This document shows positions 1 through 64,000 of a stretch of 64,000 bases of DNA, piece after piece (the stretch's first letter is position 1; every line of letters starts with the position of its first letter). Location of the stretch: positions 1-64,000 of the forward strand of contig JAJFIX010000037.1 of NCBI GenBank assembly GCA_021774575.1, in the 5' to 3' direction. The position numbers were made by a program, and so were the translations under genes. The notes beneath the pieces are model-generated. The model saw only the letters and a program-made list of their open reading frames with translations. It had not been told where the DNA came from and made no database searches. Source of the DNA: Alphaproteobacteria bacterium (GTDB lineage: Bacteria > Pseudomonadota > Alphaproteobacteria > UBA6615).

Positions 1-338
1 GCAAAGAGCGACTTGCCGCTGTTCACGATCAGGGATTACGAGCAAACAATCGCGCTGGGAACTCACACCAGCCGATTCGTCGACGCGAACAAAAACAACA
101 GCGGTTCAAGTCGCCGGGATCGACCCAACGGTTTCTGTCGATCCATGCTGCCATATACAACGCCTTTGACGTCTAACGCCATCTTCTATCTCGACATATA
201 TTCAAGGCGTTTCGAGCCGCGACGTTCGCTGTCTGGAATCGAGGTTGGCATGCTATCTGATGCGGATCACCATCGACTTCTGGCTACCGCACTAGTTAAC
301 GTGTCAATGCCGTGGCGACTTATTCGCAGCCACATCAA

Positions 339-1772
339 TTAAAGCGAGCTGCCCTGATAAATATCGTCCATGATTTGCTTGAATCTGATAAGTGGACGTT
401 GATCCCGCATCATTGTCAGCGGAACGGAAAAATGGCCGCGGTCCAGAATAAAGCGATTTTCCGACGGCACCCCCCAGGTGTCCAGCGAAAACAAGCCCCC
501 ATTAAACGGTGTGACGACATCGCGGCGCCCGAGTACCGAAACAATATGTTCCGGCTGTACCTGTAACTCCGGTCCCGGATCAAGCAGAGGTAGAAACTCA
601 TGAAGCAAATCCAGGTTCCAACCGATTTCGACCGCGGCCCGTCGAATTCCCCAGATCGACGCCAGAGCGCCGTTGAGAACGGCATCCTCGTGATGATGGC
701 AATGGGTAATCAGCAGCAAGGCATCTGGCCGCAGGTGACCGGCCCAATGTTGGCTTACGTCGGCCGCTAGCTGGGCCATCATGGCGCCGAGACTCGAGCC
801 ACCCATCGCCACTGGCGCATTGGTATTTTGCCGACACCAATTCATGATGACGGACCACTCGCGCAAACCTGCCGTGAAGAGGTCGAGCGGCCCGAACGGC
901 GATGTCCCGACAAATTGCTCGCCACCGAATTGACCTGGAAGCACCCGGCGGCCGTGCCACGGTGCTTCGGGTCGAACGACCCTGAATCCGAATTTTACGA
1001 GAGTCTCAACTTCGTCGACCAACCCATGCCAATGATCAAATTCGACACAGACACCGTGCCCGAAGAGAAGTGTCGGCGGATTTTCAACATTTTCGGGTTC
1101 CTGAACACGGGCATAGACGGTATCCCCGACACGTTGAGACGGTGACGGAAAGCGCAGCCAATAATGCGTACCGACTTCACCGGCAACCTTTCTTGAAACT
1201 TCAATTTCCGGCATCGGAGATGGCACCGAAAATGCAGCGACGGGATCATTGACCAACGGTCCATAAACGGCCCGGACGTCATCCGCATGCGGAATAGCGA
1301 GCTTGATCAGAGGCACTTTGCGTCCTGCCAAAAGAAAACGAAAGAGCCGCCGAGTTGCATTATAGTCGTTGCGGCGATCACGCCGGCCGCTCTCGACCGC
1401 GACCAAATAATCCGGAGAGACCTCGGCCTTCCCAAAAAACGATTTGTCCCATTCCGCCTCCAGCGCGTTGACCGATGCGCGGGCTGCCTCAAATTTGCCA
1501 AGAGCCTGCATCAGGCGCGCACGCTCGCTCGCTCGCGGAGACATCGGCACGGCATCGTAAAATCGCTCCGGCGACCCTTCGGCGGCACGCGCTGCCGCCC
1601 AAAGCCTCGAGGTCGGAAAAAACCATTTACGCAATGTCATCAGGGTGAATTTATCAAACCAGGGCTGTGCAAGGGGGGCCCCTATCGGTTTGCGTAGTAT
1701 CGCGCCAACACCGCGCTCGGCAGGTAATCGATGGCCCGCCGCCGCCAGCTGTGACTTGTTTTGATCAGGCAT
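339..1772 (-). CDS. alpha/beta hydrolase
   Basis: ORF 339..1826; GGSSLGAMMAQ nucleophile elbow (GxSxG) and GHGVCVEFDHW oxyanion-type motif. The start at 1772 (ATG overlapping the upstream stop by 8 nt) looks more likely than 1826. Confidence 0.75.
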   Translation of the reverse strand: MPDQNKSQLAAAGHRLPAERGVGAILRKPIGAPLAQPWFDKFTLMTLRKWFFPTSRLWAAARAAEGSPERFYDAVPMSPRASERARLMQALGKFEAARASVNALEAEWDKSFFGKAEVSPDYLVAVESGRRDRRNDYNATRRLFRFLLAGRKVPLIKLAIPHADDVRAVYGPLVNDPVAAFSVPSPMPEIEVSRKVAGEVGTHYWLRFPSPSQRVGDTVYARVQEPENVENPPTLLFGHGVCVEFDHWHGLVDEVETLVKFGFRVVRPEAPWHGRRVLPGQFGGEQFVGTSPFGPLDLFTAGLREWSVIMNWCRQNTNAPVAMGGSSLGAMMAQLAADVSQHWAGHLRPDALLLITHCHHHEDAVLNGALASIWGIRRAAVEIGWNLDLLHEFLPLLDPGPELQVQPEHIVSVLGRRDVVTPFNGGLFSLDTWGVPSENRFILDRGHFSVPLTMMRDQRPLIRFKQIMDDIYQGSSL

Positions 1773-3198
1773 GAGTGATTTCAAGGCTCGGAATAAAATG
1801 GATGATGGAATTGGAGTAATAGCCAATCAATGGCCGTTCCGCAAAATTCAAACAGATCGCCCCGTTTGTATTCCGCTGCAATAATTTTCGGCCAAGCAGC
1901 ATTTCCAAAGCGTCCTCAAATAGAGGTACGGACTGTTTGTTTGGAAATAGCACATGGCCCCCATTGGATTGCGCCTCCGTAGATGCCGCATCAAATTTCC
2001 GGCGCAATTCCGCCTCGGTGTACTCTGCGTCGACACAATGTTGGAAAATCGCGCACAAAATTGACGTTGGCAGAACTGGCACCAAATGCCGAACGTTATC
2101 CTGTAACTCGTCGGCCAGCTCCCCAATCCATTCGAACTTTTCGGTGCGATCCAAGAGCGGCCAATTTAGCGAATTCTGCCTGAGCCATTCGGTAAAAGAG
2201 ACCGGCGAACCATAATTGGCGCAAGCATATCCATAGGGCTGGCCACGGCCGCGCAACCGATGTCCAATGACACGCCGAATGAAGGCCCCAGCAGAGCGCA
2301 ATATGAAAAAATTTCCCGCATTCACAAAACTGTCGGACGCCCGGGCGATGAGCGTTCGTTCTTCCGGAATGCGCTCGTAATTGGTTCCAATCGGTATAAA
2401 TACAATATCCGGGCTGGCGTTTGGATCGAAATCGCGGGTGATATAGGTCAGCATACCCAATTTCGGTTTCTGCAAGTAACCGTCACGCGATAGCGCGCCT
2501 TCAACAAACAGTGCGTGCGGGACCCGCTCTTGAGTTAACATTTGTACAAATCGCTCCAGCACTTTGCGATAGAGCGGATCCCCGGAATCACGCCGCAGAA
2601 AATACCCACCTGCCGCCCGCATTAGTGGCTGAATAGGCCAAACCTTTGCCCATTCGCCAATCCCATAGGACATTGTGCTGCGAGTTGCCGTCATGTAGGT
2701 GGCAAGCACGTAGTCGATATTGGTCCGGTGGTTCATGAAGAACACGACCGCGCTGTCATCGGAGACCTTCGCAAGGCCGTCACTATCCATGTACCCCAAT
2801 CGCACCTTGTACATGAACCTCAAAAGGGCCCGCGCTGACCAATAACCAACCCTGAAATAGAAATAGGGGCTGAATGCCGGCACGATTTCGTAGGCAATTC
2901 TTGTGACTTGCTTGCGCAGGGTGGCGACCGGCTGTCGTGTTTCGCCGGCGAGCTCCTTGATATAATCGCTGACCTCCGCGTCGTAGGCGAGGCGATCTGC
3001 TAATATTCGCCGACGCGTCAGCGAAAATTGCGACACCTGAAGCTGAAGACGCGAATTGACCTCATCGACAACCCGCTGAGAACGCCGTCGTATCATCCAA
3101 CCGAGGGTCGGTGGCAACAGGTGGCGGTAGACGGCGGTGGCAGAAAGAACCGTCAGTATCAAAAGTACGATGAGCGGGACGCTGACGGTGCTCAACAT
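1765..3198 (-). CDS. 1-acylglycerol/glycerol-3-phosphate acyltransferase (PlsB/PlsC-like)
   Basis: NHRTNIDYVL (NHX4D acyltransferase motif) and FVEGALSRDG motif in a 477-aa ORF. Confidence 0.8.
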   Translation of the reverse strand: MLSTVSVPLIVLLILTVLSATAVYRHLLPPTLGWMIRRRSQRVVDEVNSRLQLQVSQFSLTRRRILADRLAYDAEVSDYIKELAGETRQPVATLRKQVTRIAYEIVPAFSPYFYFRVGYWSARALLRFMYKVRLGYMDSDGLAKVSDDSAVVFFMNHRTNIDYVLATYMTATRSTMSYGIGEWAKVWPIQPLMRAAGGYFLRRDSGDPLYRKVLERFVQMLTQERVPHALFVEGALSRDGYLQKPKLGMLTYITRDFDPNASPDIVFIPIGTNYERIPEERTLIARASDSFVNAGNFFILRSAGAFIRRVIGHRLRGRGQPYGYACANYGSPVSFTEWLRQNSLNWPLLDRTEKFEWIGELADELQDNVRHLVPVLPTSILCAIFQHCVDAEYTEAELRRKFDAASTEAQSNGGHVLFPNKQSVPLFEDALEMLLGRKLLQRNTNGAICLNFAERPLIGYYSNSIIHFIPSLEITHA

Positions 3199-3561
3199 GG
3201 CGCACCAACCCCTGTATGGCCCGGCTCGGCGCCTCCAACAAACAATGGGAGACGAAGCCCGCTCACCGGCGAATTATCGCGGCACCACCGGACCAATCGG
3301 CTGTCACCACAATTGCAAGGATCCAGATCAATCAATATTTCGCCTGCTCCAATGCAATATGTGCGAACAAATGGCGTGGGCTTTGAGTCACCCTATTCTT
3401 CGCAGGCATCAATCTTCAGATCAATAGTAATGCAGGAGGGGATCGCTATTATGTTCCTCAAGCCGCTTATTTTACCGGCGATATCGACGCCCGCGACGGC
3501 ACTGTCATGGGCACTGTCACATTAACCGACCGCGAGCGTAAGAATTCCCGGCTATCACTTT

Positions 3562-4257
3562 TCAGGCCGCCGCACGTGGGCTGTCCCACATATCGAATGC
3601 CCTGGCACGATACCGCTTGAACGTAATTCGCTTGATGAGACGGCGTTGAAGGTAAAAATTGTTGTAGACGGCAGATCGGATGTTCAGGAATCGTTGGGCG
3701 GAACCTGGTGGCTTGAATCGTTGCTGCTTTCGTTCTCTTCGCCGAACTGGGTGGTGCGAATTCTCCGCCCCGTTATTTGATCGCTTACTATCAACGTGTT
3801 CAGCCGTCAGGCCAATAAATTGAAAGGCAATGTGATAGGATCGTAGCTTATCGGTCACAATCCGGGTTGGTGCGAAGCCCTGTCGCTTCATGAGTTTCCG
3901 CATCAGCTTCAGTGCCGCTCTGGCATTACGTCTCCGTTGAACTAGAAACTCGAGAACCTCGCCCTCGTTGTCCACGGCACGCCATAGCCAATGTCGTCTG
4001 CGGCGGATCACAATGGCCATCTCGTCAAGATGCCAGTGGTTACTGGGCGTTGGTCGCGATCGCCGAAGATTGTGGGCAATCGGCACGCCAAATTTCGTAA
4101 ACCAGCGCCTAACGGTCTCGTATGAAATATCGAGACCGCGTTCCGACAGTAATTCTTCAACATCCCGAAAGCTGAGAGTGAACTTGGCGTATAGCCAAAC
4201 CGAATGACGAACGATATCGGGTGAAAATCGATGGCGTTTAAAGTTGAGATGGTGCAT
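3562..4257 (-). mobile_element. IS6-family (IS26-like) transposase, apparently full-length DDE
   Basis: 231 aa: RFSPDIVRHSVWLYAKFTLSFRDVEELLSERGLDISYETVRRW, HLDEMAI (D), IVTDKLRSY (D), SNNGAENSHHPVRRRER (E). Confidence 0.9.
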
Positions 4258-4541
4258 GCATCGAAGCCGAGGCCGCTTTTCAGCGCAGCCGAAGTAGAAA
4301 GCCGGGACACCGGCGCTCGCCCTCTCCCCACCTCAAAACCCTATTCCTGCTTTGGAGGGTTTGAAACGGCCCTTCTCCCAATATTAATGGGGGTAAGGCC
4401 ATCACTGTCTGCGGGCCCGGCGGCAATCTGCTTCTTTCAGTCGCCGTAGGGGCCGAAAGTGGACATAATGACTGTCCTCGGAACTCCGTTATATTATTGG
4501 AAGGGATGGGGGCAGCAAAAAATACTGGAGGCGTATTGTAT

Positions 4542-4724
4542 CTATGCATTCAGAAGTTCGTGGATCTTCAGGGCGAGTGCTTTATTCTCATAGGGTTTAT
4601 CTATCCAATCAAAATCACCGTCGACCAATTGCGTAGTGATCGTGCTCTTTAGCGTATACCCCGAGGTAATTAATGTTCTGAGGCCCCGGCGCAGCTCTCT
4701 TGCTTTTTCGGCGACCTCTGGTCT
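4542..4724 (-). pseudogene. truncated response-regulator receiver domain (C-terminal end only)
   Basis: Hand translation of the minus strand gives RPEVAEKARELRRGLRTLITSGYTLKSTITTQLVDGDFDWIDKPYENKALALKIHELLNA*, with TSGY and KPY receiver motifs. It runs straight into the IS3 terminus near 4725. Confidence 0.75.
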
Positions 4725-4756
4725 TGTCCCGGATTGATTCCGGGTCCATTAGTCAT

Positions 4757-5417
4757 TTAAGCTGCTTTTTGTTCGAAGGCCAATGGACTTTTTCCACCTA
4801 AAGTTGAGTGCGTCTGCGTGGGTTGTAAAAGCCGATGATATATTTAAGGAGTGCGGCTTCGGCCTGCCGTCGGGTCTGCCATTGATGCCGCCAGATCAGT
4901 TCTGCCTTCACCGTTTTGAAGAAAGTTTCGACCGCTGCATTCTCATAGCAATTGCCCTTGCCGCTCATCGAGACCTTGAAGCCGTGTTGCCGCAACCGAT
5001 TTTGATAATCGTGAGAGCAATACTGACTGCCCCGATCCGTATGATGGATGCAGCCCGGCATCGGCTTGCGCAGGGCTACAGCCATATCCAAAGCCCTGAT
5101 TGCCAGGTCTTTCTTCAGTCGATTGCTGACGGCCCAACCGATGATACGCCGCGAATGCAGATCCAGCATCACTGCGAGATACAACCAGCCTCCCGCGTCC
5201 AGATATAACTGATATCGCCGACCCATTTCCGGTCCGGTGCATCCGCCATGAAGTTGCGGTTCAACAGGTTGGGCGCGATATTGAAGTTGTGATTGCTGTC
5301 CGTTGTCACCTTGTACTTGCGGGTTCGCACAACAGATATGGCGTTCTGGCGCAACAAACGGCCAACACGACGGTGACCGACATTAAGGCCAAGCTCTTTC
5401 AGCCCCTCGGTCATCAC
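4757..5417 (-). pseudogene. IS3-family transposase OrfB, frameshifted and 5'-truncated
   Basis: Two overlapping ORFs (5169..5417 NVGHRRVGRLLRQNAISVVRTRKYKVTTDSNHNFNIAPNLLNRNF and 4798..5226 LDLHSRRIIGWAVSNRL...HHTDRGSQYCS...ENAAVETFFKTVKAEL) require a frameshift near 5200. A second shift near 4806 restores the usual HSTLGGKSPLAFEQKAA* tail. Confidence 0.85.
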
Positions 5418-5442
5418 ACAAACCAGACCGGTTCTCCATCGG

Positions 5443-5495
5443 TCCAGTGGTGGGTTTTTACTCCGGCCAGCGGTGTAATTTTACTCCGGCGTTGA
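5443..5495. mobile_element. possible IS21-family terminal remnant
   Basis: Repeated gtg(g)tttttactccgg / gtgtaattttactccgg units directly next to the truncated IS3 end; resembles multiple terminal repeats of IS21-type ends. Confidence 0.35.
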
Positions 5496-5627
5496 TAGAT
5501 TGAGAGTCAGGTGGTCACTTTTCTGACCCTGGGGTCACATTTCCTGCTGCAAACTGCTACAATCAACTGCTACAGTCTATGCAATGCAGAGACGCTAACC
5601 TTTTGAAATCATTGGCATGGCATCCCT

Positions 5628-5645
5628 TCCCCTAGGGGATGCCAT
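5628..5645 (+). repeat. att-like repeat copy 1 (tcccctaggggatgccat)
   Basis: Shares TCCC(C/A)TAGGGGAT core with copies at 10557, 15459 and, degenerately, 23344. Here it lies within an inverted repeat ATGGCATCCC...GGGGATGCCAT followed by T5. Confidence 0.55.
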
Positions 5646-5790
5646 TTTTCTGACTTTTCTGACATCATTTTGAGTCCGCTTTCACCCACGCAAAGCGGAC
5701 AAAATAGGTGTGTCGGCAAGACGTCCGCTAATAGGCCTAAGCGGAATTATTATTCAGCCTAAATCAATTCGGCGAGAATATCGGAGTTGA

Positions 5791-5828
5791 CAAGGGTCAA
5801 TAACTGTATATACAGATAATGACCCTTG
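5791..5828. promoter_or_regulatory. 38-bp near-perfect palindrome, candidate MarR operator
   Basis: caagggtca-ataa-ctgtatatacag-ataa-tgacccttg: 9-bp outer arms and a 12-bp perfect core; 17 of 19 base pairs symmetric. Located 25 bp upstream of the marR-like ATG. Confidence 0.7.
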
Positions 5829-5853
5829 TAGACTAGCAACACGGAACGATCAA

Positions 5854-6312
5854 ATGAACGACCTCAACCTGTCATCGGCCGAAAATATGCAGTCTACCAG
5901 TTGCGTTAGCTACCGGCTTCGTAGGGCTGGGAGAATTGCCGCAAAATTTTATGACAATGCACTAAAACCAAGCGGATTGCGCAACACTCAGTTCACACTG
6001 ATCGCTTCACTCAAGCGGCTCGGGGAAACAAATATTGGTGATCTGGCGGAAACGCTGGCAACTGATGCAACGACCTTGACCCGAAATCTTGAAATTCTGG
6101 TTCGTCGGGGGCTGATTGAAAACGTTGAGGCCGAGGACGGGCGCGTTCGCTACGTCCGACTTACAGACCTTGGCCATCAAAAGTTCAAGGAAGCGGTTCC
6201 ACTGTGGCGCACAGCACAACGCCGTGTGCTCAAAGCGCTTGAACCGGAACCTTGGGCAGTAATGGCCGAACAGCTTGCCAAGATCGAAACCGCTTGCGAC
6301 GTCCACAGTTAA
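5854..6312 (+). CDS. MarR family transcriptional regulator
   Basis: Winged-helix pattern LAETLATDATTLTRNLEILVRRGLIENVEAEDGRVRYVRLTDLG. Confidence 0.85.
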   Translation: MNDLNLSSAENMQSTSCVSYRLRRAGRIAAKFYDNALKPSGLRNTQFTLIASLKRLGETNIGDLAETLATDATTLTRNLEILVRRGLIENVEAEDGRVRYVRLTDLGHQKFKEAVPLWRTAQRRVLKALEPEPWAVMAEQLAKIETACDVHS

Positions 6313-6320
6313 AAAATTTA

Positions 6321-6350
6321 CCCATAAATATGTATATACAGGTTTATGGG
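6321..6350. promoter_or_regulatory. 30-bp palindrome sharing the TGTATATACA core; candidate second MarR operator
   Basis: cccataaa-ta-tgtatataca-gg-tttatggg, 13 of 15 base pairs symmetric, between marR and the NmrA-like gene. Confidence 0.65.
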
Positions 6351-6375
6351 TTTTTCGTTTACCAGGAGAAAGACC

Positions 6376-7494
6376 ATGACACAGTCAAAAATTCTAGTTA
6401 CCGCCGCCGCCGGCCATACCGGCTCAGCTACTGTCCTTCAATTACTTGAAATGGGATTTCCTGTCCGTGCCTTCGTCAGGCGCAAAGATGCTCGCTCGGT
6501 TGCTCTAGCAAGGGCCGGGGCTGAGATATTCGTCGGCGATATGTTCGATTATCGCGATCTACGGGACTCAATGGCCGGAGTTCAACGTGCCTATCATTGC
6601 CCGCCCTTTGCGGCCAATCTTTTGCATAATACGATGGCCTTTGCCATCGCGGCAGAAGAGGCCAAGCTCGAAGTTGTCGCATTGATGAGCCAATGGAACC
6701 CACACCCAAGCCATCCATCAGTCATCTCGCGCGAACATTGGATGACAAACCAGGTGTTTCGCTGGATGCCATCGGTGGATGTTATCCACATCAACCCGGG
6801 TCTCTTTGCGTTTGTCGCCATGCTAGGCCTTCCCGCGATCGCTCACTTCGGCATGTTCATGGGACCATTTGGCGACGGCTTGAATGCACCGCCTTCGAAC
6901 GAGGACATCGCCCGCGTTGCAGCGGCCGTTCTTGCTGATCCAGCGTCTCATATCGGCAAGAGCTACCGTCCGACCAGTTCGAAACTGATTTCACCCAACG
7001 ACATGGCCAAAACTATGGGTAAGGTTCTTGGCCGCAAAGTTACTTACAAGGATGTCCCGTTTAAGACCTTTAGCAAGGCTGCCATTGCCTTAGGTTACTC
7101 GCTCCCGGAAATCGCTCATTTGCGATACTATTCTGAGGAACTAAGAAATGGTGCCTTTGCAGTTGGTGGGCCGACCGACCACGTTCTCCAGGTCACCGGG
7201 CGGCAACCGGAAGATTTTGAGACTATCGCGCGGCGGTATATCCAGGATCCAGCGCTCATTCATCCAAACCTTAAAGTCGGGTCCAAGCTTTCGGCAATAG
7301 CGTTCCTGTTCAAGATGATGGGCACACGGCCGCCAAATTTCCCCGCCTGGGAACGTCAGCAGAACTACCCACTTCTCGACAATCCGGTTCTCTCGCAAGA
7401 CAGCGACGAATGGCTCGCGACCGCTGAGCGCCAACAACTCAATCTTTTGCCAAACCTGCATTCCACAGCGCCCGCTCTGGCATTGGTTTCATAG
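6376..7494 (+). CDS. NmrA-like NAD(P)-binding Rossmann-fold protein
   Basis: KILVTAAAGHTGSATVLQLLEMGFPVRAFVRRKDARS N-terminus; ATG 6376 preceded by aggagaaagacc. Confidence 0.8.
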   Translation: MTQSKILVTAAAGHTGSATVLQLLEMGFPVRAFVRRKDARSVALARAGAEIFVGDMFDYRDLRDSMAGVQRAYHCPPFAANLLHNTMAFAIAAEEAKLEVVALMSQWNPHPSHPSVISREHWMTNQVFRWMPSVDVIHINPGLFAFVAMLGLPAIAHFGMFMGPFGDGLNAPPSNEDIARVAAAVLADPASHIGKSYRPTSSKLISPNDMAKTMGKVLGRKVTYKDVPFKTFSKAAIALGYSLPEIAHLRYYSEELRNGAFAVGGPTDHVLQVTGRQPEDFETIARRYIQDPALIHPNLKVGSKLSAIAFLFKMMGTRPPNFPAWERQQNYPLLDNPVLSQDSDEWLATAERQQLNLLPNLHSTAPALALVS

Positions 7495-7558
7495 ATTCCA
7501 CGAGCTTAACTTTCCGAGGTTAATACACGTGCCCAGGAGACGCGAAATAACAGGAGAC

Positions 7559-8224
7559 ATGACAATGTCTATCGTACAAAACACCAACCCTTCCACCACC
7601 GTTCGCATTCCAACTGGGGTTTCCATTGCCGTCGGTCTGGCCCTTTGGCTGGCCGTCGTTTGGTCAATGGGCACCAGTGGCATTCTAACAGCTCCGGCAA
7701 CTCAGCCTTTCCGCCCGGTTTTATTGTCCGTCGTCGTGCCGGTGATTGCCTTCCTTGCGGCCTATGCCGGTTCCATGCGCTTTCGCAATTTCATGCTGTC
7801 TCTCGACGTGCGTTTCTTGACCATGCTGCAGCTTTGGCGCGTTCTCGGCTTCGGTTTCATAACTCTCTATGCATACGATGTCCTGCCGGGCCTATTCGCC
7901 TGGCCAGCAGGGCTCGGAGATGTGGCCATCGGATTAACGGCGCCAATAGTTGTATGGGCGTTACTGCATCAGCCCGATTTCGTTAAAAGTGGTCGTTTCG
8001 TCATCTTCAATCTGCTCGGTATCCTGGACTTCGTTGTTGCCGCCAGCACCGCGGTATTGGCCTCGGGCGCCTATCCGGAAATTTATACAGGGTTGCCAAC
8101 CAGTGCGCCTATGGAGCTATGGCCCCTCATCATATTCCCCGGTTTTATTGTGCCGTTGTTCTTGTTTGCACATCTGACGGTTCTTTTCCAAGTGTACGCG
8201 CGCAGACAGCAAACAAGCACTTGA
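7559..8224 (+). CDS. hypothetical integral membrane protein
   Basis: Multiple hydrophobic segments; ATG preceded by caggagac; same strand as the marR/NmrA cluster. Confidence 0.6.
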   Translation: MTMSIVQNTNPSTTVRIPTGVSIAVGLALWLAVVWSMGTSGILTAPATQPFRPVLLSVVVPVIAFLAAYAGSMRFRNFMLSLDVRFLTMLQLWRVLGFGFITLYAYDVLPGLFAWPAGLGDVAIGLTAPIVVWALLHQPDFVKSGRFVIFNLLGILDFVVAASTAVLASGAYPEIYTGLPTSAPMELWPLIIFPGFIVPLFLFAHLTVLFQVYARRQQTST

Positions 8225-8291
8225 TCGATCACCACCCAAACCGAACGACCGCCTGCACTGGGCTTTAATCCAAACCTAATGGAGCAAAAAA

Positions 8292-8585
8292 ATGAGCGCG
8301 ATTATGGTGTCACAAATTACGATTACTGACCCACAAGTCTTTCAGGATTACTTGGCAAAATCCAAGGAACTCGCCACACGCTATGATGCGGAGCTGTTGT
8401 TTCGCGGCAAGAAAACAGGCGTCCTGAACGGCCAGGCAGGTGAACACCAGATGGTGGTGATTGCCCGTTTCCCCGATATGGCATCAATCGATGCTTGGCA
8501 CGCTTGTGCAGAATACCAGGACCTGATCTCTTTGCGCGAAAAGGGATCAACGCAGGTTATGGTGACCTACAACGACGCCCAATAA
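8292..8585 (+). CDS. DUF1330 domain-containing protein
   Basis: VSQITITDPQVFQDYLAKSKELATRYDAELLFRGKKTGVLNG...VVIARFPDMASIDAWHACAEYQDLISLREKGSTQVMVTYND pattern of DUF1330. Confidence 0.75.
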   Translation: MSAIMVSQITITDPQVFQDYLAKSKELATRYDAELLFRGKKTGVLNGQAGEHQMVVIARFPDMASIDAWHACAEYQDLISLREKGSTQVMVTYNDAQ

Positions 8586-8703
8586 TGCGCCAGGGGCAGC
8601 TACGGTGTTTCAAGTCAGCCGTAACTGCCCTTTCACAACTAAATATTTCAGCTTTGGGTCAAAGATGGTCTTGGTCAGTCTCCTGAAATTATGGCGGCTA
8701 TCG

Positions 8704-8797
8704 GGTTAAAAACTGCCATCGCGAGATCGCGCCCTTACACCCAATGTCTGTGCTCGATGTCTTTGCTAGTTTGGCCACAATATGGCAGTTTTTAGCC
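8704..8797. repeat. inverted repeat GG(T/C)TAAAAACTGCCAT ... ATGGCAGTTTTTA(G/A)CC
   Basis: 8704-8719 and 8782-8797; the inner 13 bp (8707-8719 / 8782-8794) are perfectly complementary. Confidence 0.7.
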
Positions 8798-8936
8798 ATA
8801 TTAAGCACTTACAGCCAGTAATAGCCGAGGGTGGTCGCGTTGAAGCCGATCCCAGAACGTTCTCGTAGGCAGGACCCCAGAGATCGGTGACGATTGGAGC
8901 AACTTTGACCGTCGGGTAATTGCTCGCATTTACCTG

Positions 8937-10262
8937 TTAATCGGGTTTGGTTCCAATGGCACAATGGGCGGGATGCATCATGTAATAAGTTCCGTCGGCC
9001 ACCGCCGTCTCCTTAGCTGCCCGCCAGGCGGCCTGCTCATCGTCGTTGAGGCGCGATAAGGCAATCGGCTCAAAATAGTCCTGATGTGCAGCGCCGCCAA
9101 AAAATGTCGGGTAAGCAATAACGGGGTCCAGACTGGATTGCTGCATGCGTGACATCAAACTAGCGTCTGCGCAACCGCGACTCCCGACCTGGCGGATTGG
9201 TTGGTCTGCCTTCTCCTTGATCCGCGTATCGACCGGTAGGTTCCAAAACACATTCATGTCACAGGCCCGGACCTTGATTGCTACGCGTCCGCCGGGTTTC
9301 ACCACCCTGACCATCTCGCGAATTGCCATGTCGGAGTCGCATTCCTCTATCAAGGTCACAGACAGAACCTAGTCAAAGGAATTGTCGTCATAAGGCAGAG
9401 TTTCGGCATTGCCGATCTCAAACGTAATGGCATCGGCAAGTCCTTCGGTAAGGCCCAACGCTCGTGCCTCGCGCAGCAGGAAGGGATTAAGGTCTAGGGC
9501 GGTAATCGGTCTTGCGCATAGTTCTTCGCGTGCCAACCAGCGGGCAATTACACCACTGCCGCAGCCAACTTCCAACAACCGGTCCGTCGGCTGCGCTCGT
9601 GCATCAAGCAGCATACTCCTCAGAGCCCGAATGGAGTTGACGTCGCTGCCCCGGTCTTCGAGAACGGCCACCATCCCTAGATGCGGTCCACCCAGGCGCA
9701 CGACGGTGAATTCCGCCCGGAGATTGTAAATTACCGGGTCCCACTGCGACGGTGCTAGACCAGCCGGAAACAACACTATCACTGGCCCGCGCCCCGTTAT
9801 CTCATACGAAATTCCAGCGACCGTTCCCTCTCGAAACGAGGCGGATAGTCTTGTTGCTGGCCGTGCTAGATCTTGACGTTGCATGAATGTACACATTGAT
9901 TGCGCGACAACATCAGCATGATCGGCGGCCATGTCCGTCCAAACGGCTGTTGGATAGTCACCGAACTCAACAATTTCGGCGCCTGAGAGGGCCGGTCTCG
10001 CCCGTCGCATCGCATCGCCGCCTAAGCCGCCATCGCCGGAAAATGCCAGCAGCCGGTCGGATATTGAAGGGAGCACGTCGAGTGGGAACCGTGAAGCGTT
10101 TAATAGCGTCAACGAAGAGACCGTTTCCACATTGGTTGCAATGTATTCGCCAAGCTCCATCGGCGCTGACGCGGCCAAATGCGCGGCGTCAATTTGCAGA
10201 TGACTCATAACCTTGCTGATCCGTTGCGCGACGGTCGCTCTAGACTGGTCATCCTTGCCCAA
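8937..10262 (-). pseudogene. SAM-dependent methyltransferase with N-terminal alpha/beta-hydrolase-like segment, interrupted by in-frame TAG
   Basis: 9369..10262 ends ...LLEVGCGSGVIARWLA...GNAETLPYDDNSFD*; the next codons in the same frame continue VLSVTLIEECDSDMAIREMVRVVKPGGRVAIKV (8937..9359). Confidence 0.8.
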
Positions 10263-10556
10263 GTCCGTCCCTCATTATCGCCATCAGATTTGTTGAAGTA
10301 TGACATAGGATCTTTGATCACTGAAGCCAGCTTAGACATATTTTAGCAATCATCGCTGAGTGCCACCCGCCGAGTCCGCTTGGGTCAGATGCGGACGTTC
10401 TGAGCGCCCCAAGTTGCGGCTGCTGTTTGGGCGCAGCCATTCAGCCGAGAACCGGTAAGGTGCAAGCTATATGTCTGTGCCCCATGTCTGTGTTAATTCT
10501 GCAAATATTTGGCAGTATTCAGCATTTTAAGGACTTACAGCTATGCTAGGATTGCC

Positions 10557-10575
10557 TCCCCTAGGGGATATTAGT
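10557..10575 (+). repeat. att-like repeat copy 2 (tcccctaggggatattagt)
   Basis: Same core as 5628 and 15459; directly abuts the stop codon of the recombinase remnant. Confidence 0.55.
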
Positions 10576-10800
10576 TTTTAGTTGGTTTTGAATTTTTAGT
10601 CGTTCTGTTATTGTTCTGTCTGGCGGCGAAGGCGTTGCGGGAGGCGTCTTTGTTGAGGACGACATAGGCGGCGATGACGCTTGATCCGGGGCGACGTCCA
10701 GAGATGGGGTGGATGTTGCCACCGCCGGTGGAAACTTCGGTGATGGCTGTGCGGCGGTAATCGTGGAAGGCCTTGTTTGCTATGCCGGGGCGGTCATGCT
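10571..10800 (-). pseudogene. tyrosine recombinase/phage integrase C-terminal remnant
   Basis: IANKAFHDYRRTAITEVSTGGGNIHPISGRRPGSSVIAAYVVLNKDASRNAFAARQNN: HxxR box and the Y-bearing AAYVVLNK are retained, while the LTGH box is collapsed to ISGRRPGSS. The N-terminal catalytic region is absent. Confidence 0.75.
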
Positions 10801-13800
10801 CAGATAACTTCGTTGGCGAGCTCGGCGCGGACTCTTTCAAGTAACTCTGCCTTTCGATATGGCTTTTTAACAATCATCGGACCGGTCTCGAGTTGAAATT
10901 CATGTTCAATGGTGTTTTCCGCATAGCCAGAGGTGTAAATAACCTTGATGCCAGGCTGCAAACGATTGGCCTCCTTGGCGATCTCAAAGCCGTTCATTCC
11001 ACCAGGTAACACGATATCGGTGAACACAAGGTTGAAGGACCGGCCGCTCGCGAGTTGTTTGATTGCCTCGTCGCCATCTCTCGCTTCAACAACGGCATAG
11101 CCTTGATCACGAAGAAGGGTTGCAGGAAGCTCCCGTAAATCTGCGTCATCCTCAACAATGAGTATACATCCCGACCCATGGTCAGAATCGCCGTCGTCGT
11201 TCCTCGGGTCATTTTTGAGGGCAGGGTTCAAGGATCGCGGCAAATAAAGTTCAAACGTCGTCCCCACCCCCACATCGCTGCTAATCGTGACATGACCTTT
11301 GGATTGTTTTACAAACCCATAAACCATGCTCAGGCCTAGGCCGGTGCCCTCGCCAATATCCTTGGTCGTGAAGAACGGCTCAAAGACCTTGTCCAAGTTT
11401 TCGGGCGACACGCCGCTGCCTGTGTCAGTTACTGTGATCAGGATATAGTCCCCTGGCGGAGTTTTTTCCCGCCCTCCATTTCGGGCCTCACCCAAGGTGA
11501 TGTTGGCGGCTTCGATTGCCAGAGATCCGCCATCAGGCATGGCGTCACGAGCATTGATTGCCAGGTTTACCAAGGCGTGTTCGAGCTGGGGTGGATCGAC
11601 ATACGCCAACCATAGGTCTGGCGTGACCTCAATCCGCAGGTCAATCGTTTCGCCCAGGGTGCTATCAATCATTTTGCCAAAGTTGAGCATGAGATCGCCG
11701 ATTTCCGTTGGCTGTGGCGACAGAATCTGTTTGCGTGAAAAAGCCAGCAGTCTTTCGGTCAAGTTTGCGCCCCTATCTACCGCCTTAGTGATCGCCTTGA
11801 CGCTATGCTGCGCTCTCTCATTCTCCATGACCGATGGCCCTAACAATTCGGCGTTGCCAATCATGATTCCCAGGAGGTTGTTGAACTCGTGAGCGACACC
11901 GGCGGTAAGTTGGCCGACTGCCTCCATTTTTTGTGCTTGGCGGAGCTGCCCTTCGGCGGCTCGCAATTGGGTCACATCGCTACTAATTGTACCCACGCCA
12001 AGAATTTCTCCGGTTTCCGCTGACACGGGAAATTTTGCGACCTTAAGCTTGTGGATCCGGCCATCGGCGAGTTCTGTTTCCATCTCCTGGTGTATTGTTG
12101 AGTTGGTCGCCAATGCTTCCTTATCTAACGCATGAACGACATCGGCCATTTCCTTCGGAAATATGTCCCAGTCGGTTTCACCGTGCCAGGCGCCGTCGCC
12201 TTTTGCGTGCCATTCTTCAAAGGTCTTGTTGGCGAGTAGGAGCTTGCCGTCGGGGTCCTTCAGTATGATGAGGTCCGGCGAGTTGTTTATTATTGCGCTC
12301 AGACGTGCCTCACTTTTTTTGAGGTTTTCTCCCTCCTGTCTCCGGTCCGTCACATCATTAACAACGGAGCCCACCCCTAAAATCTTTCCATTCTCTCCCC
12401 GGACTGGAAATTTGGTAAACTCCACGACGTGATGCAAACCATCGCCATATGGAAGTTCTATCTCATCTTGCAGCGCGGATTCGCTCGAAAGCACCTGCCT
12501 GTCATAGACGCGAACGGCATCGGCCCGATCCTTGGGCATGAATTCGTAGTCGGTTTTTCCAAACCAATTTCCTGGTTTTACTCCATACCATTCCTCAAAA
12601 GTTCGATTGGCGAGGATCAGTCGGCCATCCAGATCTTTCAGGACGATCAGCGATGGCGAGTGATTGATAACGGCCCGCAAACGGCCCTCGCTTTGGGCGA
12701 GCGCATCCGCAGTGAATTTGCGTTCGGTAATGTTCTCGACCATTCCAATGCCATATTGCACAGTGCCATCTTGGTTTCGCACCTTACTGATTGAAACCTT
12801 TGCCCAAACGATATCCCCGTTTTTTGTGATGAACCGTTTTTCCCAAAGGCTGGGACTAGCCGAATTTCGCGATGACTTGTCTCTAATTGCGATAGCGGTT
12901 TTATTGTCGTCAGGGTGTGTGACGCTTGCCAATCCAAGTTCCACTAATTCTTTTTCGGTATATCCAAGCATTTGGCAAAAAGATTGATTGGCCGCAATAA
13001 TTTTGCGGTCCGGCGTGCTAAGTACGATTCCCACTAGCCCGTCTTCGAAAACCCTTCTGTATAATTGTTCGCTTTCGTGAATTGCCGTCTCGGCCTCCAG
13101 GCGTTTGGTGATATCCACGACATTGGCGACAAAAAGCGCGGGCATTTCGTCTTGCATGAGCTGCAAGTGAACTTCGACATTATAAGTTGATCCATCTTTA
13201 CGATGATGTACGTTTTCGAAAACCAATTGATTTAGTGTACGCTCACGTAGCGGTTTTACGAGGTCAGTGAACATCTGATCTGTGAATTCGGGATTGATAT
13301 CTACGGGCCTTAGCTCTTTCAGTTCGTCGAGAGTGTATCCAAGGTTAACCCTTGCTCCGTGGTTGACCTGGACGAACTTCAAAGATTTGGCATCAAACAT
13401 GTAAAGCTCAGTCAGTGATTGCTCGACAATCCGTCCAAGTCGGGTATTCGCGCCTTCCATCTCCTTTTGTTCAGAAATATCGCGAATAGAGCCCGCCATT
13501 CGCAGTGGCTGACTGTCGTCGTCCCAAATTGCCTGACCCTTGGCGCTGACCCAAACATAGCTGCCGTCTTTGTGACGCAGCCGATATTCCAGGTTGTACG
13601 GAACACGATTCTCTAGGTGGGCGCGTGAGGCGGTCTCGGCGCGTTCCTTATCGTCAGGGTGCAACGCATCGATGAAGGTTTCAAGAACGTTTGTAAGTTC
13701 ATTGTCCTTGTATCCCAAAATGGCTTTCCAGCGCGGCGACAGGTAATCCTCGCCAGTATGCACATTCCAGTCCCACAAACCTTCGCCCGAGCCCGACACC

Positions 13801-15185
13801 GCAAACTCATATTGCTCTTTACTCCGTGCCAATTCATCTACAGCCCGTTTGCGGTCGGTGATGTCTTGTATCATCCCAATGCCGTAGAGAGGTGAGCCGC
13901 CCTTTCCTAGTATTTGGCTAACAGTAGAACTTGCCCATACGATTTCGCCTGTTTTCTTGATGTAACGTTTTTCTAGGACACCTTGGTTGACGGTACCCGA
14001 AAACACCTTCGTCGCGCGATCTAGGCTAGTGTCGCGATCATCGGTATGAGTAATGTCATTGAAGGTAAGCTCCTTTAACTCGTTCTCCGAGTACCCAAGC
14101 ATCTCGCAGAACAAGCCGTTGGCTGCAATTATCCGACGGTTCGGGTTCGTTAACACCATTCCCAGAGGCCCATCTTCAAAGATCCGCCGAAATCTCTGTT
14201 CGCTGTTGTTAAGCATTCTGTTTAGACGAATTAACGAGTAATGCCGCCATAACCCGGCCATGGCAAGCAACGCACCAAACAAGACGATTGATGTCAGGGT
14301 TACCTTCCGAACTGTCCAGAATGGGGGCGCTTGTCCAAACCAAGTCACGTAGAGTTCTTGGTAGTCAGAGGATGCGTTGAAGTCACGAACTGTTCTGTCC
14401 AAAACCGCAAATAGTTCAATATTGTCTTTTCGAATTGCCATGCCGCGTATGATTTCGACCAGAGGCCGACCGACTACTGCAAAGCGGTCTGACACTCCGG
14501 CATCACGGGCAATTTTCCAAAAAACCGGCTCTGGATATGCCAGCACGTCAATTTCTCCCGATAACAACCCAACCAGCGCACCGGCGGCGTCGGGAAAAAT
14601 AGTAAGGTCGATACCATCGCGGTTCGCGAGAATAGTGCTTGCCGCGTTCCCGAGAACAGCGCCAAAACCGTAAGTCGAAAAGCCCTGATCGTTCTCCGAT
14701 ATATCCGACTGATTTCTGACGAAATAGGAAATACTGAAGGTCTCGAGCGGCACTGTAAACGAGAGCGTTTCCCGACGGGGTTCGGTTATACCAAAGCTTG
14801 GTATTACGTCAATGCTGCCATTTTCCAGCGCCAAACGCATAAGCTCGCCATTTTCAAAAAATTTGTATTTGACCGTAAGCCCAGCCCTGTCCGCGACGTT
14901 GTTCATGACGTCGATCGCGTAGCCAAGGGGCTGACCATCTACATTCACGCTATAGTAAGGCGGAAAATTTACGTGCGTACCGACGACAATCTCTTGCGCA
15001 TCCTGGGCTAGCGCACTCAGCGACCAAATGTGGCCGATTGCGAGTAGTGAAAATACGGAGGCAACGAAGGGAGTAAGCAACCCAAACGATACACCGCCTC
15101 GAGATCTAGACACCTTCATGATCAGCGCTCTCCGAACCGCTTGGTGGTCGTCTATAAGTGCTGAGTAACCCGAATAACCTAACAT
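10800..15185 (-). CDS. hybrid sensor histidine kinase: SBP_bac_3 sensor, TM, about six PAS domains, HisKA/HATPase_c, receiver
   Basis: VVGTHVNFPPYYSVNVDGQPLGYAIDVMNNVADRAGL (SBP type 3); several PAS blocks ending in GIGMIQDITDRKRA-like motifs; GVAHEFNNLLGIMIGNAELL (H box); TDTGSGVSPENLDKVFEPFFTTKDIGEGTGLGLSMVYG (N/G boxes); C-terminal ILIVEDDADLRELPATLL receiver. Confidence 0.95.
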   Translation of the reverse strand: MLGYSGYSALIDDHQAVRRALIMKVSRSRGGVSFGLLTPFVASVFSLLAIGHIWSLSALAQDAQEIVVGTHVNFPPYYSVNVDGQPLGYAIDVMNNVADRAGLTVKYKFFENGELMRLALENGSIDVIPSFGITEPRRETLSFTVPLETFSISYFVRNQSDISENDQGFSTYGFGAVLGNAASTILANRDGIDLTIFPDAAGALVGLLSGEIDVLAYPEPVFWKIARDAGVSDRFAVVGRPLVEIIRGMAIRKDNIELFAVLDRTVRDFNASSDYQELYVTWFGQAPPFWTVRKVTLTSIVLFGALLAMAGLWRHYSLIRLNRMLNNSEQRFRRIFEDGPLGMVLTNPNRRIIAANGLFCEMLGYSENELKELTFNDITHTDDRDTSLDRATKVFSGTVNQGVLEKRYIKKTGEIVWASSTVSQILGKGGSPLYGIGMIQDITDRKRAVDELARSKEQYEFAVSGSGEGLWDWNVHTGEDYLSPRWKAILGYKDNELTNVLETFIDALHPDDKERAETASRAHLENRVPYNLEYRLRHKDGSYVWVSAKGQAIWDDDSQPLRMAGSIRDISEQKEMEGANTRLGRIVEQSLTELYMFDAKSLKFVQVNHGARVNLGYTLDELKELRPVDINPEFTDQMFTDLVKPLRERTLNQLVFENVHHRKDGSTYNVEVHLQLMQDEMPALFVANVVDITKRLEAETAIHESEQLYRRVFEDGLVGIVLSTPDRKIIAANQSFCQMLGYTEKELVELGLASVTHPDDNKTAIAIRDKSSRNSASPSLWEKRFITKNGDIVWAKVSISKVRNQDGTVQYGIGMVENITERKFTADALAQSEGRLRAVINHSPSLIVLKDLDGRLILANRTFEEWYGVKPGNWFGKTDYEFMPKDRADAVRVYDRQVLSSESALQDEIELPYGDGLHHVVEFTKFPVRGENGKILGVGSVVNDVTDRRQEGENLKKSEARLSAIINNSPDLIILKDPDGKLLLANKTFEEWHAKGDGAWHGETDWDIFPKEMADVVHALDKEALATNSTIHQEMETELADGRIHKLKVAKFPVSAETGEILGVGTISSDVTQLRAAEGQLRQAQKMEAVGQLTAGVAHEFNNLLGIMIGNAELLGPSVMENERAQHSVKAITKAVDRGANLTERLLAFSRKQILSPQPTEIGDLMLNFGKMIDSTLGETIDLRIEVTPDLWLAYVDPPQLEHALVNLAINARDAMPDGGSLAIEAANITLGEARNGGREKTPPGDYILITVTDTGSGVSPENLDKVFEPFFTTKDIGEGTGLGLSMVYGFVKQSKGHVTISSDVGVGTTFELYLPRSLNPALKNDPRNDDGDSDHGSGCILIVEDDADLRELPATLLRDQGYAVVEARDGDEAIKQLASGRSFNLVFTDIVLPGGMNGFEIAKEANRLQPGIKVIYTSGYAENTIEHEFQLETGPMIVKKPYRKAELLERVRAELANEVI

Positions 15186-15458
15186 CGTAGCTTTACGATA
15201 CCACTATTTGCTTTGATATAGATCAGTCACTTGACCGGTAGTTTGATGAAAAAGGGGGGGGAAGTGGCGGACACAAAATTATAGGTAATCGCGCGATTGA
15301 CGGAACGTTCGTGATCGAGGTTAAACTGATATTGCCCCTAGTTCTGTGCCTTTGTTTTCGCAATGTCTTGTCATCAACGGTCACTAAAGGGTGTTGTTTT
15401 TGTGCCAACTCTGCAAAACCCAGCCAATTTATGGGCCTAATGCCAAGTAGAAATCTCC

Positions 15459-15475
15459 TCCCATAGGGGATACCA
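15459..15475 (+). repeat. att-like repeat copy 3 (tcccataggggatacca)
   Basis: Core identical to copies 1 and 2 except C->A; same downstream T-rich ...ttttag. Confidence 0.5.
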
Positions 15476-15479
15476 GGTT

Positions 15480-16007
15480 TTAGTCGCTGGTCCGACCGGC
15501 AGGTCTTTCATTTATATCAGCGCGGGACGGACCAGCTGTCATTCGTTTTAGATCGCGCAAGATCGAGCGCCCCAACAGGGCGTCAATCATATCGTCGTCC
15601 TCTGCCCAGCATTGCCACTCGACGAACATGGATATCTTTCCGTGCACACCGGCAAGGCTAACGGCCGGTGTCGCGGCGAGAGTTCGGTCTGCGGCCAGGG
15701 CGGCGGCGAGCAAGGCACGGAACGCGGCATTCTCGGGGCCGCGATAGGTATCGAGAAGGCTTGCGAGGGTCCGCGCGTGGAGATACGCCGCATAGCCGGG
15801 GTCGTGATCGGCTGTCGCCTGTCCACTGACCGCTAGGCCGGACCCGCCGGCCAACGCCGCGGCACCAATGCCCGCCAATACGCGTCTGCGATTAGCAATA
15901 AGAATTGGGTTGCTCATATCGACGGCCTCCGAGGTTATTTGGGCGTTCATGGCACGGCGCTGCTTTTTCCTGCCCGGTACTTGGTATAGGCGCGCGTTCG
16001 ATCTCAC
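15480..16007 (-). CDS. hypothetical protein with Tat-like signal
   Basis: NRRRVLAGIGAAALAGGSGLAVSGQATADHD signal; no recognisable domain. Confidence 0.55.
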   Translation of the reverse strand: MRSNARLYQVPGRKKQRRAMNAQITSEAVDMSNPILIANRRRVLAGIGAAALAGGSGLAVSGQATADHDPGYAAYLHARTLASLLDTYRGPENAAFRALLAAALAADRTLAATPAVSLAGVHGKISMFVEWQCWAEDDDMIDALLGRSILRDLKRMTAGPSRADINERPAGRTSD

Positions 16008-16170
16008 GCTTACGCTCCGGCCGGAGTCTCTGCTGCGCCTAGGGGTTCCAGTTTTTTTCCGTAGATATTTCGGATAATTTCATAAAAATCGTATCAATAA
16101 TACGCATGTCACATAAAAAATCGTATTTCTATCCCTGTTTTATTAATTTATCCGAAGCCATGCTCCGGGT

Positions 16171-16500
16171 ATGAGTACAGCAGCAACATTCGGCCACAAG
16201 GTGAGGGCCATACGCAAGCATAGGGGCCACACCCAAGAGAAATTGGCTCAGCTGACGGACAGGTCGGTTGACGCGGTATCGCAGATTGAGCGTGGCATAA
16301 ATTTGCCGAGCTTCGAGACGCTCGACCGGTTGAGCGCGGCGCTGAACACGCCGGTTCGAGAGTTCTTCGACGATGACGAGGCAGCCGACGTCGAGCAAAC
16401 GGAATTGCTCGCCGTGGCAAATGCGCTGCTCAGGGACTATCCTCTTAAGGATCTGCGCGTAGCAGTGCGGCAACTTAAGGCTCTCGGCGAGAGGGCATAG
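16171..16500 (+). CDS. XRE family HTH transcriptional regulator
   Basis: FGHKVRAIRKHRGHTQEKLAQLTDRSVDAVSQIERGINLPSFETLDRLSAALNTPVREFF. Confidence 0.9.
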   Translation: MSTAATFGHKVRAIRKHRGHTQEKLAQLTDRSVDAVSQIERGINLPSFETLDRLSAALNTPVREFFDDDEAADVEQTELLAVANALLRDYPLKDLRVAVRQLKALGERA

Positions 16501-16567
16501 GCGAGCCGGAGTTCATTTCAGGCGAACCGTTGCGCCGACAAACAGATTTGCTATGCTTGAAGCTCGT

Positions 16568-16927
16568 TTAGCCAAACGGTAGCTGTTTGCGGTGACTGAA
16601 TAAGATCACTGAGGAAAGAAGGCCGAGAATAAGGGCCGGGACAGGAGACGGGCCCAGAACTGTCAGGTGTGCGATAACGGCGCCAATCATTGTGCAGACT
16701 AGCAGTCCGGCACCCAGGATCTGTACGCCGGGGACGAACAGCAGCACAGCCGCACTAATCTCGATCAGACCTGTAATGTAGCGAAACCACTGTCCTAGGC
16801 CAACGATCTCGAATGTGTCGACCATAGTTTCGACGCCAGCCAGCTTTGCCAAACCGGCCACCAGAAAGGCTAATCCTACGAGTATCTTGATTCCCAGAAG
16901 TCCGTATTTATTGAGTTTGGTTATCAT
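16568..16927 (-). CDS. DoxX-like membrane protein
   Basis: Four hydrophobic segments with KILVGLAFLVAGLAKLAGVETMVDTFEIVGLGQWFRYITGLIEISAAVLL. Confidence 0.75.
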   Translation of the reverse strand: MITKLNKYGLLGIKILVGLAFLVAGLAKLAGVETMVDTFEIVGLGQWFRYITGLIEISAAVLLFVPGVQILGAGLLVCTMIGAVIAHLTVLGPSPVPALILGLLSSVILFSHRKQLPFG

Positions 16928-17016
16928 TTGCCGTTCGTTCCTTCTCCCTGTGTCGCAGGTCGCTCATCAATTAAGCGGGCTATTCGCCGACGGCGTAGCA
17001 GAGCGACACATTAAAC

Positions 17017-17066
17017 TTCGATGTGTTGGCTCGGGCAGCCATTCGATGTGTTGGCTCGGGCAACCA
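17017..17066. repeat. 25-bp direct tandem repeat, 2 copies
   Basis: ttcgatgtgttggctcgggcagcca / ttcgatgtgttggctcgggcaacca, one mismatch. Confidence 0.9.
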
Positions 17067-17218
17067 ATGGTACACCAATCAAAAACAAGCAGCCACCCTA
17101 GAGAAAGGGCGGCCACCAATTGAAGGATTTGCACTCTCGGTAAACATTTGCGGTAAAGAATCCGCTCGCGCTGGCGGCGCCCCAAATTGCGCTTTGTGGC
17201 GATATCACAGATCGACCC

Positions 17219-18292
17219 TCAACCTTTCGCGCACCCCCAACTGGTGGAGTTATAACTTCGGCCGGTCGGCAGGCTGTTGGGGACACGGTCCAAGGGTGCG
17301 TCTTGTAGGACGCCGCCGTTCATATAGCCTTCCCGGCCTTCGGCCGTGCGCACTTTAATCCAGCCGGTCATCGAGGGGTCCCCTTCGATAACTTGCACGC
17401 GGTCGTTTAACGTGACCACGTCCACCCGCCTGGCGCCGAGATAAACCGGCGCATGCACGACACTCACATTGGCGGCTTTGACATAATAAATTTGACCTCG
17501 CGTGTAGTCGAAGGGATCAGGGAGCCGGTATGAACAAGATAAACGACCCCGTCTTCCACAGTCCGACGCTGCGTCGACCTCGTTACATCGGGAGAGTGCG
17601 GTAAAGAAAATTTGATCCCCGAGGGCGCGCAGAACCTCTCTGGTAATATGTATTGTCTCTTCTTGCGCGCGCATTCTAGTTTCGTTTGTTTCGATGTCTC
17701 GTGCCAGAGATTGGCAGCGGCCTCGGTTCTCCGTTGCTTCGTCAAACCGACATCTGAGTTGCCGCGACGCCCGCACAGCTTCCAGTCGTTGGTCGTTGAT
17801 CATGCCAAGGGCGCCGTACATTTCAGCGAATGCCTCCAAACTGCGTTCGGCGCGGCGAGCGGCCTCCTCCCAAGCCTGAAACCCTCTCATAAGGTCGCGA
17901 AATTCGGTATAGTCGGCGCCGCCGGCATCGCGTACGGCATTCAAGGACGCACGCAATATCGCGGCATGATCGGTATAAAGGTCCAGCGTGATCTGCCAGG
18001 CATGGCCTATCGAATCGCCCCATGAAGACTCATATCGCGTCGAATAATCTACGCCGTTTCGCCGGAACACATGCGCAATGGTCACGCGTGCGTTATTCGC
18101 GTAATAAGCCGCGTCCAGGTCCGATTTTCGCGTCTCGACGTGCTCGATTTTATCGCTCAAAAACCATATCGCCGACCACTGCGTGATCTCCGCGCCCGCC
18201 GGCGGCACCTGGGGACCGAAGAAGATGCAGATCGTCAGCACCAATGTCCGGCACATTTTTATGGAATATTTCGTCTGTCGGTTCACCACCAT
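17219..18292 (-). CDS. secreted protein with C-terminal SH3-like domain
   Basis: N-terminal signal-like segment; C-terminal AANVSVVHAPVYLGARRVDVVTLNDRVQVIEGDPSMTGWIKVRTAEGREGYMNGGVLQ, SH3_3-like. Confidence 0.6.
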   Translation of the reverse strand: MVVNRQTKYSIKMCRTLVLTICIFFGPQVPPAGAEITQWSAIWFLSDKIEHVETRKSDLDAAYYANNARVTIAHVFRRNGVDYSTRYESSWGDSIGHAWQITLDLYTDHAAILRASLNAVRDAGGADYTEFRDLMRGFQAWEEAARRAERSLEAFAEMYGALGMINDQRLEAVRASRQLRCRFDEATENRGRCQSLARDIETNETRMRAQEETIHITREVLRALGDQIFFTALSRCNEVDAASDCGRRGRLSCSYRLPDPFDYTRGQIYYVKAANVSVVHAPVYLGARRVDVVTLNDRVQVIEGDPSMTGWIKVRTAEGREGYMNGGVLQDAPLDRVPNSLPTGRSYNSTSWGCAKG

Positions 18293-18604
18293 TGCAAGGC
18301 TCCCAACCGTCCAAATACCCGATCCTTCAATACGGACAGATACTAATTCTCAAGGTGTCGCGAAGGCAAGATGGCTGACGCTGCCACATTATCTGAACCA
18401 GTTTGATGATGTTGGCTTTCCACACGCACAATCTCAGTTTCAGACCTGATCGATAGCCGCCCGACATCATTTGTCACTCGATATGGTTATGCGCCAGAAT
18501 TCTGGGGGGCAAAAATGCATAGATATTAAATTTCCCATACTAAGCAATTTGGACAAAACCGTTAAGTCGCGACGAAGTCCGCTTTTAACCAAAAGCGGTC
18601 GCAA

Positions 18605-19639
18605 TCATCGCCAGCCGAGCGCCGGGGCAACATGGGTCAGGATCGCTTCGATCACATGCGTGTTGTAGTCGACGCCAAGCTGGTTCGGCACCGTTAGCAT
18701 GAGGGTGTCGGCCTCAGCGATCGCCTCGTCCTTCACCAATGCTTTGATGAGACTTTCCGGCTCTGCAGCATAGCTGCGACCAAAGATTGAACGGGTTCTC
18801 TCGTCGATATGGCCGATCTGGTCTTTGCTCTGATTGCTCTGTCCAAACCAAGCGTGATCCCGATCATCCACCAACGCGAAGATGCTGCGGCTTACGGATA
18901 CGCGCGGCTTTCTTGCGTGACCAGCCTCTTTCCAGGCTGCCCGGTAAGCCCGAATTTGATCGGCCTGCTGAACATGGAATGGCAGGCCGGTCTCATCATC
19001 TTTAAGAGTGGAGCTCTGCAGGTTCATCCCCAGCTTCGCCGCCCAGACGGCGGTTGCGTTCGACGCTGCACCCCACCAGATGCGTTCGCGCAAACCTTCG
19101 GAATAGGGCTCGATGCGTAGCATGCCGGTGGGGTTCTGGAACATCGGTCGTGGGTTCGGTTGCGCGAACCCTTCGCCTCGCAGCACGTCTAAAAGGGTCT
19201 CCGTGCGCCGCCGGGCCAGGTCGGCGTCAGTCTCGTCATCGTTGGGCTGATAGCCGAAATATCGCCATCCGTCGATCACCTGCTCGGGCGAGCCACGGCT
19301 GATGCCGAGTTGTAGTCGTCCACCAGAGATGAGGTCGGCTGCGCCGGCGTCCTCAGCCATGTAGAGAGGGTTTTCATAGCGCATGTCGATCACCGCAGTG
19401 CCGATTTCGATACGGCTGGTCTTCGCGCCAACGGCCGCCAGCAGCGGGAACGGCGACGCAAGCTGACGGGCGAAATGATGCACTCGAAAGTAAGCGCCGT
19501 CCGCGCCCAACTCCTCGGCGGCAACGGCGAGGTCGATCGATTGAAGCAACGCCTCGGATGCCGAGCGCGTTTGCGAGCCCTGGGCCGGAGACCAGTGTCC
19601 AAAAGACAGAAATCCGATTTTTTTCATTGGTTTATCCAT
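18605..19639 (-). CDS. LLM class flavin-dependent oxidoreductase
   Basis: IGFLSFGHWSP..., AAEELGADGAYFRVHHFARQLASPFPLLAAVGAKTSRIEIGTAVIDMRYENPLYMAEDAGAADLISGGRLQLGISRGSPEQV. Confidence 0.9.
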   Translation of the reverse strand: MDKPMKKIGFLSFGHWSPAQGSQTRSASEALLQSIDLAVAAEELGADGAYFRVHHFARQLASPFPLLAAVGAKTSRIEIGTAVIDMRYENPLYMAEDAGAADLISGGRLQLGISRGSPEQVIDGWRYFGYQPNDDETDADLARRRTETLLDVLRGEGFAQPNPRPMFQNPTGMLRIEPYSEGLRERIWWGAASNATAVWAAKLGMNLQSSTLKDDETGLPFHVQQADQIRAYRAAWKEAGHARKPRVSVSRSIFALVDDRDHAWFGQSNQSKDQIGHIDERTRSIFGRSYAAEPESLIKALVKDEAIAEADTLMLTVPNQLGVDYNTHVIEAILTHVAPALGWR

Positions 19640-20042
19640 GGTATATCCATTTTTTTGTGTGCACCCTTCGTCGCTGTCAGTCTGGAACTGTCATGTATAG
19701 AAGGTCCAATCGATGCAAGGGGTGTTTTTAGATGGCGACATTTTTTTAAGACGTTGTCAGGGCAATGTCAGACCGATCGTGCTTGTACCAATGATGGTGG
19801 GGTTCGAAGCTACGGCGGGAAGCCAATCCCTCACGCTATTTAATCTCTTTGTCCAAGGCGATTCACATCATGCGGATGTTTCGAAAAAGTATTTAGTTGA
19901 ACCTACCGCGACTACTAATTACTTCCGTCCCGAACCAACCTCAAACTCGGCCAGCGGCCGGTCTGTTTTCTCTTCGCATACCTGGGAAAATGTTAACCTA
20001 TATCAGTTGGTTATAAGTGCAATGCTATAGAGGGATAATCCA

Positions 20043-21083
20043 TTGGGAATGTTGATTAATGGTAAGTGGACCGATGATGACCAACTGATCGAGGACGGTG
20101 CGTTTGTACGCCGTGACAGCGTCTATAGTCAGGACATCGATCCCGACGACGTGGCCGCAATTACTTCCGGGCCGGGACGGTTTCATCTCATCGCTTCTTC
20201 AAGTTGTCCATGGTCGCACCGTACCGTCCTCGTACAAAATCTCAAAGGCTTGCACGATGTCGTCCCGACGCACATTGCTGGCGGTATTCGTATCGAAGGC
20301 TATCCAGTCGATCATGGTCGGCCTTGGCTCGTTCCGGGTACCGACACGTCCGCCGAAACTTTCATTGTGCACTTGCACGAACTCTACAGTTTGAGCGACG
20401 CTGACTTTACAGGGCGCACAAGCGTTCCGGTGCTATGGGACAGCCAGGACCAAAAGATACTCAGCAACGAGTCGGAAAAAATAATCCGGGCATTGGATAA
20501 TATCCGCCAAAGCGATGACGCGACCGATTATACGCTGGTACCGGACAACCTCCGCGACGAAATTGCCGCGCTCAACGCGCGGCTTCAATTCGGGCTTTCG
20601 AACGCTGTGTACCGAGCTGGCCTCGCTGAGCGGCAAGAGGCCTACGACGATGCGGAAGGGCTGGTCTTTAAAACACTCGACGAGCTCGAAACGCGCCTCG
20701 CCAACCAGCGATATCTCTTTGGGCCATTTGTTTGCGAGACGGATTGGCGCCTTTTTCCAACGCTGGTTCGTTTCGATTCCGTTTATCATTCGCATTTCCG
20801 ATGCACACGCGCCCGTATCGTCGATTATCCAAATCTCTGGGCCTATGCTCGCGACCTATTCGCCTGGCGAGGCGTTTCCGCAACGGTCGACTTCGACGGT
20901 ATACGCGCCGGTTATTATTTGAACGACGGAATGAATAATCCTCACGGGATTGTCGGCGCGCCGCCTCGAGCTGATTGGCTCGAACCCCATGGCCGCGATA
21001 GGGCTGGACCTGCTCAGCTTGTCTTGCGCTCGGGTCAAAGGATCGAAGTCGACCCTACCAAACTGGAACGGCTTGAGGGTTAA
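20043..21083 (+). CDS. glutathione S-transferase family, glutathionyl-hydroquinone reductase-like
   Basis: SSCPWSHRTVLVQNLKGL (CPW-HR active-site motif), RTSVPVLWDSQDQKILSNESEKIIRALDN, YLFGPFVCETDWRLFPTLVRFDSVY. Confidence 0.85.
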   Translation: MGMLINGKWTDDDQLIEDGAFVRRDSVYSQDIDPDDVAAITSGPGRFHLIASSSCPWSHRTVLVQNLKGLHDVVPTHIAGGIRIEGYPVDHGRPWLVPGTDTSAETFIVHLHELYSLSDADFTGRTSVPVLWDSQDQKILSNESEKIIRALDNIRQSDDATDYTLVPDNLRDEIAALNARLQFGLSNAVYRAGLAERQEAYDDAEGLVFKTLDELETRLANQRYLFGPFVCETDWRLFPTLVRFDSVYHSHFRCTRARIVDYPNLWAYARDLFAWRGVSATVDFDGIRAGYYLNDGMNNPHGIVGAPPRADWLEPHGRDRAGPAQLVLRSGQRIEVDPTKLERLEG

Positions 21084-21089
21084 GCTTAG

Positions 21090-21692
21090 ATGGAGTCTCT
21101 AATCGCCGTGGTCGGTTTCGTGACTGTCGCCATGATCACCCCTGGGCCCAACAATTTCATCGTTATGACGCTTGCCGCGCAACACGGCGCAGCCGCCGCG
21201 GTGAAAGGGAGTGCCGGTGTGATTATCGGTAGCCTTGCATTGCTCGTGATCATTTGGATCGGGGCAGAGGCGACATTCGAAGCCGTGCCGGCGCTGCAAC
21301 CAGTTTTGCGCATCTGCGGGGCGGTCTATCTCATCTGGCTTGGCATCAATCTCATCTGGCACTCGTTTAGGCGCGATACGGGCGGCAACAGTACCGACGC
21401 CAACAAACTGCCGCGTACCGTCATCGGTCTCCTGGCTTTTCAGTTTTTCAATCCAAAGAGTTGGGTTCTTGTCTTAACCGCGACGGCGACGCTCACTGTC
21501 GACCGCACCGGAGCCACTGCGCTTATTGCCCTGGCGTCGATCCTTATCGTTGTATCAAGCGTCTGTCTCGCAATTTGGGCATTGATGGGCATCGCGATTA
21601 CCGAGCGGTTGAAGGTACCTTCCTTCAGGTGCTGGTTCGAGCGGATCATGGGCGGCCTACTTATCGCCACGGCCATGCCGCTGCTGCTTTAG
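21090..21692 (+). CDS. LysE family translocator
   Basis: TPGPNNFIVMTLAAQHG...GSLALLVIIW...AVYLIWLGINLIW...FFNPKSWVLVLTATATL. Confidence 0.85.
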   Translation: MESLIAVVGFVTVAMITPGPNNFIVMTLAAQHGAAAAVKGSAGVIIGSLALLVIIWIGAEATFEAVPALQPVLRICGAVYLIWLGINLIWHSFRRDTGGNSTDANKLPRTVIGLLAFQFFNPKSWVLVLTATATLTVDRTGATALIALASILIVVSSVCLAIWALMGIAITERLKVPSFRCWFERIMGGLLIATAMPLLL

Positions 21693-22006
21693 GCTTCTAT
21701 CCGAAGTCGGTCAGGTAAAACAGCCTTGTTGCCAAGGCGTCCGCTTATCACAAGCAGACTTCGGACTTTGCTCATCAGGCGATTTGATTGATGATGTTGT
21801 TTTCTCCCACTAAAGCGGCTATGAATTTAGAACCTTTTATCGGAGATTTTATGTCGCGTTGATATTGGGCCGCACAGGCGGCCCATACCAAGTTGAACAG
21901 ATCAGACTGTGCGCATCTAGGCGCGACAGCCCTGTGCGCTTGGCCGTGAAAAATATCAACATGGCCTCATCCTTGTGAGGTCGGAACATGAAAGCTCTGT
22001 TAGACA

Positions 22007-23077
22007 ATGATCAGAAATAACGATGATATCCAAGCACGCACCCAATTGGGGTGGGGCGCAAAATTGCAACAGCAGCTCAGTTTCGAGGAGATGGAACAAA
22101 CGATCCCGTTTCGGGTCATGGCGGTCCACCGGGGTCAGCTAGTCCTTTCAAGCGGCGAGGAAGAGCAAGTACTCCCGATTGTCGGTAAGCTGTTACAGGA
22201 GCGGGATCAAAGCCCAGTCACCGTCGGGGACTGGGTTCTCGTGTCCCGCGATACAGGCGCATTTATCCGTCTTTTGGATCGGTTTAGTTTGATCCAACGT
22301 CAATCTGCCGGAACGGATAAGTCCCAACAAATGGTCGCCGCCAATGTCGATACGATGTTTATCGTCTCTTCCTGCAATGCCGATTTTAACCTGTCCAGGC
22401 TTGAACGCTATCTTAGCGTTGCGTATGCCGCTGAGGTCTATCCTGTCATCGTACTGACCAAGCGCGATGTCGCAGACGACCCTCACTCTTATGCAGAGAT
22501 GGCGCGCACTTTGGGAGCCAGCATACTCGTAGAACTGATCAACGCTCACGATCCCGAAACGATGATAGGCCTTCGGGATATGTGCACACCGGGGCAGACG
22601 ATTGCTTTAGTCGGTTCTTCAGGTGTCGGAAAATCGACACTTGCGAATACATTGGGTGCAACGCATCAAAAAACCGGCGGTATTCGGGAAGATGATGCTA
22701 AAGGACGGCACATAACAACTCACCGATCTTTGCATCCCCTTTCCAATGGTGCCGTGTTGTTGGATAGTCCCGGCATGCGGGGATTTGGTTTGGCCGATGT
22801 TGCTGCTGGAGTTGCTACAGTATTTGAAGAAATAGATGAGCTTTCCCAAAAATGTAGGTTCAGCGATTGTCAGCATGACCAAGAACCTGGTTGTGCTGTG
22901 CAGGCGGCAATCGAGAATGAGGAGCTAAGTCAGCGCCGGATGAAAAATTACTCGAAACTCATCGCGGAACAAGAACGCAACGCCGCCTCCATAGCAGAGC
23001 GACGAAAGAAGGACAAAGCCACGGTCAAGTTCCATAAAAAAGTGCAAGCCCATAGGAGGTCAAACAAGGGCGCCTAG
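22007..23077 (+). CDS. rsgA: ribosome small subunit-dependent GTPase A
   Basis: Circularly permuted GTPase: VLTKRDV (G4), GSSGVGKSTLANTL (P-loop), DSPGMRGFGL (G3), zinc-knuckle-like CRFSDCQHDQEPGCAV. Confidence 0.93.
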   Translation: MIRNNDDIQARTQLGWGAKLQQQLSFEEMEQTIPFRVMAVHRGQLVLSSGEEEQVLPIVGKLLQERDQSPVTVGDWVLVSRDTGAFIRLLDRFSLIQRQSAGTDKSQQMVAANVDTMFIVSSCNADFNLSRLERYLSVAYAAEVYPVIVLTKRDVADDPHSYAEMARTLGASILVELINAHDPETMIGLRDMCTPGQTIALVGSSGVGKSTLANTLGATHQKTGGIREDDAKGRHITTHRSLHPLSNGAVLLDSPGMRGFGLADVAAGVATVFEEIDELSQKCRFSDCQHDQEPGCAVQAAIENEELSQRRMKNYSKLIAEQERNAASIAERRKKDKATVKFHKKVQAHRRSNKGA

Positions 23078-23343
23078 CACGATCAAAATTTTCCGATAAG
23101 GGTCATAAACGGCCCTTCCAACGGCCCTAATTTACGGCTGCTATGTAGGCGAAAACGGACATTGGTCTTTCCGTTAGTGTTGGGAAATTGTGAGGTGCAA
23201 CGGCTGTTTGGTGGCTACCGACAAGCAACCAAGGATGGGGAAGGTCTGAGCTATGTGTCTGTGCTCCATGTCTGGGTTAATTCCGCAAAATACAGCAGTT
23301 CTAAGCCATGTTGTTGGCTTACAGCCATTTCTGGATCTTTTCA

Positions 23344-23358
23344 TCTAGGGAATGCCAG
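23344..23358 (+). repeat. degenerate att-like repeat copy 4 with shared upstream block
   Basis: tctagggaatgccag; the upstream about 90 bp (ctatgtgtctgtgctccatgtctgggttaattccgcaaaat...gcttacagcc) aligns by eye with 10468-10545 and 8744-8817. Confidence 0.45.
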
Positions 23359-23409
23359 TTTTTTAGTTTTTCCGGATATTTTTGAGCGTTGCGCGTTCGA
23401 CTTGGCACG

Positions 23410-23670
23410 TTACTTATATCTTGCGTTGGATATCCCGGTCACCGACTTTAAAAACCTGATTTCATCGAGAACCGCCGACCAGAATACTAGGTTATCCGGC
23501 TCGGCGCGCGCGGTGCTGCGGTTGCTGTATCGGGCCGCGCGCCAAACGGCGGCGTCCCCGCCGTAAAGAGCAAGAAGAACTCGTGCGGTCTCGTTCACCG
23601 TAATGAAATTCTGGGTGCGGGCGCGCGTCATGAGATTGGTTTTCGGTGGCGGTTGAAGTTGAGATATCAT
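23410..23670 (-). CDS. small hypothetical protein
   Basis: MISQLQPPPKTNLMTRARTQNFITVNETARVLLALYGGDAAVWRAARYSNRSTARAEPDNLVFWSAVLDEIRFLKSV. The pattern resembles small alphaproteobacterial proteins with ARxLLxxxGxDA...W..IL..I..L. Confidence 0.4.
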   Translation of the reverse strand: MISQLQPPPKTNLMTRARTQNFITVNETARVLLALYGGDAAVWRAARYSNRSTARAEPDNLVFWSAVLDEIRFLKSVTGISNARYK

Positions 23671-23718
23671 AGACACAAATGCTCCTATTTTGGGAGCAAA
23701 ATCTTTCATCATTACCCC

Positions 23719-23752
23719 TGTCCGTGCCCATGAATTCAAACGAGCACGGACA
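23719..23752. promoter_or_regulatory. inverted repeat ending on the XRE start codon
   Basis: TGTCCGTGC (23719-23727) ... GCACGGACA (23744-23752); the last base is the A of the ATG. Confidence 0.6.
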
Positions 23753-24000
23753 TGACCAAGTCGGTCCACAGCCCGCGATACAAAAGTTTTATGAAAAGTT
23801 TGGTTGCTGCACGCGGTGCGGCTGGCCTCAGCCAGCGGCAATTAGCCGAGCGGCTGGGGCGGTCGCCGTCTTTTGTCGCGAAATATGAGATTGGCGAGCG
23901 ACGTCTTGATGTAGTGGAGTTTTTGGAAATCGCTGAGAAACTCGACATTGATCCGCGAGAGATTATTGATGGCTTAGTTTCTCGACGCACAACGAGATAG
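23752..24000 (+). CDS. XRE family HTH transcriptional regulator
   Basis: LVAARGAAGLSQRQLAERLGRSPSFVAKYEIGERRLDVVEFLEIAEKLDIDPREIIDGL. Confidence 0.85.
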   Translation: MTKSVHSPRYKSFMKSLVAARGAAGLSQRQLAERLGRSPSFVAKYEIGERRLDVVEFLEIAEKLDIDPREIIDGLVSRRTTR

Positions 24001-24235
24001 AGTGAATGCACATCTTTGATGGTATGATATTGACCTAGTTTGCAAAGCAGCCCCAACACAGGCCCAATGGGTCATAACGTGAACCTAAATGGTCAGCGCC
24101 ATTTTTCACCCAGTAGTGACCTTTACACTACGGATGTTTGGTGTTGATCCAGTCGCCGCATGCGACAAAATTGTACCCGAGATGAAATATCGACGCAATT
24201 GCACCAAATTTCGGCTATGTAGTTCGCACAATAAT

Positions 24236-24274
24236 CCATCGCCAAACATCCCGCCGTCATGTTTTTGGCGATGG
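24236..24274. repeat. strong intergenic hairpin
   Basis: ccatcgccaaacat-cccgccgtc-atgtttttggcgatgg; complementary arms with a 2-nt bulge. Confidence 0.6.
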
Positions 24275-24386
24275 GGTAACTCTTGCAAGCCAGCTCGTTT
24301 ATGGCCTGCGGATTTTTTTTACACCCGATGGCAAATTATCGCCATAGCATTGAAAGCATAAGATCCTGTCAAAAACAGCCTCCCCA

Positions 24387-25406
24387 ATGTCGTCTGATGA
24401 CGCGTCCGGTAAGGACTTAAAGGGCCGCATTGCGCCATTTCAAATACCCGTGCTTTATAAAAGTTTGGCGCAGGTCTTGACCTCCTTTGGTGGGTTTTTC
24501 ATCGTCTGCGCCGCTATGTATGCGGCGGCGGAGGTTTCTTATTGGGTCGCCTTGGCGCTCGCTCCAGTAGCGGCTGGGTTTCTCATTCGCATATTCATCA
24601 TCCAACATGATTGCGGCCACGGCGCATTCTTTGCCTCACGGCGCATGAATACCGGATTGGGGTTAGCGTGCAGTTTGCTCACCCTCGCGCCCTACCTGTC
24701 CTGGCGACGTCAGCATGCCGGCCACCATGGTGTCTGGAATAATCTCGACCGGCGTAACACCGGGGTTGATATTTACTCAACCTGCTTGACCGTCGATGAA
24801 TATCGCTCACTTAGTCCGTGGCGGCGGCGATGGTACCGGGTCAGCCGCAGCGCCATCATTGCCAATATTATATTGCCGCCGATGGTATTCCTGGTCCTGT
24901 TCAGACTGCCCTTCGATATGCCTGCGGGATGGCGGCGCGAACGGGTCGGTGTCTATTTGACCAATTTGGCGCTTGTCGCATTGATCGGCGGCGCCGGATT
25001 GATCTTTGGCTTTGGCCGGATCGCCGCTGTTCAGTTGCCGATCATTTTCTTTGCTACCGCTGGCGGTGTCTGGCTGTTTACTGTGCAGCACCGTGCCGAG
25101 CATACTATTTGGGCAAGAGAGAAAGATTGGACCGCCACGAAGGCGTCATTGCGGGGTTCGACATACCTACAACTGCCAGCGTTGCTGCAATGGTTTACCG
25201 GCAATATTGGCCTGCACCATGTCCACCACCTCAATCCGAGGATACCAAATTACCGCCTACAGGAGTGCCACGACACGGTCGCCGCTCTTCGTGAGGTCCC
25301 GGTCGTGCGGCTTTCTTCGGCCTTTGGCACAATGTTTAACGTCCTCTGGGATGAGCGGCAGCAGAAAATTGTGACATTCCGCAAGGCATTGGAACATTCT
25401 TCGTAA
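24387..25406 (+). CDS. fatty acid desaturase
   Basis: Three His boxes: HDCGHGAFF, HAGHHG, HHVHHLNPRIPNY. Confidence 0.93.
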   Translation: MSSDDASGKDLKGRIAPFQIPVLYKSLAQVLTSFGGFFIVCAAMYAAAEVSYWVALALAPVAAGFLIRIFIIQHDCGHGAFFASRRMNTGLGLACSLLTLAPYLSWRRQHAGHHGVWNNLDRRNTGVDIYSTCLTVDEYRSLSPWRRRWYRVSRSAIIANIILPPMVFLVLFRLPFDMPAGWRRERVGVYLTNLALVALIGGAGLIFGFGRIAAVQLPIIFFATAGGVWLFTVQHRAEHTIWAREKDWTATKASLRGSTYLQLPALLQWFTGNIGLHHVHHLNPRIPNYRLQECHDTVAALREVPVVRLSSAFGTMFNVLWDERQQKIVTFRKALEHSS

Positions 25407-25529
25407 ACTCTTTGGTCTGTATTTTAGCAGCCTAGCTACCAAATCTGATGGTGGACGAATAACGTTCCGGCTACAGTTTGGGGCACGCATTCGTATTGCG
25501 CCCTTGTTTCGTCAAATTTTTGATCTAGA

Positions 25530-27101
25530 TTGTCTGGAACGATTGCTCGATTTCGAGGATCTCGGAATAGGTGTGGGGAATGTGTTGTGGGAATATCTAG
25601 ATATCGTCGGATAGGTCTGTACTCGATTGCCGGGATAATTGTTTTTGGCATTGGCTTTGCCAGCATCTTTGCGGGTGCTCTACTGGCCCGGCAAATTTTA
25701 AGAGATGGGTTGTCCGCGACGGATGCGGGGAGTCATGCCGAATTGACTCTTCGCGTTTCTATGCTTGAGGCGCAGCTTAAAGCTGTTACGGAAAATTCCG
25801 ACAGGCTGCGGTCCCTGGTCCTTGCACCGAGAGCATCACGTGATCAAATCGACGGGTTATATATGACTGTTGCACAGGCACCAGTCGCAGCTGGGCCGAT
25901 GCTGGACGACAAGGCGACCAACCGAATGCCGGAACAGCTCGCGCAGACGGTGCCTGATCTTGCGGCGTTCGTTCGTATCGAAATGGGAGAAATTAGCGGT
26001 GTGCTAGGCCCTCATATTATTTTCGAGGGGGCAAATGTTCATTTTCGCAGCGGTAGTGGGGCGACGGCAGAACGCGGTAACGGCCTTGGCAATGTGATCG
26101 TTGGCTACAACGAGACGCCTGAACAACTGGTGGCTGCGCAACGAAGTGGAATGCACAATCTCATTGTTGGGCCCGAACATATTTTCTCCGGCTATGGCGG
26201 TTTTGTCGCCGGATTCAACAACACCATAGAGGGCGATTTTGCCAGTGCGAGCGGTGGTCGCCAAAATGGAGCCCTTGGCGCGAACAGTAGCGTCAGCGGC
26301 GGTTACGGAAACGATGCCGTAGGTGAAAACAGCAGCGTCAGCGGCGGTTTCCGCAACAAAGCGAACGGTGACAATTCCAGCATTAGCGGCGGTTTTAATA
26401 ATGCCGCAGACAACGAAACCGCAAGTGTCAGCGGCGGTGCGGGGAATACCGCACGAGGAAGATCTTCAAGTGTCGCCGGTGGGGCCAGAAATACCGCTAT
26501 CGGCCGTAATTCGAGTATCGCTGGTGGCGGAGATAATATTGCCAACGCGGATACCTCTACCGTTAGCGGTGGCAATGGCAATACCGCGAGTGGCCCGGGG
26601 GCGAGCGTCAGCGGCGGTTTTGGCAACACCGCCAGCGGCCGTGAAGCAAGTGTCAGCGGCGGCACCGGTAATACCGCCAGTGGCAGCACCGCGTCCGTTG
26701 GTGGCGGCTCTATGAACACGGCGTCCGCTGTGTCATCGAGCGTCGGCGGCACAACAGCCGTTGTAGACGACGGTCCTGTGGATGCTATCGTCGCCCAAGG
26801 CTTGGTTGTATTCGAAGCCAATTGCGCCGTTTGTCATACATCGGAGGAGGGCGGCGGCAATCGGACCGGGCCAAATCTATTCGGTGTCTTCGGGTCGCAG
26901 GCCGGGTTGCGTGATGTCGCGGAACGAGTGACGTCAAACGCGTTGAAGGCAAGCGGTCTAACTTGGAATGAGGACACGCTAAACAGTTGGCTTTCCGGCC
27001 TGCCCTCCCAGTTTGTTCCAGGAGTGCGCATGGGATTTACCGGTATTGAAAACGAAGCCGACCGAGCAGCGCTTATTGAACTGGTGAAAACTTTTCGATG
27101 A
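25530..27101 (+). CDS. membrane-anchored YadA/hemagglutinin-like repeat protein fused to a C-terminal class I c-type cytochrome
   Basis: N-terminal TM (IGLYSIAGIIVFGIGFASIFAGALLA), a coiled-coil-like segment, eleven 15-aa (S/A)SVSGGxxNxAxGxx units, then GLVVFEANCAVCHTSEEGGGNRTGPNLFGVFG...FVPGVRMGFTG (CXXCH heme site and distal Met). Confidence 0.85.
   Translation: MSGTIARFRGSRNRCGECVVGISRYRRIGLYSIAGIIVFGIGFASIFAGALLARQILRDGLSATDAGSHAELTLRVSMLEAQLKAVTENSDRLRSLVLAPRASRDQIDGLYMTVAQAPVAAGPMLDDKATNRMPEQLAQTVPDLAAFVRIEMGEISGVLGPHIIFEGANVHFRSGSGATAERGNGLGNVIVGYNETPEQLVAAQRSGMHNLIVGPEHIFSGYGGFVAGFNNTIEGDFASASGGRQNGALGANSSVSGGYGNDAVGENSSVSGGFRNKANGDNSSISGGFNNAADNETASVSGGAGNTARGRSSSVAGGARNTAIGRNSSIAGGGDNIANADTSTVSGGNGNTASGPGASVSGGFGNTASGREASVSGGTGNTASGSTASVGGGSMNTASAVSSSVGGTTAVVDDGPVDAIVAQGLVVFEANCAVCHTSEEGGGNRTGPNLFGVFGSQAGLRDVAERVTSNALKASGLTWNEDTLNSWLSGLPSQFVPGVRMGFTGIENEADRAALIELVKTFR
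26241..26735 (+). repeat. 45-bp (15-aa) coding tandem repeat, 11 copies
   Basis: Consensus (S/A)SVSGGxxNxAxGxx from ASASGGRQNGALGAN to ASVGGGSMNTASAVS, no gaps. Confidence 0.9.
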
Positions 27102-27190
27102 AGGGCGATTGCCCCTGAACGCGAGGCGCGTGAATGGAGGGAAGGCGGCTCCGATCAAAGCAAAGGGCTGTGGCCTCTTTCACCCCCATT

Positions 27191-27595
27191 CTATCTCGTA
27201 ATATCGGCCCCGGCCTCGAGCCAAGCCGCCAGCAAATTTCGTTCGCCGTCGGTCATATTGGTTTCGTTGAAGAGCGGCATAACTTTAATCTCGACGGCCA
27301 TCAATTTGATTTTTGCCGCCAATGCTTGGATTTGCTCGGGCGTGTCGAAAATTATATCGTTGGGTGGCGAGAGGTAGCCCGGCTGCGTCGGGGACACCGA
27401 ATGGCAGACGGTGCAGCGCTCGGCAATAATTGGCCCGATCTCGCCGAAAGAGACAGCATCCTGCGCGAATGCGCCCGGTATTATTGCCGGGGCGAGGGCG
27501 GTCAAACCCGCGACAGTGAACGCGGCTGCCAGTGTCGATTTATGTGTCGATTTATGTGTCGATTTAAGGACTTCACCTAGCTTTATGGGCATGAT
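27191..27595 (-). CDS. stand-alone c-type cytochrome resembling the C-terminal cytochrome domain of urate hydroxylase PuuD
   Basis: Signal peptide-like N-terminus; AERCTVCHSVSPTQPGYLSPPNDIIFDTPEQIQALAAKIKLMAVEIKVMPLFNETNMTDGERNLLAAWLEAGA. Confidence 0.8.
   Translation of the reverse strand: MMPIKLGEVLKSTHKSTHKSTLAAAFTVAGLTALAPAIIPGAFAQDAVSFGEIGPIIAERCTVCHSVSPTQPGYLSPPNDIIFDTPEQIQALAAKIKLMAVEIKVMPLFNETNMTDGERNLLAAWLEAGADITR
27532..27567. repeat. 12-bp tandem repeat x3 inside the cytochrome leader (encodes STHK)
   Basis: gtgtcgatttat gtgtcgatttat gtgtcgatttaa. Confidence 0.9.
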
Positions 27596-27748
27596 CATGG
27601 TCCGTATTTGGTTGATAGGAAGTTCAACGGCCGGATAGATCACCAAACTGGCCAGAATTATGGCAAAATAATTCCAATTTTGGGAGCGAAAACTTTCAGC
27701 ACTAATCTTGTCAATGCCCGCGACCCATTATGATCGCGAACATGACCA

Positions 27749-27914
27749 AGCTGACCGACAACCAGCAAAACAAGAACTTTATGAAAAGTTTGGCCGCCGC
27801 ACCCGGTGCCGCCTCCGTCTCGATGTTGTGAAATTTTGGTGATTACCGAGAAGCTCGGTATTGAACCACGCGAAATTATTGATCGTACGGCTTGGCATAG
27901 CATAACGAGATGAG
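27749..27914 (+). pseudogene. degenerate paralogue of the 23752 XRE regulator (internal deletion and frameshift)
   Basis: atgaccaag...tttatgaaaagtttggccgccgcacccggtgccg...tctcgatgttgtg...gagaagctcggtattgaaccacgcgaaattattgat...cataacgagatgag aligns by eye with 23752-24000. Confidence 0.7.
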
Positions 27915-28131
27915 ATTGAAACGCTTCCCAGTTTAGCGCAGCAGGCCAGGCAGGTTTACCATCCTTTTTCACTGACGTGTAGTGACTTTCAAATTGAAGA
28001 TTTCGTTCCCCCGGGGGGCGTGCTTTAAGCTGCCCTTTGCCAGGGTGGTCGTCCAGCCTCTTTGGGCTTGCCGGTTGGGCGCCCGTCTTGCATAAACACA
28101 CCCATCAATCGAAAATTAGGAGTACGAATTC

Positions 28132-28695
28132 ATGGCTATTTTCCCCGTTCATACGCTCGAGACCGTTCCCGATGACTCGCGGGAGCAGGCGGAAAAGACG
28201 GCGGAGCGGTTCGGGTTTTTGCCTAATCTGGTGGCGGTGATGGCGGAATCGGCGGGGGTCATGGAAGGCTATGAGACCCTGCATAAATTGTTGATGACCA
28301 AGACCGGGTTCACCCCGGCCGAGGTTCAATTGCTGGCACTGACGATCAGTCGGCGCAATGGTTGCACTTATTGTATTGCCGCCCATTCCTGGCGCGCCGC
28401 CCAATCAAAAGGCATGGTGCCGACGATCGAATCTATCCGCACTGATCAGCCGATTGCCGATCCGAAGATGGCGGCCTTGGCCGACTTTGCCAATCTGATG
28501 CTCGATAAGCAGGGGCGGCTCGACGAGGAAGACATCAAGCCCTTCCTCGCCGCCGGTTTTGAACGACGTCAAGTGATGGAAGTTGTCCTGGCGATTGCCT
28601 GGAAAACCTTGAGCAATTACGTCAACCATATGGCCGACACGCCGCTCGACGACATGTTCCAAGAAACCAAATGGGAAAACCCCGACGCGTCTTAG
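28132..28695 (+). CDS. carboxymuconolactone decarboxylase/AhpD family (peroxidase-related) protein
   Basis: PAEVQLLALTISRRNGCTYCIAAHSWRA (CxxC...H AhpD motif). Confidence 0.85.
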   Translation: MAIFPVHTLETVPDDSREQAEKTAERFGFLPNLVAVMAESAGVMEGYETLHKLLMTKTGFTPAEVQLLALTISRRNGCTYCIAAHSWRAAQSKGMVPTIESIRTDQPIADPKMAALADFANLMLDKQGRLDEEDIKPFLAAGFERRQVMEVVLAIAWKTLSNYVNHMADTPLDDMFQETKWENPDAS

Positions 28696-28735
28696 TTTAG
28701 GCGGGGCCTGGGTTTAGGCGGGGCCTGGGCCCAGA

Positions 28736-29626
28736 TTAACTGACCTTGTTGACGATCTCGCCGATGCCTTCGATGGCAACGGTGACCTCGTCGCCGGGCT
28801 GGAGGAATTTCTTCGGGTTGAAACCGATGCCGACACCCAACGGCGTTCCAGTGCCGATAATGTCACCGGGTTGCAGGGTGATGGTTTTTGAAATGGTTTC
28901 GATCAGCGTCGGGATGTCGAAAATCAAGCCCGAGATTTGCGTCTTTTGGCGAGGCTCACCATTGACCGTTGTGGTCAGCTGCTTATTCTCGATATCGGGC
29001 AGTTCGTCGGCGGTCACCAGGCTTGGGCCCATCGGACAATAGGTGTCGACGCTTTTGCCGAGGAACCATTGCCGGTGACGGACCTGCAAGTCGCGCGCGG
29101 TAACGTCGTTCATGACCGAGTAGCCATAGACATGGCTCATCGCATCGCTCTTGGCAATACCCTGGCCGCCGGTGCCGATCACTACCGCCAATTCGCCCTC
29201 ATAATCGGTTGTGTCCGTGGGGTCGAGGGAGGCTTCGATATCGTCATAAGGGCCTGTCACCGAGGTCGGCGCCTTGGTGAAGATGATCGGAAATTCGGGG
29301 ATGGGCGAATCCGTAGCGGTGCTGTCGAACCCGCTATTGTGAAATTCCGAGGCGTGGTCGTGATAATTCTTGCCGACGCACATCAGATTGCGCGGTGGCA
29401 CCGGAAACGGTGCCAGCAGTTTGACCTCTGCACGGGCAATGGCGGCGCCTTTGCCAGCTTCCAGGGCGGCTTTGGCTCGGGACAACCCGTCATCGCCTAA
29501 CTGTACGAGCGCCAGCATATCGTTGGGCAGTGAGGCATCGATTTTCGGTAAATCGACAATGTCGCCGGCAGCGTCAAATGCGCCGAGCCGCGTCTCGCCA
29601 TTAATCATGAATGTTACCAATTGCAT
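28736..29626 (-). CDS. fumarylacetoacetate hydrolase family protein
   Basis: NLMCVGKNYHDHASEF, DYEGELAVVIG, YSVMNDVTARDLQ, LQPGDIIGTGTPLGVGIGF. Confidence 0.92.
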   Translation of the reverse strand: MQLVTFMINGETRLGAFDAAGDIVDLPKIDASLPNDMLALVQLGDDGLSRAKAALEAGKGAAIARAEVKLLAPFPVPPRNLMCVGKNYHDHASEFHNSGFDSTATDSPIPEFPIIFTKAPTSVTGPYDDIEASLDPTDTTDYEGELAVVIGTGGQGIAKSDAMSHVYGYSVMNDVTARDLQVRHRQWFLGKSVDTYCPMGPSLVTADELPDIENKQLTTTVNGEPRQKTQISGLIFDIPTLIETISKTITLQPGDIIGTGTPLGVGIGFNPKKFLQPGDEVTVAIEGIGEIVNKVS

Positions 29627-29777
29627 CTTTTGCTACCACTTCCATTTAAATAGGTGTCGGGCAAGCCTCTTCGTCGAGTGGCTTGTCCGGTTATGCGCGG
29701 CGGGATACTTAACCAATCCAAAACTATCGTCAATAACCATTTGGACTGACTGGGCGCCGGTTAGGCGCCGATTTGAC

Positions 29778-30911
29778 CTAACTTTCCAGCCCAGCCATGA
29801 GCTCGTCCGGTTCGATCGGCAGCAACACTTCTTGCCCACGCTTGGCCGATAGATCCATTGCCATGGTCAGTAGCAAATTTCGGTGACCCTCGGTGGCGGT
29901 GGCATGGGGGGTTTTTTTGCCCGAGTAAATTCGCTGGAACCAAGAATTTGTTTCCTCGCGCAGCGGGCCCCATAATTCGCCGCCATACATATCGCCCGGC
30001 GGAAAGCTGGTCAGAAAGTCGACACCGCGTTGGACTTTCAGGTCCAGCCCGTCGGGGTTATATGCTGGGCCTTGGGGGATTTCGGTCGCCAGGATCGTGT
30101 CGCGATGAGTGTCTTCAATATCAATGACCCCCTTGGTGCCGACGATGCCGATCTCCAGCCCGTAAACGGCGCCCGGCCATGCAGTGGGCAAGGACCAGCA
30201 AATATTCATTGACCAAATGGCGCCGTCTTCCATGGTAAAGACACCGAAGGTCGCATCCTTGGTGCCGAGGTCGCTCATCACCCGGTCGGTGGATCTGGCA
30301 AAGACAGAGACAGGCTTGGCCGCATCGCCCATTAACCACAGGCACATATCAAGGCTGTGAGTTCCCGAAACCACCATTGGCGTGAGAAAACGGCGGTCCT
30401 GGGTTAGGCGCACTTCGCCGGTCGGCGCCATCCGGTTCATAAAGGCGCGGGTGACGGCCGCCGTCACGTCGCCGATCTGGCCGGTCACGATCCGTTCCTT
30501 GGTCGCCAGGAAACGTCGGCGGAAACGCTGGGTGTAGCCGACCACGGCATCGATGTCGGCGGCGGTGATTGCGGCCAATACTTGGGCCGATTCCCTGGCA
30601 TCGGTTGCCAGAGGTTTTTCAATCAACATCGGCACGCCCCGGTCGACCGCGGCCAAGGTGGGTTCGACATGACTCCAGGTCGAGGTTGCGATGATCACTG
30701 CGTCAACTTCTGGCCGGGCGATCAGTTCGCGAAAATCGGTAGTGAAATAATCGGCATCAATGTCGTTCTTAAGTTTCTTCCCCAAATCTTCATTTATGTC
30801 GGCAAGCCCGATCCAGCCAATCCCCGGAAAATCTTTGGCCAGGGTTGAGCGCATTCGTCCGACCACACCGCAGCCGATAACGGCCAGCCCGAGTTCTTTT
30901 CTATTCGCCAT
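29778..30911 (-). CDS. Gfo/Idh/MocA family oxidoreductase
   Basis: LGLAVIGCGVVGRMRSTLA, DAVIIATSTWSHVEPTLAAVDRGVPMLIEKPLATD; internal ATG 30911 chosen over the 31022 ORF start. Confidence 0.9.
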   Translation of the reverse strand: MANRKELGLAVIGCGVVGRMRSTLAKDFPGIGWIGLADINEDLGKKLKNDIDADYFTTDFRELIARPEVDAVIIATSTWSHVEPTLAAVDRGVPMLIEKPLATDARESAQVLAAITAADIDAVVGYTQRFRRRFLATKERIVTGQIGDVTAAVTRAFMNRMAPTGEVRLTQDRRFLTPMVVSGTHSLDMCLWLMGDAAKPVSVFARSTDRVMSDLGTKDATFGVFTMEDGAIWSMNICWSLPTAWPGAVYGLEIGIVGTKGVIDIEDTHRDTILATEIPQGPAYNPDGLDLKVQRGVDFLTSFPPGDMYGGELWGPLREETNSWFQRIYSGKKTPHATATEGHRNLLLTMAMDLSAKRGQEVLLPIEPDELMAGLES

Positions 30912-31047
30912 TTTTTCCCATTCCACTGTTGCCAATTTTTGCGTGTTAAACCGTATGAATACAGGCTGGTGGCGGCTAGTATGCAGCGCCACTGCTGTTA
31001 TGGTCCCATGATAGCGCATCATTCATCTATACGCTCGGGAGATTGTC

Positions 31048-31872
31048 ATGAGTTTTGTCCGTTATGAAAATAATTCCGGACCGGCTGTTGGATATGTGGC
31101 TGACGGGCGGCTTTACCCGGTGCCTTCTGCCAGTTTGACCGAGGCGCTCATGGGCCCCAATCCGACCGTGTCGGGTGACGGGCAGCCGATTGGTGATGTG
31201 ACGCTGCTTCCCGCCCTCGATCCCGAGGCGAAAATTTTGTGTGTCGCCTTAAATTATGTCAATCACGCCAAAGAGGCCAATCAGGGCATTCCAGAGACGC
31301 CGATTATCTTTTTTAAGAGCCAGGAGGCGATGATTGCCGCCGAAGCCGATATCGTCACACCGCCGATTGTCACCAAATTGGATTATGAGGGTGAGCTCGC
31401 GATCATCATCGGCAAGCCTGGCTATGACATCGCTAAGGACGATGTGTGGGACCATATTGCCGGGGTGACATGTTTTAACGATATCTCCGCACGCAACCTG
31501 TTGATGGTGAAAGCGGGTGAGAAAACACATATCGACTGGTTCTCGGGTAAATCCATTGGTGCGTCCACCCCGATGGGTCCCGAGGTCGTGCCAACGGCGG
31601 AAATCATAGACGCGCTGAAGGCAAAAACAATCCATGTGACGACCAAAGTTAATGGAGAAATGCGCCAGGACGCATCGATTGACGACATGATTTTCGATAT
31701 TCCGACGATTGTGGCGTTCGCCTCCAGCCGCGTTGAATTGCGTGCCGGTGATGTTATCGCCACCGGTACGCCCCCCGGTGTCGGTCTGGCCGACGGCCGC
31801 TATCTTGCAAGGGGGGACGTCGTTGAAGTTGGGGTTACCGGGTTGCTCAGTTTGAAAAACACAGTTGCCTAA
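31048..31872 (+). CDS. fumarylacetoacetate hydrolase family protein (second, diverged)
   Basis: KILCVALNYVNHAKEAN, DYEGELAIIIGKPG, GVTCFNDISARNL, LRAGDVIATGTPPGVGLA. Confidence 0.92.
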   Translation: MSFVRYENNSGPAVGYVADGRLYPVPSASLTEALMGPNPTVSGDGQPIGDVTLLPALDPEAKILCVALNYVNHAKEANQGIPETPIIFFKSQEAMIAAEADIVTPPIVTKLDYEGELAIIIGKPGYDIAKDDVWDHIAGVTCFNDISARNLLMVKAGEKTHIDWFSGKSIGASTPMGPEVVPTAEIIDALKAKTIHVTTKVNGEMRQDASIDDMIFDIPTIVAFASSRVELRAGDVIATGTPPGVGLADGRYLARGDVVEVGVTGLLSLKNTVA

Positions 31873-32076
31873 CAGTAAGTCGCCTATCGAAGCTGAATTT
31901 TATCCCCGGATATAGTACCTAATATGTTGTAAATAAGGGCGTTTCTGATTGGGCGCGTATCGTATCTGATTGCATGTTTCGTACGGTCGCTTCGTTTGTC
32001 AGTCGGCCACCGTCACCTGGGGATCTGCCGTTTGATAGGACGCCGTTTAGTTGGTTGTAGACCAATAGGGCATTCT

Positions 32077-32114
32077 TCTTATATAAGACCAGAGAGCGTT
32101 CTCTTATATAAGAG
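32077..32114. promoter_or_regulatory. two copies of TCTTATATAAGA palindrome, 25 bp apart start-to-start, upstream of the ABC operon
   Basis: 32077-32088 and 32102-32113; the second extends to the perfect 14-bp CTCTTATATAAGAG (32101-32114). Confidence 0.65.
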
Positions 32115-32139
32115 CGCCGTCTAACCATGGGAGGAAGCA

Positions 32140-33159
32140 TTGAAGATACTTCAAAAGACGATCCTATCGGCTGTCGCCGCGCTAGGTGTGGCAGCTGGAT
32201 CTGCATCCGTGCAGGCTCAAAATATGGATGTTGTTATCGGCGCGGCAGGCAATGTGGGCGGCATGGTAGTCTTTGTCGCGCAAGGCAAAGGCTTTTTTGC
32301 CGCACATGGACTGAATGCGACGGTTGAGCTTCGCAGTACCGGAGCACAATTGTCGGCGTCGATCGCGGCCAATGAAATCGATTTTGCCCCGGCGGCGTTC
32401 ACCAACCTGCCCGTGGCACTCGAAAGAGGCCTCGAATTGCGGGGCGTAGTTGGCTATTTCGGCAGTCATTTTTCGTCTCCGACACATGATAGCAACGTTG
32501 CAATCATTGCCCACCCCGATTCCGGCGTGAATTCGGTTGCCGATATGAGGGGAAAGACCGTTGGAGTCACATTTGGCTCGACGGGCGACTTGTATCTCCA
32601 AGAAGTCCTCAAGGCCAACGGACTGAGCATCGACGATATCGATCGGATTAATGTCGGTCCGCCAGACCATGTTGCAACTCTGGATTCTGGTGGTGTGGAT
32701 GTCGTTGTCTCTTGGGAGCCGAATGCCACACTGACTTTGGATACGGTCGAAGGTTCGACCACGGTCAGCCGCGGCGGCGGCTTTGTATGCTTCTGTGCCG
32801 TAATGCATGGCAAGCCCGATACCGTTAACGACAACCCGGCCCGTACACAGGCATTTGTAGATGCCATGTCTGAAGCCGCGTTTTGGTTGCGCAATCCGGA
32901 CAATGCTGTTGAGGCCGGTGAGATTGGTGCCCGCTTCATTCGCGGCGCGACTGCCGATTTGGTACGCCGGACGTCTGGTAATCTCGTCTACGATGCGCGC
33001 ATCGGCGGCGGTACAGCGCAGGCATTTAACGATTCGGTCGATTTGTTGATCGCCCAAGATAAAATGGAGGCTCCCTACGATCCTGCACTTTATCTTGATA
33101 CGACGTTCGTTGACGACACGATTAGCCGTCATCCGGAGTGGTTTGCTGATCTGAACTAG
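32140..33159 (+). CDS. ABC transporter substrate-binding protein (NMT1/SsuA-like)
   Basis: TTG start after gggaggaagca; signal peptide MKILQKTILSAVAALGVAAGSASVQAQ; AANEIDFAPAAFTNLPVALERG, MRGKTVGVTFGSTGDLYLQEVLKANGL. Confidence 0.85.
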   Translation: MKILQKTILSAVAALGVAAGSASVQAQNMDVVIGAAGNVGGMVVFVAQGKGFFAAHGLNATVELRSTGAQLSASIAANEIDFAPAAFTNLPVALERGLELRGVVGYFGSHFSSPTHDSNVAIIAHPDSGVNSVADMRGKTVGVTFGSTGDLYLQEVLKANGLSIDDIDRINVGPPDHVATLDSGGVDVVVSWEPNATLTLDTVEGSTTVSRGGGFVCFCAVMHGKPDTVNDNPARTQAFVDAMSEAAFWLRNPDNAVEAGEIGARFIRGATADLVRRTSGNLVYDARIGGGTAQAFNDSVDLLIAQDKMEAPYDPALYLDTTFVDDTISRHPEWFADLN

Positions 33160-33275
33160 ATCGCCATTCTGAAATTTTCAGAAGACAGTCTTCCTGGGGA
33201 CGCGGGGCATTTCAGCCTCGCGTCCTTAGCGAAGGTGTTCGTGAATTGGATTAATTTTCGACTGATTGAGATATC

Positions 33276-34067
33276 ATGAGCGCGAAGCTAATTGTTCAAG
33301 GTCTGACTCACCATTATCCCGATGAATACACCGGCGAAACGGTTCATGCCCTCGACGCGATCGATCTTAAGGTCGAGGAAGGCGAATTGGTTACCGTTGT
33401 CGGACCGAGTGGTTGTGGCAAGTCGACACTACTTAATATTTTGGCAGGCTTACTGCCCTACGAGGCCGGGGCAGTCAGTGTCGACGGTGTGCCCATTAGA
33501 GGCCCTGGGTCCGACCGAGGCGTCGTGTTCCAAGAACACGCTATTTTGCCCTGGCGCACAGTCACCCGGAATATTGGCCATGGCCTTGAAATCAAGAATG
33601 TACCCAAGCACGTGCGCGAGCCGAAGGTCCAGGCGTTTGTCGACCTCGTCGGTCTGACAGGATTTGAAGGCAAATATCCTCACGAGCTATCGGGCGGCAT
33701 GAAGCAGCGCTGCGCGGTGGCGCGTACATTGTGCGCCGACCCGGCAATCATGCTAATGGACGAGCCTTTTGCCGCAGTCGACGCGCAGACGCGGATCACG
33801 CTGCAAGAGGAACTGAATCGCATTGCAATTGCGACCAAAAAAACGATCATGTTTATCACCCATAGCGTTGACGAGGCGGCGTTCCTTGGCGATCGTTGTT
33901 TCGTTTTTTCGGCTCGGCCAGGGAAAATCAAAACCATCGTCGACATCGATATTCCAAGGGAGCGCAGAAACTGGAACGATATGAATGCTGACAGCGTTTT
34001 CCTAGCGGCGAGAGCTAGGATTCTCAAATTAGTGAGGGAGGAGGTCGCCGATGTGGTCGAAGAGTAG
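33276..34067 (+). CDS. ABC transporter ATP-binding protein (SsuB/TauB-like)
   Basis: GPSGCGKST (Walker A), LSGGMKQR signature, IMLMDEPFAAVD (Walker B). Confidence 0.93.
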   Translation: MSAKLIVQGLTHHYPDEYTGETVHALDAIDLKVEEGELVTVVGPSGCGKSTLLNILAGLLPYEAGAVSVDGVPIRGPGSDRGVVFQEHAILPWRTVTRNIGHGLEIKNVPKHVREPKVQAFVDLVGLTGFEGKYPHELSGGMKQRCAVARTLCADPAIMLMDEPFAAVDAQTRITLQEELNRIAIATKKTIMFITHSVDEAAFLGDRCFVFSARPGKIKTIVDIDIPRERRNWNDMNADSVFLAARARILKLVREEVADVVEE

Positions 34068-34185
34068 CGGCAACATGACTATCGACACCGATCGGCGCTA
34101 TTTGCTGTCGCACCAAAGTTTTATTCTGTTGCCGGCGCCTATTGGTTTGAAAAAATCAATCCATCGCGGATTGGGATGCGCATAG

Positions 34186-35058
34186 ATGTCTTACGTAGCG
34201 AAACCAGGGGGAGCGTCGTCCACAAAGCGTGCGCCCAAGCCGTCGTTGCTGTCGCGAGAGGGACTACATATTTTTCTTGCGCGCTGGCGGCATTCGGGCT
34301 TTGCATATGTTTTTAATATTCTGCTGACCGTCGTTATCGCTTTAACAATTTGGTCGCTAATTTCCTCTTTAATTACCAACCCTGGCCGATATCTGCCGTC
34401 GCCTTTTGTCGTTGCTCTATCGTCGGTCGATGTATTTTACAAGGGGCTGCTGCCCGCCTATTACGGCAATACATTGACCCGGCTCGTTTTGGGCAGCATC
34501 TTAGGTTTGTCGCTCGGTGTTCCGTTTGGTCTGCTTTTGGGGCTCAATCGGACAGTATCGGACATGTTTTATCCGATCATGAATTTTTTCCAGTCGGTTT
34601 CTGGGATAGCGATTTTTCCGATAATCATGATTTGGTGGGGTAATAGCGAAAAAACTGTCTTTATCGTAATTCTCTACACGTGTTTTTTCCCAATTGCTTT
34701 CAATGCATTGTCCGGGGTCAGGGGGGTTCCACTGACCTATGTAAATGCGGCACTCACTCTGGGCGCATCGCCGTTTCAGGTTGTTAAAGACGTTCTGTTG
34801 CCCGGGGCAATGCCCAATATAGCGACCGGAACGCGTCTGGGTATTGGCTTTGCATGGAGAGCTGTCATCGCAGGCGAAATGCTCGTCGGCCGCGAAGGCC
34901 TCGGCTGGATGATCTTTACTGCTCGGAGCGCTGATCTCACCGCTCAGATCATCCTTGGTATGGTTACAATCGGTGTCACTTGGATCATCCTCGACCACTA
35001 CCTTCTGCGACCATTTGAAAGAAGTACTATCGAAAAATGGGGGCTGGTGCTGAGATGA
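34186..35058 (+). CDS. ABC transporter permease (SsuC/TauC-like)
   Basis: EAA-type loop LTLGASPFQVVKDVLLPGAMPNIATGTRLGIGFAWRAVIAGEML. Confidence 0.9.
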   Translation: MSYVAKPGGASSTKRAPKPSLLSREGLHIFLARWRHSGFAYVFNILLTVVIALTIWSLISSLITNPGRYLPSPFVVALSSVDVFYKGLLPAYYGNTLTRLVLGSILGLSLGVPFGLLLGLNRTVSDMFYPIMNFFQSVSGIAIFPIIMIWWGNSEKTVFIVILYTCFFPIAFNALSGVRGVPLTYVNAALTLGASPFQVVKDVLLPGAMPNIATGTRLGIGFAWRAVIAGEMLVGREGLGWMIFTARSADLTAQIILGMVTIGVTWIILDHYLLRPFERSTIEKWGLVLR

Positions 35059-35963
35059 GTATCCAGAGTACGGGCGGGCCTTCGGTGCATAGTTCTGATG
35101 CCGCCAATTTTTTTCAGCGCGCTGCAATCGCCGTACAACGTCGCATCGGCCGGCAAAGAATCAGAGCCTTTTTATTGGGATCAATTCCGTTCGTTGCCAT
35201 ACTTTCCATTTGGTTTTTGAACGACATATTCGTATGGCGCCAGACCTACGAAATACCCAGTATGAAAGCCGTAGTTAAGTCATTCTTTCATTTGCAGAGA
35301 AATTGCCCGGGTATAATCGGCCTCCTGACCATGGACCGGGCATGCGGCATGACGAATCACATATTCGATAGCATCAGCCGGATGCTGCTTGCTGCGGTTA
35401 TCGGGTTGCCTGTCGGTATCGGGCTGGGCGTCTTGGCCGGGATGAACCGGACCATCTCGAAACTAGTCGAACCGATCGCCATATTTTTCAATTCTATTTC
35501 GGGTATTGCCTGGATACCGCTTGCGATCGTTTGGTTTGGCATCGGCTGGATGACGACCTTGTTCATCATTCTCAACACCGTCGTCTGGCTGATGTTCTTC
35601 AATGCGATGCTCGGCGTTCGGAGTATTGCGAAGGTCTACGAGCAAAGCGTTGCAACGATGGGTGGTAGCCGGTGGAACATCATCACCGACGTCTATTTGC
35701 CTGGCGCGATGCCGAGCATCATGACCGGGTTACGGATGAGCATGGGATTCGGCTGGCGAGCCCTGATCGCAGCGGAAATGATCGGCGGCGATTCTGGCCT
35801 TGGGTTTATGATTTTCAGCGCCGCAGCGGAATTTAGAATTGAACTTGTTTTCCTTGGAGTGATTCTCATTTCGCTGATTTGGATGGCTACTGACCGTTTC
35901 CTTTTCGTTCCGTTGGAGCGATGGACCGTTGAGCGATGGGGCCTAGTGTGGAAGCCGAGTTGA
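35055..35963 (+). CDS. ABC transporter permease (SsuC/TauC-like)
   Basis: ATMGGSRWNIITDVYLPGAMPSIMTGLRMSMGFGWRALIAAEMIGG; ATGA overlap with the preceding permease. Confidence 0.9.
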   Translation: MSIQSTGGPSVHSSDAANFFQRAAIAVQRRIGRQRIRAFLLGSIPFVAILSIWFLNDIFVWRQTYEIPSMKAVVKSFFHLQRNCPGIIGLLTMDRACGMTNHIFDSISRMLLAAVIGLPVGIGLGVLAGMNRTISKLVEPIAIFFNSISGIAWIPLAIVWFGIGWMTTLFIILNTVVWLMFFNAMLGVRSIAKVYEQSVATMGGSRWNIITDVYLPGAMPSIMTGLRMSMGFGWRALIAAEMIGGDSGLGFMIFSAAAEFRIELVFLGVILISLIWMATDRFLFVPLERWTVERWGLVWKPS

Positions 35964-35964
35964 T

Positions 35965-36333
35965 ATGAGCATTCAAGAAAACCTGGGAGTATTCAAAAGA
36001 CCAAGTTGGCATCACCGTCGTGACGCGCGGTTTGTGATCTTCGTCGCCGTCGTACTTGTTTTATATCATGGTCAAGGCCGTATATATGGGCCAGGGCGGA
36101 TTTCTGATCAGGTGAACGAAATGATCCATAACGGCGCCGAGCGGGTTGATCTGGTCGTGACGACCAAATTTCCAGCAGAAGAATTTCACATGGGTGTTTT
36201 TCAAAGAGTTGGCGGCATCCGCGGAGTTGCAGGAAATGAAACGCTGTTGTTTGGTGTAAAACCAAAAGACATTCGATCCATATCGCGTAAATACTGGGTC
36301 GAAAATATCGATCTTGCGCCCGCGGACGAATAG
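35965..36333 (+). CDS. hypothetical protein
   Basis: Starts 1 bp after the preceding stop codon in the ABC operon; no recognised domain. Confidence 0.45.
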   Translation: MSIQENLGVFKRPSWHHRRDARFVIFVAVVLVLYHGQGRIYGPGRISDQVNEMIHNGAERVDLVVTTKFPAEEFHMGVFQRVGGIRGVAGNETLLFGVKPKDIRSISRKYWVENIDLAPADE

Positions 36334-36461
36334 CGTCGCCGCAGGGCAATGAAATGCGTTAAAACCCGGACAAATTTTCGCAAACCTATCCGGATTAATT
36401 CGACTTTTTTTAGGTAATTTGCGCTTCAATTTGGTCTGGTTTCCGGCCGCCGCTCGAATGA

Positions 36462-37298
36462 TTGGATTCGGGCAAAGTGCCGGTACTACTGTTTTGGGAG
36501 AAAACCTTGGATCTGAGTTTAAAAGACAGGGTGGCCATCATTTCGGGCGGCAACAAGGGCCTAGGCGCCGCATCTGCCTTCATGTTAGCTGCTGAAGGCG
36601 CCAAGGTTTTTTTGACCGCGCGCAATGAAGAAGACCTCGAAAAAACCAAGTCGGCAATCGCTTCTAAACATCGGGTTGAGGTTGGCTATATTGCAGCTGA
36701 TATCACGAACGACGATGCCGGCGATAAAATCGTTGAGGCGGCTCTGGATAAATTTGGCCGAATTGACATCGTCGTCAATGGCGCGGGAGCGGCGCGGGGT
36801 GGCGAATTTCTCGCTATCGAAAACGCTGTTTGGCGTGACGCGTTTGAATTAAAATTTCTAGGCGCGGTAAAGTTAATTCGCGCCGTACTGCCACATATGC
36901 GGACGCAAAAATATGGGCGTATCGTCAATATTATCGGCATGTTTGGCCGCGAACCGGCGAAACAGGCCTTGCCAGCGTCGGCGGTGAATGCGGCGTTTCT
37001 AGCGCTGAATAAGGGACTGTCCCAGCAATATGGGGGCGATGGTATATTTGTGAACGCCGTCGATCCCGGACCGACAAAAAGTGAGCGGATCCTCCGTCTG
37101 TTTTCAGATATGGCCAAAGCCAAGGGGGTAACCCCGGAGGAACTTGAGGCGGGTTTCCGCCAACAAATTCCGATCGGCCGGTTGGGTGAATTGGATGAAG
37201 TCGCGCGTATCGTCACCTTCCTTGCCTCGGACGCATCGGGCAACGTCAACGGTACCGTTGTCGCCGTTGATGGTGGAATGACCAAGGGCCTGTTCTGA
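36462..37298 (+). CDS. SDR family oxidoreductase
   Basis: VAIISGGNKGLGAASAFMLAAEGAKVFLTARN, VVNGAGAA, C-terminal GNVNGTVVAVDGGMTKGLF; the true start may be TTG 36507. Confidence 0.88.
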   Translation: MDSGKVPVLLFWEKTLDLSLKDRVAIISGGNKGLGAASAFMLAAEGAKVFLTARNEEDLEKTKSAIASKHRVEVGYIAADITNDDAGDKIVEAALDKFGRIDIVVNGAGAARGGEFLAIENAVWRDAFELKFLGAVKLIRAVLPHMRTQKYGRIVNIIGMFGREPAKQALPASAVNAAFLALNKGLSQQYGGDGIFVNAVDPGPTKSERILRLFSDMAKAKGVTPEELEAGFRQQIPIGRLGELDEVARIVTFLASDASGNVNGTVVAVDGGMTKGLF

Positions 37299-37324
37299 GG
37301 AGTAAAGCGCGTGAGCGATAATCG

Positions 37325-38338
37325 ATGATACCTGAACCTCAGACACAATTTGTCGACTTGCCCGAAGAGTACGCAAACCCTCCGTTGGGGGCTCAAATCG
37401 ATGACGCGCGGGCATGGACCTTGGATACACTCGACCCAAGCGAATGTATCGTAACGCTAAATGATGCCCAGCAGGCCGAACTGCTCGTGGTGGCGCAAGA
37501 GCTAACCGACAACCCACTGCCCGATTTGATGCGATCTCCCGATCATATCGAGATGCCCGGCCTGGGCGCTGCGATGAAGAAGATAGGGCGCCTGCTGAAT
37601 GGCCCCGGCCTCGGTGTTATCGACCGCCTACCGGTAGACAAAATCGGCCCCGATATGGCCCGGACCATATATTGGATCATGGGGCAATTAATTGGTCGCC
37701 CCGTCGCCCAGAGATGGGATGGCTCGATGGCATTCGATGTTGCCAACGCGGGCCGAAAACCTGGGGCGGGCACGCGGGATTCCATGACCAATTTGGAACT
37801 TCTTTTCCATACCGATAACGGCTTCAATATTACCCTGCCCGATACGGTCTCGCTCTTGTGTATCAATCAGGCGCGCGAAGGGGGCGTTAGCCGATTTGCC
37901 AGCCTTTATTCGCTGCATAATCGGTTTCTCGAACGGTATCCCGAGCATTTAAAACGGCTTTATCGTCCGGTGCTGTTTGACCGTAAAGGCGAGCACGCGG
38001 ACGGCGAGCCGAAAGTTTTGCGCGCGCCTGTCTTTCAGTGGGACGGCGTGCGTCTAACGGCGCGCCCCAACGCCGTCTATATTCGCCAAGGATATGAATT
38101 GGCGGAAATGGAAATGGATGCGGCACTTTCAGATGCCCTTGACGCCCTGGTCGAAGTGGCAGCCGATGCCGATTTGTGGGTTGAGATGCGGATGGAACGA
38201 GGCCAGCTGCAATATCTCAATAATCGTCAAGTCGTGCATTATCGCAGTGCATTCGTTGATTATGACGAGGTCGACCGTAAACGCCGTGTGGTTCGTGTCT
38301 GGTACCGTCAAGCGGGCCACCCGACCTATAACGGCTAA
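37325..38338 (+). CDS. TauD/TfdA family dioxygenase
   Basis: LLFHTDNGFNITLPDTVSLLCINQAREGGVSRFASLYSLHNRF (HxD), LQYLNNRQVVHYRSAFVDYDEVDRKRRVVRVWYR (distal H and R). Confidence 0.85.
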   Translation: MIPEPQTQFVDLPEEYANPPLGAQIDDARAWTLDTLDPSECIVTLNDAQQAELLVVAQELTDNPLPDLMRSPDHIEMPGLGAAMKKIGRLLNGPGLGVIDRLPVDKIGPDMARTIYWIMGQLIGRPVAQRWDGSMAFDVANAGRKPGAGTRDSMTNLELLFHTDNGFNITLPDTVSLLCINQAREGGVSRFASLYSLHNRFLERYPEHLKRLYRPVLFDRKGEHADGEPKVLRAPVFQWDGVRLTARPNAVYIRQGYELAEMEMDAALSDALDALVEVAADADLWVEMRMERGQLQYLNNRQVVHYRSAFVDYDEVDRKRRVVRVWYRQAGHPTYNG

Positions 38339-38371
38339 CCTAGCGCAGAAAAATCATAGCATTGAGGTAAG

Positions 38372-40225
38372 ATGACTTCCGGACCGGCATTAACAAATCC
38401 GCGCGGCATTGCCCATGAAACCGACGGAACCCTTGTGGTAGCCGACTTCAGTACAGGCAGTGTTTTTCGAGTAAATCGCGAGACCGGCGAACGCTCCATT
38501 TTATCGGATGAAGCAAATGACGGCCCCAAATTGCATGGGCCGGCGGCGATCACGGTGTTGGATGATGGGCGTATTTACGTTGCCGATACCGACCTCAATG
38601 AAGTCATTAAAATAGATCCCAGAACTGGTCACCGCGTTTCGGTGGCCAGTGGGTTTAGCGCCGCCTTTGGTTTGGCCGCAGGAAATATTGGCGGTCGGCA
38701 GGTTCTTGTCGTCTCCGATACCGGTGGCGCGGGCGTTGCGGGCGGCGCAGTTGGGCCGGTTATTGTTGATATTGAGGGGGCAAACGAGGTCGTTGCCATC
38801 GGCTCTGGCGCTAATGAAAAAATCGCCTATACCGATCCAAGAAGTGTCGCGATAGATGAAAATGGCGATATCTTCATTGGTGAAATGGCCGGCGGACGCG
38901 TGATCAAGGTGACCGATCCCTTGGGAGCCGCATTGCGCGAAGTCGTTTCGGCAAGCCCGGCGGGTGCAGCCGGTCAACTCATCGGCATGAAACTAATTGG
39001 CTCCAATACTCTGCTGGCGGTAGATTTTTCTGCCAAGGCCATCGTCAAAATAGATGTGGAGACCGGCCAACGTCATCTGCTCTCGGATGGGGCATCTGGG
39101 ACAGGTATTGATTTCCTAAGCCCCGGAGGTGTCGAGGCCGCAGGTGACCATATTTACGTCACCGATTTTGGCGTGAAGGCGGTCATCGAAATCGATGCCA
39201 CCAGCGGAGATCGGAGAAAGCTTTCCGGCTCAGCTGTCTCCGGATTTTTCAATCTGCGTGGCTTAATGCAACTTTCGACAGGCGCAATCGCCGTTGCTGA
39301 TTTTGGCGGCGAACGGATGGTGTCGGTCAGTGGCATGACCGGTGATCGCACTGTCGTTTCAAATAGTGTCGTCGGGCAGGGGCCGCATTTTGGCGCCCCG
39401 GTATCGATTGCCGAACTGCCTGACCGGTCTATTGCTATATCCGATTTCGCCCATGAAATGATTTATGTCGTTGACGGGTCTTCGGGTAACCGCAAGGAAT
39501 TAAGCGGATCGACCGTCGGCACCGGCCCAACAATTGGGGCGCGGGGGCTCATCCTGGATCCAGCTGATACGAGCCGGCTTGTTGCCAGCACCTTTGGTCT
39601 GCGGGCGATCATGGCGGTCGATATTGAGACTGGTGAGCGCAGGGTCTTATCGTCGGCGTCGACTGACCTTGGTTTTGATCCCGTCGGCGACGGCATAGGT
39701 TTTCGCCAACCCCTGGGGGTTTCAATTGCGACCGAGGGGACAATTTATGTCTCCGATATCGGACTGGACGCCATCCTCTCCGTTGATCCCGATACCGGCA
39801 ATCGGAAAATTATTTCCGGGCATGTCGTGCGCGACGACGATGATAGTATCGAAATTGGTGAGGGGCCGTTATTTGGGCAACCTTTTGGGCTGACCTTGGA
39901 AGACGGGGCCAAGTCCATTCTTGTTGCGGACGCGGCCTTGCATGCCGTCATTCGAGTAGACCTGGAAACGGGTAACAGAGAAATCGTATCCGGGCCGGAC
40001 AAGGGCACGGGGCCGAAATTCGCCAATCCATTTGCGGTGCGCCTGTTCGCATCCGTCGACCCTGAAGGCGGCGGCGCTAAAGCGCAGGACAACCGGTCGG
40101 AAATTATAGTTTCCGATTACGGCATAAACGCCGTGGTGAAGGTCGATTTGGCCTCCGGCGACCGAATTATTTTGTCCGGCGTCGAGATCGGCGCAGACTT
40201 ACCGGCGGCTATTTCGGTTATTTAA
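38372..40225 (+). CDS. beta-propeller (NHL/SMP-30-like) repeat protein, about 11 repeats
   Basis: Recurring V(I/F)(K/R)(V/I)DxxTGxRxxLSG units preceded by IYVADxxxxAVI. Confidence 0.8.
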   Translation: MTSGPALTNPRGIAHETDGTLVVADFSTGSVFRVNRETGERSILSDEANDGPKLHGPAAITVLDDGRIYVADTDLNEVIKIDPRTGHRVSVASGFSAAFGLAAGNIGGRQVLVVSDTGGAGVAGGAVGPVIVDIEGANEVVAIGSGANEKIAYTDPRSVAIDENGDIFIGEMAGGRVIKVTDPLGAALREVVSASPAGAAGQLIGMKLIGSNTLLAVDFSAKAIVKIDVETGQRHLLSDGASGTGIDFLSPGGVEAAGDHIYVTDFGVKAVIEIDATSGDRRKLSGSAVSGFFNLRGLMQLSTGAIAVADFGGERMVSVSGMTGDRTVVSNSVVGQGPHFGAPVSIAELPDRSIAISDFAHEMIYVVDGSSGNRKELSGSTVGTGPTIGARGLILDPADTSRLVASTFGLRAIMAVDIETGERRVLSSASTDLGFDPVGDGIGFRQPLGVSIATEGTIYVSDIGLDAILSVDPDTGNRKIISGHVVRDDDDSIEIGEGPLFGQPFGLTLEDGAKSILVADAALHAVIRVDLETGNREIVSGPDKGTGPKFANPFAVRLFASVDPEGGGAKAQDNRSEIIVSDYGINAVVKVDLASGDRIILSGVEIGADLPAAISVI

Positions 40226-41201
40226 GGTCCAAATTAAAGAGATTTATGGCGTTGGTGCGACCGATTTGAAGTTTTTCCTGCTCGGTAATTGTGGTGGTTG
40301 CATCGTACCAATCGGTCGCGTCCTTCATATGCTCGAACGGGTAGTCGGCGCAAAAATAGACCTTATCCTTGCCAAGTACATCAAGGGTGCATTTAAACGC
40401 CGGGTCATTGAAGTTTCCGCTGGTCGTGATGTGAAAATGATCGCGGAAATAATCGCCGAGGGGCCGTTGACCGCGATAAGCTCGCCGTGACCAGCGCATC
40501 CGCGCATCGATACGCCATAATCCGAAGGGGATATTTTCCCCCAGATGCCCAATGCATATTTTTAAATTCGGGAACTCGTCGAACAGACCCGAGCCGCAGA
40601 GTCGCAATGAGTGGATTGAGGTCTCGACGGCAAAACCCCAGGGCGCGCTCATCAACCAGGGGTGGCCGTCATAAATTCGCGCCTGGGATTGTATCTGCAT
40701 CCGAGGATGGAGGTAAAATGGCACGTCGAGTTCCGATACCGTCGCCCAAAAACTCCGATACTCGGGAATATCGTAATATATAGTGTTTTCCGGATCGTCT
40801 TTTTGCTGAAAACCGTTGACCATTGCACCTTTGAAACCGAGTTCCTTAACGCAGCGGGTGAGTTCGGCCGAGGCGATATCGGGATCGTGCATCGGTAATG
40901 TTGCAAAGGCGGCGTACCGATTAGGATGCTTGGCAACGGCCTCGGCCATCCAATCATTGCCTTTGCGTGCGGCCGCCAGCGCCTCATCGGCATTGAGAAT
41001 GCCCTGTACGCCCGGTGCATTGAGGGAAAGGATGGCGAATTCGATGCCGGTTCTGTCCATGCCCTCTAAGCGTTCGCTGCCGAGATCGAGAATCTGGCGG
41101 GTAAAATCTTCCCAAATCCCCGAATCGCCGGCAAATGCTCGGGTTGATTCAAGGGTTTCGGCAATCGCGCAATGTTCCTCGAATGCTATTTTACCTTTCA
41201 T
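40218..41201 (-). CDS. amidohydrolase family, gamma-resorcylate decarboxylase-like
   Basis: MKGKIAFEEHCAIAETLES...RLEGMDRTGIEFAILSLNAPGVQGI; DVPFYLHPRM; CIGHLGENIPFGLWRIDARM; FCADYPFEHM. Confidence 0.85.
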   Translation of the reverse strand: MKGKIAFEEHCAIAETLESTRAFAGDSGIWEDFTRQILDLGSERLEGMDRTGIEFAILSLNAPGVQGILNADEALAAARKGNDWMAEAVAKHPNRYAAFATLPMHDPDIASAELTRCVKELGFKGAMVNGFQQKDDPENTIYYDIPEYRSFWATVSELDVPFYLHPRMQIQSQARIYDGHPWLMSAPWGFAVETSIHSLRLCGSGLFDEFPNLKICIGHLGENIPFGLWRIDARMRWSRRAYRGQRPLGDYFRDHFHITTSGNFNDPAFKCTLDVLGKDKVYFCADYPFEHMKDATDWYDATTTITEQEKLQIGRTNAINLFNLDLK

Positions 41202-41308
41202 GGGGACTTTCCTCTGTTGGTCAAAAATTTTCAGCTTCTATGTCACTATTTCTATCAGATGAGACTAGATAATTGCAGTGAATATAAAAGTTCTATCTCG
41301 CGGTTTAC

Positions 41309-41869
41309 CTAATTTCGCATCGGTGCGGTCGCCTGGTCTGCCTCGGGAACCGGGACCTCGAAAACATTTAGGACCATTGCCACACTTGTGTAGTAGCCGA
41401 GTATCGCCACTAACTCGACCAATTTTTTCTCGCCAATTGTGCTCAGTGCTTCAGCATATGTTGCGTCTCTGACGCGGCCGTTGGCTTGTATTTCGGTGGC
41501 GAGGTTATAGACAGTTTCGGCTTCCGCATCCTGGTCAAAAATTGGCCGTGTGCGCGCCTCTATAGCGTCAACGATCGCGCCATCCAGACCGGCCTCTAGG
41601 GCGATCGGCTTATGGATACGCCACTCAACCTGAGCCGACCAGTGGCGGGCGACGGATAAAATGAGCAATTCCGATAGCCGTGGATCCAATGACGTGCCGT
41701 AGCGACAGAACGCCCCTAGGCTCTGACTGTGTTGCGCCAATTCCGGATTGCGAAACCAGGCATTCATCGGTCCCCCGACCCGGCTTCGTGGGCCGGCTAG
41801 GATTTTATCGTGGACCGCCCGCTGGTCCGGGGTCATGTCTTCATAGGCGAGTTCGGCTAGGCGGCTCAT
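41309..41869 (-). CDS. carboxymuconolactone decarboxylase family protein
   Basis: DPRLSELLILSVARHWSAQVEWRIHKPIALEAGLDGAIVDAIEART. Confidence 0.85.
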   Translation of the reverse strand: MSRLAELAYEDMTPDQRAVHDKILAGPRSRVGGPMNAWFRNPELAQHSQSLGAFCRYGTSLDPRLSELLILSVARHWSAQVEWRIHKPIALEAGLDGAIVDAIEARTRPIFDQDAEAETVYNLATEIQANGRVRDATYAEALSTIGEKKLVELVAILGYYTSVAMVLNVFEVPVPEADQATAPMRN

Positions 41870-42654
41870 GCCTGCGCCAGGAATTGCGCCAACGCAGCGT
41901 TAAATGCGCCGGTATTTTCAATATTGGCGATATGGCCGGCGTTCTCGATGATTGCCCGTTGCGAGCCCGGCGAAGCGGCATACATGGCGTCCATCACCTC
42001 AACCGGGGCACCGACATCCTGGGCGCCGCCAATAAACAGGGTCGGGACTTTTATTTCGCACAGGCGGCGTTGATAGTCGAGGGTTTGGATGGCCTGGGCA
42101 CAGCCCAAATAGCCAGCGCCCGAGGTTCCCAGGATCATCGTTCTGACATCGTTCAGCCGATCCGCGTTGGCCTGGCGCCAGCCTTCGTTAAACCAGCGTT
42201 CCAGAGTCGCTTCTGCAATGGCTGCGGTGCCTCGGTCTTTGACCAGGGGGATGTTTTGTTGCCACACGGCATTGGACCCGGGATTGGTTTCGGCCCGGCA
42301 GTCGCAGGCGGCAAAACTGATAACCCGGTCCGGATGCTTCAGGGTCAGACCGATACCGGTCATGCCGCCGAGCGAGAGGCCGGCAAGGTGGCTGGCCTCG
42401 ATCCCAATACTGTCCCACAATCCGATAATATCGGCGATCAGCATATCAAAGTCATAGGGCCCGACCGGTGCGTCGGTCTCGCCATGGCCGCGTGTGTCAT
42501 AGCGCAAGATCCGATATTGGTCGCCGAAGGCGGCGACTTGGTCGTCCCACATTCGGTGGTTAGATCCCAGCGAATTGGAAAAAGTGAGCCAAGGGGCTCC
42601 GTCTTTGCCGTCAATTACGGCGTTGATTGTGATCCCATTGGACTCAATTTTCAT
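41866..42654 (-). CDS. alpha/beta hydrolase, 3-oxoadipate enol-lactonase-like
   Basis: LTFSNSLGSNHRMWDDQVAAFGDQYRILRYDTRGHGETDAPVGPY, HLAGLSLGGMTGIGL, RAIIENAGHIANIENTGAFNAALAQFL; ATGA overlap with the CMD gene. Confidence 0.85.
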   Translation of the reverse strand: MKIESNGITINAVIDGKDGAPWLTFSNSLGSNHRMWDDQVAAFGDQYRILRYDTRGHGETDAPVGPYDFDMLIADIIGLWDSIGIEASHLAGLSLGGMTGIGLTLKHPDRVISFAACDCRAETNPGSNAVWQQNIPLVKDRGTAAIAEATLERWFNEGWRQANADRLNDVRTMILGTSGAGYLGCAQAIQTLDYQRRLCEIKVPTLFIGGAQDVGAPVEVMDAMYAASPGSQRAIIENAGHIANIENTGAFNAALAQFLAQA

Positions 42655-42736
42655 TTGGGTGTCCTGTTTTGTCATTATTGATTTCGAACCGGCGCGGCCA
42701 TTATGCAAAAATCAGCGGAAAGGGAGGAGTATAATA

Positions 42737-43834
42737 TTGCGACTGAGCTACTTCACCATGCCGCTCCACCCGCTGGCGCGCAATTATACAGATACATTGA
42801 AGGAAGATCGGGAAGCAATTATTCTAGCCGACCGGCTCGGTTTTGCTGAAGCCTTTGCCGGTGAGCATATAACCGACCTGGCCGAGACCATCACTTCCAG
42901 CCTGATTTTTCTCGCCTCATTGGCGGCTGAGACCAAGCAAATCAAACTCTGCACCGGGACCGTCAATTTGCCGCAAAACCACCCCGCATTAATTGCCGCC
43001 CATATTGCCATGCTCGATCATATATTGGAGGGTCGCTTCATGATGGGGATTAGCCCCGGCGCGCTCCCCTCCGACGCCGAAGCGCTGGGGATCTCTTTTC
43101 CGCGCCGGGTTGAGATGATGGTTGAGGCGATCGATCATATCATCGCCCTATGGACCGACGATCCACCCTATCGGCGCCAAGGCAAATATTGGAATATTAC
43201 GACTCAAAATACCCATATGCCCGACCTCGGGCTGGGGGTGTTTCAAAAACCCTATCAATTGCCGCACCCGCCGATTATTGGAACAGTCCTCGAACCCTAT
43301 TCGAAGGGAGTTGTCGAGCTTGCCGCACGGGGGTGGCACGCGTTATCCGGCGGGTTTTTGCTGCCTAAATGGGTGGCAACTCATTGGCCCAAATATGCGC
43401 AAGGCTGTGATCGGGTTGGCCGCCCGGCGAGCCGGGCCGATTGGCGGGTGGCAAAAAGTGTGTTTGTCTGCAAGCAGGAAAAAACCGCCATCGACTATGG
43501 TAAGGCAGCGGCAAACAGCCCCTATCGGCACTATTTTACCCATCTGATCGGCAAAGCGAAAATGGCCGGGCGGTTGGACCTTTTTAAACCGGACCGCAAC
43601 CTTCCCGACACATGGGTGACGCCGGACCAGGCCCTGGATGATTTGGTTATCTGCGGCGGTGTCGAGAGTGTTGTCGATCAAATTCTCGCCTTTCGCGAGG
43701 TTACGGGGGATTTTGGTACGCTGGTCTATGCCGGACATGATTGGGTGGATGCTGATCTGGCAAAACAATCGATGGTTTTGATGGCCGAGCAGGTGATGCC
43801 CCGATTAAACGCAGCTTTGGGTGAGACAGGATGA
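42737..43834 (+). CDS. LLM class flavin-dependent oxidoreductase
   Basis: LRLSYFTMPLHPLARNYTDTLKEDREAIILADRLGFAEAFAGEHITD...TGTVNLPQNHPALIAAHIAMLDHILEGRFMMGISPG; probable TTG start after aaagggaggag. Confidence 0.88.
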   Translation: MRLSYFTMPLHPLARNYTDTLKEDREAIILADRLGFAEAFAGEHITDLAETITSSLIFLASLAAETKQIKLCTGTVNLPQNHPALIAAHIAMLDHILEGRFMMGISPGALPSDAEALGISFPRRVEMMVEAIDHIIALWTDDPPYRRQGKYWNITTQNTHMPDLGLGVFQKPYQLPHPPIIGTVLEPYSKGVVELAARGWHALSGGFLLPKWVATHWPKYAQGCDRVGRPASRADWRVAKSVFVCKQEKTAIDYGKAAANSPYRHYFTHLIGKAKMAGRLDLFKPDRNLPDTWVTPDQALDDLVICGGVESVVDQILAFREVTGDFGTLVYAGHDWVDADLAKQSMVLMAEQVMPRLNAALGETG

Positions 43835-44829
43835 AATTTGGTCTATTTGGTGGCGCAACACGGTCCGGCGACACCGGCGACAGCAGCGCCTATCAAAAAT
43901 TTATCGATTATATTATCGAGGCCGATCAATTGGGCTTTGAAAGTATTTTTCTTGTCGAGCATCATTTTTCCGGGCTCGGTCAGCTTTCCGCGTCGCTCAG
44001 TCTTTTAAGTTATCTGGCGGCACGAACCACCCGCATTCGTCTTGGCACGGCGGTGACTGTTCTGCCTTGGCACAATCCGGTGTTAATTGCCGAGCAAGCG
44101 GCGACGGTCGATCTTTTATCCGGGGGGCGGCTGGATTTTGGTGTCGGCAAGGGATATCGCGATATTGAGTTTGCGGGTTTCGGTATTTCCAAGTCCGAGG
44201 CCCAAGACCGCTACGAAGAGACACTGTCTTTCATCCGCAAAGCCTGGACCGCCAAGGAACGGTTTTCCTGGGAAAGTGAGCGCTGGCAGTTCAACGATAT
44301 CATCGTTGAGCCAGCAGTCATCCAGCAACCTCATCCGCCAATTTGGACCGGCGCCGGGACGCTGGAATCGGTCGAACGGGTTGGCAAGAGCGGCCTTAAC
44401 GTGCTCCTAGATCAATATGGCACGACGCCCATTACCGAGGGTCGCATCGAGGCTTTTCAACGGGGCAGGGCGGCGTGTGGCATGAGTTATGACCCCATGC
44501 ATTTAGGCCTGGCTCGGCATATTCAGGTGACGGGTTCAGCCGAGACGACCGCCCAAGCCATTGCCGAGCGGACCGCACGGCAAGCCGGAATGATTAAATT
44601 CGGCAAACTTCCCGGCCTGCCGGATCAGCCAAGTTCTTATGCCGACGGCGATGTAACACCAGACGATTCGGCAATGATCGGTCAAGCCGGCGAGGTGATC
44701 GACCGTCTTCTAGCTTTGCGCGAAATTGGCGTGGAATATGTCTTATTGCTCGCTTCCAATGCCGATATCGGTAGTTTGCGGAGATTTGCCAACGAGGTCA
44801 TGCCGGCGCTAGAAGGCGGAACGACTTGA
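43831..44829 (+). CDS. LLM class flavin-dependent oxidoreductase
   Basis: GFESIFLVEHHFSGLGQLSASLSLLSYLAARTTRIRLGTAVTVLPWHNPVLIAEQAATVDLLSGGRLDFGVGKGY; ATGA overlap with the previous gene. Confidence 0.92.
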   Translation: MKFGLFGGATRSGDTGDSSAYQKFIDYIIEADQLGFESIFLVEHHFSGLGQLSASLSLLSYLAARTTRIRLGTAVTVLPWHNPVLIAEQAATVDLLSGGRLDFGVGKGYRDIEFAGFGISKSEAQDRYEETLSFIRKAWTAKERFSWESERWQFNDIIVEPAVIQQPHPPIWTGAGTLESVERVGKSGLNVLLDQYGTTPITEGRIEAFQRGRAACGMSYDPMHLGLARHIQVTGSAETTAQAIAERTARQAGMIKFGKLPGLPDQPSSYADGDVTPDDSAMIGQAGEVIDRLLALREIGVEYVLLLASNADIGSLRRFANEVMPALEGGTT

Positions 44830-44894
44830 CAGCGACCTGTCATTTCCAGTCCAACAGACCTCATTTCACAGCTCAAAATTAAAAGGAACGACCG

Positions 44895-45806
44895 ATGAAC
44901 GCCGACGCGATTGAAGGACAAGAACATAGTGCGCAAAAAGGCGACGTCCGGCTGTCCCTTTGGGAAAAATGCCAGGACGACCCCAAGGACGCGATCGGAA
45001 CGGTGGTTTTTATTCATGGGTCGTCCATGTCGGCCCGCCCGACATTTGATTTGCAGGTAGCCGGTCGCCCCGATGCATCATCCATGGACTGGTTTGCCCG
45101 CCGGGGTTTCGACACATGGTGTGTTGATATGGAAGGCTATGGTCATTCGGATAAATCACGGCCGATCAATAGCGACATTTCCACCGGCGCCGACGATATC
45201 AAGGCGGCAGTCGATTATATTTGTGCCACGCGTGGGATCGACCAAATCGATCTTTATGGAATTTCATCGGGATCGCTGCGGTCCGCTCTGTTTGCCCAGC
45301 GACACCCCGACCTGGTGCGGCGCCTAGTGCTTGACGCCTTTGTCTGGACCGGCGAGGGCAGCCCGACTTTGGAAAATCGACGTAAAAAACTGCCGCAGTT
45401 TAAGGCCGAGCTCCGTCGTCCGGTTGACCTGGAATTCGTGCGGGGAATATTTGCCCGCGATCATGTGGGGAGTGCCGAGGATGAAATCGTCGAGGCCCTG
45501 GCCGACGCCATTACCGCTATAGATACCTCGATGCCCAACGGCACTTATGTCGATATGTGCGAAAATCTGCCCCTGGTAGAGCCGGAAAAAATTGCCAGCC
45601 CCTGTTTGATCGCGCGCGGAGAATTCGACGGTATCGCTGGGGTTGACGACTTGCTGGAATTCTTCAAAGGTTTGCCAAATCCCAACAAACAATTCAAGAT
45701 TATGGCGGGCATTTCCCATGCCAGTTTCCAGCAAAAAAACTATTTGATGGTTTACCACATGATCCATGCATTCCTGACCCAACCCGAGCCGATATATCGC
45801 GGCTGA
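44895..45806 (+). CDS. alpha/beta hydrolase
   Basis: VVFIHGSSMSARPTF, CVDMEGYGHSDKS, LYGISSGSLRSALFAQRHPD, AGISHASF. Confidence 0.85.
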   Translation: MNADAIEGQEHSAQKGDVRLSLWEKCQDDPKDAIGTVVFIHGSSMSARPTFDLQVAGRPDASSMDWFARRGFDTWCVDMEGYGHSDKSRPINSDISTGADDIKAAVDYICATRGIDQIDLYGISSGSLRSALFAQRHPDLVRRLVLDAFVWTGEGSPTLENRRKKLPQFKAELRRPVDLEFVRGIFARDHVGSAEDEIVEALADAITAIDTSMPNGTYVDMCENLPLVEPEKIASPCLIARGEFDGIAGVDDLLEFFKGLPNPNKQFKIMAGISHASFQQKNYLMVYHMIHAFLTQPEPIYRG

Positions 45807-45899
45807 GCCCGAATGCGAAAATGTCATCTCGAATTAATCCTTTGCTAGCTATTTAAAGCCCATGATGGCAGCATTGCGGTTCTGGAGAGGCGTGGATTT

Positions 45900-46094
45900 A
45901 TGTATTCTAGTTTTCGAACGCTATTGAACGACGAGTCTGGTGCCAGTGCCCTCGAATATGGGATCATCGTGTCCCTGGTTTCTGTTGCGGCGATCGGTGC
46001 GATGGCTGCCGTCGGTGTTTCCGTGCAGTCGCTTTTGAGCTCCGCTGGAAACTTTCTTGAAGCTGCACGGGCGGGAATTGACGTCGGAGACTGA
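45900..46094 (+). CDS. Flp family type IVb pilin
   Basis: LLNDESGASALEYGIIVSLVSVAAIGAMAAVGVSVQSLLSSAG: class III prepilin motif G-A-S-A-L-E-Y and hydrophobic helix. Confidence 0.88.
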   Translation: MYSSFRTLLNDESGASALEYGIIVSLVSVAAIGAMAAVGVSVQSLLSSAGNFLEAARAGIDVGD

Positions 46095-46137
46095 GCCTCT
46101 GTCTGATTGCCAATCGGCGAAAAAGAGGCTGCCCCTG

Positions 46138-48192
46138 ATGACCAACTCCAAGACCGAACTTACCCGCACAATGTGTCCGATGAACTGCCATCCGACCATG
46201 TGCGGAATGTTGGCCGAAACCAGCAATGGTAAACTCGTTGGTGTTAGTGGCGACAAGGATAATCCCGATAGTCAGGGTTTCTTATGTGTCCGGGGGCAGG
46301 CTTCAGCAGAGATCATTGGTAATAACAAGCGCCTGTTGCATCCGATGATCCGCGAGCGGCGCGAAGAAGATGCCTGGCGCGAAGTAAGTTGGGATGAAGC
46401 GCTTGATTTCATCGCGGCCAAAATCAGTGCGGTTGGCCGCCTATCGACCGCTCTTTGGCCCGGTCACGGCAATATCGCCAACGGCTATGGCGTCTATACC
46501 GGTAGTCAGCTTCTGGCCCGGTTTGCCAATTTCTATGGCTGCCAGAATTGGAGCCCGGCAATGGTTTGTTGGGGTCTGGGTGGTTTTGGTTTGGGGCTGA
46601 CCGGCGCGCTGGAAACCAGCACAAAAGAGGATATGAGCGCCCATTCAAAATTTATTTTGCTTTGGGGGGCCAATCTAGCAAGCCAGCCCAATACGGCGCG
46701 CCACATTGCCATTGCCAAGAAAAATGGCGCCCGTATTGTCACCATCGATGTGCGCCATAGCGAAGCCGCTGCACTATCGGACGAAACGGTACTGATACGG
46801 CCCGGCACCGATGCCGCGCTGGCCCTGGCGATGATGAATGTCATTATTTCAAACCGAAACTATGACCGCGAATTTATCGCCCGCCACACAGTTGGGTTCG
46901 ACGAACTCAAAGCTCATGTCGCAAATTTTACACCCGAATGGGCCGCGGCAGAAACCGGTATTTCCGCAGCGCAAATTATCGCGCTGGCAAAATCTTATGC
47001 CGAGACATCCGCCGCGATGATTCTGGTCGGCGGCAGTTCTCTGCACAAAGGGCCCAATGGCTGGCACGCGGCACGGGCAATATCCTGCCTGCCGGCGCTG
47101 ACGGGAAAATATGGGCAACCCGGTGGCGGTCTCGGGCCGCGCCATGGCAGCATGTCTCACGGGGCCGGGCTGGGGGATATAACCGAGCCGGAGCGACGCC
47201 CATCGGGTGACTACATACCCAATCAGATGGAGGAAATGACGGCCTCCCTGGTCGATGGCCGGGTTCGGGCCTTGATGCTATTTGGCTGCAACATGCTGTC
47301 GTCTTTTTCCGATACGACGCGTCTTGCCGAAGGCTTGGACCGTGCTGAGTTGGTCGTGTGTCACGATTTATTCATGAATGAAACGTCCCGGCGTTTTGCC
47401 GATGTTGTGCTGCCGGGCACGGCCTGGCTTGAAGACGTGGGGGCCAAGCGCACCAACACACATGTCTATCTGATGGAACCTGCGCTGGCGCCGGAAGGCG
47501 CGGCGCGGCCGCTACAAGACGTGCTCCAGGGGCTTGCCGGGCGATTGGGGCTCGAAGGATATTATCCATGGTCATCACAAGAGGCGGTCATAGATGCGGT
47601 TCTCGATCACCCCTCGAATGGCCATGCTACGGTGGCTGTGATGCGTGCGGGTAGCGGCTATGCAGAACTCGATATCTCTCCTGTCTCCTATCCAACTCAT
47701 AAATTCCATACGCCTTCGGGAAAGATCGAGTTTGTCTCGGCTCGAGCGGTGGAAAATGGATTGCCCGCCTTGCCGGTTTATAAACCAGCTTCGGCCTCGA
47801 TTTCGACCGCTGAATATCCCTTGGTTTTATGCCAGGGGCGTACTTTGACGCATTTTCATTCCTTTTACGATCACGGTCAGGCCTTGCCGACCCTTGCCGC
47901 CCGCGACCCTATCGCTCGCCTCTGGATTTCTCCGGCGGACGCTGCCAGTCGGGAATTAGAAGACGGCGCCGATATTCGGATTTTTAACCAGCAGGGTGAA
48001 TTTTGGGCTCAGGCCCATGTCACCGAAAAAATACCGACCGGGGTCGTTTGGATCCGAGACGGTTGGACCGGGGCAAATAACGTCACCTCGGGAAAAGCCG
48101 TACTGGCGAGTAAAACCTTTGGTCTATTTCCGTTTACTTTCGGTCAGTCGAGTTTCGAGGCGCGGGTTGAGATCGCTGAGGTTGCTGCTTGA
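46138..48192 (+). CDS. molybdopterin-dependent oxidoreductase
   Basis: CPMNCHPTMCGMLAE...GFLCVRGQASAEI (Fe4S4 motif), LLWGANLASQPNTARHIAIAKKNGARIVTIDVR, FGCNMLSSFSDT, C-terminal molydop-binding domain. Confidence 0.92.
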   Translation: MTNSKTELTRTMCPMNCHPTMCGMLAETSNGKLVGVSGDKDNPDSQGFLCVRGQASAEIIGNNKRLLHPMIRERREEDAWREVSWDEALDFIAAKISAVGRLSTALWPGHGNIANGYGVYTGSQLLARFANFYGCQNWSPAMVCWGLGGFGLGLTGALETSTKEDMSAHSKFILLWGANLASQPNTARHIAIAKKNGARIVTIDVRHSEAAALSDETVLIRPGTDAALALAMMNVIISNRNYDREFIARHTVGFDELKAHVANFTPEWAAAETGISAAQIIALAKSYAETSAAMILVGGSSLHKGPNGWHAARAISCLPALTGKYGQPGGGLGPRHGSMSHGAGLGDITEPERRPSGDYIPNQMEEMTASLVDGRVRALMLFGCNMLSSFSDTTRLAEGLDRAELVVCHDLFMNETSRRFADVVLPGTAWLEDVGAKRTNTHVYLMEPALAPEGAARPLQDVLQGLAGRLGLEGYYPWSSQEAVIDAVLDHPSNGHATVAVMRAGSGYAELDISPVSYPTHKFHTPSGKIEFVSARAVENGLPALPVYKPASASISTAEYPLVLCQGRTLTHFHSFYDHGQALPTLAARDPIARLWISPADAASRELEDGADIRIFNQQGEFWAQAHVTEKIPTGVVWIRDGWTGANNVTSGKAVLASKTFGLFPFTFGQSSFEARVEIAEVAA

Positions 48193-48251
48193 AAACGGGA
48201 CTGCCCCCAGCCTACTCTCTGAAGAATAATAAATTGGAATAGGCGGGGTAG

Positions 48252-50315
48252 ATGAGATTTGCCTGCGATACCGGGGGGACTTTTACCGATCTGATCGTCG
48301 AAGACGGGAGCGGTAAGCTCTCCATGTATAAGGCGCCGACGACGCCCGAGGATCCGGTTGCCGGAGTGCTCGACGCGCTGGGCCTAGCCGCTATTGATTT
48401 CAAGATGGATCGTGCAGATTTTCTCGCCCATGGCACGATGCTGATTCATGGCACGACCCATGCAATTAACGCCATTGTTACCGGCAATACGGCAAAAACG
48501 GCGTTCCTGACAACTGCAGGGCACCCTGATATTTTGGTCTTGCGTGAGGCCGGTCGGATTGAACCGTTCAATTTTCACGTTCCTTATCCCGAACCCTATA
48601 TTCCGCGATCACTGACTTTCGAAATTCCCGAACGGGTCGGCAGCAATGGAAAAATTGTAGAGAAATTCGACGAGGCGGCGGTCCTGCGGGTAATCGCTAA
48701 ATTAAAGCGCGCCAAGATCGAGGCGGTCGCAGTCTGCCTGCTTTGGTCAATCGTCAATCCGGTCAATGAACGTAAAATTGGCCGACTACTTAAGAAACAT
48801 TTGCCCGGCGTGCCCTTTACCCTATCGCACCAGTTAAACCCGGCTCTACGGGAATATCGCCGGGCGTCCTCGGCGGCCATCGACGCGTCGTTAAAACCGC
48901 TCATGGCTCGTTATTTGGGCGGCCTGACCGAACGGTTGGGCGCGGCGGGGTTTGCCGGAAGAACGTTGGTGCTGACGTCTCAGGGCGGCATGGTCGATGC
49001 GAGGGATCTTGCCGAGCGGCCGATCCACGCGATCAATTCCGGCCCCTCCATGGCGCCGATTGCCGGGCGTCATTATTCCGGCGGTGAACGAAAAACTCCC
49101 AACGCCATTATCGCCGATACCGGCGGCACGACCTATGATGTCAGCTTGGTGCGGCGGGGGCGCATTCCCAAAACTCGCGAGACCTGGATCGGCCGACCCT
49201 ATCGGGGACATATGACCGGTTTTCCGTCGATAGACATTAAAAGTGTCGGCGCTGGCGGCGGTTCGATTGCTCATGTCGATGGGGGGGAGATTTTACACGT
49301 TGGCCCTGAGAGTGCCGGTGCAGTGCCGGGCCCGGTCTGCTATCGCAATGGCGGTGACCAACCAACATTGACCGATGCGTGCCTCGTCCTAGGTTATCTC
49401 GATCCGAATTTTTTCCTTGGCGGTTTGATGAAACTTGATGTCGCCGCAGCGCGGCGCGCCATTGAACAACAGGTGGCAAAGCCCCTGGGCCTGAATGTGA
49501 TGCAGGCGGCCTGGTCTGTGGTTGGGGTTGCGACGGAGAATATGGTTCAGGCTATTTCTGAAATAACGGTCAATCAGGGGATCGATCCGGCGGACGCCAT
49601 ATTGATTGGCGGCGGCGGCGCGGCGGGCTTGAATTCGGTTTTTATCGCTCGCCGTCTCGGTTGCCGTGAACTGGTCATTCCCGAGACCGGCGCTGCCTTG
49701 AGTGCCGCCGGGGCGATGATGTCCGACCTATCGAGCGACTATCGCGCCATGTTCTTTACCAGCTCTGCCGACTGGGATGAGGCGGGGGTGAATGCGATCC
49801 TGAAGGACCTGGAGGCATCGTGTAAAGAATTTGCGACGGGGCCGGGAGAGGGGGCGCAAACGACCAAAATCGAATTTTCAGTCGAAGCTCGCTATGCCGG
49901 TCAAGTCTGGGAGATCGACGTGCCGCTGCGTAAGTCTCGGTTGCGCGGAAAGGCCGCCCTCGTTGCCTTGATCGCTGATTTTCATGACGCCCATGAAGAG
50001 GTTTTTGCCGTTCGCGATGATGGCTCTGTGGTTGAATTTGTCGGCTGGACAGCCTCTGTCCGGTGTCGCCTGGGGTCTGGAAGGGCGGGCCGGGTCAGGC
50101 ACAGTGCAGCCGAAGATATCGTGCTTGGAAAACGTAAGGTCTATTTCGAAAATCATGGTCGGGTCGACACACCTATTCATTCCTTGCAATCGCTAAAAAC
50201 CGGCCAGCGGAAAAAGGGCCCGGCAATTATTGAAACACCCTTCACCACAATCGTCGTCGACCCCGGCGCAAGCTTCCTGCTGGCGCGCTTGGGCAGCGTC
50301 CATATCACTGCGTGA
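48252..50315 (+). CDS. hydantoinase/oxoprolinase family protein, A-type subunit
   Basis: MRFACDTGGTFTDLIVEDG, HGTTHAINAIV, VGAGGGSIAHVDGGEILHVGPESAGAVPGPVCY. Confidence 0.93.
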   Translation: MRFACDTGGTFTDLIVEDGSGKLSMYKAPTTPEDPVAGVLDALGLAAIDFKMDRADFLAHGTMLIHGTTHAINAIVTGNTAKTAFLTTAGHPDILVLREAGRIEPFNFHVPYPEPYIPRSLTFEIPERVGSNGKIVEKFDEAAVLRVIAKLKRAKIEAVAVCLLWSIVNPVNERKIGRLLKKHLPGVPFTLSHQLNPALREYRRASSAAIDASLKPLMARYLGGLTERLGAAGFAGRTLVLTSQGGMVDARDLAERPIHAINSGPSMAPIAGRHYSGGERKTPNAIIADTGGTTYDVSLVRRGRIPKTRETWIGRPYRGHMTGFPSIDIKSVGAGGGSIAHVDGGEILHVGPESAGAVPGPVCYRNGGDQPTLTDACLVLGYLDPNFFLGGLMKLDVAAARRAIEQQVAKPLGLNVMQAAWSVVGVATENMVQAISEITVNQGIDPADAILIGGGGAAGLNSVFIARRLGCRELVIPETGAALSAAGAMMSDLSSDYRAMFFTSSADWDEAGVNAILKDLEASCKEFATGPGEGAQTTKIEFSVEARYAGQVWEIDVPLRKSRLRGKAALVALIADFHDAHEEVFAVRDDGSVVEFVGWTASVRCRLGSGRAGRVRHSAAEDIVLGKRKVYFENHGRVDTPIHSLQSLKTGQRKKGPAIIETPFTTIVVDPGASFLLARLGSVHITA

Positions 50316-50327
50316 GAGGGGGGTGAC

Positions 50328-52115
50328 ATGAAATCCACAAAACCGAAAAAACTCGATGGCGCCAAGCTGGCTATTTTGGCCAATCGGTTTGGCGGAATTT
50401 GTTCCAAGATGGGAAATACTTTGCTGCGCACTGGCCGGTCCGGGGTGCTCAATCGGGCGAAAGATTTTTCCTGCTGCATTGTCACGCGCGACTGCGAGTT
50501 ACTGCATGCCGAAGAAAGCCTGCCCATTCATGTTTTATCCGGTCCCGATTTGATGGCGCGATCGATGCACGAATTTCATCCTGTGCTCAAAAGGGGTGAC
50601 GTTTTTTTGCATAACTCGCCCTATCATGGGGATTCGCATCCGGCCGATCATACCCTCTTAATGCCGGTCATCGATAAAGCCGGGGTCCATCATTTCACCC
50701 TGCTGGCTAAGGCGCACCAGGCCGATATTGGCAACTCAATTCCCACCACCTATCACGGGACGGCGCGGGATGTTTATGAAGAAGGTGCGTTGATTTTTCC
50801 GGCGGTTAAGGTGGTGGAAAATTACCAAATTAACGAGGATATCGTTCGCATGTGCCGGATGCGGATCCGTGTTCCCGACCAATGGTACGGCGATTTTCTC
50901 GCCATGTTGGGGGCGGCGTTTATCGGCGAGAGAGAGGTGCTGGCCTTGGGCGGCGAGATCGGCTGGGCGACCCTGCACGGCTTTACCGATCAATGGTTCG
51001 ACTATTCCGAACGGCGCATGGTCGCGGCGATCAAGGCGATGCCTGCGGGCAAAGGTGTTGGAAAATCGACCCATGATGCAATTCCCGGCACGCCGCCCGA
51101 TGGCATCACCATCACCTCGAAGGTAAAAGTCGACGCGAAGAAAGCGCTGATCAGTGTCGATTTGCGGGACAATCCCGACCAGCTCAATTGCGGTCTGAAT
51201 GTATCGGAGGCTTGCACCCGAACCTCGGCGATGATCGGGGTGTTTAATTCCGTCGATCCGTCGGTGCCGAAAAACGCCGGCGCCTTCCGGCGCATTGAAT
51301 TGCAATTGAAAGACGGTGGCGTGGTCGGCGTGCCGCGCCATCCGATTAGCTGTTCTGCCGCAACCACCAACCTTGCCGACCGTGTCCAGAACGCGACTCA
51401 ACTCGCTCTGGCCGCTATCGCCGATCCCCTCGGCATGGGCGAAATCGGCTGTTTTTGCCCGCCATCGACCTCGGTTGTTTCCGGGGTCGATCCCCGCAAT
51501 GGCCAACCTTATGTCAATCAATTGTTTCTCGGCCATACCGCGGGTGCGGCCGTCGCCTATCAGGATGCCTGGATGACGATGCTGCATGCGGGCAATGGCG
51601 GCATGTGCTTTATCGACAGTGTGGAGCTTGATGAGGTTTACACACCGATCATCGTCAAAACCCGGCGCCTGATCCCAAACAGCGAAGGCGCGGGCCGCTT
51701 TCGCGGTGCACCGGGTATTGAGGTTGAACTCGGCCCGGTCGATTGCCGCATGGAGGTTGGCTTTGTCGCCGATGGCAATATCAACCGCCCGAGAGGCGCG
51801 CGGGGCGCCGGAGATGCCGCCCGGTCGGACCAGTTTCGCCGCAAGAAAAACGGCAAGCTGGAGCGGCTCGCGCAATGTTCGCAAGTTTGGATTGAGGACG
51901 GCGAGATGCTGATCTCCATCGCTTGTGGCGGCGGGGGTTACGGCGATCCAACAACCCGTGATCCCAACCGCGTTGGCCGCGACGTCGGCGAAGGCATTGT
52001 CGGCGTGGCCCGGGCCAGGGACGTCTATGCTGTTGCGGTATCAAAAAACGGCACGCTAGACACAAAAAAAACACGGGATTTGCGACGAAAAAAATCAAAG
52101 GAGAAAATGATATGA
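50328..52115 (+). CDS. hydantoinase/oxoprolinase family protein, B-type subunit
   Basis: GDVFLHNSPYHGDSHPADHTLLMPV, HQADIGNSIPTTYHGTARDVYEEGALIFP, GAGRFRGAPGIEVELGP, GGGGYGDP. Confidence 0.92.
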   Translation: MKSTKPKKLDGAKLAILANRFGGICSKMGNTLLRTGRSGVLNRAKDFSCCIVTRDCELLHAEESLPIHVLSGPDLMARSMHEFHPVLKRGDVFLHNSPYHGDSHPADHTLLMPVIDKAGVHHFTLLAKAHQADIGNSIPTTYHGTARDVYEEGALIFPAVKVVENYQINEDIVRMCRMRIRVPDQWYGDFLAMLGAAFIGEREVLALGGEIGWATLHGFTDQWFDYSERRMVAAIKAMPAGKGVGKSTHDAIPGTPPDGITITSKVKVDAKKALISVDLRDNPDQLNCGLNVSEACTRTSAMIGVFNSVDPSVPKNAGAFRRIELQLKDGGVVGVPRHPISCSAATTNLADRVQNATQLALAAIADPLGMGEIGCFCPPSTSVVSGVDPRNGQPYVNQLFLGHTAGAAVAYQDAWMTMLHAGNGGMCFIDSVELDEVYTPIIVKTRRLIPNSEGAGRFRGAPGIEVELGPVDCRMEVGFVADGNINRPRGARGAGDAARSDQFRRKKNGKLERLAQCSQVWIEDGEMLISIACGGGGYGDPTTRDPNRVGRDVGEGIVGVARARDVYAVAVSKNGTLDTKKTRDLRRKKSKEKMI

Positions 52116-52873
52116 GATTGAAAGATAAAGTGGCGATTGTCACCGGGTCGTCAATGGGGATCGGCGAAGCCATCGCCAAACGGTTTGCCAAGGAAGGCGC
52201 GACGGTCGCTATCAACTATTTCAAGAGTCCCGACGCCGCTGACGCTGTTGTCGCGGCGATTGAGGCCGAGGGCGGAAAGGCCAAGGCCTATAAAGCCGAT
52301 GTCTCGAAGGTCGCCGAAATCGAGCGATTCGCTAAAGAGGTGATTGATGATTTCGGTGGCGTTGATATTCTGGTCAATAATGCAGGGGTATTTCGCACCG
52401 TTTCGGTGTTGGAAACAACCGAGGAGATCTGGGACGAACAGCTGGACCTCAATCTTCGAGGCTATTTCTTTTTTGTCAAAACCCTGGTCCCACATTGGCG
52501 GCAAACGGGCGGCGGCAAGGTGATCAATATTTCCTCGATTGCCGGCACCGGCGCTTTTCCAAATTGCCCCGCCTATTGCGCCGCCAAGGGAGGCGTCGTC
52601 AATGTGACCCGGGCTCTGGCCGCCGAGCTCGGCAAGGAAAACATCAACGTCAATTCGATCGCACCGGGCAATGTCGCCACGCCGCTCAATGCCCATGTCC
52701 GGGGGCCCGGCAACGAAGAGTATGTCAAACTGATGGAGACTTTCACCCCGACCGGTATCGCCTTCTTAAAACCCGAAGACATGACCGGAACGGCCGTATT
52801 TCTCGCCTCCCAAGACAGTAATCTTATTCACGGGGAAACAATTATTGTCGATGGCGGGTGGTCTGTTTGGTAA
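52112..52873 (+). CDS. SDR family oxidoreductase
   Basis: VAIVTGSSMGIGEAIAKRFAKEGATVAINYF, VNNAGVF, YCAAKGG, IIVDGGWSVW; ATGA coupling with the HyuB-like gene. Confidence 0.92.
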   Translation: MRLKDKVAIVTGSSMGIGEAIAKRFAKEGATVAINYFKSPDAADAVVAAIEAEGGKAKAYKADVSKVAEIERFAKEVIDDFGGVDILVNNAGVFRTVSVLETTEEIWDEQLDLNLRGYFFFVKTLVPHWRQTGGGKVINISSIAGTGAFPNCPAYCAAKGGVVNVTRALAAELGKENINVNSIAPGNVATPLNAHVRGPGNEEYVKLMETFTPTGIAFLKPEDMTGTAVFLASQDSNLIHGETIIVDGGWSVW

Positions 52874-52930
52874 TAAAACAAATAGATGGTGCGTCCTGCA
52901 TATATTCTTTCTGGCAGGAGGAGCAAAGGT

Positions 52931-53536
52931 TTGGATACAAAGACAATTGAGGCGCGTGTCGACAGCATGCTCGCCGTCAATAAAAATAATATGTCGAGAA
53001 AAGAGTATTTGTATTTTGCGGATGGGCTGAATGCGGCGACCCCGTGCAACTGCCTGATATTTGGCTGCGGCATGGATAGTGGGTTATGGCGGGATATTAA
53101 TGTCGGCGGGAGGACGATTTTTCTCGAAAACAATTCAGGCTGGCTGGATAAGACGATCGATGAATATGGTATTGAGGGGTACAGCGTCAAATATTCGACG
53201 ATGCGCGTCGACTGGGCGAACCTCCTCGGGAGCTTCGCCCTTGGCGAGATGCCGTATAGCTTGAAATTACCCGAGCTGGTCGACGAAATCGACTGGGACA
53301 TTATTCTTGTTGACGGGCCAATGGGCCATCAAGATAACGTGCCGGGCAGGATGGAGAGCATCTACGCGGCGTTCGAGACGTCAAGACGGTGTGCCGGCGG
53401 TGAAATCTATATCCATGATTGCCATCGCCCAGTGGAAGCCGTCTACGGAGATTTCTTTTTTGGGCGAGATTGCTTGGTCGAACAGATTTATCATTTACGC
53501 CATTACCGCCCAAAAGTATCCCCGGCCACTCCCTGA
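52931..53536 (+). CDS. DUF579/glucuronoxylan 4-O-methyltransferase-like protein
   Basis: NCLIFGCGMDSGLWRDINVGGRTIFLENNSGWLDK, DWDIILVDGPMGHQDNVPGRMESIYAAFETSRR, GEIYIHDCHRPVEAVYGDFFF. Pattern resembles plant GXMT/IRX15-family blocks. TTG start after ggcaggaggag fits better than ATG 52886. Confidence 0.65.
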   Translation: MDTKTIEARVDSMLAVNKNNMSRKEYLYFADGLNAATPCNCLIFGCGMDSGLWRDINVGGRTIFLENNSGWLDKTIDEYGIEGYSVKYSTMRVDWANLLGSFALGEMPYSLKLPELVDEIDWDIILVDGPMGHQDNVPGRMESIYAAFETSRRCAGGEIYIHDCHRPVEAVYGDFFFGRDCLVEQIYHLRHYRPKVSPATP

Positions 53537-53581
53537 AAATGTAGCGCCTTGGCCACTGTGATGGCGGCACCGCCGCACTGT

Positions 53582-54049
53582 TCATACGTTTTGCCGACGA
53601 TATTCCCCAATATCTCGATATTCGACAAGTTCGATATAATTGCCTTCGGGATCTTGGGTGAAACAGAGATAAACACCGTCGCGGATTTCCATTTTTTTCG
53701 GCCCGGAGCGTAAGGGAGCACCGGCCTTCACAAGCTCGTCGATCATCGCGTCGAGATCGTCGATGATGAAGGTGAGGAAGACTAGCCCCCGCCGGTCGAG
53801 AACAAAATCGGCGTGCGAGGGCGCTATGGATATCTCGTTGGGCCTGACCAACTTGATCCGTTCGCCGGTGCTTAGCTGCAACCTGACAATTTGATATCCC
53901 GTCGCACAGAAACCCGCCGGCGTCGATTTTTCCGCCGAAACATCATTGGTCGTGACATAGATTGCGCCGAGGATGTTGCGATAAAAATCCACCATTTCAG
54001 GCAAATTTTCGACGCAAATCCCAACTTCGAGGGGGGCAACTAGTTTCAT
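53582..54049 (-). CDS. VOC (glyoxalase) family protein
   Basis: LEVGICVENLPEMVDFYRNILGAIYV...LVFLTFIIDDLDAMIDELVKAGAPLRSGPKKMEIRDGVYLCFTQDPEGNYIELVEY. Confidence 0.9.
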   Translation of the reverse strand: MKLVAPLEVGICVENLPEMVDFYRNILGAIYVTTNDVSAEKSTPAGFCATGYQIVRLQLSTGERIKLVRPNEISIAPSHADFVLDRRGLVFLTFIIDDLDAMIDELVKAGAPLRSGPKKMEIRDGVYLCFTQDPEGNYIELVEYRDIGEYRRQNV

Positions 54050-54147
54050 TTCGGGGCCCTACTATGTTGTGGTCACCGCGTGACCGGCGTTTGCTTTGCC
54101 GCCCGAACTCGGGTTCAATAGCCCGACCATTACATGAAAGGCAACAC

Positions 54148-54777
54148 ATGAGCGAGCCCCAGTCGTCGGCCTATCCGGGCGCCTTTGCGCCGCGCACCCG
54201 CTGGGTGCTGATTTTCGTGCTGGCCTATGTCGGCGCGGCCATAGGGGCTGCGATCTATGCGCTGAACCTAGAGTTCATCTTTTACAGTCTGGCCGTTGTT
54301 TTGATCATCGCCCTGGTCGGCTATATGGATACCCGGGTGCGGTTCGGCCAATTGGCGCTGTGGGGGCTGGCACTATGGGGCCTGGCCCATCTTGCCGGCG
54401 GCCAGGTGCCGATCCCAATGGCCGTGACCGAGCCCGATAAATCCCCCGTCCTCTATAATTTGCGCCTGCTGCCTTGGTTGCCGAAATATGACCAGATCAT
54501 TCACGCCTATGGGTTTGCCATGAGCGTCTTGGTTGCCCATGAAGCGATGAGCGCCCATTTCGGCCGGGTCCTTCGTGTCGGCTGGGCGATCGGCGCGGTT
54601 TTATTCCTGGTCGGTCTGGGCCTTGGAGCGGTCAATGAAATTATTGAATTCGTGGCCGTGCTCGCCGTGCCCGAAACAAATGTCGGCGGCTATGTGAATA
54701 CCGGCTGGGACCTGGTGAGCAACGGCGTCGGCGCCCTGGCCGCCGTCTTACTCCTGCGCTGGCGAAACGCGAGTTAA
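54148..54777 (+). CDS. integral membrane protein, DUF2238/YjdF-like
   Basis: YDQIIHAYGFAMSVLVAHEAMSAHFG...GLGAVNEIIEFVAVLAVPETNVGGYVNTGWDLVSNGVGALAAVLLL. Confidence 0.7.
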   Translation: MSEPQSSAYPGAFAPRTRWVLIFVLAYVGAAIGAAIYALNLEFIFYSLAVVLIIALVGYMDTRVRFGQLALWGLALWGLAHLAGGQVPIPMAVTEPDKSPVLYNLRLLPWLPKYDQIIHAYGFAMSVLVAHEAMSAHFGRVLRVGWAIGAVLFLVGLGLGAVNEIIEFVAVLAVPETNVGGYVNTGWDLVSNGVGALAAVLLLRWRNAS

Positions 54778-54805
54778 ATTATCTTTTGGGGAAGGGGCGA
54801 GACCG

Positions 54806-55999
54806 ATGAGTGAGCGGCCGATCTTGATCGCCGGTGGCGGTATCGGCGGCTTTGCCGCCGCCCTTGCCCTCAGCCGCCAGGGGTATCCGGTTCACCTTTT
54901 TGAACAGGCGAGCGAATTTGGCGAGGTCGGGGCCGGCATTCAAATTGGCCCCAACGCCTTTAAAATGTTCGACACCCTTAATCTCACCGAGGCCATCAAC
55001 GATGTCGCGGTGTTCCCCGATGCGCTGATTATGCGCGACGCCCTCGATGGCCACGAAATCGTCAACGTGCCGGTTGGGTCGAAAGCATTCCGCGACCGGT
55101 TCAAATATCCCTATGGCGTCATCTATCGACCCGATCTGCACCAGGCGCTGATCCGCGCCTGCAAGGACGACCCCCTGGTCACAACCAGCGTTAACCAGGA
55201 AATTACCGCCTACGAGGATGATGGCGAGACCGTGCGCGCCATCACCAAAGACGGAACCACCCACGAAGGCGCGGCATTGATCGGCGCCGACGGCCTATGG
55301 TCCGGCATACGCCGGCAACTTGTCGGCGACGGCAAGCCGCGCGTGTCGGGCCATATTGCCTATCGCGCCGTCTTGCCAACGCAAGACGTGCCGGAAAATA
55401 TCCGCGACAATAATGTCGTCCTATGGGCCGGACCACGCACCCACTTGGTGCACTACCCCTTGCACCGGGGCGATATTTTCAATCTCGTCGCCGTCTTTCA
55501 TAGCGACCGCTACGAAGAAGGCTGGGATAGCTTCGGCGATTCCGCCGAGCTAGCGACGCGTTTTGCCGGCGAACATGAAGACGTCTTGGCGATGCTGTCC
55601 AAGATCGAAAGCTGGCGCATGTGGGTTTTATGCGACCGCGACCCAATCCGCGATTGGAGCCGAGGTCGAGTGACACTGCTCGGCGACGCCGCCCACCCAA
55701 TGCTGCAATATCTCGCCCAAGGCGCCTGCATGGCGATCGAGGACGGCGTGTGCCTCGCCGCTCAATTGACGGCCCATAAGGGAAATTTCGCCGCCGCATT
55801 TTTAGCCTACCAGCAGGCCCGCTATCTACGTACCGCACGGGTGCAGCTCACCGCACGGCTTTACGGCGACATATACCACGCCGCCGACGCCACCGCCGAC
55901 CTCCGCGACCAGATGCTGCGCGGTCTCGACCCATCAAAGCCCGGCGAGGGGATGGCCTGGCTCTACGAGGGGATAGATGACGCGGGCATGCCTCTGTGA
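54806..55999 (+). CDS. FAD-dependent aromatic monooxygenase (3-hydroxybenzoate 6-hydroxylase/salicylate hydroxylase family)
   Basis: ILIAGGGIGGFAAALALSRQGYPVHLFEQASEFGEVGAGIQIGPNA; ALIGADGLWSGIRRQL; GRVTLLGDAAHPMLQYLAQGACMAIEDG. Confidence 0.93.
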   Translation: MSERPILIAGGGIGGFAAALALSRQGYPVHLFEQASEFGEVGAGIQIGPNAFKMFDTLNLTEAINDVAVFPDALIMRDALDGHEIVNVPVGSKAFRDRFKYPYGVIYRPDLHQALIRACKDDPLVTTSVNQEITAYEDDGETVRAITKDGTTHEGAALIGADGLWSGIRRQLVGDGKPRVSGHIAYRAVLPTQDVPENIRDNNVVLWAGPRTHLVHYPLHRGDIFNLVAVFHSDRYEEGWDSFGDSAELATRFAGEHEDVLAMLSKIESWRMWVLCDRDPIRDWSRGRVTLLGDAAHPMLQYLAQGACMAIEDGVCLAAQLTAHKGNFAAAFLAYQQARYLRTARVQLTARLYGDIYHAADATADLRDQMLRGLDPSKPGEGMAWLYEGIDDAGMPL

Positions 56000-56183
56000 G
56001 GTAGATAAAAAAGGTAATGGTAAGGTAAAAAATATGATTATATTAATAATTGTTAATATAGAATATGTAATAAAATATTATTAGGAGTTTAAATTTTGTT
56101 AAGTTCTATGTATTCTGTGCGAATATTTGATGGATTTTGAAATCGAATCCAGTTTTTTTAGTTTGTATCCATAGGAGTATGTA

Positions 56184-56582
56184 ATGTCTAACGTCTTAAA
56201 AAAATATGCAGCGCCGCTTGGCTCGGCGCTTATGGGCTTGGCCCTCGTTCTGGCCGTGTCCGGCGCGTCGCTGGTGCTCACCGGCAATAGTGCCTTTGCT
56301 CAGGAGGATGGTGGCCCGGATGAACGCGTTTTGGTGGGCAGCAACCGATCGGCAGGGTTTAACCAGACGACTCAGGAACAACGTCTTCCGGAGCGCGGAC
56401 AGGGCACTTCTAATCCGACGTCAGAGGAAGTTAATGCCGAAATGGACAGGCGAATTGCTGCCGGGATCGCAAATAGCCGAAGAATAGATGAACTTGTATG
56501 GGCGTCCATTGAGCGTGCACAGAACGAAGCCGTAAGACACGGACTTCCTATTTGCAATAGACATTTTTGTATCCACCCCTGA
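56184..56582 (+). CDS. small secreted protein, family member 1
   Basis: Leader MSNVLKKYAAPLGSALMGLALVLAVSGASLVLTGNSAFAQEDGGPDERVLV; C-terminus ICNRHFCIHP. Confidence 0.75.
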   Translation: MSNVLKKYAAPLGSALMGLALVLAVSGASLVLTGNSAFAQEDGGPDERVLVGSNRSAGFNQTTQEQRLPERGQGTSNPTSEEVNAEMDRRIAAGIANSRRIDELVWASIERAQNEAVRHGLPICNRHFCIHP

Positions 56583-56784
56583 CCTTAACGCTCGGGTTAT
56601 ATAGTTCTGCAATAAGTTTTAATCATTGCAGGTTTGACAGCGTTCGGGCGACACGTGGGCACCTTGGAGCTATGCGTGTGCGGAGTGGACGAGTGACCGC
56701 CGGAGAAGGAAAATTCTAGGAGGCTATGCCTGTCCACCTAGGAGCGGGGATGGTTTGACTTTCGGTAATTGCTACCCAACTCGG

Positions 56785-56814
56785 AAAACCCCGCCGTCAC
56801 CGGCGGGGTTTTTT
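56785..56814 (+). terminator. rho-independent terminator
   Basis: aaaaccccgccgtcaccggcggggtttttt. Confidence 0.9.
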
Positions 56815-56885
56815 ATTCCGACATATCGCTGGTCTATGCACTGACTCGGCCAGAGTAGGGCGCGCCGCCTGCGATGTGATCCCGA

Positions 56886-56998
56886 CGAGCTGGCGGCACG
56901 CTTTGCCAGCGAACATGAAGACGTGCTGGCGATGCTCGGCCGATTGGGCTTGGAGCAAAACCGAATCTATCAAAAATCAGGTAAATGGCTCGTGTAAG
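56886..56998 (+). pseudogene. remnant of a duplicated FAD monooxygenase gene
   Basis: cgagctggcggcacgctttgccagcgaacatgaagacgtgctggcgatgctc matches ELATRFAGEHEDVLAML-coding DNA near 55546-55597; followed by a stop and gtaggtaaaaaaaggtaat as after 55999. Confidence 0.75.
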
Positions 56999-57169
56999 TA
57001 GGTAAAAAAAGGTAATAACTTTAGCCTGTTGATCATGCTTGAGGTAAAATGAATTATTTCTATGTATTGATTTTGGTTTTTGTTTGGTCTCGCGTATACT
57101 GAGGGAATATTTGACTGGCTTTGAGGAAAAGCCTGGTTTTTTTTAAGTTCGTGTCCTTAGGAGTATGTA

Positions 57170-57589
57170 ATGTCTGACTTTTTGAAAAAAGCTGCAGCGC
57201 CGCTTGGGTCGGCGCTTATGGGCCTTGCCCTCGTTCTGGCCGTGTCCGGCGCGTCGCTGGTGCTGACCGGCAATAGTGCCTTTGCCCAGGAGGAGGATGG
57301 TGGGCTGGATGAGCGGGTACTGGTGCCAAATAACAAGACTGGGAGTGCGGATACACTGGCCAACGGGATGACGCCCCGTGATCGCCAGGAAGCTAAGGAG
57401 CGCGAGTTCGAAGATTTCGTGCAGTTGTTGGCAGAATCTGGAGGAAGAGCTGAGGCCAGGTGGGAAGAGTATTTATCCCGTGAGCCAGAACGAATTCGAC
57501 GTTTGGAGCAAGCTAGAGCCACAGATGAAGTCCGTAATCGCCGGTATACCGATTGCAGTATATCACATCGTGGTTGTAGGCATCCTTAA
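57170..57589 (+). CDS. small secreted protein, family member 2
   Basis: Leader MSDFLKKAAAPLGSALMGLALVLAVSGASLVLTGNSAFAQEEDGGLDERVLV; C-terminus CSISHRGCRHP. Confidence 0.75.
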   Translation: MSDFLKKAAAPLGSALMGLALVLAVSGASLVLTGNSAFAQEEDGGLDERVLVPNNKTGSADTLANGMTPRDRQEAKEREFEDFVQLLAESGGRAEARWEEYLSREPERIRRLEQARATDEVRNRRYTDCSISHRGCRHP

Positions 57590-57717
57590 TCCCGGCAAAA
57601 GCCCTAGACGTTTGGATCAATCGGGGTAATTGTCCACTTAGGAAAAGGTCAAGAGGGAAGTGCCCTGTTCTTTTGTATATAATATTCTAATCTAGTAAAA
57701 CTTCCGCTCAACTTCAG

Positions 57718-57747
57718 AAAACCCCGCCGTCATTGGCGGGGTTTTTT
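57718..57747 (+). terminator. rho-independent terminator
   Basis: aaaaccccgccgtcattggcggggtttttt. Confidence 0.9.
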
Positions 57748-57898
57748 AATGCCTATACGTAGTTTACCCGGTCAGGGCGTCGGTCACCGACCCTTAAGCA
57801 GATTTTAAGACTTTCAAAATATAAAATTAATCCATTAGGCCTATTCGTTTCGATAGCGTTCATATCCTATTAAAAACTGTTGTTGTCGGCACCGGCAA

Positions 57899-58501
57899 AT
57901 GGCGAACGCCCTGCCAACGCCTTTTATTCCATCGGAATTTTGCGTCATGCCCAGATGCCATCATACCCGGAGTCTGCCAGTTGCAATTTTGTTTGCGGTG
58001 GTCACCGCACTCGGAATTGGGCAGGGCGGCGCAATGGGGCCGTGCAGGGGCAGCTCATGTGACAGCGGTGGTGGCACGACGACGGCGACCATATCGGTTG
58101 CCGCCAATGTTGTTTCATTAATCGGCATTGTGACCATCGACGATATGAATTTCGGCGCGGTCTCAGCGATTGCTGCAGGTGAGATTGTTCTGGCCGCCGA
58201 CGGCACTGTTTCGACCACCGGCGGCGCCAGTCATTTGGCTGGGGGCCAGCCCGCTCAATTTGAAATCTCCGGGCAACCGTTTCGCGACTATGTCCTGACC
58301 TTGCCCAAAAAGACGGATTTGACCGCACCCGGCGGGGCGAAAATGACTGTCGACAAATTTGTCGCCGACCAGTCCCGAACTGGCGCGCTCGATGTCGATG
58401 GCAAACTTTTGGTTCGGCTTGGTGCGACCCTAAACATGTCGGCCCAACAACCGCCGGGGACCTATACCGGCACCTTCAGTGTGACCGTCGCCCAAAATTA
58501 G
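57899..58501 (+). CDS. DUF4402-like secreted protein
   Basis: ISVAANVVSLIGIVTIDDMNFGAVSAIAAGEIVLAADGTVSTTGGASHLAGGQPAQFEISGQP...LLVRLGATLNMSAQQPPGTYTGTFSVTVAQN. Confidence 0.75.
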   Translation: MANALPTPFIPSEFCVMPRCHHTRSLPVAILFAVVTALGIGQGGAMGPCRGSSCDSGGGTTTATISVAANVVSLIGIVTIDDMNFGAVSAIAAGEIVLAADGTVSTTGGASHLAGGQPAQFEISGQPFRDYVLTLPKKTDLTAPGGAKMTVDKFVADQSRTGALDVDGKLLVRLGATLNMSAQQPPGTYTGTFSVTVAQN

Positions 58502-58540
58502 GGCGCGACGGCGGGACCCTGGCGAGCTATACGGGGCGCC

Positions 58541-59644
58541 ATGAGTGATGTTGAAACCATCGTGATCGGCGCGGGGGTCATCGGTCTGGCGATTGCCCGG
58601 GCGTTGGCCCGGGACGGCCACGAGGTGATCATTTTAGAGTCTTGCCCGGCTATAGGCACGGGGATCAGCGCGCGCAATTCCCAGGTCATTCATGCCGGAC
58701 TTTATTATCCAAAAAATAGTTTAAAGGCGCGGCTCTGCCGTCAGGGGAAATCGCTGCTCTACGATTTTTGCGCAAATTTTGGTGTGCCTCATAAACGACT
58801 TGGAAAATTGATCGTTGCCACGGAACCGACTGAATTGGCGGCCCTGCACGCAATTGGCGTCGCAGCCAAGGATAACGGCGTCGACGACATTGAAATTTTA
58901 ACCGGCGCGGCGGCACGCGACCTTGAACCCGAGCTGCGGGTGGAGGCGGCGCTGCTGTCGCCGTCCACGGGGATTATTGACGTCCCGGCCCTGATGCTGG
59001 CGCTGCTCGGCGACGCCCAATCGGCCGGGGCCGACATGGCGTTGGCCAGCCCCGTCGAGGGCGGCAAAATTGATGCCGGGGGCATCTCTCTGGATGTCGG
59101 TGGCGCGTCCCCGATGACCATCACCTGCGCCAACATGGTCAATGCGGCCGGTCTCGGCGCGGCGCCGCTGGCCCGTACTCTTTCAGGGTTGGCGCCCGAA
59201 TTCGTGCCGCCGAGTTACTATGCCAGGGGCAATTATTTCAGCCTTGCAGGAAAGTCGCCCTTCGGACGCCTGGTTTATCCGGTGCCGCCATCGGGCGGTC
59301 TGGGCACCCATGCGACCCTTGATATGGGCGGCCAGGTTCGATTTGGGCCCGATGTGGAATGGGTCGATCACCCGGATGTCGCGGTCGACCCGGCCCGGGC
59401 GCAGCTGTTTGAAGCGGCAATTCGTCGGTACTGGCCGGGCCTTCCCGATGGGGCCTTGCGACCGGATTTTGCCGGTATTCGGCCCAAGCTCGCCGGACCC
59501 GAAGGCGGCAGCTGGGGAACCGACTTTGTCATCCAGGGGCCAAAGACCCATGGCCATGCGGGATTGGTTAATCTCTATGGCATCGAATCGCCCGGCATGA
59601 CTTCGGCGCTGGCCATTGCAGAGCATGTCGCCAAAATGCTCTGA
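58541..59644 (+). CDS. NAD(P)/FAD-dependent oxidoreductase, L-2-hydroxyglutarate oxidase-like
   Basis: VETIVIGAGVIGLAIARALARDGHEVIILE, ISARNSQVIHAGLYYPKNSLKARLCRQGKSLLYDFC. Confidence 0.88.
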   Translation: MSDVETIVIGAGVIGLAIARALARDGHEVIILESCPAIGTGISARNSQVIHAGLYYPKNSLKARLCRQGKSLLYDFCANFGVPHKRLGKLIVATEPTELAALHAIGVAAKDNGVDDIEILTGAAARDLEPELRVEAALLSPSTGIIDVPALMLALLGDAQSAGADMALASPVEGGKIDAGGISLDVGGASPMTITCANMVNAAGLGAAPLARTLSGLAPEFVPPSYYARGNYFSLAGKSPFGRLVYPVPPSGGLGTHATLDMGGQVRFGPDVEWVDHPDVAVDPARAQLFEAAIRRYWPGLPDGALRPDFAGIRPKLAGPEGGSWGTDFVIQGPKTHGHAGLVNLYGIESPGMTSALAIAEHVAKML

Positions 59645-59646
59645 GG

Positions 59647-60615
59647 CTACATCCCCAAGATACGTTCGGCATTTCCGTGCAATATCTTGGCTTTGTCTTC
59701 GTTATTTAGCATCAGCCGTTCCATCCATTTCGGCCCCGGCTCGTTGGCGACAAACGGATAGTCGATGGCAAACAGAATGCGATCCGCGCCCAGCTCTTGA
59801 ATACATAGATTGAGCGCCGGATCGGAAAAGAAGCCCGATGTGGTAATATAAAAATGCGCCGAAAAAAGGTCGCGAAAGGCGACCCCGTCATTGCCCGGCC
59901 GGTTGAGCGCCATATCGATCCGCCACATGAGGAAGGGCAGAGTTTCGCCCAGATGCCCGAGAATGATTTTGGTGCCGGGATATTTCTCCAACACACCCGA
60001 TAGAACCAGGCGCAACCCCGCCGTCGCGGTCTCCATGGTAAAACCCCAACCGGCGCTGAGAATGGCCGGAAATTTTTCCGCATAATCTTTGAGATAGATA
60101 TCGACGACGTTTTTATGCGGCGTGGCCGGGTGGAGATAGAGCGGCACCTCCAGCGCCTGAGCCCGCTCGAAAATCGGCCAGAACCGCTGATCGTCGAAAA
60201 ATATCTCGCCGCCGGTCAGGCCGTGGATCATCGCACCCTTGAAATTGAGCTTATCAACGCAGCGTTCCAGCTCGTCAGCGGCGGCCTTTGGGTCGGCGGT
60301 CGGCAGGGCGGCAAACCCCTCGAAGCGTCCGGGAAAGGCGCGGCAAATATCATGCAGATGGTCGTTGGCCGCCGTTGCAACGGCTTTGCCTGTTTCGGCG
60401 TCGAGTTTTTGCGTCGATGGCGCGCCGTGTGAGAGGATTTGCACGTCGATGCCGGCGGCATCCATCGAGTCTATCCGCGCTTGGCCGACTTCTTCGAGCG
60501 CGTCGCGCACAAATCCACCGGTGCGTGCGTCGATGCCTTGGAAATGCGCGGTGACATTTTTATCGTAATAATGCTCCTCAATGGCGATGACCCGCTGCCC
60601 GTTTAAAATCGTCAT
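59647..60615 (-). CDS. amidohydrolase family protein
   Basis: VIAIEEHYYDKNV, LEVPLYLHPATPHK, IILGHLGETLPFLMWRIDMAL, ILFAIDYPF. Confidence 0.88.
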   Translation of the reverse strand: MTILNGQRVIAIEEHYYDKNVTAHFQGIDARTGGFVRDALEEVGQARIDSMDAAGIDVQILSHGAPSTQKLDAETGKAVATAANDHLHDICRAFPGRFEGFAALPTADPKAAADELERCVDKLNFKGAMIHGLTGGEIFFDDQRFWPIFERAQALEVPLYLHPATPHKNVVDIYLKDYAEKFPAILSAGWGFTMETATAGLRLVLSGVLEKYPGTKIILGHLGETLPFLMWRIDMALNRPGNDGVAFRDLFSAHFYITTSGFFSDPALNLCIQELGADRILFAIDYPFVANEPGPKWMERLMLNNEDKAKILHGNAERILGM

Positions 60616-60728
60616 TTTGCGCTTCCCCCTAGATGCCCCAACACCAACCGGTGCGTTATAGTTGCACGGGCCGGAGGAATAGGGCATTCATAAATTAGAA
60701 AAGCCGCAGTAAATAGGGAGTGCATTTC

Positions 60729-61763
60729 ATGTCGCTGACGAAAAACACACTATATTCCGTTGCCATAATCGCGCTAAGCATGAGCTTTATCGGATCTGCT
60801 AACGCCCAAAGAGGTGGCGGCGGCGGTGGTGGTGGTACGAGGGCAATCACCCAAATCGAAGGCGATCTCTACCGCTTCCAAAATAATCAGCATTTTTCGA
60901 TTTTCCTGGTGACGTCGGACGGCGTGATCATGGGCGACCCGATTAATCGCGGCGCGGCGGAGTGGCTGAAAGAGGAAATTGCCACCCGGTTCGGGGTCCC
61001 GGTCAAATATGTCGTTTACAGCCATCATCACGCCGATCACGCGTCGGGCGGTGCGGTTTTTGCCGACACCGCGACCCTGATCGGCCATGAAAATATGCTC
61101 GCCCAAATAGCGCCCCCGGCGGATCCGGATGCCGCTCTGCCACCCCGTCTGGCGGCATTGGATGCCAACGAAAACGGCACCGTCGAACTTGATGAAGCCC
61201 AGGGGCAGTTGGCCAACCGGTTTCGCGGCCTCGACGCCAATCGCGATGGATCTCTCAGCGGGTTTGAGCTTGCGGCGGCGCGGGGCGGCGATGTTCTGAG
61301 GCCCGATGAAACCTATACCGATAGCATGACCTTGGAGCTGGGCGGACAAACCGTCGAGTTGCATTACTTTGGCAAGAGCCATTCCGACAATATGACCATC
61401 ATGTATTTCCCGGCTGAAAAAACGGTGTTCACCGTCGATTTCATCACCGTCAATCGACTACCCTTTAGAGATTTTGCCGAAGGGTATTTACCCGACCTTA
61501 TTGAGGCCATTCGCCAGACCGAGGCGCTCGATTTCGATGTTGTTGCGCCGGGTCACGGGGTCCTTGGCAACAGACAAGACGTCGTTGCCCATCGCCAATA
61601 TATCGAGGCCTTGGTCGACCAAGTGAGCCAAGGTATTGCCGATGGCAAATCGGTTGCGGATTTGCAGGGGGAAATTTCTTTTGACCAATATTCCAGCTGG
61701 GCTCAATACGACCAGTGGTTGCCGCTTAATATTGCCGGTGCGTATCGAATATTGAGCGAGTAA
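60729..61763 (+). CDS. MBL-fold metallo-hydrolase with inserted EF-hand pair
   Basis: VVYSHHHADHASGG (HxHxDH), FGKSHSDNMTIMYFP, VAPGHGVLG; insert DANENGTVELDE and DANRDGSLSGFE (EF-hand loops). Confidence 0.9.
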   Translation: MSLTKNTLYSVAIIALSMSFIGSANAQRGGGGGGGGTRAITQIEGDLYRFQNNQHFSIFLVTSDGVIMGDPINRGAAEWLKEEIATRFGVPVKYVVYSHHHADHASGGAVFADTATLIGHENMLAQIAPPADPDAALPPRLAALDANENGTVELDEAQGQLANRFRGLDANRDGSLSGFELAAARGGDVLRPDETYTDSMTLELGGQTVELHYFGKSHSDNMTIMYFPAEKTVFTVDFITVNRLPFRDFAEGYLPDLIEAIRQTEALDFDVVAPGHGVLGNRQDVVAHRQYIEALVDQVSQGIADGKSVADLQGEISFDQYSSWAQYDQWLPLNIAGAYRILSE

Positions 61764-61768
61764 TTGCC

Positions 61769-62743
61769 CTAGAGATCCAGCACGAGGACCTCACCGGCGG
61801 CGGCGCGCGAGACGCAAGTTTGCAACTGCGTCTTGCGCTCGTCGTCGTCCAGGCATTCGTCGCGATGATCGACCTCGCCTGCGGTGTAGGTAGCAACACA
61901 ATTGCCGCACCAGCCTTCTTCGCAGGCTGAGGGCAACATGATCCCATTGTCGCGCAAGACCTCGAAAATAGATTGGTCGGCGGGCACGGCAAGCTGTTTG
62001 CCGTTTGACATCAATTTGATCTCAAACGGCTGGTCACCCTGGGCGGCTTGGGCGATAGTCTGTTTTTCTTCATCGGACCGGGTACTGGAAAATAGTTCGA
62101 AATGGACCGTGCCGTCGGGCCAATGGCGCGCCGCCTCGCGGGTTGCATTAAGTAGTCCGCCTGGCCCGCAAATATAGAGATGCTGGCCGTCATCGGGTTG
62201 GGCCAATATTTCGTTGAGTTTGATCCCCTTCGACGGGTCGCCGCCGTCGAAATGGAAGGTGACATGCTCGGCAAACAGGGTTTCGATTTCGTCGGCAAAG
62301 GCGGTGCCTTGGCGGGCCTTACTGCAGTAATGCAGGTGAAAATCCGCGCCCTGACTTTTTAATGTGTGGCTCATGGCAAGGAGCGGTGTCACGCCAATGC
62401 CCCCGGCAATCAGCAGATGTTTTTTCGCCGTTTCGGCTAGGTGAAAATTATTCTGCGGTTGACTTGCGGTCAGTATGTCGCCCACCGCAACGACGTCATG
62501 CATATATTTTGACCCGCCTTCACCACCCTCTTCGCGCAATATAGCGGTCAGGTAATGGTCCCGCACCGCCGGGTCGCCGGCCAGGGAATAGGATTTCTTT
62601 AACGCGCCATTGAGAGTGAAAACCAGATGAGCGCCCGCCGTCCATTCGGGCAGCAAAGCCCCATCTCCGGACTCAAGCCAAAACGACTTGATACCCGAGG
62701 TCAAAGTCTCAATTTTTGTCACACGTAAATTCAGATCAGCCAT
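61769..62743 (-). CDS. PDR/VanB family oxidoreductase (FMN/NAD-binding, C-terminal 2Fe-2S ferredoxin)
   Basis: HLLIAGGIGVTPLLAMSHTLK, YICGPGGLLNATREAA, LPSACEEGWCGNCVATYTAGEVDHRD...CVSRAAAGEVLVLDL. Confidence 0.92.
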   Translation of the reverse strand: MADLNLRVTKIETLTSGIKSFWLESGDGALLPEWTAGAHLVFTLNGALKKSYSLAGDPAVRDHYLTAILREEGGEGGSKYMHDVVAVGDILTASQPQNNFHLAETAKKHLLIAGGIGVTPLLAMSHTLKSQGADFHLHYCSKARQGTAFADEIETLFAEHVTFHFDGGDPSKGIKLNEILAQPDDGQHLYICGPGGLLNATREAARHWPDGTVHFELFSSTRSDEEKQTIAQAAQGDQPFEIKLMSNGKQLAVPADQSIFEVLRDNGIMLPSACEEGWCGNCVATYTAGEVDHRDECLDDDERKTQLQTCVSRAAAGEVLVLDL

Positions 62744-62844
62744 CAAAAACCCCATCACCAAATCATCCGGGATTAATTGCTCTGATCAATCATTAGTGTC
62801 AACTATTATCGCCGGTCAGCCGAGAAACAGGTCAGGCCAGGGCC

Positions 62845-63363
62845 CTAAACGACGACCCTGATACTGCCCACCATGTTCTGTCGCTCGTGGGGGATGCAGA
62901 AATACCGATATTCTCCTGGCACGGTAAACTGAAAATTAACCGACTGACCGGGTACGACGTCACCGGTGGTAAACGGTTGGACGCCTCGCGGCAGGATCAC
63001 GTGGCGGCGATCCCGGGCCAATCTCGGATCGAAGGTGACCGTATGGACGACCTGCGAGATATTGCGCCAGACCACGGTTTGGCCGCGATTGATCGTCGCG
63101 TGCTGGGGGTCGAAACGTAGCTGGTTGGTCAAATTGACGAACAGGCCAACCTGTCCATTCTGGATTTGCGACGGATCGCCGAATTGATTGTTAAACTGAT
63201 TTTGGCCAAACTGGTTGCCGAATTGGCCGTTATTTGGCGGCACGCAGCCGGCAAGGCCGACAATTGGCAGCGCCGCGGCGACGGCAGCCGAGCGGGAAAG
63301 AACGGTTCGCCGTGTCAAATTCTGGGCAATAGGGTGGTCGTTATCTGAAGACGATTTGCTCAT
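62845..63363 (-). CDS. cupredoxin (plastocyanin/azurin-like) lipoprotein
   Basis: TRRTVLSRSAAVAAALPIVGLAGC (RR and lipobox-like); VVHTVTFD, YRYFCIPHERQNMVGSIRVVV type-1 Cu ligands; Gln/Asn/Phe/Gly-rich linker. Confidence 0.85.
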   Translation of the reverse strand: MSKSSSDNDHPIAQNLTRRTVLSRSAAVAAALPIVGLAGCVPPNNGQFGNQFGQNQFNNQFGDPSQIQNGQVGLFVNLTNQLRFDPQHATINRGQTVVWRNISQVVHTVTFDPRLARDRRHVILPRGVQPFTTGDVVPGQSVNFQFTVPGEYRYFCIPHERQNMVGSIRVVV

Positions 63364-63646
63364 TGCTAATTTCCCTGCGCAATTATCCTAAACCGCTGGT
63401 GACTATCTGGCGATTATACAATGATTCACACCGATTTGTGCGGCTCGAGTTTGGTTGGCCGCGAACACGTTTGCGTGACGAAAAAACGCAGGTACATATA
63501 GAAATTTGACTGAAATTGTCTCCTATGGAACCTGAATACCCCATGAACGTACTGAAAAAAAAGAACTTGCATGGAACCGCCTAGGTCGAGACAATTTAGG
63601 GGCACGAGGGGTGCGAGGAACCATCGCGACCAAAGGAGTATGTCGT

Positions 63647-64000
63647 ATGAATTTGCCGCAATTTGCCGCGCTGGTGGTTATTGCCGCTGCATCCACTCTA
63701 CCTTTAAAGGCGCAGGCACAAGATGCCGCCGCCGGTGAAGCGTTGTTTGGCAGCAGGTGTACCGCCTGCCACACGGCCGAAGAAGGCGGTATTTCCGGTT
63801 CGGGCCCCAATTTATTTGGGGTCTCCGGTGCCGTGGCGTCTAACCGTGGGATCGAGTTTAACTATTCGGATGCGCTGATCGATAGTGGCGTTATTTGGGA
63901 CGAAGGCAATCTGGATGCCTGGCTGGAATCGCCCGATGATTTCGTGCCCGGCAACAAGATGCCGTTCCCGGGCCTCGCCGCTGCTGGTGAACGCGCCGAT
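63647..64000 (+). CDS. class I c-type cytochrome (runs off window end)
   Basis: Signal peptide; AGEALFGSRCTACHTAEEGGISGSGPNLFGVSG...DDFVPGNKMPFPG; no stop before 64000. Confidence 0.9.
   Translation, partial: MNLPQFAALVVIAAASTLPLKAQAQDAAAGEALFGSRCTACHTAEEGGISGSGPNLFGVSGAVASNRGIEFNYSDALIDSGVIWDEGNLDAWLESPDDFVPGNKMPFPGLAAAGERAD

Follow-up and report, generated by a model that had tools for sequence, protein, structure and literature searches.

A single open frame joining a capped beta-roll repeat array to a class I cytochrome c domain in an alphaproteobacterial genome

In the window (the whole stretch of 64,000 nucleotides analysed here, taken from an alphaproteobacterial genome), we found a single gene in which a hydrophobic N-terminal helix, a short coiled-coil-like stretch, a conserved cap and eleven 15-residue repeats are followed in the same frame by a class I cytochrome c domain. 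All of these parts are known, their combination was found once, and it is possible that further examples exist in other genomes. We see about an even chance that the fusion protein is a membrane-anchored, periplasm-facing electron carrier, similar to cytochrome cy and equipped with a stiff spacer.

Layout of the gene

The frame at 25530-27101 (+) is open across 523 codons, and the features read in it are as follows.

25587..27101, +, fusion gene, probable coding sequence of 504 aa with a GTG start (open frame, start contexts)
25617..25688, +, hydrophobic anchor or signal helix, residues 30-53 (KD19 peak 2.3; RYRR ahead, positive-inside)
25743..25826, +, short coiled-coil-like stretch, residues 72-99 (heptad positions occupied by the core L-L-V-L / V-L-S-V)
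25986..26240, +, conserved beta-roll cap, residues 153-237, GPHIIFEGANVHFRSGSGAT...NGLGNVIVGYNE...RSGMHNLIVG (alignment A1; 51% match in G832)
26241..26735, +, eleven 15-aa repeats (S/A)S(V)SGGxxNxAxGxx, putative UspA1-type left-handed parallel beta-roll layers (periodicity, 3pr7 match)
26736..26786, +, junction, an aborted twelfth repeat (SSVGG) giving way to TTAVVDDGPVDA ahead of the cytochrome (sequence)
26787..27098, +, class I (mitochondrial/c2/c550-like) cytochrome c domain (Pfam, NCBIfam and PDB matches)
26823..26837, +, heme c attachment motif CAVCH, residues 432-436 (read directly; aligned with PDB cytochromes c)
27030..27032, +, distal heme ligand Met501 in VRMGF (equivalent, in the alignment, to the Met of GTKMIF in cytochrome c)

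The longest possible start, TTG at 25530, lacks a purine-rich leader. GTG at 25587 is preceded by GTGGGGAA (GGGGAA upstream), which is a better ribosome-binding context than that of the TTG, so that GTG is the likelier start and the product would comprise ~504 aa rather than 523. Residue numbers (P0001) refer to the 523-aa frame throughout, with the helix at 30-53, the heptad-like stretch at 72-99, the cap at 153-237, the repeats at 238-402 and the cytochrome at 420-523. The repeat DNA leaves two other frames open, one antisense (26303-26821, -, 172 aa) and one sense (26323-26715, +, 130 aa); both are probably by-products of the 45-bp repeats, and we see no evidence that they are genes.

A sequence-only reading of this DNA had described one 523-aa frame with, in this order, an N-terminal TM helix, a coiled-coil-like stretch, a gap-free array of eleven repeats and a CXXCH cytochrome of class I. 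We found no stop between 25530 and 27101, and the order of domains agreed with ours, the anchor-like N-terminus being supported by hydropathy (KD19 2.3); the conserved cap between stalk and repeats had been overlooked. An AGA site leaves cleavage possible, the hydropathy peak being 2.3; we infer that the helix anchors the protein rather than being cleaved off. Single-sequence AlphaFold modelled the coiled-coil-like stretch as one long helix at low confidence.

Cap, repeats and cytochrome domain

The family consensus of the cap is NGLGNLIVGYNE...RSGSHN.VVG (also RxGSHN), and it stands ahead of 15-aa repeats. Alignment A1, with 13 Planctomycetota proteins, gave identities of 35-54% and 17 invariant columns over cap and repeats. 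The fusion protein matched the cap-family profile at 2.1e-45, the window protein itself being a member of that profile, and independent single-sequence matches to cap and repeats reached identities of up to 51-54%. Judged from these alignments, the fusion protein is a member of a family that combines the cap with SVSGG repeats. Queried with the cap and first repeats, Planctomycetota gave matches in 17 of 149 genomes (best match 1.5e-28, at 51% identity) and Gammaproteobacteria in 6 of 274, counts in which some members have no cap and the weak matches are to repeats alone. Five of 145 Verrucomicrobiota had weak repeat-only matches, and repeat arrays were matched in Bacteroidota by the whole fusion protein. 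Among 385 Alphaproteobacteria, a single-sequence search matched one genome and the profile two, the cap occurring solely in the window gene; the second profile match (L096 in G268) is a tail-fibre-like protein of the same repeat class, with neither cap nor CXXCH. In the host's own family, one of 24 genomes was matched, the window gene was the single match in a 399-genome draw of the phylum, and a search for the cap in viral contigs and plasmids gave no match. One further protein with a beta-roll comes from a planctomycete (L052 in G863). Its serine/threonine kinase domain (Pfam Pkinase, 7.9e-40) precedes a TM-like segment and then 15-aa SVGGG beta-roll repeats; here too a roll is joined to an unrelated membrane-anchored enzyme.

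The periodicity of the repeats is strict. Every one of the eleven repeats has G at unit positions 5 and 6, N at 9 and A at 11; lag-15 identity reaches 0.57, and shuffling the same residues 20,000 times never gave more than 0.26; TRF reported 45-bp periods at 26283-26395 and 26561-26684. Using phmmer, UspA1 (PDB 3pr7) was matched at 6e-17 over residues 226-374 of the fusion protein, and the cap-family profile matched, in the PDB, UspA1 3pr7 (5e-21), UspA1 3ntn (1.7e-6) and the grass ice-recrystallisation inhibitor 3ult (1.5e-4). The 3pr7 crystal form of UspA1 is a trimeric left-handed beta-roll, and grass ice-binding proteins are monomers. UspA1 is unlike other left-handed parallel beta-rolls in that its layers are mostly of 15 residues and have an additional conserved glycine (PMC9543794); the fusion repeats have an exact 15-residue period with GG in all eleven, as in UspA1 layers. 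Because of this shared period and GG, a trimeric roll is the likeliest state, and the beta-roll of the fusion protein is probably a homotrimer. We say probably because the family profile also matches the grass beta-roll 3ult, a monomer type. The sequence-only reading had likened the repeats to YadA/hemagglutinin heads and had proposed a domain search for PF05658-like repeats together with Cytochrom_C. The beta-roll stood up on the UspA1 matches above, the likeness to YadA gave way to one to UspA1, and the Pfam search of the fusion protein reported Cytochrom_C (25.6 bits, above the cut-off of 21.3) and no match to PF05658.

In single-sequence AlphaFold models, the repeat region alone was confident, being beta with pLDDT about 80-89, and two such models compared with the PDB by Foldseek had no match with E below 0.001. 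The codons of the invariant G, G, N and A show no change at positions 1 and 2 and 0.6 changes per pair at position 3. With 27 of the 55 pairs of repeat units usable, their median dN/dS comes to about 0.31, which shows that the repeats have been under constraint, whether or not this continued after the fusion.

The C-terminal domain matched a PDB cytochrome c at 5e-20 and NCBIfam Cyt550 (cytochrome c-550 CycA) at 1.7e-13, the latter well under the equivalog's own cut-off and so indicating the same superfamily only. The CXXCH motif and distal Met proposed earlier align, as CAVCH and Met501, with PDB cytochromes c; on these alignments the heme domain belongs to class I of the cytochromes c and keeps its heme-binding residues. 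By identity, the sequence nearest to it is that of a stand-alone periplasmic cytochrome encoded elsewhere in this genome (C25:201213, 131 aa, 52% over 102 residues). In the cytochrome tree, the fusion domain falls among cytochromes of the host's family and class on a long branch (0.92) with no sister resolved, so that an origin from the genome's own paralogue is suggested by identity alone. The Asn-Pro usual before the Met loop is lost (GLPSQFVPG in place of NPxxFxPG), and this loss, together with the long branch, could reflect relaxed constraint on the cytochrome. Another stand-alone periplasmic class I cytochrome c (L079), 44% identical to the fusion's heme domain, begins at 63722 (+) and runs past the window end at 64000.

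The two halves of the protein thus differ in background, since the cap-repeat module is common elsewhere and the heme domain is at home in the host; the direction of the module's transfer and its donor are matters that we infer.

The join, its surroundings and possible functions

By script, CXXCH together with at least three repeats was found in the window gene only among all loci collected; the reading of individual frames covered a part of the matches, with a minority of the G853 places (29 in all) and none from Bacteroidota. The whole fusion protein had no match in phages, and its matches in plasmids were cytochromes and repeat proteins only, none covering 80%. No search returned an orthologue, and the fusion is known from one genome. 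Literature searches gave no report of a beta-roll or adhesin fused to a cytochrome. The earlier statement that no characterised equivalent was known thus held within the sampled genomes, the annotated phages and plasmids and the literature searched, and the taxonomic survey proposed with it yielded a single case rather than a common architecture. A second long match, L021, was set aside as a multi-cytochrome locus without repeats. This alphaproteobacterial locus (1-5200) encodes two adjoining cytochrome proteins, one with a TM anchor, an Ala/Glu-rich coiled coil and a cytochrome c domain, and they are neighboured by a flavocytochrome-like oxidoreductase and YeeE-like genes.

The same-strand gene upstream of the fusion encodes a DesA-type fatty-acid desaturase that matches the host lineage. 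The desaturase neighbourhoods of relatives showed neither synteny with the fusion gene nor a conserved neighbour, and no obvious redox partner lies next door. A convergent gene (27191-27646, -) encodes a small cytochrome of c type (AERCTVCHS...PPNDIIFDTPEQI...MPLFNETNMT); Pfam gave no match for it, and we take it to resemble the C-terminal cytochrome domain of urate hydroxylase PuuD; a 12-bp tandem repeat at 27532-27566 gives KSTHKSTHKST in its N-terminus.

If the fusion protein is an anchored electron carrier, the N-terminal helix, placed N-in/C-out by the positive-inside rule, would hold it in the inner membrane; the short coiled coil and the left-handed parallel beta-roll (cap plus eleven layers) would form a stiff spacer, probably as a homotrimer; and the heme domain, of class I and of the c2/c550-like type native to the host, would lie at the distal end. 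Electrons would then be carried between periplasmic or membrane redox partners, with the heme several nanometres off the membrane. Such a gene may have originated from a cap-and-repeat gene whose C-terminal end was lost and which acquired a cytochrome domain already resident in the genome. BpaC rises by 81.5 A in total over 20 solved layers (PMC9543794). At ~4 A per layer, eleven layers would measure ~4.5 nm, to which the cap adds perhaps 2 nm and the coiled coil ~4 nm, giving roughly 10 nm on the assumption that roll and coil are stacked end to end. It is rather unlikely that the protein goes as far as being a rigid trimeric mast, with three hemes kept at a fixed ~10 nm from the inner membrane and electrons sent across the periplasm towards the peptidoglycan or outer membrane; if true, it would stand beside flexible tethers and multiheme wires as a structured alternative.

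Two other readings, each with perhaps one chance in a handful, must be set beside the anchored carrier. The beta-roll may be the business end, binding peptidoglycan, the outer membrane, a surface or ice, with the heme domain as a sensor or passenger. Its nearest solved relatives are the adhesin head of UspA1 and the grass inhibitor 3ult, the cap-family relatives are exported and have no electron-transfer domains, and the desaturase upstream belongs to a class often linked to cold. However, we saw no outer-membrane anchor or surface-export signal, so that the roll should stay periplasmic, and the desaturase is not conserved beside the fusion gene in relatives. The fusion may equally be recent and largely accidental, with a cytochrome that still takes heme and a beta-roll that is inherited baggage with no spacer function. 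That the fusion is a singleton, that the cytochrome branch is long and that the repeats end untidily at the junction all fit such an origin, whereas the frame intact over 1.5 kb, the invariant repeat residues despite heavily diverged synonymous sites and the retained heme-binding residues argue against it.

An assembly or binning chimera of two unrelated genes appears improbable. The assembly is a draft of 46 contigs, the region is repeat-rich and no second genome has the join; nevertheless, the join is in frame, without an N run and within a 237-kb contig, GC3 is similar on either side of it (0.50-0.58 in all parts of the gene), and both the cytochrome half and the upstream neighbour match the host lineage. 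Despite its UspA1-type head repeats, we rule out a true trimeric autotransporter adhesin (type Vc), because there is no YadA barrel (Pfam finds no YadA_anchor) and a cytochrome c domain occupies the C-terminus.

If the anchored carrier is expressed as predicted, a stiff spacer adjustable by repeat number would be an added way of placing a periplasmic cytochrome, the control of electron transfer by distance and rigidity would become testable, and a beta-roll module would have been re-used for redox instead of adhesion, probably after moving between phyla. The biological weight of the fusion is uncertain, as it is a singleton.

Comparison with known systems

The fusion shares with UspA1/YadA-class heads the 15-residue layers with their GG signature; unlike that class, it has no C-terminal YadA barrel, carries a heme domain and has a putative N-terminal TM anchor instead. 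The cap-family proteins that we read (e.g., L036, L053, L058 and L060; Planctomycetota and Gammaproteobacteria) are exported and, like the fusion, consist of a signal or TM segment, often a coiled coil, the cap and repeats, but several end in D(W)xAGSLFE(D/N) tails and the frames read contain no CXXCH. The grass LbR_Ice_bind protein (3ult), a plant protein without heme or anchor, resembles the cap and first repeats by a weak profile match, PF21300 scoring 26.2 bits with the cap fragment and 22.6 with the whole protein, both under the cut-off of 30. Cytochromes c2/c550 of the CycA type have a similar heme domain; those are small and soluble, whereas that of the fusion is joined to other parts and more divergent.

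Cytochrome cy (CycY of R. capsulatus) and c552 of P. denitrificans have, in the order predicted for the fusion, an N-terminal TM helix, a spacer and a C-terminal class I cytochrome of ~100 residues (PMC7876108). Cytochrome cy, which accepts electrons from bc1 and delivers them to the oxidase or reaction centre, comprises a TM helix of 30 residues, a linker of 69 and a cytochrome of 100, and the length of its linker affects which partner is served fast enough (PMC7876108). That linker is unresolved in the cryo-EM map, whereas the spacer of the fusion consists of ~365 residues of putative coiled coil, cap and beta-roll.
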